A stretch of DNA of 64,000 nt. Source: Diphasiastrum complanatum (taxonomy: Eukaryota; Streptophyta; Lycopodiopsida; Lycopodiales; Lycopodiaceae). Shown piece after piece: positions 1 through 64,000 of the stretch. Every line of letters starts with the position of its first letter. The first letter of the stretch is position 1. The stretch covers positions 42,839,502 to 42,903,501 of the forward strand of contig CM055104.1 in NCBI GenBank assembly GCA_029204225.1. Direction: 5' to 3'. The position numbers and the translations under genes are program-made. The notes beneath the pieces are model-generated. The model worked only from the letters and a program-made list of their open reading frames with translations, searched no databases and was not told where the DNA came from.

Positions 1-649
<649 letters not shown>

Positions 650-813
650 CTAATCATTAGTGGTACGAAAGAACATGTGGCCTTATCCGGTAATGACACG
701 AGTCCAGCCGCCGAATTTTGCATGTGTGAACGAATCGACCATATAAGAACGTCGCAAATGCTCTCTTTTTTTCGCAAAAAAGATTTGCTTTCTGTAATAT
801 CGCACTCAAGCAC

Positions 814-2204
814 TGTTGGAGGGTTTGCGGATATCAAGGCAATCCCAACCCTAGCTAATAAGTGAGAGCGATTTGGCACCCTGCATGTGTAAGTCCAACC
901 CAATGATCACATAGTTATTTGATTAGAATGTTAATAAAAGGACTTTTTGTAGGACTTCTAATGTCGCAGGACCTAAAATTTAAGTTAGTGAATAAAACAA
1001 GGGTTCTCACCAAAATTCATTTTCAATTTGGAATCCTCCAATTAATGAATGGGCTCCCTCCACTTTTTAAATACGTAGGCTAGAATTAGCCAATAGGAAT
1101 TGAGGCACTAGACCCTCAATTCACTATATAAAGTGGCTAATTTGAATCTTTGTACATGTTCTCTCTTCATTTCAATACAAGCAGGTTGGCTCTCTTATGG
1201 AATGGACCAGGAATGTCCTTGCTCTCTGTCTCTTTTTCTCCATCTCTCATGCTTTCTTTATGTTTGCTAATTATTGGATTTGATGCTTATTGGACTTGCC
1301 ATTTCTAAAGCTATTTTTGAGAGAGAAAGGGAGAGAGAGAAGGGTAAGCTATCCTCAGTGTGGATTTAGTGTTAATTGATGTAGTATTAATGCTTAATCA
1401 TCAATCAGTTGACAATCAGTTGAAACATTGGAAGGCTATGTGGCAACTCTTCAGAGTACACTCACTACCGCGCAAGATCAAGATGCCAAACAACAAGTAT
1501 TGCTATTGCAGGGGTAAATGGATATGGCTGCACTTGATCGAGAGCGAATCTAAGGTGAATTGGATGCCACCACCCTTGAAAGAGACATGTATTTGTAAAA
1601 ACTCAAGTACCTGATCATCATGTCTCACCAAAGGAGATCAAGTATTTGTTTGGAAAAGTTGAAACCTATCAAATTTTATTGTCACAATTCCAGGAGCACT
1701 TCGATAAGTTTAAACGTACGACATTGATCGAGCTGGCCAAGGCAAAGACAGTCATCAAGGATTATGAAAGGGTAGTCGCTCCAGTGTTAGAGTCGAATCC
1801 TCAGATTCTAGTCCCTATTATGCCTCAATTCTCACGTCAGCCACAAGATCAGGGAGGATTTGATACAGGCTTGGATCAAGGGGGAGATGCTACTATGGAA
1901 GACAATCTCAAATTGGATTGCAAGGGCACATAAGTATTTTTTATTGTACAAAAAGGATTTCAACATGGAGAGTCTGGAATTCATGGAGAAGGTGCAATAC
2001 CATCTCATCAAGATCAAAAGAGAGGCCAACCAGAGTCCGAAATAAATAATCTCGTGAGGTGTCATGGGACCGCCACCAATTTTGGTGGGGGATACTATTG
2101 GAGGGTTTGCAAATATCGAGACAACCCTAACCCTAGCCAATAAGTGAGAGGGATTTGGCACCCTACGTGTGTAAGTTCAACCCGATGATGAAGTCCTAAA
2201 AGAT
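814..2204 (+). mobile_element. Small non-autonomous LTR element G1 (5' LTR, short internal region, start of 3' LTR)
   Basis: A block starting 'tgttggagggtttgcgg' at 814 recurs at 2097 in the same orientation, preceded by a purine tract 'ggtgggggat' that looks like a polypurine tract. The first block is the 5' LTR, with a 'ctatataaag' TATA region near 1123 and a GA-rich end near 1320-1343. The second is the start of the 3' LTR, lost after about 2204. Between them lies a short coding-like region with no recognisable polymerase domain. Related copies lie at 43375-43530 and, reversed, at 54725-55641. Length and content fit a TRIM/LARD-like non-autonomous LTR family. It is old and broken. Confidence 0.7.
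1646..2045 (+). pseudogene. Internal coding-like region of element G1, product unknown
   Basis: An open stretch encodes a lysine- and glutamate-rich, helical-looking protein (starting MFGKVETYQILLSQFQEHF). A following segment contains the motif LEFMEKVQYHLIKIK. The reverse-strand copy G2 encodes a matching LEFMEKVQYHLVKVR motif, so the segment was once protein-coding and under selection. No protease, integrase, RT or zinc knuckle is visible. It may be a gag-like protein of a non-autonomous LTR element. I do not recognise the family. The element is a fossil. Confidence 0.5.
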
Positions 2205-2343
2205 TGAGATATATACCTCTCAGGAACTGTTCAAACCCTTTAGGATCCATGAATAATCGGTTGACCAAATTGTGATGGTGCTTCTTCTCAAATTTGTCCA
2301 GATCTACTTGAGCCAGCTTGGTCTAGTCTGATGATAGGTACTA
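2205..2343. other. Unassigned junction sequence
   Basis: A short stretch between the truncated 3' LTR of G1 and the Copia remnant F. It probably belongs to the pol gene of F on the minus strand, but no motif is readable. Confidence 0.3.
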
Positions 2344-3612
<1,269 letters not shown>

Positions 3613-3613
<1 letters not shown>

Positions 3614-4087
3614 TTTGAGATCAGTTGTTCATTTGAATGAGCAATAGTCGATTGTTGAGGACTGATTGTTGTATTTCATTTAAGTTGTTCTGAGACATTT
3701 GTAAGTATCTCTATATTGGCAATACTGATGCAACAGTGTTATTCTTGTCTAACAAACTTTATTGGGAGCACAAATTGACATATCGATCTGGCCGATAAGT
3801 CAAAGTTCTTTGTAAGATAATGAAATATGTTCGATATGAGAATTGTCGAGATAAACTATCTTTTGGTTATTATATGTAAAGTCACATTTTAGCTTGTGAT
3901 ACTGGTCGCCAATTTTGCTGAATGTTAGTCGACAACTAGATTAAGTACAAAAAACACTAAACCGAACCAAAATCATCTATAATCACATCAATAGGCAGTC
4001 CCTTTGGGGTTCGACAATCTTTTATACTACATTTTCATACTTTTGTATAGTATGACAAGCATAGGTGAGAAGAGGCTGGGGAATTGG
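3613..4087. other. Unassigned; possibly the upstream part of Copia F
   Basis: I see no confident gene. On the minus strand it lies upstream of the pre-integrase motif of F, where gag and protease would be, but I cannot point to a zinc knuckle or a DSGA-type protease site. Confidence 0.3.
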
Positions 4088-4588
4088 TTATTCAAAGGAA
4101 GGGAGAATGATGGGCATGGAGAATGTTAGGGTGGTGTCCAGGATATTGCCAGAGGATGACGGAGGGGTGAAAGTAATCAAGTTCATGATGGCGAGGGTGG
4201 ATGGTGAGAGTTGGGAGTCATGAGGGGAAATGTGATATGGAGTGGATACAGTGTCTAGGATGGTGAAGTCAAAGGGAGTGACAAAGATGGATGAATCGAT
4301 GGTGATTGATGGAGTGGCAAGAACTACGAAGAAAGATGGAGGAATGGCGGAGGCAGTAGGATCAGTAGTGGAGAGAGTGATAGGTGCGGTGGTGGTGGGA
4401 ATGGTGGTTGTGGCATGACAGCGGGTGTTGTGGGGTAAGAGATGAGGGAATGATATCGCACATGTGATTGGAGAAAGCAATGTTCGTAAGGAAGACATGA
4501 GGGCGTTGGCTGGTGGAGTGATGGAATCCTTGTAGTTTTTGTTCGAGGAGGGTGAGGATGTGAAAGTTTTTAGATCCTTAAGATACAA
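4088..4588 (-). CDS. Ser/Thr/Pro-rich hypothetical ORF, 166 aa
   Basis: An open frame on the minus strand encodes a low-complexity protein rich in Ser, Thr, Pro and Ile. The plus strand here is unusually G-rich (many gg(a/t)g units). No domain, signal peptide or catalytic motif is recognisable. It sits between Copia remnants F and E and could be a variable linker of a retrotransposon polyprotein, a captured host segment, or a chance open frame in skewed sequence. I lean towards one of the last two. Confidence 0.25.
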   Translation of the reverse strand: MYLKDLKTFTSSPSSNKNYKDSITPPANALMSSLRTLLSPITCAISFPHLLPHNTRCHATTTIPTTTAPITLSTTDPTASAIPPSFFVVLATPSITIDSSIFVTPFDFTILDTVSTPYHISPHDSQLSPSTLAIMNLITFTPPSSSGNILDTTLTFSMPIILPSFE

Positions 4589-4607
4589 TCAACTAAACAT
4601 TCCCTTA

Positions 4608-6718
4608 AAGACATGTTGAAGCTCCACCTCCTTTGCCATGACTTGCTCCCTCACAAAATGATATTGCACCTCAATATTCTTGCTCCTAGCATAGTTTCTG
4701 ACAATAGAACTTTGATCCATCATAAGAAGGATCTTTTTCTAAGAATAGATCTCCTTTCAATGATCATGCAATGCTAAAAATATAAACAACCATAGTTGAT
4801 ATAGAGAATAGTGTCCACTTGGGATGCTTCACTATTTCTTACATCAATTTTACATGTCAAGAAGTAACTAGTACATGAAGAATGAAATAATATGTAAATA
4901 AAATGATTCCACCATGCTTCCAACTCTGAACTCTCTGGAAAAATACAACAAACAAACAATGAATGTGAGTGATCAACATTTGCTTGCGTGTCTCCTCCTT
5001 TGTCCTTTGTTGCCATGTATCCACCATGATACTCCATGAATGAGTCTCCATCTCCATCTTGCCTCAAGATACCATCATACCTTGATGACTTGACCATGAA
5101 TGAGTGACATAATGAAACTTCAATAGCTTCATTTCCATCTACAAAACCAGCCAAGAATTCTAGTACAAATACAATGCTTAGCAATGTAGCTAGTTTTACC
5201 ATATCTTGACAATTTGCACACATCCATATGAAAATGCTCAAACATGAGATAGATCCATTGCTTGGATCCACTCCTTTTCTTTCCTTGCTTGATCTACACT
5301 TGTAGGTTCATCCAAAGAGGTTAGGAAAGCAACATAATTTCCAGAAACTACTTGCTTACCCTTCTAATCATATGTGAGCCTTGAAGGTACTTGTCTTTCT
5401 CTTGATGATGTTCTCCTTGGCTTTTGACTTAATGAAGGTCCATCATCATCACCATCCAAAGTAGGATCCTTTTCATCAACATCACGAATGCTAGATCCAT
5501 CCACACTACCATCAATCATGCTGGAAGACACTTTTGGAATGTTCCCCTCATCAAAAATGTCATCTCTACCAACAATCACTTTGTTAGTAGAAGGAATGTA
5601 AACCTTGTAGGCTTTACTCACCTCACTATATCCAATAAAAATAGCTCTTCTTGAAGATGGATCCTCCTTGGTCCTATCATCAAGAGTAATGTTGACATAG
5701 CATGTGCACACAAAGGTTCTTAGAAAGTTGACACTTGGCCTCCTCTTGAATAGCATCTCAAAAGGTGTCCTTCCATCCAAAATAGCACTCGGCCACCTAT
5801 TGCATAAGAAATTGGCACACAACAAAGTTTGATCCCAAAATGGTTTGTCAAGATTAGCACTTAACCTCATAGCTTTAGCACTTTCACATAAAGTCCTATT
5901 CTTCCTTTCAGCCACTCCATTTTATTGTGGGATCCTTGATGTTGTATACTCTCTCTTGATCCCATGCTCATCACAAAAGGCCTTGAACTTGGTAGATATG
6001 TACTCACCACCATTGCTACTCCTTGATCTTTGTGGAAAATTGGTTCTCCCTTGCATTCTTGAACTTGATAAAGACATCATACACTTCATCCTTGTTCTTT
6101 AGTCCATAGGTCCAACAAAATCTACTAAAATCATCAATGAATGTTACATACATCTTAGCTCCACTATTGCTAATTGTAGTAAATCCATGAATATCCGAAT
6201 GTACAAGTTAAAAATGCTTTGTAGATCTAGATATAGATCTAGTGTAATGTAGTCTATGTGACTTAGACAAAGTAGAAGACTCACAAACATGTTTGATGCC
6301 ACTTAAGGAACTTGGAAGACCTATCACAATCTTCTTCTTAGCCATTAACTCCAATGACTTGAAGTTGAGGTGTCCCATCCTTTTATGCCAAACCTCTTGA
6401 ATAGGTAGGTATTTGCTCCCTTGCAACACATCCATCTTGGTTAGCAATAACACAAGCATCTAGTTTGAGGAACTTCCCTTGTCTTTTACCTTTTCCAACC
6501 AAGACATCCTTCCTTTTGATCAAACAAGCATCTCCATCAGACTCCACCTTGAGGCCTTTACTTAGCATTTGACTATCTAGAGATCCAATCAAAATTAGGG
6601 TTTTGACAAAATCACAAAAAATTGACTATTCCAAATCTACATGCAAATGCTGAAAATTTGATATGCAATCTATTAGCCACCACTAAGGCTGATCCAATGA
6701 TAAAAAAATTGGCCAAAT
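4608..6718 (-). mobile_element. Copia element E, truncated at both ends (A family)
   Basis: Minus strand. From right to left: leader sequence matching the leader of A (6590-6718), protease/pre-integrase part (VWHKRMGHLNFKSLE), integrase C-terminal half with an AERKNRTLCESAKAMR motif, the inter-domain linker, a copy of the non-RT module (about 4774-5275), and RNase H remains next to the module. Nucleotide similarity to element A is very high over the shared parts. No LTRs remain. It is a fossil with internal losses and several interruptions. Confidence 0.85.
4774..5275 (-). other. Copy of the non-RT module in element E
   Basis: The minus-strand frame reads a cysteine- and aromatic-rich polypeptide with motifs CQDMVKLATL, DSFMEYHGGY, CCIFPESSELEAWW and NSEASQVDTILYINYG. 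The same motifs occur inside element A (plus strand) and flank the insertion of A in element B. They do not resemble reverse transcriptase, although the segment lies between integrase and RNase H. This copy lacks a stretch of about 60 residues present in A. Confidence 0.75.
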
Positions 6719-7293
6719 GGGCACTGAGGTGTCGAGGTATGGTGCGATGGTGGTAGGGGCTAGATTTATCCTCCTTCCAAGTCTCGAAGGCTTGGATAAT
6801 GAAATCTAGACATAGGGCGCAAGTAAGAAGTTGAGAATAAATTTCCACAACTTCTAGAAGTGGTTGGCTGACGGGATTCATGGGGTGATCGGGTCTGGAT
6901 TGGGAGATCAAAGATATGGGTGGGAGAAGCCTGCGAAGGTTTTGGAGTTTTTTCATTTAACTCTCACAAGGTCCATTTTTTCATTGTTCCTTCACAAATA
7001 GTTCTCATAGAGCTTACTATAGGTCCATCTGGGTCAGTAGATCCACTTATGGTGAACTCTACATCTGGTAGCCAATTCATCAATTTGAGTGATTTTTTCT
7101 CTTATTTTCGTAGATCGATCTAATTTTTTCAAGTCTGATATGTTGTCTGAGGATATCATGCTACCTACTTGATTCCATCTAGTTTTGCATCCGACTTGGA
7201 TCTTATTATGATGACTTCTTGTGGCATAGGATCTTATTTGTAACTGCTCCACATGTCATTATCAGGCTTAATGTATATTATTAAGGTGGCCAA
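6719..7293. other. Unassigned sequence flanking element B on the left
   Basis: No gene recognised. It is the left flank of element B and should have been contiguous with 41115 onward before B inserted. The right flank carries Ty3/gypsy remains on the minus strand, so this may be more of that element (LTR or leader). An open minus-strand frame at 6612-6956 has no recognisable domain. Confidence 0.35.
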
Positions 7294-7946
7294 TGTGAAG
7301 GATTTCAGATCATTCAAGATCCAATCCATGTCCATGATCTTTGGTTACAAAAAGGAGCAAACTAACAATCCTGCCAATGTAGAAAAAACAGCATCTACAT
7401 ACAAAATGAGATGCGAAATCTAAGAGATACTGATAAAACATGAACCAAAACATAAAATATGTTTGTTTTCCATACAATTATAGTACTCTACTATATTTCA
7501 CATGTGTGGAACCGACAATAGCAAAATATGAGCATTCTACACACAAGATTGCAAGATATCATCATGAGAGTGCACCAATGAGTAGTAGAACCCAAAGAGG
7601 ACCATGTATAATGATGAAATGAGAGAGAGAAGAGAGAAGATGTGTCTCTCCACGAGTTACATCCTTTTATAGAGTGTCCAAACCCTATTTGGCCACTTGG
7701 CTTTCCCTCCAAAATGTAAACCCTACTATTTTTGGGTCTAGATTCAATGTACCCAAAGTTCAAATTTGAATCTCTCTTAAACTCGACTACCAACTTTCCC
7801 ACACTTTCAAAAGGTGTTTATTGAATGTATTTTAAACTAATATAACCTCAAAAAATTTATTCCTAAGTCTAAAATGGTTTTGGCCTCATATTGACAATTT
7901 GCCAAAATATGACTAAACTAGACTAAACTAGTTGAAATCTCTCTCA
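7294..7946 (-). repeat. 3' LTR of element B
   Basis: 653 bp, minus-strand sense from TGAGAGAG to TTCACA. It carries the conserved TATA region (plus-strand 'ccttttatagag' near 7670), a CT-rich leader and a CACATGTG core. It pairs with 40495-41114. Confidence 0.9.
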
Positions 7947-8627
7947 CTCCCTCTTCAACTAGTTTTGGCATAGTTTTGACAATAGAACTTTGATCCAAGT
8001 TTAGAATTATCTCCATTCTAAGTATAGATCTCCTTTCTAAGGTTCTAAATTATCTTTCATAATTGATATAGAGAATAGTGTCCAAATTGGATGCTTCACT
8101 ATTTCTTACATCAATTTCACACAAGATATAACTAGAACATGAAGAACCAAATAGAATGTGAATGATATGACTCCTCCATGTTTCAAACTTTGAACTCTCT
8201 GGAAAATTACAGCAACCAAACAATAAATGTGAGTGATGACCATTTGCTTGCTTGTCTCCTCCAACTTTGTCCTTTCATGATATGTCTCCACCATAAAACT
8301 CCATGAATGAGCCTCCATCTCCATCTTGCCACATGATATCATCAACAATTGATGACTTGGCCATTAATAAGTTTTTCCATCAGCAAAACCAGCCAATAAT
8401 GCTAGTACAACTCCAACAATAAGATATTGCAAGACAATGTAGCTAGTTTGTCCATATCTTGACAATTTGCACGCATTGACATGAAATAGCTCAAAGATGA
8501 GATAGAACAAGTAAAGTAAACTTGAACAACACTTCCTTGATGATCCTTTGACCTTACTTGAGTCTTCAATAAGCTGCAAAAACATATCCATAACATCTTT
8601 GCCAATTACCTCTCCTTTAAAGCTCTT
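7947..8627 (-). other. Element B module, 3' portion (left of insert A)
   Basis: The minus strand encodes the module motifs KGEVIGKDVMDMFLQ, CCSSLLYLFYLIFELFHV and CKLSRYGQTSYI, and in another frame CGKMEMEAHSWSFM. They match the copy in element A closely. Element A inserted at 8623-8627 (duplicated CTCTT), splitting this module from 14521-15339. RNase H-like remains should lie near 7947-8040 but are poorly preserved. Confidence 0.75.
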
Positions 8628-9237
8628 TGTGAAAGATTCAACTAGTTTCATCACATTTTGCAATATTTCCATATTTGGCATTCAAAGTTCATTAGTCTAA
8701 ATTTCATTTGAATAAACACTTTTTGAAAGTGTGGGAAAGATAGAATGCGAGTTTGAGTAGATTCAATTTGAATAAGTTGGGTACATTGAATCTAGACCCA
8801 AAATTGGTAGGGTTAGCATTTTGGTGGGAAAGCCAAGTGGCCAAATAGGGTTTGGACCTGCTATAAAAGGATGTAACTCGTGGAGAGAGTCATCTTCTCT
8901 CTTCTCTATCTCATTTCATGCTTATACATGGTTCTCTTGGGTTCTACTATCCATTGGTGCACTATCTTGGTGATTGCTTGCAATTCTATGTGTAGAATGA
9001 TCTATATTTGTTATTTTTGGATCCACGTATGTGAAATACAGTAGCTTGCTGGTTTTGTATGGACAGAAATAGTACATAATCATTTCATTCAAGTTTGATC
9101 AAGTTCTATTAGTGTTTGTATCTCAAATTGTGTGTAGATGCTGATTTTTCTACATTGGTGAAATTGGTAGTGTATTTCTCTTTCTAACCAAAGATCATTC
9201 AAGTAGATTGGATCTTAAGGATCTGAAATCTTTCACA
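8628..9237 (+). repeat. 5' LTR of element A
   Basis: 610 bp, TG...CA. The TATA box TATAAAA lies at 8862-8868, followed by a CT-rich leader and a CACGTATGTG degenerate G-box-like palindrome near 9032. Confidence 0.95.
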
Positions 9238-9249
9238 TGGTATCAGAGC
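9238..9249 (+). other. Primer-binding site of element A (initiator tRNA-Met type)
   Basis: TGGTATCAGAGC immediately follows the 5' LTR. This is the standard plant Copia primer-binding site, complementary to the 3' end of initiator methionine tRNA. Confidence 0.95.
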
Positions 9250-9837
9250 TTGTGTTTCAGGTTATGAAGGAGGAAATCAGATCTATCAATGATTTGGTGA
9301 AGATATCAAGTCTAGAGCATGCTAGAGAGGATTCTACACCAAAATCGGATTTTTTGCTTTTGTAGATTGGATCTTTTGTAGATCAAAACACTAAATAGGT
9401 CAATATACTTGTTCGATTCCGTTTTTTGAATTCACATGCTGGATTTGGCCGATTTTTGGATCATTGGTTCAGCCTAAGTGGTGGCTTATAGATTGCATAT
9501 CAAATTTTCAGCATTTGCATGTAGATTTGGAATAGTCAATTTTTTGTGATTTTGTCAAAACCCTAATTTTGATTGGATCTCTAGATAGTGAGGTTGCTGG
9601 ACTTCATTTGAGTGTGTTTTAATCTTAGGAAGTGGCAAAAGTCATTAGATTGAGGATAGATCATAGGTTGATCAAGATTCCATGATTCTATGTGTTGATT
9701 TGCTTGGATAAGTGCTAGAAGAGAACTTGTGAGATAGTTTCAAATCTTGGTGATTTCTTTTGAAAGCATTTGTTGTTGTTCAAAGGAGTGCTTTGTGCAT
9801 TGAAACAGGTTGAAAGAGAAGATCAGGACATTGCTAC

Positions 9838-12300
9838 ATGGCAACCTCAATTGGAGTCATGTTGGAAGCCAATGATAGGCTTACCTCAAGTAACTATTCA
9901 TTATGGAAAGTGAGGATGGAGTCACTTCTTGAGATGAATGATGTTTTGGATATTGTTGTAGGTTTGGAGGAGAGACCAGCAACACAACAAGATCAATTGA
10001 GGTATGACAAGAGGGCCAAGAAGGCTCTACACATGATAAAGATGAATGTTACCAATGAACTTCTCAAGGAAGTTGGTAAGTGCACATCATCTTTGGAAGC
10101 TTGGAATTCATTGAAGAAGCTTTATGAGTCCAAGTCTACTTCTAGAGTGTTGACTCTAAAAAGGCAAATTTTTTCTTGTTTAGAAAAGAATGAAGAAAGT
10201 CCAAGTACTCTTGTTTTGAGAATGAAGGCATTGAATGATGAGTTAGCTTGCATAGATAAAAGCATTAAGGAAGGAGAGCTTATTCAAGTGATTCTTAAAT
10301 GGCTTGTTGGATGCTCATGCTAACATTGTTCAAAGTATTGCTATTCAAAAGACTTTGCCAAGTTTGATGGATCTTCAAGAGATCTTGATCAATGAGGAAT
10401 ATAGGCTTCAAGCAAGAAGTGGATCTACATCGACACTTCAAGAGGATGCTATGTTCACAAAGGGCAAATTCAAGGGCAAAACCAAAAGCAAGTGGTCTAA
10501 AGGGCAAGATCAAGTGGATGCTTCTTCAAGTGGCAAAAAGAAGGATAGATCAAAGCTCAAGTGCTTCTATTGTGGCATCAAAGGACACTTTGCAAGTGAG
10601 TGCTACAAGAAGAAGAGAGATCAAGGAGACAAGCAATGTAATCTTACTCTTGATGAGGATGGTTTGGATGTGCAAGATGCAAATGATGATGCTTTTGTGA
10701 TGTCTTCATGTATGCTTGCTAATGATGGAGATCTAGATCCTTGGTGGATTGATAGTGTAGCAAGTTCACACATGACCTTTCACAAAGAGTACTTCACTTC
10801 TTTGTTGGCATATGGAGATGACAAGAGGGTGATCTACACGGCCAATGATGGTGAGTGTGCAATCAAAGGGATTGGCACAATTCCTATTTCTCTCTCTACA
10901 AATAGGAATGTTCATTTGGAGGATGTCTTGTTTATTCCATCTATTACCAAGAATTTTCTTAGTGTGAGTCAAATGCTAAGTAAGGGCCTCAAGGTGGAGT
11001 TTGATGGAGATGCTTGTTTGATCAAAAGGAAGGATGTCTTGATTGGAAAAGGTAAAAGGCAAGGGAAGTTGTTCAAACTTGATGCTTGTGTTATTTCTAA
11101 CCAAGTTGGATGTGTTGCAAGGGAGCAAATTTCTATTCAAGAGGTTTGGCACAAAAGGATGGGACACCTCAACTTCAAGTCATTGGAGGTAATGGCAAGG
11201 AAGAAGGTTGTGATTGGTCTTCCAAGTTCCTTAAGTAATGACAAGCATGTTTGTGAGTCTTGTGCTTTGTCTAAGTCACATAGACTACCTTATACTAGAT
11301 CTATTTCTAGATCTACAAAGCATTTTCAACTTGTACATTCGGTTATTCATGGATTTACTACAATTAGCAATAGTGGAGCTAAGATGTATGTAACATTCAT
11401 TGATGATTTTAGTAGATTTTGTTGGACCTATGGACTAAAGAGCAAGGATGAAGTGTATGATGTCTTTATCAAGTTCAGGAATGCAAGGGAGAACCAATTT
11501 TCCACAAAGATCAAGGAGTAACAATGGTGGTGAGTACATATCTACCAAGTTCAAGGCCTTTTGTGATGAGCATGGGATCAAGAGGGAGTATACAACATCA
11601 AGGACCCCACAACAAAATGGAGTGGCTGAAAGGAAGAATAGAACTTTATGTGAAAGTGCTAAAGCTATGAGGTTAAGTGCTAATCTTGACAAACCATTTT
11701 GGAATCAAGCTTTGTTGTGTGCCAATTTCTTGTGCAATAGGTGGTCGAGTGCTATTTTGGATGGAAGGACACCTTTTGAGATGCTATTCAAGAGGAGGCC
11801 GAGTGTCAACTTTCTAAGAACCTTTGGATGCACATGCTATGTCAACATTACTCTTGATGATAGGACCAACGAGGATCCATCTTCAAGAAGAGGTATTTTT
11901 GTTGGATATAGTGAGGTGAGTAAAGCCTACAAGGTTTACATTCCTTCTACTAGCAAAGTGATTGTTGGTAGAGATGTCATTTTTGATGAGGGAAACATTC
12001 CAAAGGTGTCTTCAAGCATGATTGATGGTAAAGTAGATGGTTCTAACATTCTTGATGTTGATGAGAAGGATTCTACTTTGGATGGTGGTGATGATGGACC
12101 TTCATCAAGTCAAAAGCCAAGGAGAACATCAAGAGAAAGACAAGTACCTTCAAGGCTCACATATAATCAAAAGGGTAAGCAAGTAGTTTCTGGAAATTAT
12201 GTTGCTTTCCTAACCTCTTTGGATGATCCTACAAGTGTAGATCAAGCAAAGAAAGAAGAGGAGTGGATCCAAGCAATGGATCTTGAGTATCGATCTCTTA
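9838..12300 (+). pseudogene. Element A gag, protease and integrase region
   Basis: Gag begins MATSIGVMLEANDRLTSSNY with the family motif WKVRMESLL. A CCHC zinc knuckle (CFYCGIKGHFASEC) lies near 10560-10605. The protease site region reads WWIDSVASSHMT near 10740, where the family has DSGA. Pre-integrase VWHKRMGHLNFKSLE lies near 11140. Integrase motifs FIDDFSRFCW and TPQQNGVAERKNR and the linker up to SRLTYNQKGKQVV follow. The region would have made the capsid-forming polyprotein and the integrating enzyme. It is a fossil with a few interruptions. Confidence 0.9.
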
Positions 12301-12309
12301 TGAAGAATA

Positions 12310-13396
12310 GAACATCTTTTGGAAGATCTTCTTGTGTACATGGAGCTATGCAAGTGGATGGATGTTATCTTGCTGTAAAATCAAGTAATGAATCTGGAAA
12401 AAAAATTTTGTTCAATGACTTTGATGGTCAAGTTGAAGATCAAGAGGTTGATCTTAAAGCGCTTCAACTAGTCAAAAGAGAAGTTGGCAATTTGGAGCTA
12501 GTCAAGAGCATCAAAGGAGAGGTAATTGGCAAAGTTGTTATGGATCTGTTTTTGCAGCATATTGAAGACTCAAATAAGGTCAAAGGAGCAGCAAGGAAGT
12601 GTTGTTCAAGTTTACTTTACTTGTTCTATCTCATGTTTGAGCAATTTCATGTGGATGTGTGCAAATTGTCAAGATATGGTCAAACTAGCTACATTGGTGA
12701 GCATTGTTTTGATGTTGGATTTGTACTAGCATTCTTGGCTGATTTTGCTGATAAAAATGAAGCTATTGGAGGTTCATTATGTCACTCATCCATGGCTAAG
12801 TTCTCAAGTATTGAGCTACTTGGTGCCAATACTTGGAGATTGTCAATTTTTGGTGAATTCATGGTCATTTTCTTGTGTCAAGTAGATCTTGAAGATGGAC
12901 TAGTGCAAACTACTTGGTTTATGGAGTCATGTGGTGCTGGATTTGCATCATTTATGTACTCACCTACTTATGGATTTCCAAGGTTTGATGGTTTCTTGTG
13001 GCAAGATGAATATGGAGGCTCATTCATGGAGTATCATGGTGGATACAAGGCAACAAAGGACAAAGGAGGAGGAGACATGCAAGCAAAAGTTGATCACTCA
13101 CATTTATTGTTTGTTTGCTGTATTTTTCCAGAGAGTTCAGAGTTGAAAGCATGGTGGAATCATCTCACTTACATTCTATTTGATTCTTCATGTTCCAGTC
13201 ACATTTCTACATGTAAAATTGATGTAAGAAATAGTGAAGCATCCCAAGTGGACACTATTCTCTATATCAATTATGGTTGTTTCTATTTTGAGCATTACAT
13301 GATCATTGAAAGGAGATCTATTCTTAGGAAGAAGATCATTCTTATGATGGATCAAAGTTCTATTGGCAAAAACTATGCTAGGAGCATTGGATGCTA
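12310..13396 (+). other. Non-RT module inside element A
   Basis: About 1.1 kb stays open in frame with the end of the integrase/linker region, but after EEEWIQAMDLEYRSLMKN it leaves the Copia RT sequence. It then encodes motifs such as KGEVIGKVVMDLFLQHIEDS, CCSSLLYLFYLMFEQFH, CKLSRYGQTSYIG, CCIFPESSELKAWWNH and ASQVDTILYINYG. None of these matches RT motifs I know. Homologous stretches occur in B and E, and a likely short match in D. It could be captured host sequence or a very divergent remodelled RT region. I do not recognise a domain. Confidence 0.7.
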
Positions 13397-13409
13397 GGAA
13401 AGCGATTTT

Positions 13410-13967
13410 TTGAGGTACATCATTAGAACTCGAGATTTTGACATATTGTATGAGGGATCATCACCTAATATTTTTGGATTTTCAGATTCGGACTATGCTG
13501 GAGATATAATGGATAGGAAATCCATTAGTTCTTATTGTATTTTCATAGGTGATGGAGCTATATCATGGATGTCAAAGAAACAAGCCACTATCTCATTGTC
13601 ATCTAGTGAGGCCGAGAAAGCTCTTACACATTGCACAAAGGAGATGGTATGGATCAAAAGGATGATCAAGGATCTTCACTTGCTGGATTTTTCAGAGAGC
13701 CCAATCATCTTTTGTGACAATCAATCAGCCCAAAGAATGGCATCCAATCCTATCTTTCATGCTAGGAGCAAGCATATTGAGATACAATATCATTTTGTGA
13801 AGGAGCGAGTCATTGCAAAGGAGGTGGAGCTTCAACATGTGTCTTCAAGGGAATGTGTAGCTGATATCTTCACCAAAGCATTGGGAAAAGACTTGTTCAT
13901 GAAGCATAGGACTTTACTTGGAGTATTATCAAAGTCTATGCTAAAACTAGTTGAAGAGGGAGTGTGA
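13410..13967 (+). pseudogene. Element A RNase H domain
   Basis: Typical Copia RNase H: GFSDSDYAGD, the SWMSKKQATISLSSSEAE block, IIFCDNQSAQ, HARSKHIEIQYHFVKE and ADIFTKALG at the C-terminus. It ends at the start of the 3' LTR. The domain would degrade RNA in the RNA-DNA hybrid. It follows the module, not a normal RT domain. Confidence 0.9.
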
Positions 13968-14520
13968 AAGATTCAACTAGTTTCATCACATTTTGCAATA
14001 TTTCCATATTTGGCATATTGAGGCCAAAACTTGTTTTAGACTTAGAGGTTGACTTTTCAAAGTTCATTAGTCTAAATTTCATTTGAATAAAAACTTTTTG
14101 AAAGTGTGGGAAAGATAGAATGCGAGTTTGAGTAGATTCAATTTGAATAAGTTGGGTACATTGAATCTAGACCCAAAATTGGTAGGGCTATTAGCATTTT
14201 GGTGGGAAAGCCAAGTGGCCAAATAGGGTTTGGACCTGCTATAAAAGGATGTAACTCATGGAGAGAGTCATCTTCTCTCTTCTCTATCTCATTTCATGCT
14301 TATACATGGTTCTCTTGGGTTCTACTATCCATTGGTGCACTATCTTGGTGATTGCTTGCAATTCTATGTGTACAAGTTTGATCAATTTCTATTAGTGTTT
14401 GCATCTCAAATTGTGTGTAGAAGCTGATTTTTCTACATTGGTGAAATTGGTAGTGTATTTCTCTTTCTAACCAAAGATCCTTCAAGTAGATTGGATCTTA
14501 AGGATCTGAAATCTTTCACA
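13963..14520 (+). repeat. 3' LTR of element A
   Basis: 558 bp, TG...CA, with TATAAAA at 14240-14246. It is shorter than the 5' LTR because each LTR carries its own length changes. Confidence 0.95.
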
Positions 14521-15339
14521 CTCTTGACTAGTTCTAAATTGCCACCTTTTCTTTTGTGTTGTTGAAGCCCTTTGAGACCAACCTCTTGATCTTCCTCTTG
14601 ACCATATAATTAATTGAACAAACTTTGTTTTGCAGATCCATTACTTGCTTTTCTAGTATGAAAACCATGAGAACCAATATCCACTTGCATAGCATCATCT
14701 ACACAAAAATATTTTCCAAAACATGTGAGTAAAGCAAAATGAGTCACTTCCAATTGCTTACCTTTCTCTTGATCATCAAAGATGTCAAACATATGAATAT
14801 CTTCAGATCTGAACCTCTGGAAATAATCCCTCTCAAACATATGATCTAGATTTAACAAGATCTCATCAATGCTTGATCTCGATCTTTCACAAAGGTCAGT
14901 CAAAACGATGTCACCAATGTCACCATCATAAATCAAAAGATAGATTCCAAACTTTCCATCCAACATGAAGTAGAGTAGGTGAAGATGAGTATCAAACCTA
15001 ATAAATCCAGCCCTCTTGAGTCCATAAAAAACCTCAATAAGCTCACTAATGATATCTCCCTTGCCCTAAAAAATTGCCTCTCGATTTGCTCCATGTAGTC
15101 TTCTCCAACCAACCTTTTGTCATCTTGATCATGAGTGATCAATTCACAATCATAGAATCCTTTGAGTTGATGAAGAGATGTGAGATCGATGCCTTGGATC
15201 TTCCCAAGAACCAATCTTCCATTTCTCTTTCCTTCATAAGACTCCCTCTTAATGATTGCATCATAAGAAGTAGAAATCTCAAAAACAATAGAAGCCATGA
15301 AAAAAATGATTAGTACCTTCAACATAAGGATGATTGAAG
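14521..15339 (-). other. Element B module, middle portion between inserts A and C
   Basis: The minus strand encodes an ORF with a hydrophobic start (MLKVLIIFFMASIVFEIS, resembling a signal peptide), then LKGFYDCELITHDQDD, a VGEDYMEQIE segment and GKFGIYLLIYDGDIGDIVLTD. Near 14640-14700 it encodes VDDAMQVDIG, which matches the start of the module in A. YMEQ and the IYLLIY..DIVLT stretch weakly recall Copia RT motifs (YMEQPEG; YVDDIVLTG), so the module may derive in part from RT. That is inference only. Confidence 0.55.
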
Positions 15340-15993
15340 TGTGAAAAATTGTCAACTAGTAGTATTTTCCTAACTTGAGATTTTGTAGGCCTATGGCCAA
15401 ATAAAAGTTAGAGATAGGTTCATACATGTATGTAGAGGCCCAAAGTATGTGTACACTACTTTTGAGGTCACATTAATTAGAGGAGGTCGAGTGTGGAGCT
15501 CTTCTATTGGCTCATAATTTGGTGCATTCCTATTTGACCAAATTTCTAGGTATATGGGTGAATCCTATTGGACCCCAATTTTAGCCTATCATAAGACAAG
15601 TGGCCAAGAGGCACTATGGCTGCTATAAATAGCCATCTCCACGAGTATGTACACAATCTCATTTTCATTCTATTGAATGAATGTTATGCTCTTTGAAGAT
15701 CCATCTTCTTCTCTCTCACTTTTTTGTTCATATCTTGCATTCTAGCCACTAGAATTGTGATTTCTTTGTTGCTATGGCTTCACACGTGTGAAATGTAGGT
15801 TGTAGGCTCTGAAGTACGGACAGGGACAGCAAGTTTCTGTTTGTGGAAGCTTATGATCAGATTTTGATGTTTAGTTGATGTTTAGTATGCTTAACATCAC
15901 AATTTCTATCATTTTTTCAATCTAGATGTGCATAACTTCCATGGCCAAGATCTTTATGAAACTTTAGCATCTTTTGGATCTGAGTTTTTCACA
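15340..15993 (+). repeat. 5' LTR of element C
   Basis: 654 bp with TATAAATA at 15624-15631 and the palindrome CACACGTGTG near 15782-15791. Confidence 0.95.
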
Positions 15994-16005
15994 TGGTATC
16001 AGAGC
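15994..16005 (+). other. Primer-binding site of element C
   Basis: TGGTATCAGAGC immediately after the 5' LTR, initiator tRNA-Met type. Confidence 0.95.
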
Positions 16006-16307
16006 ATTAGGCGGCCAAATGTGCAGGTTTTGCCAGATTTAGAAGAGATTTGTGGGCGAGTTTGCTTTTGTAGCATTCCAATCAAGTTTCTAGCTAAAAA
16101 TCTTGTTGATTTATGTGTAGAAATTGGATCTTTGTGATCAAAACATCATTTGTATGCATTTCAATTGAAGTAGGGCGAATTCCCTCTGTACTTATCAGAA
16201 TAAGGAGACAAAAATTGTTTTGGAAAGAGGGAGATGCAAGATCCAACAAGATCCTATTAGTTTTCCATTCTAGCATATAGTTTTTTGATTCAATTTCTTG
16301 CTTCTTC

Positions 16308-19282
16308 ATGTCAAATGAGCTTATCAAAGAGGTTGGTAAGTGCACATCATCTAGTGAAGCTTGGGAAGCCTTGAAGAAGGTTTATGAATCCAAGTCTACT
16401 TCTAGAGTGTTGACTTTAAGAAGGCAAATCTTTTCTTGTATGCAAAAGAAGAGTGAGAATGGACATGCTTTTGTTTTGAGAGTTAAAGCATTGAATGATG
16501 AGTTAGCATGCATTAATGATGGCATAAATAATGAGGAGCTTGTTCAAGTGATTCTCAATGGCTTGTTGGATGATCATGCTAATCTTGTTCAAAGTTATGC
16601 TATCCAAAAATGTTTACCAAGTGTTGGAGACTTGCAAGAGGTCTTGTTGGCTGAAGAATTCAGGTTGCAAGCAAGAGTGGGAGCATCTTCTACATCTCAA
16701 GGAGGAGAAGAGGAGGCAATGTTCTCTAAAGGCAAGTTCAAGGGCAAAGGTAAAAGCAATTGGTCTAAAGGGCAAGACCAAGGTGAGCACTCTACTTTTG
16801 GCAAAAAGAAGGATAGATCTAAGCTAAAATGTTTCTATTGTGGAGTCAAAGGGCATTTTGCTAGTGATTGTTTTAAGAAAAAGAGGGATCAAGGGGAAAA
16901 GCAAACCAATCTAACTATTGATGAGGGTGGGGATGAGCTTCTTTCAAATGATGCTTTTGTTATGTCATCTTGCTTGTTGGCTAATCATGGAGACATTGAT
17001 CCTTGGTGGATTGATAGTGGAGCCACTTCTCATATGACATATCATAAAGAGTATTTTTCATCTTTAATGGCATTTGATGGTGATAGGAAGGTAATCTATA
17101 CCGCAAATGATGGTGAGTGTGCAATCAAGGGGATTGGCACAATTCCTATTTCACTTTCTACAAATAGGAATATAGAATTGAAAGATGTTTTGCTCATTCC
17201 ATCCATTACCAAGAACTTACTTAGTGTAAGCCAAATGCTTGACAAAGGACTCAAAGTTGAGTTTGATGGTGATGCTTGCTTGATCAAAAAGGGGTGTAGT
17301 ATCATTGCAAAAGGGAAAAGGCAAGGGAAATTGTTCAAGCTTGATGCATGTGTTGTTGCTAACCAAGTTGGATGCATGGCAAATGAACAAATGTCAATTC
17401 AAGAGGTATGGCATAAAAGGATGGGACATCTCAACTACAAGGCCTTGGAGGTAATAGCCAAAAAGGAGGTAGTAAGGGGACTTCCCAAGTCTCTTACTTG
17501 CTTGAATCATGTTTGTGAAGAATGTGCTTTGTCTAAATCACATAGATTGCCATATACTAGATCTATATCTAGATCTAAGATGCCTTTTTCTCTCTTGCAT
17601 TCGGATATTCATGGTGTTACTACAATTAGCAATGGAGGTGCTAAGATGTATGTAACTTTCATTGATGATTTTAGTAGATTTTGTTGGGTTTATCTACTAA
17701 AAAGCAAGGATGAGGTGTTTGATGTGTTTGTCAAGTTCAAAGTTGCTATTGAGACTCAATTTACAACCAAAATCAAATGCTTGAGGAGCGACAATGGTGG
17801 TGAATACATTTCTAACAAATTCAAAGCCTTTTGCGATGAGCATGGGATCAAGAGGGAGTACACATGTCCAAGAACACCACAACAAAATGGAGTGGCCGAG
17901 AGGAAGAATAGAACCTTGTGTGAGAGTGCAAAGGCAATGAGATTGAATGCTAATCTTCCTAAACCTTTTTGGAGTGATGCTTTGTTGTGTGCAAATTTCC
18001 TATGCAATAGATGGCCAAGTGTTGTATTGGAAGGAAAAACCCCTTTTGAAGCTTTGTTTGGTACGAAGCCTAATGTCAAGTTTCTAAGAACTTTTGGATG
18101 CATTTGCTACTTCAACATTACTCTTGATGATAGAACTAAGGAGGATCCATCTTCAAGAAAGGGCATTTTTGTTGGTTATAGTGAAGTAAGCAAAGCATAT
18201 AGGATTTATGTTCCTTCAATCAAGAAAGTGTTCACAAGTAGGGATGTCATTTTTGATGAAAGTAACATTCCAAAAGTTGTTTCAAGTGATGATGGTGTTG
18301 TTGCAACTAATGTGCTTGATGACAATGGAGTTGATGACACATTGGATGTGGATGTTGAAGAAGCCTCTTCAAGTCAAATTCCAAGGAGAACTCCAAGGCA
18401 TAAAGTGAAACCCTCAAGGCTCACTTATGATGGCAAAGGTAAGCAAGTGGTGGATGGATCCAACTATGCTTTCCTAACTTCTTTTGATGTACCTTCATGT
18501 GTAGATGAAGCAAGGCAAAAAGAGGAATGGATCCAAGCAATGGATCTTGAGTTTGAAGCACTTATGAAGAACAACACATGGAGATTGGTGGAGCTTCCAA
18601 AGGGCAAAAGTGCAATTGGATGCAAATGGATCTTCAAGGTAAAGACAAATCAAGATGGATCTATCAACAAGTTGAAGGCAAGGTTGGTGGCTAAAGGTTA
18701 TGCTCAAGAGCATGGCATTGACTATGAGGAAACCTTTGCACCCGTGGCAAAGATGGTGAGCATAAGAGTAATCATTTCCCTTGCAACTCTTTATGGATGG
18801 GATCTTTGGCAATTAGACATTTCTAATGCTTTCTTGAATGGTGATCTTGAAGAGGAAGTCTACATGGAGCAACCCGAGAGCTATGTTTCTCATAGCAAGC
18901 CTAATCATGTGTGTTTTCTACAAAAAAGTTTGTATGGTCTTAATCATGCACAAAGGAGATGGTGTGGATCAAGAGGATGATTATGGAGCTTCATTTGCTG
19001 GATTTTTCAGAGAGTCCAATCATCTTTTGTGACAACCTTTCAGCCCAAAGTCTAGCAAGCAATCCGGTTTTCCATGCAAGGAGCAAACATATCAAGGTGG
19101 CTTACCATTTTGTGAGAGAACAAGTGTTGGCAAAAGAGATCAAGCTTGAACATGTCCCATCAAAGGAATGTGTGGCTGATATCTTTACCAAAGCATTGGG
19201 AAAGGACTTATTTTTCAAGCATAGAACAAGTCTTGGTGTACTTTCTAAATCTATGCTAAAACTAGTTGAAGAGGGAGTGTGA
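16308..19282 (+). pseudogene. Element C gag-pol region (gag, protease, integrase, part of RT, end of RNase H)
   Basis: The frame opens within gag (ELIKEVGKCTSSSEAWEALK) and runs through a CCHC knuckle (CFYCGVKGHFASDC), protease DSGATSHMT, pre-integrase VWHKRMGHLNYKALE and integrase core (DDFSRFCW; RSDNGGEY; TPQQNGVAERKNR). It then enters the RT N-terminal half (ARLVAKGYAQEHGIDYEETF; LDISNAFLNGDL; YMEQPE). RNase H C-terminal motifs (IIFCDNLSAQ; ADIFTKALG) end at the 3' LTR. It matches A closely until the linker and then, unlike A, has normal Copia RT. The element is broken by internal shortening. Otherwise the frame is remarkably clean. Confidence 0.9.
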
Positions 19283-19931
19283 AAAATTGTCAACTAGTAG
19301 TATTTTCCTAACTTGAGATTTTGTAGGCCTATGGCCAAATAAAAGTTAGAGATAGGTTCATACATGTATGTAGAGGCCCAAAGTATGTGTACACTACTTT
19401 TGAGGTCACATTAATTAGAGGAGGTCGAGTGTGGAGCTCTTCTATTGGCTCATAATTTGGTGCATTCCTATTTGACCAAATTTCTAGGTATATGGGTGAA
19501 TCCTATTGGACCCCAATTTTAGCCTATCATAAGACAAGTGGCCAAGAGGCACTATGGCTGCTATAAATAGCCATCTCCACGAGTATGTACACAATCTCAT
19601 TTTCATTCTATTGAATGAATGTTATGCTCTTTGAAGATCCATCTTCTTCTCTCTCACTTTTTTGTTCATATCTTGCATTCTAGCCACTAGAATTGTGATT
19701 TCTTTGTTGCTATGGCTTCACACGTGTGAAATGCAGGTTGTAGGCTCTGAAGTACGGACAGGGACAGCAAGTTTCTGTTTGTGGAAGCTTATGATCAGAT
19801 TTTGATGTTTAGTTGATGTTTAGTATGCTTAACATCACAATTTCTATCATTTTTTCAATCTAGATGTGCATAACTTCCATGGCCAAGATCTTTATGAAAC
19901 TTTAGCATCTTTTGGATCTGAGTTTTTCACA
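19278..19931 (+). repeat. 3' LTR of element C
   Basis: 654 bp, differing from the 5' LTR by a single base by eye. Confidence 0.95.
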
Positions 19932-20305
19932 TGAAGTACTCTCTTTTTTCAAACAAGAACTTCTACTCAATCTTTTAGGTAATGACTCATATGGTAATGA
20001 TTCTTCCTCACTATCATTCACAATGACATCATTCAAAGTACCTCCTACTTTGAACTCTTCACATACTTCTCTTCTTCTTGACTTGTGAATATCTCCCTCA
20101 CCAAGTATCTTGATAGAACCATTTGATATACTCTCTTTATGAAGACATGTGACTGCACTTGCTGCAAAAATGACTTTTTTGGACTCATCACAGAAGAATG
20201 TAGAAGAACCACCTCCTTCATGAATGCACCTAGCAACATCTTTTGACATATGATCAAAGAAATCATTAACAACAATCTTTTCCAAGGAAGAACCTTCAAC
20301 TCCAT
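19932..20305 (-). other. Element B module, 5' portion between inserts C and T1
   Basis: A minus-strand frame reads EKIVVNDFFDHMSKDVARCIHEGGGSS, then a CLHKESISNGSIKILGEGDIH segment and a serine- and lysine-rich end. No domain is recognised. It is part of element B between its integrase remains and the rest of the module. Its frame continues into the end of T1, showing that T1 inserted into it. Confidence 0.55.
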
Positions 20306-20340
20306 CATTAGAGGAGTTCTCAATATCAAAAAGACCCTTT
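20306..20340 (+). repeat. Left terminal inverted repeat of T1
   Basis: Starts CATTAGAGGAGTTCTCAATA. The first 31-32 bases match the inverted right end, and similarity fades after the 'aagacc' block. Immediately inside lies 'aagaaataccatgtagg', shared with the left end of T2. Confidence 0.85.
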
Positions 20341-20935
20341 AAGAAATACCATGTAGGATATAAAAAAAAATATCAAAATAAATAAAACAATATTGTTTAT
20401 TTGCTTGCCCACACCACTCCCAAGGCCTCCCCAACTCCCAATGATCTAACCATAGTGTCTATAGTCACAGTTAAGAACTGTTAACAGTTCGCAGTATAAC
20501 TTGACTAAATCCAAAAATATTTTCTCCATTGGTTACAAAAAGGGCAATATTTTCACTAGATCTAGAATATGACCGCCATCCCCAAATTCGAATCAGGAAA
20601 AATTGCAAAATGTTTACATATGCATTCCTTCCATGAGAATGGAAATATGAGCGCCAACTACCTATTGGAATGAAAAAATGAGCGGCATTTCCAAATTTGA
20701 ATCAAGTATACAAGCATGGAGATTGGATTGATCGTACATAGTATATAATATAATCAAAGATGAGTATTTTGTTTTGCTTCATAGAATCTGGTCATAGTAC
20801 TTTGATGCAACTGATTACTCTATTATTTTTTTGATGATGACATTATATCATCTACATGTGGATATCCCTGTTGATTTGGCATCTTTGCAGAGAAGAGGAG
20901 GCAAAGGAGTTCAAATATCTGCTGAAGATCGTTCT
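20341..20935. other. T1 left interior, no gene seen
   Basis: AT-rich sequence with no convincing coding frame. In T2 the corresponding left end carries transposase remains, so this is probably where T1 lost its transposase. Confidence 0.4.
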
Positions 20936-20962
20936 CGTTACAGGGCATAAGGAAAGAAAAAC

Positions 20963-21460
20963 GTGGATTTGTGGACAGATGGAACATTATATCCACAAGA
21001 TCCAAGCACTTTGACACATCCCACATTCTCTTCAATAACTCATTTAGTTACATGGATATGCAATGGGCATAGTGGATTACTAGGATATTGTGAAAGATTG
21101 CAAAACCATGGAAAACAACTTTATATGAATGAAGTTCACTTTTTAGAAGGTGAGTTAATTCGGATATCCTCTTATTGTCAGAATAGAGATTGTCATCTCC
21201 AAAAGACGTTAGAAGAAAATGAACAACTTAAAAAGAATAATGAATCATTACAGAAGATAGCAATCAATATCAAATCAGAACTAGAGCAAATGCAATCAAT
21301 CTTACAGTCTATTCGTATTGAAAACTTACAATTACTGAAGGATGTGGATTTGGTAAAGAAGAAGGCTGAAAGTAAGAAGCGAAAGCGACAAAGTTGCAAG
21401 GATATTCAAACGCTTTCAAAAGGAGGTTATCGAAATAGAAGGATCCATGCATTCAAGTAA
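20963..21460 (+). CDS. T1 coiled-coil protein, hypothetical
   Basis: The open frame encodes 165 aa. After a WICNGHSGLLGYCERLQNHGK segment, roughly residues 55-140 form a long Glu/Gln/Lys/Leu/Ile-rich stretch with the spacing of a coiled coil. It ends in the basic cluster KKKAESKKRKRQS, a likely nuclear localisation signal. A splice-acceptor-like 'tctttgcag' at about 20882-20891 suggests an upstream exon, so the true start is uncertain. No counterpart was found in T2. It could be a DNA-binding or dimerising accessory protein of the transposon. Function is unknown. Confidence 0.5.
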   Translation: MDLWTDGTLYPQDPSTLTHPTFSSITHLVTWICNGHSGLLGYCERLQNHGKQLYMNEVHFLEGELIRISSYCQNRDCHLQKTLEENEQLKKNNESLQKIAINIKSELEQMQSILQSIRIENLQLLKDVDLVKKKAESKKRKRQSCKDIQTLSKGGYRNRRIHAFK

Positions 21461-21485
21461 GCATATTCTAAATTTTGTAAGTTTT

Positions 21486-22388
21486 TCAATGACATTTGGA
21501 TTTAATTTCAGCTATGGTGATATTCTGATGGTCTGCCTGTCCATCCTCAGCTATATTTGATAAAGTCTTATTCAGACATTCTTCACCGGTCATAAGACCC
21601 TCCTCATCATCAAAATCAATACCAACAACAAGGTCATCTATCTCAAAATCTACAAAGTCGGAGAATTCAAATATTGTGCCCGATAATAAACATAGAACCT
21701 CGTCCTCACGAGAGTAAAAAAATTTACATAAATCAGCAGTAGTAAAATATACATCGTCATCAATATAATATACAGGCAAATTGAAAAGACATTTCGAATC
21801 CTCCATAGATTTGGATTCATCATCAGATTTATTTTGGCCGATGAAAGTATCCTGGAGAACATCAGTATTTAAATCAATGAAGTCACTTTCTTTATTAGGA
21901 GTGTCGATAAGAAAGTGATTGATATCCTTAATGGCTTACTGAACATAGGAGGGTGCAAAAGGAGGGTCAGCAACAGGAAATTCATTATCATCTGGAATCT
22001 GAACTAAAAGAAAAAGTATGAAACCACTCTGATATTCAACCAATTGACATTTCTTGTTGCAATACGGACACATAGAACTACTTTTAAAAAGATCAAACAA
22101 TTTGGTGAACATTCTATCCAGTCTATGTCTAAAAGCTGGGAAGAAATGAACAAGATCAGTATAATGCATGTACTGGAGTTGACCTATGGAGAAAACAGGC
22201 TTGCTAAGTATATTTCTGAATTTGACATAATGTTCATAAAATACGTCAGAATTTGGTTGTACAGTCCTAAAAACATGTAGATATGGCCTGAATAGGCTGT
22301 GGAAGTAGTCCAGATTTTTAGTAATCCCAAATTCACTCAGAAATGAACTCAAGCCTAATTCTCGTGAGGATGATGAGGAAGAGGCCAT
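21486..22388 (-). CDS. T1 conserved reverse gene with CPYC...C motif, unknown family
   Basis: The likely start is MASSSSSSRELGLSSFLSEF at 22388, because homology with T2 begins just after it. The N-terminal part (about 150 aa) contains FGITKNLDYF, an MHYTDLV segment, LDRMFTKLFDLF and MCPYCNKKCQLV, a probable zinc-binding site. The acidic C-terminal part has LCKFFYSREDEVLCLL, the repetitive FSDFVDFEIDDLVVGIDFDD and TGEECLNKTL. A GT-AG intron probably joins the parts near 21835-21940. T2 encodes a clear homologue (36520-35461) with FGITDRLDY, MFTKLHNDFK, CPICNKKCRFV and LDEFLDIIDFDANDLLLGVDD. Conserved between diverged copies, so once functional. Function is unknown. Confidence 0.65.
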
Positions 22389-22400
22389 GGCAGTAGCATG

Positions 22401-23060
22401 AATATCGCACTTGTGCGCACGGGAGAACTGAACCAAAACTAACTATCAAAATGGCGTAGAAGATGGATATGTACGACAGACAGATATAGAATATCGCACT
22501 TGTGCGCGAGTAGGTATACTTGCAAGCAGACCGACAACAATGAGTGCGCACAAAAGCGATATGTCGCAAATTTTGAGAACGCAAAAGGTAAAAAATTATT
22601 CGGTTTCCGTGCCATTTATACTAAAGTTTTGCACGTGTGGTCAACGGGGTTATGACATGTGTCTACTTTCAGTTTGACAACATGCGCAGGCACGTGTGAG
22701 ATGACACCTGCACACGTGTGAAATGACACCTAGACACGTGTCGCGTGTTCATTTGATTGCTCATAAATATGTGTCACTCTCGCATTCGATCATACAAATC
22801 TCACACGTGTAGTGTGACAGAGTGACACGTGTCGCTCTCACATTTGTCCGTACAACTCCCACACATGTGACAGGACCTTCTTGCGTGAACCCCGATATAA
22901 AATCACAAATTTCGATGAATTTTTTTTTACTTTTTTTTTCGCTCCGCATATCGCATTTGTGTGCATCCTTCACAATCAAAATTAATTCTACTACCTTCCA
23001 TGCGCACAGGTCCGATACGTCTTCTTACGTGTCACCCCATATCACACTTGTGTGTCTTTC
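22401..23060. repeat. Recurrent TATCGCxCTTGTGCGC-like motifs in T1
   Basis: Copies occur at about 22402-22419, 22492-22508, 22947-22963 and 23040-23056, with an inverted half at 22555-22570, on both sides of the G-box cluster. T2 has related copies at about 36554-36572, 37162-37182 and 37241-37266. They may be binding sites for a transposon-encoded regulator or a core promoter element. Confidence 0.5.
22614..22902. promoter_or_regulatory. T1 bidirectional promoter with six CACGTG boxes between outward TATA boxes
   Basis: A minus-strand TATA (plus-strand 'atttata' 22614-22620) faces the reverse CPxC gene, and TATAAAA at 22896-22902 faces the histone gene. Between them are CACGTG cores at 22632, 22691, 22713, 22735, 22804 and 22826, several in ACACGTGTG context. 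CACGTG is the plant G-box/ABRE core bound by bZIP and bHLH factors. The layout is repeated in T2 at 36833-37111. That the sites act as a shared promoter is inference. Confidence 0.65.
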
Positions 23061-23215
23061 CTCAAATCTAATCGTTCTCTTTGATATTCGGCTTGCATAG
23101 CTCCGATATAACGTACATTCTGTCCGTACATAGCGGTCCTCTGTGAGTTCTTTATCATCCCTTCCTTCTCATCCTAACCTTCACGCACAAGTCTGCTATC
23201 ACATAGTTCATGCCC

Positions 23216-24945
23216 ATGGATAGGAGAAAGCAAACAAGGAGAGACTTCTTCTCTCCTGGCTCATCCTCATCTCCTGCGGTTGCCATCACACCCCCTGCTA
23301 GACCTAGAATGCGCAACCGCAGTAGGTGGCTCTCTGAGATACGCAAGTATCAGAGGTCAACAGCTCTATTGATCCCAAGAGCTCCATTCTACCATGTTGT
23401 CTGGAACATAACAAGAAATGATCTCGGACATCACGTTAGATTCACACCGAGTGCTCTTCAGTGCCTTCAGGAGGCTGCTGAAGATTATATTAGTCTTTTT
23501 TTTAGGATTCTTTTTTGCTTGCCATCCATACCAAGAGGGCTACCATAATGCCCAAGGATTCTCAGCTTCTGATGAGAATGAGGGATAGGTATTGTAGGTT
23601 ACATGTATCTCAGCCTGTTGCTCCTAGACCAACTCCTGTAGATAGGACTCATCTTCCTACGAAGCGTCCTAGGAAGCAGATAGCCCCCAAGCATGCTCCT
23701 AAGAAAGTGAAGCCTATTCCAGAATCCATTGTAGATAATGTTGTTGTTGATAATGTTGTAAATATAGCTACCTCTGTTTTGGATACTCCTATAATTGTTG
23801 TAGATACTACAGTTTCACCTCCTCCTCCTCCTCCCAATTTCTATACATATATAGATTCGGATGATTATCTTAAATTTGAGAAAGACATATCGGATGCTAT
23901 AGATACAACTGGTACTCCTTTTTGTTTTAGACTAGAAGAACTTGACTTTAGTATTAATTTTAGAGTTCTAGATTGCTTGGATCTCAAAGACAGACGGGCT
24001 TCTATCAATGATCCTATGATAGAGTCCGGGTTGACACTCTTGCAATTTGACATTGCAAGAGATTCATCAAACGAGTTGTTGATGTTGAGTAACTTTCTGC
24101 TCCAGGCCTTCAAGAAGAATAATGACACATTGTCACAGTGTCTGACAAGTGGATTCACACCAGCAAGAAAGTATCTGGTCATTCCTTATCATACCAAGTA
24201 AGATATATTAAGTGCTTCTTCCTGTTTTATGCATTAACATTGACATTTTCAATTTAAATAGTTCTCAGAATTGTCGCTAAAGTACTTTCAATCTTATTTT
24301 GCAGTGAGCACTGGAGTTTAAACCTGATCTCTATTAAGAGATCTATAAATAATGTTATTAAATGTTCTTGTGTCAAGATGAATTCGGCGAGAAATACGCA
24401 TAAGGATGTAGATATATTCATTCCATATCTAAGTAAATATACTCCTACAGACGTTTCCCATTCCGTGGACTGGCAGATCGTCAGCTTGGAAGTAAACTCT
24501 ATCTTTCTTAATAGCATTTTGAAATCAGTATTCTAATGAAATATTTTCAATCTAATTCATTCTGTTTCATAATTGATTTCTTGTGTGCTGAATTATTTTG
24601 CAGTCGCCCCAGCAAAATGATTCATTCAGCTGTGGGTGGTACACATTGTACAATGTCAAGCTTTTTTTTTAGTGGTTCATCCTTCAACAAGATGTTGATA
24701 TTTCTAAGGTAATAAATTCTGTTTATTCTTATTTTGGAATTATGATTAGTTTTCTATTCTGGTGATGTTATTGGCCATTACTAATACATGAATGTTCTAT
24801 TTTGTAGTTTACACTTCCTAAGTACACATCAAGTCAGGTGTACAGATTTAGACAAGAAATTATCCTGAGTATACTGGCTCGGGCAAGGCTTCAATCTCTC
24901 GTTATTGATGATGGTGCAAAGGATGATGTAGTTGTACTAAACTAA
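23216..24945 (+). CDS. T1 histone H3-like protein fused to a Ulp1/C48-type cysteine protease, four exons
   Basis: Exon 1 (23216-24197) begins with an H3-like tail (MDRRKQTRRDF versus MARTKQTARKS) and runs into an H3 fold: LSEIRKYQRSTALLIPRAPF, VRFTPSALQCLQEAAEDYI, then in an overlapping frame LAIHTKRATIMPKDSQLL. A basic and proline-rich linker follows. The protease then runs ARKYLVIPYH, joined across intron 24198-24304 to NEHWSLNLIS (catalytic His). Intron 24492-24603 precedes SPQQNDSFSCGWYTLYNVK (catalytic Gln/Cys). A last exon is 24808-24945. Introns are about 100 bp, GT-AG. Ulp1 enzymes cleave SUMO-type conjugates. Two T-run-associated frame changes suggest decay, sequence error or slippage. 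Confidence 0.75.
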
Positions 24946-25021
24946 GATAAAAAAAAAAAATATAGATAGCATAGAACAAAAATACATGTATAGACTTCAT
25001 AGAAAAATATACATTGATATA

Positions 25022-26155
25022 TCAAATGTTGCTCCACTTTATAAATTTGAAAGCACAAAATACATGTATAGATGCCCAACTTGGGCTAATGCTTATCTCC
25101 ATTCGGTTTGTGTGACCATTTAGTTCAAAGTCTTGATCCAGTGGTAGCCATGTACCTTCAATTTTCTTGTATCTTTGGTAGATAAATGTGAGACTGAGCA
25201 TTTGCTTTTCGATATGATAACGAAAGATCATTGAGGACTTTTTAATCCTACATTCTATGTCATTATTTGTTCTACTATCCCAGCCTTGATCCATGAGATC
25301 TAACAAAGTCTCATTTGATAAATCCTTGAAAACACATAAAGTTGGTGTCCTACGAACACTAGCACTTGAGAAAAAAATCAAGAAATGTATGCAATGAGAT
25401 AAACCAACTTAGGTGAACAATTTTTGAGCCTGTGCTTATCTTCATAGCATTTTTAATATCAATGAGTAGCTTGCATCTCAAGGATTCAGAAACAATGCTG
25501 TCAGGAGTAGGCCACTCATCACTTTGAAAACTAGGCAATGGAATTGCTTCAAGCTTGCCAAAACTTCCATCTGTTTGTGGCATATATAAAGATTCATAAA
25601 TCTTTATATCACAATCTGCAAGTTCCTTTGGACTTCTTCCTCTGTATTGTAGCTTTCCAACATTAGAGTGAATCACGTCTAATATTCCTGCAAGTGATTG
25701 TGTAGGCTCACATTCACTTAGGCATGATGGATATAAATCTGAAAGAAAAAAACAATGTTGAAGCATTTGAATCATAATCTGAAGAGCATCAATAAAGGAA
25801 ATCACGTACGATTGCTGTAGAGTGCATATGTTTTGATATACTTACAATTACATTTTTGATGATCATGAGGATTGATATCATGTACTTTGATTTCTGAATG
25901 CATATATACATGTTGCACTAAGACTTTTGATATCGATTGACCTCCCAGGGTAGTCTTAATCTCCAAAATTTTTGCTTTCCAATAAGATTTGTAAGTCATT
26001 TTTGCTCTTTTCTTTTGTCGAAAATTGCCCTTTGATGATGGATGCAGCAATACCCATGAGTTCTTCGTATAGTTTGTTGGCTTCTACTTATCAGCTTCAT
26101 CTTTCTCATTGTAAAGAATTACATAATCGATTGTAGATCTAGGTCTCCTCGCCAT
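25022..26155 (-). CDS. T1 right-end reverse gene, unknown family, conserved in T2
   Basis: It reads from MARRPRSTIDYVILYNEKDE (ATG at 26155) through NSWVLLHPSSKGNF, SYWKAKILEIKTT, LVQHVYMHSEIKVHDINPHD, an HQKCNCK segment, a splice near 25750-25850, LYPSCLSECEPTQSLAGILDVIH, LQYRGRSPKELADCDIKIYESLY, SEWPTPDSIVSESL-like blocks and FKDLSNETLLDLMDQGWDSR. T2 (39720-38499) has matching NSWVLMHPSS, LVQHVYMYSEI, CKNLSNSLLSELMDEGWDKR and EKQMLSLCFHYQK. A small-residue/aromatic N-terminal domain of the type W..A.I..I...VQHVY recalls chromatin-reader beta-barrels, but I cannot assign it. The frame has at least one interruption. Confidence 0.55.
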
Positions 26156-26579
26156 TGCTATTTTCAAAGCTTGGGCACCAAAAAACTCTCTGATATGTTA
26201 CTTGATTTTAATTTTTCGTATCACATTTAATCTAATGTGAATGCCAATATAGTCACATTTACTGCGTATACCATATTTTATGTAGCTGTATGTACTATAT
26301 TTCTATAACTGTAACTATTATAGTTAGAAAATTTCATTATCTAACCAGCATAGTAAAGTAGATTTAACTTGAGATATTGACGTCGGGCAAATTAGCACGT
26401 GTCGGACAGGAAAAAGAAACCAATGGGATACGTCCATGCTGCCCGGACACAAATTTCAAAGTTTTCTATATTGCATTTTTATTTTTTAATTAATTTGAAC
26501 TACGTTAGGTAGATTTCAAATCTGTGCATTTTGATTGGGCCTGGTGACGGTCAAAACTAAAGAAAAAAAATAAAAGTAT
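26156..26579. other. T1 right interior, no gene seen
   Basis: AT-rich sequence between the start of the right-end reverse gene and the right terminal repeat. It contains one CACGTG near 26397 and would include the promoter of the reverse gene. Confidence 0.4.
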
Positions 26580-26583
26580 CTTA

Positions 26584-26620
26584 ACAAAAGGTCTTTTTGA
26601 TATTGAGAACTCCTCTAATG
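26584..26620 (-). repeat. Right terminal inverted repeat of T1
   Basis: The reverse complement starts CATTAGAGGAGTTCTCAATA, matching the left end over about 32 bases. Confidence 0.85.
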
Positions 26621-26640
26621 TGATGAAGTTAGCTCTTTCC

Positions 26641-27460
26641 TGTGAGAAATTGGCAAAAATCTAGCTTGGTATTTTTTATGATAGAAGTTTGTAAGTGAAT
26701 CTCACATGTGTGGAGGATGTTCCCACGTGTGGAGAATTGTAAAGTAAATCAAAATGTTTGATATAGGGGTCTCATAGAATTTCATAGTCAAGCATTTAGG
26801 TGTAGGATGTTGATAGGGTCAAATTTGGCATAGATGGCAAATTATCCATTTCCACTTGTAATGCCAATATTGAGCCAAAATAGAGCCAAACTTGTGCCAA
26901 TTAGAGTGTAGACAAGTGTCATGCTTTTGTTTGATGAAGCTTAAGAGGTCCAATAGGATTTAGAGGTGGAACCTTGTGAGGTCCAATAGAAAATTGAGGT
27001 GTGCTTGAATATAGTCCAATAGAATTTAGAGGTGCATGGATCAATGGTCCAATAGGATTAAGAGGTGGCAAAGTGTGATCCAATCATAGTTAAGCATAGT
27101 GGTAGCTCATGAATCTATTAGTATCATTGTACTCCTCCTTTTGGATCTAATTGATTTTGAGATTGAGTGGATTTTGAGTGTCATTGAATTTCTAGCTTTC
27201 TCTCTCTACCCGAGAGCTCATGATGGTTTTTCTCTCTCTACCCGAGGAGAGCAGCTTGTTTTTACTTAGAATACTTTTGGAACACTTCCCACACGTGTGA
27301 GTGAGAGTTGGAAGTGATTGAATGCATGTAGTAGTGTGTTTTTGCCATAGAATCAAAGATAGATCTTGAATCTCAATCTAGTCTTGATCTTGGTGCATCT
27401 ACACACCTTAGGAGATCACAAGTACATGTAGTGGACAATCCACACGTGTGAAATTCAACA
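26641..27460 (+). repeat. 5' LTR of element D
   Basis: 820 bp. It contains repeated 'gtccaatagga' phrases (about five between 26950 and 27060), a CT-rich 'ctttctctctctacccgaga' block given twice, and CACACGTGTG palindromes near 27290 and 27451. Confidence 0.95.
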
Positions 27461-27472
27461 TAATATCAGAGC
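27461..27472 (+). other. Primer-binding site of element D (variant)
   Basis: TAATATCAGAGC, two bases different from the standard TGGTATCAGAGC. Confidence 0.85.
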
Positions 27473-28217
27473 CTACCTAAGGTTACCATGCATTTTGATC
27501 CATTTGAGTGAAAACTATTCATCAATCTTGAGCTAGAAATCGTCAAGGCCCATTTTCCTAGCTATCTTGTTCAATTTTGGATCAAAATAGATCAAAAGGA
27601 CATTGATTGGGTCTGACCTGGTACTGTACGGAATCAGGTGCTCAGACACGTGTGAGGAACATCCAATTTCAGTTTGGGAGTTCTCTTTCACGTTTGATCC
27701 AAAAATCTTGCTAGATAGCTTGTTTTGAAGCTATTTTTGTCTAGTTTCTGATGCAATCAGTTTCATTCCATTTGGTTGAGCCAATCAAAAGTTATAAGCT
27801 TTTGAAGAGGGTTAGGTAGGGCACCTAGATTTAGGTGGACACATTTGGTTTGGTCAAGAGATTGCTTGTTTGATCCAAAATCACAGTTGAATGCTTACCA
27901 ATCTCATCTATATGTGATCTAGTCACTGTTTTGAGATCTCAGCCATTTTGCTTCATGCAATATCATTGTATTTGAGTCAAATTTGGTTTCTTAGTGTATT
28001 TCACATGTGATAAGAGTGTTTGATCCTAACTTTTCCCATACTCCATCATTTGATGTGAAGTAGATCTAGTTTTGGAGAGATTGAGATAGCTAGTGAGAAT
28101 CATCTCACAGTTTGTTGCAAGATCTTGCATAGGAGATGGTAGCACACCATTATTGGATCCTATAGTGAGAGAGAAGCAACATTTTTTATTCATCACTTTT
28201 ATTTATCTCCACTTTAC

Positions 28218-28541
28218 ATGACTTCAATGAGTTCATACTTGTTGCAACCAAGTGAGAGATTGTCTACTTCCAATTATTCAATATGGAAGTTGAGGATGGA
28301 GTCCATCTTGATACTCCAAGATGTGATGGACATTGTACTTGGGATTGAGGAGGAGCCTCAAGTCCTTCAAGAAGTACAAAAATACAAGAAGAGAGCTAGG
28401 ATGGCTCTCCACTACATTAAGATGAATGTCTCTAATGATATATTGAGGGAGATTGGTGATTGTTCTACATCCAAGGAAGCTTGGGATTGTCTCCATGATG
28501 GATCTAATCTTGATATCAAAGACTATCTTGATCTTTTTTAG
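28218..28541 (+). pseudogene. Element D gag, N-terminal part
   Basis: The frame starts MTSMSSYLLQPSERLSTSNY and continues with IWKLRMESILILQDVMDIVL and IKMNVSNDILREIGDCSTSK, the standard N-terminal gag of these Copia families. It is the only forward coding remnant of D. Confidence 0.85.
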
Positions 28542-28549
28542 GCTAGTTA

Positions 28550-30590
28550 CTCTCTCAAGGACGTAAGTGTCCACTTTGGATGCTTTACTTAATCTCAAGA
28601 GGAGTTTACAATTTGCCTCAAAACATGTGAAAACATGATTTTCAAAAAAGTGAGTACCAAGCTCAATCTTGTTCTTACTAGAACCAAGAGCATACTTTTG
28701 ACAATACAATATCTTGCTTTCAAAAAGTATTGGAAACACATCTAAGTCAATAATGACAAGAAACATGTCCATACCATAAGCATCATACAAAACTAGTATA
28801 GCTTTTCTTGAACTTTGAGATCCAAAAAATTCAATGAAGCAAGATAGCATTTCAAGCAAAGGAAGAGAAGCATATATGAATGTGTTGTAGTAGATACAAC
28901 ATAAAGATGCCCCTCTTTGCCATGTAAGGTGAGCCATAAAGACTCGGCCATGCATCTTGAAGATCTTCTTGAAATCATATGAAGAAGAAACTCCTCCTCA
29001 CACATTGGCCCCATCATAACTTGAATACCTTCAAAAAGGATAACTTGTGATGCTTCTTGAGAAGCCTTGATCTCGGCCACTTCCAAGATTGAATCTTCAT
29101 GCAATATGACATCTCTATTCACCATCACATTTGAAATAGAGAGTGTAAAGACACTAAAGGCCTCCTTGATGGATGAGTATCCAATCATGATCCATGAGCT
29201 TGGATCATCCTTCCTTCTTGTTTCCAAGGAAATATGTGCAAAGCAAGCACTACCAAGTTCACTAAGGTGATCAACCTTAGGCTTCATCTTGAATAAAACT
29301 TCATATGGTGCTATTCCTTCAAGAGCTCCAATACTCCTCAAAGCTTTGATCTTCAATGAGAATTTCTTCTCAACATGTGCTTTGAATAATAAGGAATAAT
29401 CATACACCATAATACTTGAAGAGAGAAGATATGTGCATCTTGTGTAATCCTCCTCCTTTGAAATATTGGAAATATAAGAAACATCAAGAGAGTTTGCACT
29501 CTCACTTGGATCCAATTTGTAGATGCCTTCAAATCTTGATCCATATGCAAGGATCTCACCATCCTTCTTAATCACACAATTGTCAATATTGAAATTGACA
29601 TCAAAGCCACTATCAAGAAGTTGGCCAACACTTAAGATGTTCTTTGTAAGCTTTGGGACAAAAAGAACATTGTTGAGAAAGAGATCTTTAGAAGAAGCTT
29701 CAAGGGAATAATCCCTACTCCTTCAATATTGCACTCATGCTTACTTGCAAAGTATATGGTCTTCTTGACTCCATCATAAGGCATAATAGATGAAAAAAAG
29801 TGCTTGGAGCCACACATATGTGAAGATGCTCCACTATCAATATACCATGAGTCATCCTTGTTGAAGGTGGAAGAGGAGAAGCTTGATGCCAAAAGAGAGC
29901 CTTCTCCATCACTTGCAATATAGTCTTCTTTCTCATTGGTGATGTTGGCTTGATTGAGTTGATTCTTCTTCTTGAAGCAATTGGTGGCATAATGGCCTTT
30001 CTTGCCACAATAAAAGCACTTGATCATCTTCTTCTTGAGATTTGAATTAGAAGCATGAGAGGTATCCTCCTCCTCTCCATCTTGGTCTTTAGATTTGTCA
30101 TTAGAGAAGTGATGGTGTTGCTTCTTACTCCTCTCTTTGTGCTTGGCAAATAGAACTTTGCCATCATCATGATTGAGTGATAGCTTGTCCATCCTCAAGA
30201 GTTTGTACTCTTGTCTTGATTCTTAAAAAATAAGCACACTTTGAAGGGCCTCCAAAATTGGTAGCTCCTCCTTAATAGCATAGGATTGGACAAGGTTGTC
30301 ATATTCATCTCTCAAGCAATTGAGAATGACTTGGACTAGCTCACTTTGATTGATTGAGTCACCAATACATGCAAGCTCTCTATGAATATCCTTGACTCTC
30401 AAAACATAATTAGATGCACTCCCATCACTCTTTTGACTACTTTGGAATATTTGATTTCTAAGAGTGAGGAGCCTAGAGGTGTTCTTAGCCTCATAGATGG
30501 ACTTATATAGTTCATTGTATGTGGACTAGTCAAGCTAGAAAGCATAATCTTGATAATCATCATTGTTTCACATCTTATGGTCTTGATCTC
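28550..30590 (-). pseudogene. Element D interior on the minus strand: gag end, zinc knuckle, protease, integrase and module-like remains
   Basis: Minus-strand motifs from right to left: gag C-terminal region (30200-30590), CCHC knuckle CFYCGKKGHYATNC (about 30000), protease WYIDSGASSHMC (about 29840), and integrase C-terminal remains with APYEVLFKMKPKVDHL, DPSSWIMIGYSS and MVNRDVIL (about 29090-29340). Near 28560-28600 is SKASKVDTYVLE, matching the A/E module motif SEASQVDTILY. The order is that of a Copia element but opposite in strand to its LTRs. It is a fossil with several breaks. Confidence 0.8.
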
Positions 30591-30911
30591 CATGATCCTT
30601 ATGAGGCTTGGAAGCCTCAGATTTCTCTATTTATGGTGCATCCATCATGCAAGTGGAACTTTCAAGGCAAAGATCATCATCAAGCATGGAGGAAGCCCAT
30701 GATAATAGTGGCATATTGGTGGAGCTCTCTTCAAAGGCATTGGCAAGAGATCTCTACCAAAGAGATCTTATCATGGATATGGTGAGGGTGCTGCTATGAT
30801 GGATCCCTTGGCTGATCTTCACTTCTTATGCATACCAAAGTATCCACTCAAAAAGATTTACAAACTTCTCAAGTGATCTAGTACCTTTCCAAGCTATTTT
30901 TTGAGGAGGAG
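30591..30911 (+). other. Element D, segment before the 3' LTR
   Basis: No RNase H motifs are visible on either strand. A short forward open frame has no recognisable domain. It ends in the purine tract. Confidence 0.4.
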
Positions 30912-31731
30912 TGTGAGAAATTGGCAAAAATCTAGCTTGGTATTTTTTATGATAGAATTTTGTAAGTGAATCTCACATGTGTGGAGGATGTTCCCACGTG
31001 TGGAGAATTGTAAAGTAAATCAAAATGTTTGATATAGGGGTCTCATAGAATTTCATAGTCAAGCATTTAGGTGTAGGATGTTGATAGGGTCAAATTTGGC
31101 ATAGATGGCAAATTATCCATTTCCACTTGTAATGCCAATATTGAGCCAAAATAGAGCCAAACTTGTGCCAATTAGAGTGTAGACAAGTGTCATGCTTTTG
31201 TTTGATGAAGCTTAAGAGGTCCAATAGGATTTAGAGGTGGAACCTTGTGAGGTCCAATAGAAAATTGAGGTGTGCTTGAATATAGTCCAATAGAATTTAG
31301 AGGTGCATGGATCAATGGTCCAATAGGATTAAAAGGTGGCAAAGTGTGATCCAATCATAGTTAAGCATAGTGGTAGCTCATGAATCTATTATTATCATTG
31401 TACTCCTCCTTTTGGATCTAATTGATTTTGAGATTGAGTGGATTTTGAGTGTCATTGAATTTCTAGCTTTCTCTCTCTACCCGAGAGCTCATGATGGTTT
31501 TTCTCTCTCTACCCAAGGAGAGCAGCTTGTTTTTACTTAGAATACTTTTGGAACACTTCCCACACGTGTGAGTGAGAGTTGGAAGTGATTGAATGCATGT
31601 AGTAGTGTGTTTTTGCCATAGAATCAAAGATAGATCTTGAATCTCAATCTAGTCTTGATCTTGGTGCATCTACACACCTTAGGAGATCACAAGTACATGT
31701 AGTGGACAATCCACACGTGTGAAATTCAACA
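30912..31731 (+). repeat. 3' LTR of element D
   Basis: 820 bp, nearly identical to 26641-27460. Confidence 0.95.
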
Positions 31732-31736
31732 TTTCC

Positions 31737-33233
31737 TTACCTTTTGCATGCTTGAAATTGTCGTGAAGAACCATTGAAACACCATCATTATCCTCAATAC
31801 TAGCCAAGTTAGCACAAAGATGAACATCTCCAATAAGCATATTAGATCTTGGCCTAGATCTAGCATAAGGAAGCTTTTTAGACTTTGCATAAGATCCACC
31901 AATCTTATTGATGCTAAAAGGTAACTTTGGAAAGTTGAAACCAATCTCCTTTTCCATTCCATCCTTTTTGTTATCCATAACAAAAGCATCAAGCTTGAAA
32001 AGTCTACCTTGTCTATTTCCCCTAGCAACCAAGATTTCTTCCTTTGTAATGAAACAAGTATCACCACCAAACTTTACCATGTATCCTTTCTCTGTCATTT
32101 GACCAACACTTAGCAAATTCTTTGAAAGTGAAGGAATGTAAAGAACACCATCAAGTCTTGTTTTCCTATTAGTAGAGAGACAAATAGAAATTGAACCAAT
32201 ACCTTCAATCACACACTCACCACCATTGGCCATGTGAATTGTTTTCTTGGCTCCATCACAAGTGATCAAAGAAGTATAGAACTCTTTGTGACTAGTCATG
32301 TGTGAACTAGCTCCACTATCAATCCACCATGAATCTTTGTCACCTTCACTTGATATTAGACTTGAAGAACACACCAAAAGAGAATCACCACCACCTAGAT
32401 CCTCATCATTAGTAGTAAAGTTGATTTTCTTTCTACCTTCATCTCTTTGCTTCTTCAAACATTCATTTGTAAAATGCCCTTTGATTTCACAATAAAAGCA
32501 TTTCAACTTAGACTTATGTTTTTTTTTTTCCAAAAGAAGAAGTCTCACCTTGATCTTGCCCTTTAGACCACTTGCATTTGCCTTTGCCCTTGAACTTGCC
32601 TTTGATGAACATAGCCTCCTCTTCATAATGAGATGTCGTTGTAGATCCACCTCCTCTTGATTGAAGCCTATACTCCTCATTCACCAAGATCTCTTGCAAA
32701 TCCACAATACTTGGCAAAGTCTTTTGAATAGCAAAACTTTGAACAAGATTAGCATGATCATCCAACAAGCCATTAAGTATAACTTGAACAAGTTCTACCT
32801 CCTTAATGCTTTCATCAATGAATGCTAACTCATCATTGAATGCTTTAACCCTCAAAACAAAAGCATGAGTACTCTCTTCCTTCTTTTGCAAAATTTGAAA
32901 GACTTGCCTCCTAAGAGTAAGCACTCTTGATGTAGACTTGGATTCATAAAGTTTTTTCAAAGCTTTCCAAGCCTCCAAAGATGATGTGCACTTACCAACT
33001 TCCTTGCGAAGTTCACTGGTAACATTCATCTTAATCATGTGTAGAGCTCTTTTAGCTCTCTTGTCATACCTCACTTGATCTTGAGGTGCTTGAGGCCTCT
33101 CCTCCACACGTACAACATTCTCCATCAACTCATTCATCTCCAATAAGGACTCCATCCTCACCTTCCAAGTAGAATAGTTGATTGAGGTAAGCCTATCATT
33201 GCCTTCCAACATGAATCCACCACTTGTAACCAT
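31737..33233 (-). pseudogene. Element B gag, zinc knuckle, protease and start of integrase
   Basis: On the minus strand gag starts MVTSGGFMLEGNDRLTSINY near 33233 with WKVRMESLLEMNEL and IKMNVTSELRKEVGKCTSS. The zinc knuckle CFYCEIKGHFTNEC lies near 32490, protease WWIDSGASSHMTSHKEF near 32320, and the pre-protease/pre-integrase region GRLFKLDAFV near 32000. Little integrase remains before the insertion of D at 31732. It is a fossil with few breaks in this part. Confidence 0.9.
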
Positions 33234-33302
33234 GTTGCAATGACCTAATCTTCTTCTTTCAACCTGTACCAATGCACAAAGCACTCTCTTGAATGTCAAC
33301 AA

Positions 33303-33533
33303 ATAAACTCAAGAAGAAATCACAAAGATATGAACCTCTCAAATCTCTTCTAGCACTTCTAACTAGAAAATCAACACATAGAATAGTGAAATCTTGATCA
33401 ACCTATGATTTATCCTCAATCTAATGATTCTTGCCACTTCCTAAGATTGAAACACACTCAAATGAAGTTCAGTAACCTCACAAACTAGAGATCCAATCAA
33501 AATTAGGGTTTTGAAAAAATCACAAAAATTTAA
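33303..33533 (-). other. Element B leader, proximal part
   Basis: It matches the leader of element A between its primer-binding site and gag (for example 'aaaaccctaattttgattgg'). T2 interrupts it, and the distal part continues at 40201-40482. Confidence 0.8.
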
Positions 33534-33568
33534 CATTAGAGAAAATATGGGCCCAAAGAGGGCCCTAT
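33534..33568 (+). repeat. Left terminal inverted repeat of T2
   Basis: CATTAGAG followed by aaaatatgggcccaaagagggccct. The right end (40166-40200, inverted) keeps the first 11 bases and the 'agagcccgacgagggcct' core. The first eight bases are identical to T1. Confidence 0.75.
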
Positions 33569-33580
33569 AAGAAATGCCAT

Positions 33581-35160
33581 GTGGCCGATGAGATTTCAAT
33601 TGGAAACTCACTAGGCTCTATCTTGACTTCTAAATCTATGAAATCAATGTTAAATAATAACAAAATGAAAAACATTAAGGCTTCAATTACTGATAGCATT
33701 ATGGGTGAAGTTGGAAAAATATTAGACACTACATTGCTTCATGGGGCATGTGACTTTTCTAGCATCAGTAAGCATATGCAACAATGTCTAAGATGATAAA
33801 AGAGGCATTTGCACAGGTAAATATTAAAAAGTTTCCAATCTCACGACCATTTCATCTTAAAAAAAAAAGACATGTTAAACCATGGTATGCAGACAATAGC
33901 TGGTAATCCATCTCATATCAATGAAGTGTATTGCTTGAAAGGAGAAAGTCTAGCATATAACAATTCCAACAATTTATTTATTGACATTAATCAATTATTA
34001 GCATTCATCATAAATTTTTACTGTATTACAAATGAGAATGTCAATAACAAGTTGATAGTTGTTCTCAAGTTAGATGAGTCTGAAATTATAAAAGAAAAAA
34101 AAATGACAAGACTCAGTCTCACAATCATGAATGGAGCACTTTCAAATTTAGAAGACTCAAAAGGCCTCAATTTCAGTGTTCAATCAGAAAATGATATCAA
34201 GTGGTTGGCAGCATTTCAGGTATAATAGTTCCTTCAAATAATAAATAGGGATAATCATTTGAATATGGATTTCATATCTAAAATCTTCTCTGTGTTAATA
34301 TTATGAGGCTAATCACGTTTTTGTATTCTCTTATAGGTGTTGAAAGAAGACCATAACATTCTCTCATGGATATTTAGTAGAACATCATATCCTGTCACCA
34401 TAAAAAATCACATGGAGGGAGTTCAACTCAATATTCCTAGAATTGGCACTTTCAACATTGAATGGCATTCAGCAGGAGATCTGAAGACATTAAAATGTAT
34501 GTTCAATGTATCTCACGGTGCTAACTCTAAACACCCTTGTTTGTACTGCAGAAAAACAACAAAAGACATGACAAGGAGTATATGAATATCAAGAGATCGA
34601 GAAGATCCTAATTGGAAACTTGTATTACCGATTCCTCTACGAAATGTTCATATCTGTACATTGCATGCGGAGGTGCGTATTATAGAAAAAATAATATATC
34701 TTCACATCTTGTTTGCATGGAATTCTGAGCCAAAGGCCTCTCCAAAAAAAGTTATTTTTAGATTAGAGGATGTATTGTCCAAAGCAGGCTTACATAAAGG
34801 CCACGTTAAAATAAAAAAAGATGACAAGCTATTATGTAAAACAGGAAATATTCCATGCAAGCCGAGGATTGGAGGATCTAAAGCTCGAAGATTTTTATCA
34901 AATTATTCTGGCAAACAATCTAAGATTCAATACACGGTTTGAAAAGAAATTATTACAGCAACTCAAGATTTCGAAGAAGAAGGTTCTACTCGTATACACA
35001 AAGTAGAAGTTTGGAAAAAGTTAGACAACATGGTGAAATACTTGAGAAAAGATAAATTTCTAAATACTGATGTCCAAATGATATAAAAAACAACCAATGA
35101 ATTTGTGGATGCAGTTCAAAGTGCATGGGGTGTTGATTATATAACACATTATATAGTAAG
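33581..35160 (+). pseudogene. T2 transposase-like gene, DDE type, decayed
   Basis: Segments in order: KSMLNNNKMKNIKASITDSI (33581-33796); VYCLKGESLAYNN and VVLKLDESEI, a candidate first Asp (33872-34219); a probable GT-AG intron to 34336; then TFNIEWHSAGDLKTLKCMF, with a candidate second Asp in AGDLKTL, and GANSKHPCLYCRK, a Cys-x2-Cys site (34337-34585); then LPIPLRNVHICTLHAEVRIIEK and a C-terminal VEVWKKLDNM part to about 35160. 'GDLKxL...NSKHPCLYC' resembles DDE-type transposases of several eukaryotic superfamilies, but I cannot say which. Frames change and stops occur, so it is not intact. T1 lacks it. Confidence 0.5.
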
Positions 35161-35460
35161 ATTTTGATTTTACACTACGATAGACAAATATGTGCAATTA
35201 AATTAGATACTTTTGGTACTGATTTAGATTATGTTTTTATGACATACAACACATATTACGACATCATTCAACATTCTTTGCAAAAAATAGTGGAAGTCTT
35301 AGCATATGGTCATCGCAAGGAATGAAAAAATCTCATTGGTAATGAATGGGCAACACTTACCTCATTATTCTTGAAGGACTTCAGATAGTGCCCCAGTGCA
35401 TGATCTTTTGAAAATTCTCCAGTAGAAGATCTCTGCCCTCCTCGACGAATTGCGAAATCA
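35161..35460. other. T2 spacer between transposase remains and reverse gene
   Basis: No gene recognised. It includes the 3' end region of the reverse CPxC gene (possibly another exon near 35370-35460). Confidence 0.4.
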
Positions 35461-36520
35461 TCAAGGAAAATTGTTTCCTGAAATGATAAAAAAAAAAGTA
35501 AGCTCCAGTATATAATCTGACATAACAAATCTACTAGTACTTGATAAGAGACAAAAACTTACGCATTCGGCTTTGTCTTCTTTGGTTATTGTCTCTCCAT
35601 CAATATTATGTCCACCTTTCGATGTCAATATTGTTGGTGAATAGGCAGTTGGCTGTGGAAAACCAAGTTGACTTTGGATTCTAAGAAACTCCTCCTCAGA
35701 AGGTAGATCATCTTCTTTGTTGCGCATTTCCTCCACAACCATTTTCAAGCAATCTTTCCTTGAATAAAACTTATCATTATGTACATCGTCAACACCAAGG
35801 AGAAGATCATTAGCATCAAAATCAATTATATCCAAAAATTCATCAAGCTCTTTGTTCAAAATGCAAAGAGTCTCAGCTTCAGTGAAGTCAAAAAGATCCG
35901 ATATATCCGATATTGTCAAAAAGGAATTATTATCTATATTATAAGTAAAAGGAGAAAGGGTAGTGGGTGTTCTAGGGCCTATAAAAGTAGCCCTATTTTG
36001 AACAGGATCAAAATCAGAACAATCATTTAATTAACACTCGTATCAATGAAAAAAGTATCTATATCTACAATCTTTGACTTTTCAGACTTTGTACCACTAG
36101 AAGAAGTTGTTTCAGAAGTGGAGGGCATAGCCTCCGAATCGTCAAAAATATTTAACAAAAGTAGACTGCAAATCAACAAATCTACATTTTTTATTACAAA
36201 TTGGGCACTCATCTATAGACTTGAAATCATTATGTAACTTGGTAAACATTATGTCAAGCTTAGCTTTATAGATATGCTTGTCGAGTGCCACCAGGTCTTG
36301 ATAATGAATCATGTCCTTATTTTGAGATCTGAATAGCGGAGTATTGAGCAGGGACTTAAATCTGAGATATATCTCAAAAAATGCCTCCACACCAGGGCCC
36401 TCAGTTATAGAAGGTAGAATAAAATTTTTTTTTTAAAAAAACAAACTTAGAATAGTCCAACCTATCAGTAATACCAAATTCATTAAAATAAAAAAGCAAA
36501 CTGGATTTAAAATTATACAT
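35461..36520 (-). pseudogene. T2 homologue of the CPxC-motif reverse gene
   Basis: Minus-strand homology begins near 36520 (FNEFGITDRLDY) and continues with MEAFFEIYLRFKSLLNTPLF, YQDLVALDKHIYKAKLDIMF and ECPICNKKCRFVDLQ (36142-36390). It ends in LFDFTEAETLCILNKELDEF, IIDFDANDLLLGVDDVHND and SRKDCLKMVVEEM (35461-35919). The T1 protein has the same blocks in the same order. CPxCNKKC is identical in pattern, suggesting structural importance. The copy carries interruptions. Confidence 0.6.
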
Positions 36521-36832
36521 TTTAAACAAAAATAACAAAATTGAAATTCCAAATATCGCTCTCAGGCGCAAACCGCAGGTCAGACAAGCACATCAAGGCA
36601 ACGTGCCCTCGAGAGAGATATTTGAAGTTGGAGTATCGGATCTGAGCACAAGAACACCGAGCAGAAAAGAAAAGGGAATGTGAAGCGCGCTTGAATGCCA
36701 TACCGGATGATGCAGTATCAAATCCAGACGCATAATAGTTAACGAAAGGTAATGAGAGCAAGCGGCGCGCTTGAAATCGATATCCGGAAAAGCAATCGTA
36801 AATTTGCGTGAAAATTCGAACCAAAAAAGACC

Positions 36833-37111
36833 TATTTATAAAAAAAAAATTGCACGTGTGGAGGAGTGTCGAAGGAACACGTGTCGAATTGTGATTGGTC
36901 AAAATAAATGCGCCGTACCTAGAATGATTGATCTAACATTTGTCACGTGCAAGAATGACATGCATCGATATTAGATTTGCGCACGTGTCTCAGCCCACGT
37001 GGCCTCATAATTGGGTCATCATTGTCAGTACGGACATTCCACATAGATTAATAATCTAACAACACATGTCTTCACCGTCTTTTCACACGTGCAAAAATTT
37101 CGTATATATAA
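36833..37111. promoter_or_regulatory. T2 bidirectional promoter with six CACGTG boxes between outward TATA boxes
   Basis: A minus-strand TATA (plus-strand 'tatttata' 36833-36840) and plus-strand TATATATAAG (37103-37111) flank CACGTG cores at 36853, 36878, 36944, 36982, 36996 and 37086. The plus TATA lies about 310 bp upstream of the histone ATG, as in T1. Same number of boxes, same layout and little other sequence identity argue for functional constraint. Confidence 0.65.
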
Positions 37112-37416
37112 GTCATCGGAATTTTCATTTTTTTTTGCAAAATTTTTGCTTTTAGCTCCCGATATCGCTCTCAAGTGCGCTCTTTCGCGGTTCAAGCTCC
37201 CACCCTCTCACAGTACTTGAGTCTGATACCGCTGGTTGTGCAATATCGCTTTCGAACGCGTATCGCTTTTCTTTAAATAATCTGTCTAGATCTTACACTC
37301 GAAACCGATATTCGGTTCTGGTATTGATCTCAAGTGCCCTTTCATCTCAAATTTTTTTGTTTTCATCCACTTTTGTTTTGTTCAAACTTCTTTTTGTTAA
37401 TTTTATTCTTCTGAAA

Positions 37417-38154
37417 ATGATGGCCAAGACCAAATCCACCGCCCGTGCCATCACCACTGTATAGCCATCCCATTCCCGTGTTCCCCATGGTACTGGCTGT
37501 AGGCGTGGTAGGAAGCAGGTCTGGTTGAGGGAGATCAGAAAACTCTAGAGATCAACTGAATTGTTGATCCCTAGAGCTCCTTTTGATCGATCTATTCGAA
37601 ATGTCACTCTGTCACTTAGGCTAAATGTTCGTTTTGCCGTAACAGCCATGCAGGCCTTACAAGGTCCTGCAAAAGATTTTCTATCCCAGTTTTTTGAGGA
37701 TACTTGTCTTTTGACAGTGCATGGTAAGCGTGTCACCATCATGCCAAAGGATTTCATCATTCTCAAAAGGCTTCGGGACAGATATTCTAGTCTGCATGTT
37801 GATAATGCCAGCACCTCCAGAGACCTACATCTGGATAGAACCAACGTGCTTACTACCTCTAGGAGGAAGAGAAGCAGCCTATCTCCAAGAAGACTGGATC
37901 TCGAAGGCCAGTTGCTTCCCTTCTTCCTAGACATATCTCATCCAAGACAGGATGCAGATCCTATTTTATATGATCAAAAAGGAATAAAAGTCCTTCCTAA
38001 TACAGAGAAAGACAATTTTGTAACAGATAAACCTCTTGACTTAAAAGACATTGAGGCCCTTCCAGAAATAGAGGAGGATGAGATTATAGAAGGAGCTGTT
38101 GCCTTATCAGTTCCTAATACTGATATAAAAAATATAACAAAATTGATTGAATAG
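37417..38154 (+). pseudogene. T2 histone H3-like gene
   Basis: Starts at ATG 37417 or 37420 with an H3-like tail (MAKTKSTARA versus MARTKQTARK). A basic GRKQVWLREIRKL-like stretch and a readable fold follow: STELLIPRAPF region, LNVRFAVTAMQALQGPAKDF, then LTVHGKRVTIMPKDFIILKR and LRDRYSSLHVDN. After the fold come a basic linker (SRRKRSSLSPRR) and an acidic tail, with no Ulp1 motifs before 38154. Stops in the tail-to-fold region make it a pseudogene as read. The H3 fold of canonical histones is 'REIRKYQKSTELLIRKLPF...KRVTIMPKD'. The LLIPxAPF version resembles plant CENH3. Confidence 0.7.
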
Positions 38155-38498
38155 AGATCTATTTGTAAATAGAGAGACATAAAAAAAAAAAGATACAATC
38201 ATTTTACATGTAAACAACCCGTGTATAGGTTTTTTTTATTGATATCACAATAGATTCTTACAATCAGCTTGTGTCCATAGTCTAATGCTAGAATGTATTT
38301 TTTCTATAATGATAAAAAGACATGATGATTAGCATGTATTTGTTGATAGTGAATCTCAATGTTCTTCCATAAGTTGGATTGTTTCGCCAATATCTCTGCA
38401 TTTGATCTCGAGATCATGTCTTTTACGTACCTGCATAAAACTAATACAAAGTTAGCTAGAATTAGTACAGAGTTTGTATTAGAAAGTTTTGATTGAAA
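38155..38498. other. T2 spacer, no gene seen
   Basis: AT-rich. In T1 the equivalent place holds the Ulp1 exons, which I cannot find here. Confidence 0.4.
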
Positions 38499-39720
38499 CT
38501 ATTCATAAAAGATCTCGTGTTTACAGTTACTTACGAGTTTACCATTGAAAATGAATCTGATGTCTAAAAGTACATCATCTTGTAAGAGCAATAGTTCCTG
38601 CCAGATGTAGTTTAGACTCCAATCTTCTTCCACTTCAACACATGTCAAAACGACATCATTGTATATAATTTCAATATTTTTTCGTTTTGAATGTCCACTG
38701 GCTTCCAAGTCTTGATCGAGTGACACCCATTTACCTTTATTTTTTTTTCATTTTTGATAATGGAAGCATAAACTCAACATTTGTTTTTCAATCTGATAAC
38801 AAAAGCACATGGAAGACATTTTAATTCTGTATTCTATTTCTCCATCTGATCTTTTGTCCCAGCCTTCATCCATAAGTTCAGATAATAAACTATTTGATAA
38901 ATTTTTGCATACAAACATCGTTGGGGTTTTGTGTACATTGACACTTGAAAAAAAATCCACAAATATATTCAAGGAAATAAACCAACTCAATCTGACTGTT
39001 TTTTATCCCGTGTTCATTTTTAATAAATTTTTTACATCATTATATATCTTGCAATGAAATGATTCTGAAACTATAGCCTCTGGTGCAATCCATTCATCAC
39101 TTTCAAAACTAGGTAATGAAATTGGTACTATTTGTTCAAAATTTTCTTTTGTATCAAGAATGTACATTGATTCATAAAAAAAGATCCCACTATCAACTAG
39201 ATCTTTTGCAGTTCTACCTCGATATTGCAGCTATCCAATATCAGTGTGAATAACATCTAACACACATGTTAAAGATCTACTCGACTCTCATTCATTTATG
39301 TTGGATGGATATAAATCTGCAAGAGAAAAATGATCAAATTGGCAAGTTTACTATTAGATATTTATGAATGACAAAAATCAAAGTATCAAAAATATCAATA
39401 CTCACAGTTGCATTTTTTGTAATCCTGACGGTTGAATTCTTGCACATTTATCTCTGAATACATATATACGTGTTGGACTAGAATTTCAGAAATAGAATTT
39501 TCTCCTGATGATGTTCTAAAATCCAAAATTCTGGCCTTCTAGTAAGATCAAAATGATAGTTTTGAACTTTTTCTTTTTCGAAATACTTCTCTTGATGATG
39601 GATGCATCAAAACCCAAGAGTTTTTTGAATATTTTCTTGGCACCCATAATTCATTATCATCTGTCTCGTTGAATAGAAGCACAGAGTCGATTGAGGAGCA
39701 CGGCTTCCTTGATGGCGCTA
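38499..39720 (-). pseudogene. T2 homologue of the right-end reverse gene
   Basis: Minus-strand blocks: CSSIDSVLLFNETDDNELWV and NSWVLMHPSSREVFRKRK (39548-39720), LVQHVYMYSEI (about 39440-39500), the segment with LDVIHTDIG-like and YESMY-like remains (39060-39290), FFSSVNVHKTPTMFVCKNLS and LMDEGWDKR (38748-38990), and DQDLEASGHSKRKNIEIIYN and LLLLQDDVLLDIRFIFNGK (38499-38726). Similarity to T1 spans most of the gene. Interrupted, function unknown. Confidence 0.55.
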
Positions 39721-40165
39721 TTCGTAATTTGCATGAAAAAATTTGAAACAATGAACTATGAATCTGAAAATTTGCGTAGACAAAAAGCCATGAATCTGAG
39801 AAAAAGTGTTGGCAAAAATTTGAAACACTAATCTATTTGGCACCACAAATAAACTCCGGTTAATCCTGTTAACCATGGTTTGACAATGCATATACATTAT
39901 TGGTAAATTGATTTTCTCATCTCAATCATCTGCCATATTCATTTTCAATATTTTTTGGTCTCTTCGGGCAGTGATGAGCTGGAAGGGTAGGCCTCATCAA
40001 CCAATAGCATTTCCACATGCTGTCCGACGAAACATCAATATATTTAAAAAGTTTTTATTTTTTTTATATTTGAAAAATTCTACGTTACGTAGGACCCAAA
40101 GCTAAGGTTTCAACTGGTCCACATGGCAATGAAAATAAAATAAAAAATAAAAAAAACATCTTTTT

Positions 40166-40200
40166 CAAAGGCCCTCGTCGGGCTCTAAGTTTCTCTAATG
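40166..40200 (-). repeat. Right terminal inverted repeat of T2
   Basis: The reverse complement starts CATTAGAGAAACTTAGAGCC. It is diverged from the left end but matches at the tip. Confidence 0.7.
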
Positions 40201-40482
40201 ATATCTCAAATTCTACATGCAATTTTTAAAAACTTGATATATCTTCATGTAGACTCCAATGAGACCTTCCTAATGCACCAAAAATCATCTAAATCCAGTA
40301 AGACAAGTGTAAAATTGGAATTGATCAAGTATATAACCCTATATTGAGTTTTGAGCTACAAAAGATCCAATCTACATATGCAAAAAAGGTGAGTAGAAAT
40401 CAATCTAGCATGCTCTAGCATTGGTAACTCCTCCAAATCCTTGCTAAAGATGGGTGATCCTTTCATAACCTAAAACACAAGA
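40201..40482 (-). other. Element B leader, distal part
   Basis: The minus strand matches the leader of element A (for example 'gtagattggatcttttgtag' near 40365). It runs from the primer-binding site to the T2 insertion point. Confidence 0.8.
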
Positions 40483-40494
40483 CCTCCGATACCA
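40483..40494 (-). other. Primer-binding site of element B (mutated)
   Basis: The minus strand reads TGGTATCGGAGG directly after the 5' LTR, a degenerate form of TGGTATCAGAGC. Confidence 0.8.
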
Positions 40495-41114
40495 TGTCCT
40501 TGATCTTTGGTTACAAAAAAGAAGCAAACTAACAATCCTACCAATGTAGAAAACACAGCATCTACATACAAAATGAGATGCAAAATCTAAGAGATACTGA
40601 TCAAACATGAACCAAAACATAAAATATGTTTGTTTTCCGTACAAATACAGTACCCTATTGTATTTCACACGTGTGGAATCGAAAATAGCAAAATATGAGC
40701 ATTCTACACACAAGATTGCAAGATATCATCATGAGAGTGCACCAATGAGTAGTAGAACCCAAAGAGAACCATGTATAATGATGAAATGAGAGAGAGAAGA
40801 GAGAAGATGTGTCTCTCCACGAGTTACATCCTTTTATAGAGTGTCCAAACCCTATTTGGCCACTTGGCTTTTCCTCCAAAATGTAAACCCTACTATTTTT
40901 GGGTCTAGATTCAATGTACCCAAAGTTCAAATTTGAATCTCTCTCAAACTCGACTACCAACTTTCGCACACTTTCAAAAGGTGTTTATTGAATGTATTCT
41001 AAACTAATATAACTTCAAAAAGTTTATCTCTAAGTCTAAAATGAGTTTTGGCCTCATATTGACAATTTACCAAAATATGACTAAACTAGACTAAACTAGT
41101 TGAAATCTCTCACA
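40495..41114 (-). repeat. 5' LTR of element B
   Basis: 620 bp, minus-strand TGTGAGAGATTT... It pairs with 7294-7946 at about 97% by eye over shared parts. It contains CACACGTGTG near 40667 and the TATA region near 40832. Confidence 0.9.
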
Positions 41115-41930
41115 ACCAATACTTATGTAATCGTCTACCATTGATGGGTGTATCGAACGAAGTCCCATCTGACAAAATTTTCAGAATTCACACCTGTGGG
41201 GAATGTCCACAAGAGTGTCTGATCTTAATTAAGCTTTGTGATTGGCACTATAACTGGATTCTAGATTGATCAACAAAATCTAGTTCAGAAGATATGGCTA
41301 ATTCACAATCTAGCATGCTAATCAACAGAATATAATAGCAATGATCAAAGAATGAATAAAAAATACAAGATTTCAATGTATGAGAATTAGCCTCAACACG
41401 AATTAGAGAGAGAGAGAGAGCTAGAGAGATAACAAGCAATATTTGTTTAGATCCAAAATGACATGAGATAGCTACAAAGCTTTGGTTCTTCATCATTGAT
41501 TGTGTGGAGAGCTACATATAGTTATGGAGATTGAGGTAGCTCGAGGTAGAACCATATCTATCCATTCCAAAATGACATCTATAGTGACATCTAGAGTCTA
41601 TGTGACATTTGTCACTTGTCATGCATGAAATTCTACCAACTTTTTACAAGTGTACTAGTTCTAACTAGAAATGTCCAAATCATCATGCATGTGTCCATTA
41701 AACTTTGTGCATGCCTTGCATGTCACTATGGATCACTTACAATTAATGCATGTGAGTTGCCACGAGTTTCTACAAGCATAATCATGCTAATTCTATGTCT
41801 ACAAACTATATGCAAGTTGCATTTATCAAACTAGATAATACATAACCATGTAGCTCGAGTTCTATGTAGGCCAAACTTGGCATTTTGCATTAATGAGCTA
41901 CATACTTGCATGGTACAACATTTTTAGCAA
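41115..41930 (-). other. Right flank of element B, possible gypsy LTR
   Basis: No coding sequence. It lies directly downstream (minus-strand sense) of the Ty3/gypsy integrase remains and has an LTR-like makeup with a possible start 'tgttgtaccatgc' at about 41921. I infer it is the 3' LTR region of that gypsy element, into which B inserted. A short GA run lies near 41405-41420. Confidence 0.35.
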
Positions 41931-42830
41931 GCCAAGAAATCAATATGGATTGTTTTTCAATTTTAACACCATCTAACTGTTGAAGTGTCGTGAATCCATG
42001 GTTAATAATTTCTTTGATGTGGTATGGTCCTTCGTCTATGAACTTCAATTTTTTCTTGATCGCCTTGGTTAGTATACATTAGGACTAGATCTCCGTCTCA
42101 AAAATTTGTCTTGTGTAACCGAGGATCATTCCATGCTTTTCGACATGCTTTCTCAACTACAACTGTATGCACAACTAATACACAGTTCTAGAATGCTTTT
42201 CAACATGCTTTCTCAACTACAACTGTATGCACAACTAATAGGTGGGTCTCATGAAGTTTATGAAGTGTTTTATGGTGTAGCTGTAGAGATTTGGACACAT
42301 CAAGATGTTGTGCGGTGCAAACCCACAATGATGGTACCAAAAAATCTACTAGCATTACAACATTCTAACCTTTAACCAACTAGAAGGACGTTTGATTAGT
42401 GCTACCCTTGTATGTTGTCTTGAATGCCCATAGTGCAACATGTAGCTTATGTTTCCAATTAGATCTGCTACCTTTGACTGTTTTCGTGATGATGCTACAT
42501 AGGATTTTAATGGATAATTCTGCTTGCCCATTACCACGAGGAGAATAGGGTGCATTGAATTGATGGATAACGAAAAACTCTTCCAACAAAATCTTGATGG
42601 TCTCATTGACAAAGTGGTCCTGCTATCACTGACTATCTCAACTGGACATCCAAAGCGCAGAATGATATTTTCATACAAAAAGTTGGCAGTATCTTGGCAA
42701 CAGCCACTCGTATGGCCTCAGCTTCTATCCATTTGGTAAGATTATCTATAGCCACGATGATGGATTGAGATCAGGCCATAGATGTGTCGAACTGACAGGC
42801 GAGACACATACCACTATACTACAAGTCAAT
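41931..42830 (-). mobile_element. Ty3/gypsy integrase remnant
   Basis: Minus-strand motifs: YENIILRFGCPVEIVSD (42630-42678), FFVIHQFNAPYSPRGNGQAE (about 42520-42580), IITKTVKGSRSNWKHKLHVA and LWAFKTTYKGSTNQTSF (42380-42470). These are the integrase core and its C-terminal part of gypsy elements (RFGxPxxIxSD; PYSPQxNGQAE; ALWAYRTT). The downstream part is poorly preserved. It is a fossil with several breaks. Confidence 0.85.
42132..42240. repeat. Tandem duplication of about 57 bp
   Basis: Two near-identical copies, each beginning 'atgcttttc(g/a)acatgctttc' and ending 'gcacaactaata', lie in direct repeat within the gypsy remnant. Confidence 0.9.
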
Positions 42831-43374
42831 CAGGATTCAAAAAGAGTAGTAGAGCTTCTGTCGGTTGTAAGCTAGTTGTAAGCTGATAGAAATTTGCTAA
42901 TAGTGTGCTAGTAGAATCTGCTAACATGGAGGTTTGAGAGCAACTTCAATGGGTTGTTATTTCTATGCACACCACCACCTCTCATTCTTGAATAATCTTT
43001 GACCTATTACCTTCAAGTGGTCAAAGCATTGGACAAGATTGGTAACTCTTAGCTAGAGAACAAAATATGCATTAGAATACACAACACTACTAGACCACTA
43101 GACATCAAAAATACTATAAGCTATGTGCATGATTTTTATTATTTAATAAAGCACTGAATATTTGATCAAAAGATGTCGTGAAGAGAATAGAAATGTGATA
43201 CATAAGTTGTGTTGAAAAACTAGTCAACATAATTGTGAATCCAATTACTCAAAAATATTGTCAAAACAGCTTATGTAGAGTTAATTAAGTTGATGTTGCT
43301 CTTATATAGCTACATCCTACCAAAATGATTATACATATGGAAAATTGGATGCAAGGTATTGTTAATAGAATTGA
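42831..43374. other. Unassigned, no gene seen
   Basis: AT-rich sequence without readable coding motifs. Confidence 0.4.
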
Positions 43375-43530
43375 TGTTCTCTCTTCATTTCAATACAAGC
43401 AGGTTGGCCCTCTTATGGAATGGATTTGGAATGTCCTTGCTCTCTAACACTTTTCCTCCATTTCTCATGCTTTCTTTGTGTCTTCTAATTGTTGGACTAA
43501 TATTTATGCTATCGCTCTCATGGGATCAAA
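43375..43530 (+). mobile_element. LTR fragment of the G family
   Basis: It matches G1 from 'tgttctctcttcatttcaat' through 'ctcatgctttctttgtg' (compare 1157-1265), the downstream half of the LTR. No further G sequence is visible. Confidence 0.8.
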
Positions 43531-43781
43531 CCTCCATGTGACAACTAATCTCGTCTCCTTGATGCTTGTGTGCTTGGATCTTGGGTTGAGGCTAGGGTAG
43601 GAAATAGCCCCACAACAGACACTGACATCAACAAAAGGAAACAACAATCTACACAAAAATTGGGGCCTAAAGTTTCTAATTCAATTAGGACTGATGCTGC
43701 TGCTGATTCTATACAAAAAAAAATTCATTGTCTTGTCATACAAAGTAATAAACACCATGAATCTTAAAAGTAAGAAACAAG

Positions 43782-45316
43782 TCACCTCATGTCTACTGCT
43801 ACTTTCCAAATAGTAGACTGTCCAATGCTCACCACCCTTGCAAGGTGCACACTTGAATGGACAATTTGCATGCAATTTGATGACTTGGCCATTGTCATTG
43901 AGGACTCCCTTGGAACTCTCATGCTTTGAGGCTGATCCTCAAGATCTTCCTCCTTTTGATGCTCCTCCTCAATGCAAGCAAGATCACACTTTGCCAAGAT
44001 CTCCTCTTGAGTGATCTCCTCCTTTGTCAAGCTCATTCTTTCAAAAGCAACACTAGCTTCCAACTTAAACAATCTTCCATGTTTAAATCCCTTTGCAATG
44101 CAAACATCATTCTTCAAGATGAAACAAACACGATGCTTAAAGTGGACATCCAAACCACTTTCTAAGAGTAGACCAACACTAAGCATATTCTTGGTGATTG
44201 ATGGTACATAAAAGATATTTTCTAGATCCATGCATTTTGAGGATTCTAGATACAAGAGATGGTGTCAACACCATCTATCCTACACTCTTCATCATTTGCA
44301 ATAAAGACAAACTTTTTAGCATCATTGAAAGAGTGTAAGGTTGAGAAAAAGTCCTTTTCACAAGTCATGTGGGAGCTAGCCCCACTGTCGATCCACCAAT
44401 TGTCTCTTGAATTGCTATTGCTTGTTGGTGAGGATACATCTACTTCATCCTCCTCCTCCTCCTTTGCAAGGTTTCCTTGTTTGTCCTCCTCCACTTGTGC
44501 TCTTAGACTCTTGTAGCATTCAGATGCATAATGCCCCTTCTTTCCACAAAAGACGCAATTATGCTTTGACATGTCCTTTGAGCTTGATGCATCATCCTCT
44601 TCTTTGGCCTCCTTTGGATGCTTCTTTTTTTCATTGGTCTTCTTTTTGCCCTTGAATGAGAAATTGGCTTTCTCATCACCATCCTGCAATGACAAGGAAC
44701 TCATCCTAGATTTTGCATGGAGCATCCTACACTCTTCAGCCACTAATACACTGTGAAGTTTTTCTATAGTTGGCAAAGTGTCTTGGATGGCAAAACTTTG
44801 GACCAAATTTGCAAAGTCATCTCCTAGACAATTAAGGACAATTTGTACAAGCTCTCCATCATGAATCTTCTCTCCAATGGAAGCCAACTCCCTATTTAGA
44901 GACTTGATTCTGAGTACATAATCATGTGCACTCTCCTCACTTATCCTCATGCTTTGCAAAATTTGATTTCTAAGCATAAGAACTCTAGAAGTGTTGCTAG
45001 ACTCATAGATTGATTTTAAAGACTCACAAGCCTCTTTAGCACTAGTACAAGTTGATACTTCTCTCAACAAATCATTGCTCACATTCATCTTCACACAATG
45101 AAGTGCAAGCCTAGATCTCTTCTTGTATCTATCTAACTCATGTGCACCTAGAGGTTCATCTTCATCTTCAATCAAGAACTCATAAAGGTCTTGGATCACC
45201 AAGAGTGACTCCATCCTAACCTTCCAAATAGCATAATTTGTAGAATTCAATCTCTCACTAGCTTCTAGAAGGTATGCTCCAGCAGATCTCATCTTACTAG
45301 TGACTTCTACAAACAA
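43782..45316 (-). pseudogene. Element I gag, protease and pre-integrase region
   Basis: Gag starts MFVEVTSKMRSAGAYLLEAS and continues with YAIWKVRMESLLVIQDLYEF, VKMNVSNDLLREVSTCTSAK and LRNQILQSMRISEESAHDY. The zinc knuckle CVFCGKKGHYASEC lies near 44540, protease WWIDSGASSHMTCEKDFF near 44370, and IFYVPSITKNMLSV with GRLFKLEASV near 44060-44220. It is a typical capsid/protease part of a Copia polyprotein. A fossil with few breaks, cut before the integrase core. Confidence 0.88.
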
Positions 45317-45337
45317 GAAATAGATTTGATTGATTTG

Positions 45338-45845
45338 AAACTCACAAAGGTCTCACACTTGCAGTGTTTCACTCAAATTTGATTTCTAATCCAACAAATG
45401 GACTTATAATCACAGTTCTATCACTCCCTCACAAAGCTGGAATGAAGATGAGATGAAGTGAAAACTACTTTCAAACAAATCTTGCCAAGAAATGAATTTG
45501 ATTGTCTCTAGAAACTCACTAAGGTCTCTCTTTTGTAGTTTTTTCACTCAAATTTGATTTCTAATCCAACAAATGGACTTATAATCACAGTTCTATCACT
45601 CCCTCACAAAGCTGGAATGAAGATGAGATGAAGTGAAAACTACTTTCAAACAAATCTTGCCAAGAAATGAATTTGATTGTCTCTAGAAACTCACTAAGGT
45701 CTCTCTTTTGTAGTTTTTTCACTCAAATTAGATTTCTAATCCAACAAATGGACTTATAATCTCAGTTCTAGCACTCCCTCACAAAGTTGGAATGAAGATA
45801 AGATGATGTGAAATCTACTTACAATCAAACCTTGCCAATTTTGGC
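45338..45845. repeat. 175-bp minisatellite, about 2.8 copies, in the leader of element I
   Basis: 'actcaaattt' recurs at 45371, 45546 and 45721, giving a period of exactly 175 bp. The first two units are nearly identical over their full length. The third is more diverged and partial. Confidence 0.93.
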
Positions 45846-46273
45846 TATTTTTGGACAAAAAAATGACTTAATCTGTTTCACACTTTTTGATGTACTTTCA
45901 AGACCTGTAAAACAAGTTTAGAGGACCTGATTTCAGCCTAGATTAATTAGACTTCGTGACCCTATGTCAAATCTAATCAATGGCACTCAATCTTGGTAGC
46001 TTATCCTAAGATTTCCACCAAAAATTACATCAAAAGCTCACAAATTAATTTTCTTTGGATCAAATGAATACCATGCTTTAAATGAAGGTTAAGAGGTGCC
46101 CACACATGTGGACAGTACGGATTTGAACCCCTACCAAGTTTGGGATCAAATTTCCTCACCAAAATCAAGATTCTAGCTTGCCCTCTCAATACTAGTTTTT
46201 AGCACCAAAACTTGCTAAAAATGGATCTGCATTAGATCAATGGCTTACGCTCTTGTACTTGGCTCTGATATCA

Positions 46274-46976
46274 TGTGAAAGTACTGTACTTTAGGACCAT
46301 AAATGGATCTACAAAATATCCACAAGAGTGATTGGATGCTTGCTTAACAATCTATCAAAAAACTAGACACAAAAAAGTTGATCTAGATTGGCAATTTGAC
46401 AAACAACAAGCATTAACAATAAAAAGACTTGATCAACATTGAAATATGAGCCCACACATGTGTACTCCAGGCTTTAGTACGGCATTCAACCTGAGAAACA
46501 AGTAGAAATTGATTTGGTTTCATTTGGATCACAAAAACTCAATATACATAGTGAACTAGCTTGAGATTGCCAATGAGCTCCAAAAAATTTCTATCTTCTC
46601 ATTATGGGAGCTTGGAATACATAGCAAATTTGACTTCCTTATTGAAGTTAGGTGGATTTCAAGCATATAATAAGGAAGTTAACTCACCCTTCTTGCCCTA
46701 AAATGAAACTCTAGCCTAGATCCTAGAGTTATGCTTGGTAAGTAGCTAGTTGGTCAAATTTTCACCTTAAACTTAGGTGTAGGTCCTATAAAGTAGGGAT
46801 GACCACCAAATAGACTTGACCAGCTCACTTGAATTGACCTAACCTATATTAGGAGTGGGTTACCACGTGGCATTTTGGCCATACATGTGTGGAATCCACT
46901 TACTTACAAAATTTACATTATACTACATAGTTTTTTATCAAGCTAGATTTGCCAATTTTTGGCAACTCTATAGTCA
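46274..46976 (-). repeat. 5' LTR of element I
   Basis: About 703 bp. The minus-strand left tip is probably TGACTATAG and the right end is CTTTCACA. It carries a CACATGTGTAC block near 46450 and a CACGTGG block near 46863. Confidence 0.75.
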
Positions 46977-47540
46977 GCTCATGGAGAGGTGGCAAAGGGA
47001 GTGTCGAGAGGAGTGGGAGAATTGACTACAAGAGAAAAAATTTGGGGAGGAGTTTGCAGGCGATCATGAGAAGAGTGGAGAGGGGTATGAAGAGGAGAAG
47101 GTTGGGGAGGAGTCTGAGTGGGAGTGTAATCAACAGGGGTTTGAATGAGAGAAAAAATGGATGGAGTGGCTTGGCAAGAGGGATCACGGTGCCATAATAA
47201 CCCCATAGGGGGTGTGGATACCGAAGAAGAAAAAATATGAGGAGAGAGTGTGGGGGTGTGGGGATAATTAGGTGTGACAGATGCAAGAGTCAAAGTATCA
47301 CACACCATCTGCGGTGCTTCCTAAGTTAGGGTCTCTTGAAGTAAGAAATCCCTACGACGAGGCCTGCTTGATGGATGTGCTGGACTCGAGGCCACATGAA
47401 GCATGACATCATCGCCGTCACTAAGACAACTCCTCCTACGATCTTTCTTTTCCCGACCGGAATGTCGGGAAGAGGCATTGGCATTAGAGTGCACGGGGGA
47501 GGGACTCCCACTGGAAGGGGGGAACAGTTACGAAAACTAG
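46977..47540 (-). pseudogene. Gene H, copy 1: Ser/Arg-rich then Pro/Ser/Thr-rich protein fragment
   Basis: Minus-strand readable blocks: a Ser/Arg/Lys-rich segment (ASSRHSGREKKDRRRS), an RPRRRDFLLQETLT segment, then a Pro/Thr/Ser-rich tail (TPTLSPHIFSS; TPPMGLL; TPTQTPPQPSPLHTPLHSS) ending near 46985. Copy 2 at 50690-52012 shares SSRHS, a D-rich DDV block and ETLTQ before a similar tail. I do not recognise the family. It may be a host gene, a captured fragment or a transposon gene. It is cut by the LTR of I on the left and Copia K on the right. Confidence 0.4.
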
Positions 47541-48905
47541 GCATGTCTTATGCTTTGCTATCGTGCCATCCGCATGAAACTTTATTCTAAAGACCCATTT
47601 GTTTTCAATGGGTTTCTTTCCAAGTGGTGGATCAACCAACTCCCATGTATCATGTCTGTGGATGGATTCCATCTCCTCTTCCATTGCCCTTTGCCACTCT
47701 TTGTGGTCTTTTGCCTCATCAAAGGTTGATGGCTCTCGACACGTCAAAATGTCACTCATTAGGGCATAGTTCACATGATAACGATCGGGAGACTTCCTTT
47801 CCCACATTGATCTTCTCACTTCTCCTTGTGTGCTAGATCCTGGTTGATTTAGCTTTGCGTCCTTCATGATCTTTTCATACCATTTTGGTATCTTAGATTC
47901 AGGTGATACACTATGTGGAGAGTATGTATCCCAAGGAGTGTCCAAGTAATGTCTCTTACTTTCAACTGGTTTCTCCTTTATTGCTCCTATTGGCAAGAAC
48001 CTTCCCCTAGGCTCTTAAATAGGTGGTGTCCTCTCATACTCGCCCTCTCAACTCTCATCTTCATGTGCATCATCTTGTGGAGTGTCTTCTTCATCTTCTT
48101 CTTTTAAGATTGTGAGAAGTCTTTTGATGCTTTCACCACTTTCATGGTCTTCATCTTCATACCTATGCGTCTCATCAAAGATCAAATCTTTGCTTATGTG
48201 AATCTTGTTCATTACAGGATCAAAACACCTGTACGCCTTCATCCTCTCGTCATAACCGACGAAGATACACTTGATTGCTTTGGCATCAAGTTTCTTTCGC
48301 TCTTCCTTTGGCACATGTACATAGGCCCTACATCCAATGACATGAAACTTGTCAATTTTTTTTTTATTACTATAAATGCTTCTTCGGGAGTCACATTTGG
48401 AACCGCAACTCTAGGGCTCTTGTTTTGCAAGAACATTGCCGCACTGCATGCTTTCGACCAAAGTGAATCAGTCAAGCCCATTTGCTTCATCATGGAGCGT
48501 GCATTCTCCATAATAGTCCTGTTCTTCCTTTCAACTACACCATTACTATGCGGCGTATGTGATTGTGTAAATTGTCTTTTGATGCCGTGTTCCTTGCAAA
48601 AGTCCTCAAAATCATCAGATTTGTATTCGCCCCCTCTATCAGATCTTAGCACTTTGATACGTGCATCCAGTTGGTTCTCTACTAAATTCTTGAACTCCTT
48701 AGAGCGAGCAAAAGCATCAGATTTCTTATTCAAGAAATAAATCCATGTCCTCCTAGAGTAATCATCTATGAAAGTCATAAAGTAATATGCTTTCCCCAAC
48801 GACATGGTCTTCATTGGGCCGCATAGGTCGTTGTGAATAAGTTCCAGCGATTTCTTAGCTCTTACAACTCCACAAATGTCTCCTTGCTCTCCACAAACTG
48901 TATAT
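47541..48905 (-). mobile_element. Copia element K remnant: integrase to start of RT
   Basis: Minus-strand motifs: YYFMTFIDDYSRRTWIYFL, RSDRGGEYKS, THTPHSNGVVERKNR, ARSMMKQM (48239-48814); AKAIKCIFVGYDERMKAYR and VMNKIHISKDLIFDE (48048-48314); then EWQRAMEEEMESIHRHDTWE and PIENKWVFRIKFHADGT (47560-47760), the beginning of RT. It is a different, less AT-rich Copia lineage than A-E. No LTRs remain. Few breaks in the part present. Confidence 0.9.
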
Positions 48906-49228
48906 TCAACTGATTAGTAAGTCAAAGATAAAGTTGCTTAAAAACACTCAAAGGGCTCGTAAAAGAAAGACGGCTCGATAATTCTAGAACTAAGCACACG
49001 TGGTGCCGTCGAAATAAGAAAGCATTGTATAAGTCGATCATTGCTATTTTAACTGAAACACCTTGGTCGGAGGGATGTGGGGACGGGATTTCCTCAGAAC
49101 GAGATGATGTGGACAATCTACCCAAACTCTGTTGGCTGATTTTGACGAATCCCCAAAATATTCAGACAGAGCAACTCAAGAACACCTCTCACCTTAGACT
49201 GAGGAGGTCTTTGAGAAGACGAGACTAA
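48906..49228 (+). CDS. Hypothetical ORF, about 95 aa, uncertain
   Basis: A forward open frame (WCRRNKKALYKSIIAILTET, then NLPKLCWLILTNPQNIQTEQ and RLRRSLRRRD at the end) overlaps a reverse open frame of about 67 aa. Local base composition is less AT-rich than the flanks, as in H and K. It may be part of gene H (reverse) or an unrelated exon. I recognise no domain. Confidence 0.25.
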
Positions 49229-50240
49229 TGAAGACTGAGAGCTGAATATGAGAGCCAAGAAATGCTAGTTAGTAATAACAAGCAATAACTGTGTAAGCCT
49301 CATGGTGAATCCTGGAAGATGGAATGACCATGTAGGAACTAGTATTTCTAAGCAAATGTAATAAATGCAAGTAGACCCCTCTTAAAGAAAGTAGAGTGAG
49401 CCACCTTTTGATGGTGACCTCTAGTGGAGAGCAATATTTCACTTGTAATTTGTGAAATGTGGAAATTCCACTAGGATGCCACCTAAGGAACTCTCTTGCT
49501 TATTCAAGAGACTCTTTCTTTGTGAAGAGGAGCTTTTTGCATTGTATCTACTCCATTCTTAATAAGAAGATTTTCCATGAATTTGATGCTACACTAAGCT
49601 CCTTGATCATGATGGTTTTCTTGAGTGATGCCCCTATGATCATGCTCTTCCATTCATATTGTGTGTGGTTGTGGATTTAGAGTGGATTAGTTTTCTTGCT
49701 TTCGTAGTTGTGGATTAGATTTCATGTTTTCTTGTGGATTAATGTAGGAGCCAACATTCAAGTAAACTAAATAGGCTGGAAATGTGGCATAAATCTTGCA
49801 TATTCTCTAACATTCTAGTTCTTGATGTTCTTGGGATGTCCAAGAATCAAAAGGCTGGTTAGTTTCTTGATTCTTGGACTTCTAACATGTTGTAGATTAG
49901 TTTTTGTTGCTTGTTTTGTCAATTAATACAAGTAAAGTAGTGTAGGATCTGATTTTAGTTCATTTTGCAGCAAAGTAGATGTAGAATTTCATTGTTTGTT
50001 CAACGGATCTACACACTGATTTTATGGTTGAACGTTTTGGCATGTATGAATGGCTATTTATGCATGTGCATTAGTTCAAGAGTGACTTCCCTGTATTGTC
50101 CTCTGACAGGCAAGACATTTACTACATTGATATCAGTTCCTTCTACCTGGTTTCGGCATTGAACTAAGAAGCTAACATTCAAGAAATGCCAACAAGCCTC
50201 TAAACGGGCAGAAAATAGTTCTTGTAAACAAGAAACAAGA
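49229..50240. other. Unassigned, no gene seen
   Basis: No coding motif. Direct phrases such as 'gctaacattcaag' and 'gccaacattcaagta' and the composition suggest an old LTR or intron, but no LTR partner is visible. Confidence 0.35.
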
Positions 50241-50251
50241 AAGAAACGTAG

Positions 50252-50482
50252 TCAACAGATCCTAGAGTGTAAAACAGTATACAAACTCTGTGCATCCCAA
50301 CAAGCCCGTAGTCTCTCCATCATCATGTCTGCATGTGAGGGGGACATCCCATCCATATTACTAAGGACCTCATCGTTAGTCATGCATGAAAAACGAGACG
50401 ACCCGCGACTGCGGCCAGATTTGTGACTTGGAGATGTGTCACAAGACATCGAGGATACGATTGGAATAATTGCTGCAAGCAA
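50252..50482 (-). pseudogene. Gene H-like exon (Ser/Arg-rich)
   Basis: The minus-strand frame follows a splice-acceptor-like 'ttgcttgcag' and reads SSMSCDTSPSHKSGRSRGSS, CMTNDEVLSNMDGMSPSHAD and MMMERLRACWDAQS. The corresponding exon of copy 2 (51828-52012) reads [20 protein letters not shown] and [16 protein letters not shown] after a similar acceptor. 'PSxKSGxSRGSS' is shared. Confidence 0.45.
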
Positions 50483-50689
50483 TAAAAACTATTTTTAGAA
50501 AAGAAAACCCTTTAGAGTTACTGAGTGCAAGAAATAAATTCAAATAAATGAGTTTAGGATTTAGGGTCGAACAAAAAAAAGTGACTCTTTGCATTCAACC
50601 ATAGATGAATAGATTACATTACACTACTATAATCACAAATAACCACAATAATTACACTTCATAATAAATAAATTAAACATTTCTACATG

Positions 50690-52012
50690 GTTTAGGGCCA
50701 GCCAGGAGGACAAAACTCAGTGGCAGTGGGTCCAGAGGGAGGGAAAATGTGAGAGGTGAAAGTGGGCATGCTGGGAATCTGATGCATGACAGATGTAGGA
50801 GTTGTAGTATCGTGTGCCGTATGTATAACCTTCTGAGTTAGTGTCTCTCAAAGTAGGGACTCTCCACGACGAGATGTGCTATGTGGTCGTGTAGGACTCA
50901 TGACCACATCATGGTCATCACTGTGAAAATTGTCAACATTTCCTAGCTAGTTTGAGGCCTAAATTGGCTAAAATTGTAAATAGTTTTGGTTCTGGAGTTT
51001 TGCACGTGTGAACCAGGCCACAATGTTTTTATTTACTGTATTTTTTCAGTATGATGAAGTGTCAAACTTCATACCCTTCAAAATGAGACCATTTTGATGT
51101 ATTTTGGTCATATAAGCCATTTTTAGCTATTTTTCCTATATAGGGAATATCTAGGGTCAAGTACCTTCTAGAGAGAGGAGAGAGAGTCATCTTCCTCATC
51201 TATAAATAGTAGGAAAGTCGTGGAGAACAGGTTGGAGAAACCTTTTGTATGCTTCATTGAGATCAATAGATCATTGTCATTGTTTCTTCCTCCATTGAGA
51301 GCATTGTTGTGTGTATTGTCTTCAAGCTATTGTGTATGATCTTAGGTGCTTTCCAAAAGTGGTAGGCTGATGTATTATGGACTGTATAATGCTATTTTGG
51401 GCCGCACTTGATGTTTATGGAAGTTTCCATTTGTGATAAATGTTTTTTGATCAAGTTCTTTGCATTCTAGGTAGCATAGAATGTGTTGCCAATTCCTAGC
51501 TTATGTAGTTTGGAGTGCAAGCATTCAAGCCAATGATCTTGGAGTTTAGATCCACTTAGGATCTGTATTTTTCACAATCACCACATCCTCTAGAATGGAA
51601 ACATCGAGGCATCTCCTCCTCTACTCCCGAGAGTGTCGAGAGGAAGCACTGGAAGTAGTGCCATGGGTGGGGCTACGATCCTCATCAGAGTGACCTTCAC
51701 GGGAAGAGAAAACATATGACTAATCTACACGAGGAGTCGACTGAATCTCCTCGGTCGATGACACAACCAATCTGCTAGAGCTACGAGCCTCACGTCAAGC
51801 CCTTAGTCGCTCTAAGACCCTATCCTACTACGAGGATGACAAAGTATCAAGGTAGCTAATGAGATCAGTCTCACTTATAGAGGAAAGACAGGATGACCCA
51901 CGACTATGGCCTGACTTTTGGCTAGGGGATCTAGACATAATGGGTGCAATAGAATAAGAGGGATTAATATTGCAGGCAACCAATGAGAGTCTCAAAAATA
52001 GAAAAAAAAATA
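50690..52012 (-). pseudogene. Gene H, copy 2, split by a solo LTR
   Basis: Minus-strand blocks run from the exon at 51828-52012 ([13 protein letters not shown]) through STEEIQSTPR, SSREGHSDEDRSPTHG and ASSRHSRE (51600-51800). After the LTR at 50922-51576 come a Ser/Thr/Pro-rich tail with TPTSVMHQIPSMP and FPPSGPTATEFCPPGWP (50690-50880). It parallels copy 1. Function unknown. Confidence 0.45.
50922..51576 (+). mobile_element. Solo LTR of a C-like Copia family
   Basis: 655 bp, TGTGAAAATTGTCAAC...TATTTTTCACA, flanked by perfect 5-bp repeats ATCAC (50917-50921 and 51577-51581). Start, end and length resemble the LTR of element C, but the interior differs. It has CACGTGTG near 51003. The classic origin is recombination between the two LTRs of an element that inserted in gene H copy 2. 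Confidence 0.92.
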
Positions 52013-52020
52013 TCACGATG

Positions 52021-53444
<1,424 letters not shown>

Positions 53445-53519
53445 TCCCTCGCTCTCTATCTCTAAGCATGAACCATAACTAATACATAACACATAAATTA
53501 CAATCCTGCAAACTAAAGT

Positions 53520-53700
53520 AACAAGAATAAATTAAGATCCTACAAATTAGAATAGCATGAACTAGTAAGCATGAAACATAAATTGAAATACTACGAATTA
53601 GGGTAGCATGAACTAGTAATCATGAAACATAAACAAATGACATCATACTTACATGCATATGCACACACGCATAGACACACACCCTAAACCTTTAAACCTA
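53520..53700 (+). repeat. Duplicated segment, copy 2
   Basis: Direct repeat of 52929-53092 with point differences. Confidence 0.85.
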
Positions 53701-55641
<1,941 letters not shown>

Positions 55642-55784
55642 CGTGCTTGGCCTTCAACCTCACTTAATGACCTTTCAACTGCCTTTCAAAGATAATTTAG
55701 GGCAAACGTGGATGAATCAATAGCTTCAAAACGTCTTTTCTCCACAACAGTCTACAAAACCCCTTCACCTGCAAAAATCCCACA

Positions 55785-57220
<1,436 letters not shown>

Positions 57221-57224
57221 CATG

Positions 57225-58010
57225 TGTGTACTTAGTGTACCATTTTTGCTTCATCGTGCATCAATAGGAGCGAGTTTTCTTTTGGAAGCAAGTGAGAGAT
57301 TAATTTTACCTATTTGTTTTATCTGGAAAGTTAGGATGAAATCAATTCTAGTACATCAATATATCAAGAGTTATTGTATTGTATTAAAGATTAAGAAAGA
57401 GCTTCCATCCTTCGAGATAATGTGAGGTGCAAGAAGAGATCTAGAATGGGACTCCATTGTATTAAAAAGAATGTGTCTAAATGAAATCCTTAAGGAGATA
57501 GGAGGATGTATCTCTCCCAGGGAAGGTTAGGATACATTACAAGCCATTTATCAATCTAAGAATACCTCAAAGTTATTTACCTTGAGAAATAAAAATCTCC
57601 AAAGATACCAAGGGAAGGAAAAAGTACTTTGAAAGATATGTGTTTAACATGAAGACTATAATAGAGACATGTATTGGAGAGTCAATCAACTAAAAACAAC
57701 TAGTTCAAGCTTTCTTGAATGGATTAGATCAATAACATTCTAATCTTGTACAATCCTATGCAATCCAAGAGAGTGCTTCTTCGAGCAAAAGCCTAGACAA
57801 GAAAATGCATTGTCTAGATTGGGACAACTCACTCTCAAGTATGGAGGAGAATAATGATCAGCCATCACCTTTATCATCCATTAAAGAAAAGAAAAACCAT
57901 TCCAAGTTGAAGTGTCTCTTTTGTGATAAGAAAGGAACTTTGCATCCAAATACTAAAAGGATGGTAAGCAAGCTAATTTGTCAAATGAATATGTCAACTT
58001 TTTACTAGCT
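57225..58010 (+). mobile_element. Decayed Copia gag remnant
   Basis: Forward fragments ASFLLEASERL and IWKVRMKSILV (57260-57360) are the gag N-terminus of the element I/D type. A region matching 'INEKELVQAFLNGLDQ'-like sequence follows near 57690, then a zinc-knuckle remnant HSKLKCLFCDKKG (about 57900). It has many breaks, is old, and no LTR was recognised. Confidence 0.7.
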
Positions 58011-61366
<3,356 letters not shown>

Positions 61367-61701
61367 AAAACATGCTTAAGATCTCATAGGTTATTTTTCC
61401 ACACTGGTCTTGCTATATATAGTAGAAAAATTTCATTTGGCCCCTTGCCAATTATTTTCCTAATTGGCAGTTTCCAAGTACTTACCAAAAACCTAGTAAT
61501 CTATTGACTAGATTCAATGTATCTCAAACATAAGTGATTAGGCCCAAATCTAACCTTAGCCACATCAAATAAGCTCCAAACATACTAAAATTACTATTTT
61601 TAGGGCTTATTAGGATAAATAAATGTTTCTCTATGTTCACTTCAAAGTTTGGCCTCCAAGTTGTCAATAATAGCCAAGTAGCTAGTTGAAAATTTCTCAC
61701 A
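61367..61701 (-). repeat. LTR fragment of element L
   Basis: The minus strand starts TGTGAGAAATTTTCAACTAG at 61701, like the LTR tips of A and B, and continues with 'gaggccaaac' and 'acattgaatctag' blocks shared with those LTRs and a TATA-like 'actatatatagc' near 61420. Confidence 0.7.
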
Positions 61702-62270
61702 AACATCATATTCTCAACTATAGAGAGAAAGAACAAGAGCCCTCGAGTAGAGAATAGAATACAAGAAATTTGACACACAAACCATTCTATTTATCAAAAG
61801 TGTTACAAATACTATGAGAGCTCACATCCATATAATGGTAGCTTGAGTTTCTACTCAATAAAGTATGTGGTGACCTCTAAACATGATTGGATCCATGATT
61901 GCACCTCTTAATATGATTGGACCTCAGATAAAAAATAGGATGAGGATTTTAAATCATAGTGCACCACTTGAAATTTTGCATCTCTTAAATCTAGGACATG
62001 CCTCAACACCCATAGAACTCAAGATGGAGGCCTTTTTGGTTGTGAATGTTCATCATCAAGATCTGTACAATACGGTGGTGGATGTAGGTCCAACCCCATG
62101 ATGACACTTGGCATGCTTCTACTTGACTAGCTTTTGTCTAGTTTCACATTACCTTACGAAACAAGCTAATTTATGACATAAATGATCTAATACAATTAGA
62201 CATACTATTCGCACGAGGCAACATGCTCCACACATGTGTGGTTGACATATGTACATGAAAATTAGACTCC
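61702..62270 (-). mobile_element. Probable LTR remnant of a D-like family
   Basis: The minus strand has phrases typical of the D LTR ('gtccaatcatattaagaggt', 'tccaatcatgtttagaggt'), a CT-rich 'ttctttctctctatag' and 'ctcgagggctc' block, and CACACATGTGTGG near 62230. Ends not defined. Confidence 0.5.
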
Positions 62271-62527
62271 ATGCTGGAATTCAAGCATAAAGAAAAGATG
62301 CAAAATCTTTGTAATCTTGATATGTCTAATCTTAGATCAAATGAGGCTAAATACTTCATTATATATATAAGATTTCTTGAAGCATGACTCACTTATTCTC
62401 ATAACGAGTCACACAAATTGCCTCAAAACATAAAAAAAATACCATCATCCAACACATGGATGAAGTAACCAATTTTACTTGCATAGAATCTGAGAGCAAG
62501 TAGAGAGATATTGCATACATAAACTAA

Positions 62528-62836
62528 TTACATGCTATCTAATGGAGAATAAAAAATCACCAAATTTTTGTATCCCATCAAATCATCATAGTCATTTGGA
62601 ATTTTCTTAAGTCTACTTTTAGATTTAAACACATCATCAAAGCAACTTGATTCATCTATCAAAGAATCCACGGAAGTGTTAGAGGTGAATGCGATAATGT
62701 CTTCCCTTTGCATATCTTTTCTCATGAAAACAAGCCTTGATGGCTTCTCCTTAGATCTTGAAGATCTCCTGGGTGTGCTTGGGTGTGGAGGTTGATACTC
62801 TACACCTTCTTTGTGAAAAATGTTAAAATCTAGCAA
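62528..62836 (-). mobile_element. Copia linker remnant between integrase and RT
   Basis: The minus-strand frame has STPRRSSRSKEKPSRLVFMR, IIAFTSNTSVDSLIDE and DVFKSKSRLKKIPNDYDDLM. PRRxxRxxxxPSRL is the linker motif also seen in A and C (IPRRTPRHKVKPSRLTY). Fossil fragment. Confidence 0.65.
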
Positions 62837-63070
62837 CTAGATTCTTGCCCCATGGCATCTTGATGGATAGACAAGTGTCATCCACACATGTACATAATTA
62901 GGATTATATTATGATTGGTTCAAGCCACTCTTGATGGCCTTTCCTGTCAAGGCCTAATGACATGGTCCTACATTAAAGGGATTTTTCAAGAGATTGGCCA
63001 CCTCCAAGAAGAGGAACCTTGACTCAAGGCCTAATTTCCTTGATGAGTACGTGATTGATTTCTAGGATTT
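62837..63070. other. Unassigned, no gene seen
   Basis: Short AT-rich spacer between Copia and gypsy fragments. Confidence 0.4.
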
Positions 63071-64000
63071 GGGTCTACCCTAAGTACATTCATACGTAAC
63101 CTCAGATTCAACCTCATTAGATGATAAAACACCATATGAGCATTTTTTTTTAACAAGAAAGCAAATGTTAGTCATTTTAGTCATTTGAGGATCTTTGGAT
63201 CCATATGCTTTCCACAAATGCCCTAGAGATCCTCTTACTTGACTTACATTCTTTGGTGGTGGTAGCTCAACTATAAATTTTACGTTTTGAGGATCATTCA
63301 TGATTCATTTACTCGATACTCATTATGACCAAACAATATTCCATGTTTCAATCCAAAGATACATTTTTAGGATTTAAGCTATGACATTGGTTGTACACCT
63401 TCAAAATCTTAGTCATTTGAGGATTTTTAGACCAATATGCTTTCCACAAATGCCCTAGAGATCCTCTTACTTGACTTACATTCCTTGGTGGTAGTAGCTC
63501 AACTATAAATTTTACTTCTGTAAGATCATTCATGATTCATTATCTCAATTCTCGTTATGACCCAACAACATTCCATGTTTCAATCCAAAGATACGTTTTT
63601 TAGGATTAAAAGCTATGACATAGGTTGTACACCTTCAGAATATTTCTTGAGTGGTATGACGTGAAATTTATAACCATTAAAGAGAGCAAAGTCATCTAGA
63701 AAGACTTCCATCAAATCTGTTAGATATTCTCAAAAAGCTTGTGTAACTATCCTTTAGAATGTAGTTGGAGCATTACATAATTCAAACAGCATAACATGTT
63801 TCCAAAGGTTTTATGTTTGAGATGCTTGTAATGAAATACTAATGATTTAATAATACTTAAAGGATTGGATCTTCTAACCACGCCCAATACCAACACATTT
63901 GGCAATATTAACAGACGTGAGGTTTCAAATTGAATACACTGAGCACCATTATTTAGGATGAAAATAAAAGAACAAAACATATTCCTTTCCAACACTGATA
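63071..64000 (-). mobile_element. Ty3/gypsy reverse-transcriptase remnant with internal tandem duplication
   Basis: Minus-strand motifs: a decayed MEVFLDDF-type catalytic block near 63690 (the gypsy fingers/palm region), then VKFIVELPPPKNVSQVRGSL and GHLWKAY-like blocks, seen twice (63180-63301 and 63410-63533). LPPPKNVSQxRxFLGH is a hallmark of gypsy RT ends. It runs off the window. Fossil with many breaks. Confidence 0.8.
63161..63640. repeat. Tandem duplication of about 232 bp in the gypsy remnant
   Basis: 'ccatgtttcaatccaaagatac' occurs at 63341 and 63573, and 'tgctttccacaaatgccctagagatcctct' type blocks occur twice at the same spacing. Confidence 0.9.

Follow-up and report, generated by a model that had tools for sequence, protein, structure and literature searches.

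A histone H3-like domain joined to a Ulp1-type protease domain in a DNA transposon family of Diphasiastrum complanatum

A family of DNA transposons in the genome of the lycophyte Diphasiastrum complanatum carries a gene that encodes a histone H3-like domain joined to a Ulp1-type (C48) protease domain, and a distant second family with the same kind of transposase carries a predicted H3 of a separate kind. The gene was first noticed in a window of 64,000 nucleotides (the whole stretch of DNA that was analysed) by an initial annotation made from the letters alone, which placed both domains in a single gene and that gene in a DNA transposon. Both placements hold: the spliced protein of another genomic copy matches the profiles of the two domains, and the element has 35-nt terminal inverted repeats (TIRs) whose end pattern recurs across the genome, with a transposase gene present in its fuller copies. 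We know of no transposon that brings its own core histone. The same had been stated when the gene was first described, and in the open-access literature searched we likewise found no transposon-encoded histone.

The transposon that carries the gene

The element in the window, T1, is a copy of what we call family 1. Its parts outside the H3–C48 gene are as follows.

20306..26620, + strand: DNA transposon copy T1 (family 1), internally deleted, with termini CATTA...TAATG; delimited by its TIRs and by homology limits
20306..20340, + strand: left TIR, 35 nt, 97% complementary
20951..21460, + strand: N-terminal remnant of the transposase gene, by eye like a coiled coil (open reading frame; homologs P0014-P0028)
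21486..22442, - strand: gene with MASSSSSSRELGLSSF... and CPYCNKKC; at least two exons by eye (open reading frames)
21524..21527, no strand: deletion junction, with loss of about 2.6 kb that copy L040 has (comparison with L040)
25022..26150, - strand: gene with MARRPRSTIDF..., lacking about 0.36 kb at 25087 (open reading frames)
26586..26620, - strand: right TIR, paired with the left TIR

In seven of the eight longer copies compared, homology to T1 ends at 26620-26623. The TIR-end pattern, with two mismatches at most, has 1,987 matches in the 1.74-Gb genome, and the reversed-pattern control has 0. Relative to L040, the window copy is without about 2.6 kb at 21524 (L040 locus 174 to 2811, which falls between window positions 21527 and 21524) and about 0.36 kb at 25087. 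Both TIRs are present in three fuller copies, which measure 8.4, 8.7 and 9.3 kb; judged by open frames, the fuller element holds four genes: the transposase (+), the CPYCNKKC gene (-), the H3–C48 gene (+) and the second minus-strand gene. The two minus-strand genes of the window (21486-22442 and 25022-26150) belong to no recognisable family and have no Pfam match above cut-off; the best match for pieces of the latter, Tn7_TnsA-like_N (0.0063), lies under it.

The transposase of the T1 family is a member of an unnamed DDE family. Its catalytic part is deleted in T1, and the same N-terminal open reading frame precedes a DDE-like region in the fuller copy C2. Judged by a model of a homolog, the enzyme resembles RAG1 and Transib transposases; it is RNase H-like, has two Asp and a Glu, and goes with terminal inverted repeats, as in DDE transposons of the RAG, Transib and CACTA-Mirage-Chapaev (CMC) type. 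Neither the transposase pieces nor 15 homologs (P0014-P0028) have a Pfam match above cut-off; on the question of a MURA-type enzyme, the best fold matches are RAG1 and Transib, and other types are still compatible. The element shares with RAG1, Transib, CMC-type and Plavaka elements the fold of a homologous transposase and short termini starting with CA, but differs from them in its CATTA..TAATG termini and in a transposase that falls in no Pfam family above cut-off. Candidate target duplications were seen at two of ten end pairs, the last four of which were joined by distance only (TCA, 3 bp, at one and TCTG, 4 bp, at another); at the ends of the other eight, no duplication reaches 2 bp.

CACTA (EnSpm) elements proper have termini CACTA/G, unlike the CATTA...TAATG ends here. 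These ends also differ from those of Plavaka B, which are CATCA..TGATG with target-site duplications of 2-3 bp (PMC12730594). No relative of the transposase turned up among IMG/VR viral contigs, and an Rfam search gave no match.

A diverged relative of the element end, with the CATTAGAGGAGTTTTGC motif, lies at L036 8745-8864 beside a copy on C11 and suggests further related or non-autonomous families. In the window, T1 has retrotransposons on both sides (15338-19575 and 26641-31211), Copia-like by eye, whose ends carry direct repeats of 300 bp or more. The sequence ACACGTGTGA has 13 occurrences in the window, against 0.02 expected, and may be a shared promoter motif; its sites (22712-22810, 15780-15791, 19718-19729, 27291-27655 and 31562-31722) are found around the neighbouring retrotransposons and in the stretch upstream of the H3 gene.

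The H3–C48 gene in the window and across the genome

Within T1, the gene is laid out as follows.

23216..24945, + strand: H3–C48 gene, with exons 23216-24197, 24305-24491, 24604-24708 and 24808-24945
23216..23245, + strand: N terminus MDRRKQTRRD, like H3 M-ARTKQTAR-K with D for K9
23318..23580, + strand: H3 histone fold, split over two frames in the window copy
23503..23504, + strand: one-base frameshift in a T-run within the histone fold of the window copy
23581..24160, + strand: basic/proline-rich linker with KRPRKQTAPKRAPK, which has a likeness to H3 residues 14-27
24160..24870, + strand: C48 (Ulp1-like) domain across exons 1-4, borders approximate
24670..24672, + strand: in-frame stop TAG in exon 3 of the window copy

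We compared the window with other copies of the gene. A genome search with the 98-residue H3 part gave 5,232 first-look candidates, of which 150 were scored. At least 150 places match, the window included; the other 149 are 88-96% identical, and the weakest among the matches listed, with E 3.0e-50, is beyond chance. The further family members that the initial annotation had proposed to look for are thus present genome-wide. Of 53 gene records examined, 18 were left out as too short and 35 are near full length; removal of six duplicates from these left 29 distinct copies, which were used for the residue, tail and branch counts.

In copy L011 the exons join into one protein of 473 aa that matches PF00125 (histone) over residues 24-123, with E=1e-26 and 94 bits against a cut-off of 26.4, and PF02902 (C48) over residues 319-446, with E=1.7e-10 and 41.5 bits against a cut-off of 20.7. 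In the window, the open reading frame 23210-23548 matches PF00125 in a profile search (E=8.1e-15) and the frame 23506-24201 continues it (profile positions 99-122; E 0.00096, which falls short of the curated cut-off), whereas the two window stretches with C48 exons 1 and 2 have no PF02902 match.

T1 is a dead, internally deleted copy, because in addition to its two missing segments it has a frameshift and a stop codon within the gene. One base is missing from the T-run between 23503 and 23504, which splits the histone fold; the extra base is present in 31 of the 35 near-full-length records. The same loss occurs in three other records among the 35 (L066, L067 and L069), and a break common to four records points to a slippage hotspot or to inheritance. 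At 24670-24672 the window copy has TAG where 33 of the 35 records have GAG. The introns drawn from the window sequence alone (24198-24304, 24492-24603 and 24709-24807) are borne out, with all six GT/AG dinucleotides present in 23 of the 35 records, the window copy included. The start placed at 23210 has to be moved: that position is M in only 14 of the 35 records, and the conserved Met is at 23216 (28 of the 29 distinct copies).

Nine of the 35 near-full-length records retain an unbroken spliced frame together with all six splice dinucleotides; they represent seven distinct places (one place was fetched twice, and one of a near-identical pair was removed); the frame, the splice sites or both are broken in the remaining 26. 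Self-cleavage as a polyprotein was set aside because the nine open records lack a Gly-Gly between residues 120 and 320. When 5.8 billion protein sequences were searched by a method that misses relatives sharing few words with the query, no relatives of the fusion emerged outside the source genome. With the fusion as query, 5,001 candidates were scored and 13 matched, none of them over more than 25% of the query; all seven that were examined have an H3 or H3-like domain, and two of them are tandem-H3 gene models. The linker and C48 together gave 529 candidates and no match.

The histone and protease parts

The family 1 H3 shares 51% identity with canonical plant H3 and 46% with Arabidopsis CENH3, and its loop 1 is one residue longer than that of canonical H3. 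In H3 numbering, R83, K115 and T118 are kept in all 29 distinct copies, H113 and R116 in 28 and D123 in 25. When a composite query was compared with PDB sequences, the best 60 of 176 matched were all H3 or centromeric Cnp1, except for one 'Histone domain-containing protein'.

The canonical N-terminal tail ARTKQTARKS is absent, with MDRRKQTRRDFF in family 1 and ARTKQTARDP in the second family described below. The N terminus of family 1 reads MDRRKQTRRD in 22 of the 29 distinct copies, with K at the K4-equivalent position in 29 and D at the K9-equivalent in 28. The H3 tail originally read at the start of this gene is, in this family, a likeness over the ten residues MDRRKQTRRD, and taken alone it falls short of significance, with 166 of 2000 shuffles reaching an equal score; an exact ARTKQTAR is, however, found in the second family. 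Behind the fold (window about 23650-23710), KRPRKQTAPKRAPK resembles H3 residues 14-27, as if a tail piece lay there; 12 of 2000 shuffles reach its score in this post hoc comparison.

The His and Gln/Cys motifs by which the C48 domain had been recognised are widely kept, with the catalytic H in 27, Q in 28 and C in 26 of the 29 distinct copies; the H lies in NDHW or NEHW and the Q and C in SPQQNDSFSCGW. The closest solved structures to a composite query are the Ulp1-like proteases 6dg4 (7.1e-4) and 1euv (1.3e-3). At the likeliest place of the catalytic Asp, picked by eye, all 29 copies have Asn, and because the catalytic Asp is absent the protease activity of the domain is uncertain. Papain-like enzymes use Asn at that catalytic position. 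In two of the nine open records, the near-identical pair L012 and L013, Tyr takes the place of the catalytic Cys.

Counts of changes on a tree of the 29 copies indicate purifying selection within family 1 for the C48 domain but not for the histone fold. The C48 part has 19 synonymous and 16 non-synonymous changes on internal branches (omega 0.33, P 0.0012), and the whole gene has an internal omega of 0.57 (P 0.003). For the histone fold, internal branches hold 4 synonymous, 13 non-synonymous and 2 stop-making changes, giving an omega of 1.26 that is not significant, with too few changes to judge. Terminal branches are near neutral for the whole gene (omega 0.85), and the fold has a terminal omega of 0.72 from copies chosen by H3 similarity. 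Of the dN/dS comparison initially suggested for both domains, the half concerning C48 thus comes out in favour of constraint and the half concerning the histone does not. Pairwise dN/dS (0.45 for the histone fold and 0.40 for C48) mixes neutral decay with selection in copies chosen by H3 similarity, and a shared-against-singleton count has the same faults. Both are replaced here by the branch-wise count, which weakens the claim of selection on the histone.

A second family with a separate kind of H3

A second, distant family with the same kind of transposase carries its own predicted kind of H3. Among the genomic matches listed for a canonical H3 query are 13 intact host-like genes (96-98%), 10 exon-like pieces and at least 127 places at 51-57%. 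Five of these 127 distant places were examined, and four of their folds are 45-47% identical to family 1, with 41% for L106 over a longer alignment. The family 2 fold at L107 matches PF00125 with E=4.1e-30 (105 bits), and the family 2 H3 is without the loop 1 insertion of family 1. The transposases of both families match the homolog P0014. With P0014 as query, at least 51 genomic transposase places were scored, and at least 14 of the 51 lie within 8 kb of a family 2-like H3, 13 of these 14 in convergent orientation, where 0.06 pairs are expected. When tail places are added, at least 19 of the 51 come with an H3 fold or tail in convergent orientation. At each of two family 2 loci, the 2.26 kb examined holds no C48 match.

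Near its start, the family 2 protein has M-ARTKQTAR-D, that is, exactly H3 residues 1-8 with lysine 9 changed to Asp. In C156, whose open frame runs for 417 aa from stop to stop, MSEEMARTKQTARD stands near the start and the H3 fold with a stop at the end; the roughly 300 residues between them are rich in Ser/Arg, Gln and Pro. The DNA of C17 starts in the same way as that of C156 and then has a four-base shift. The family 2 frame might also begin with MSEEMARTK..., four residues further upstream, in which case the end of the tail would be hidden. Beyond residue 8 the protein is, by eye, unlike H3 until the fold, and the loss of K9 could therefore be a by-product of tail loss.

MARTKQTARD is encoded at 102 genomic places (reversed control, 0) and the host form MARTKQTARK at 26. 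At 29 of 100 listed tail places, a listed family 2-like fold lies 0.86-1.23 kb downstream on the same strand. As the search needed the exact peptide, these counts are no measure of selection.

Family 2 loci are L104, L105-L108, L113 and L114 (G000:C17, C156, C12, C8 and C4), with the tail read in C17 and C156. Two further tail lineages, L115 (C23:7188880-7189380) and L116 (C1:21316400-21316900), have MARTKQTARDPRI with different sequence behind it. L109 and L110 (C1:98252744 and C1:98321713) match P0014 residues 9-758 in one stretch, with stops, and are perhaps a third element type; the fetched loci gave no H3 match.

Discussion

H3K9 methylation is a mark by which plants hold transposons silent. 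We tentatively favour, with somewhat less than even confidence, the reading that the H3 gene is a working part of the transposon and serves its escape from silencing through an H3 variant that lacks K9. The transposon H3 would pair with H4 through the H3 surfaces that it keeps, and would be deposited into chromatin on the element or compete there. Because it has Asp at position 9 and keeps the K4 region, its tail would be unable to carry H3K9 methylation. For the window family, we would expect the attached C48 domain to arrive at that chromatin as well, where it may strip SUMO from silencing proteins. The weakest steps are the protease activity and the use of the tail. A fuller version, which is possible but which we hold with distinctly less confidence, is that RAG-like transposons captured a canonical H3 and made of it their own variant, blind to K9 methylation and keeping K4, so that the nucleosomes of the element could not be silenced, and that one branch added the SUMO protease.

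The H3 could instead serve targeting. Its domain or its ARTKQTAR-like tail would bind chaperones, readers of the H3K4 region or nucleosomes and so bring the transposase to chosen chromatin, much as chromodomains target some Gypsy integrases and the PHD finger of RAG2 reads H3K4me3 for RAG1. In both families, however, H3 and transposase are on separate genes, and we regard such tethering as unlikely. The kept H3 fold and H4-facing residues would suit a chaperone decoy or dominant-negative histone, in which the fusion sequesters H4 and H3 chaperones and weakens silencing or replication-coupled assembly from outside nucleosomes. A bulky C-terminal C48 domain might indeed make normal nucleosome packing less easy, but histones with large C-terminal fusions such as GFP do enter nucleosomes, and a decoy seems to us improbable.

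Less probable again is that the transposon picked up a host histone gene and a protease gene that it carries without use. The broken state of 26 of the 35 near-full-length records, the near-neutral terminal branches of the whole gene, the lack of constraint on internal branches of the histone fold and the missing catalytic Asp of C48 are what passenger genes would give. Yet two families in which about half of the fold has changed both keep an open, high-scoring H3 fold; MARTKQTARD is kept in three tail lineages, as found by an exact-peptide search to which lineages that lost it are invisible; and the C48 domain has its low omega on internal branches. Capture of a centromeric H3 (CENH3), which would take the element or the protease to centromeres, we consider very improbable. 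The longer loop 1 of family 1 is in its favour, as are AAEDY, KDF and LLIP, common to the family 1 H3 and to Arabidopsis CENH3. However, family 1 is nearer to canonical H3 (51%) than to AtCENH3 (46%), and family 2 has no loop insertion and has a canonical H3 tail. A small tree with two reference sequences separates the transposon sequences from the rest at 65 without joining CENH3 to them, and so gives a CENH3 origin no support. A host CENH3 was not found in this analysis.

Transposons carry enzymes and DNA-binding proteins that counter silencing. The Vandal elements of Arabidopsis and other plants, which are Mutator-like, carry Ulp1 in their KIU genes, and their VANC proteins counter the silencing of related elements (PMC13317346); like family 1, they are plant DNA transposons with a Ulp1 domain beside the transposase. 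They differ in that the passages of PMC13317346 that describe them name no histone, and in that the element here has a transposase resembling RAG1 and Transib in the model of a homolog, with 35-nt TIRs. Fungal transposons carry TET/JBP genes, and others carry SET genes or further chromatin enzymes (PMC12730594), and this cargo too could undo silencing; it consists, however, of mark-editing enzymes, whereas the cargo here is a nucleosome building block. Histones are also encoded by viruses (PMC9145170), which are likewise mobile genomes with a core histone of their own. These are viruses and not cut-and-paste transposons. To our knowledge, no viral histone is fused to a SUMO protease.

If the fuller version, in which the element marks its own nucleosomes with a captured H3 variant, is true, the element would be a selfish one that evades silencing by replacing nucleosomes instead of editing marks. 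Should the transposon histones enter chromatin, they would offer a direct test of whether removal of the K9 site suffices to free an element from heterochromatin and, given an exact ARTKQTAR with Asp at position 9, that test would amount to a single substitution in a model plant.
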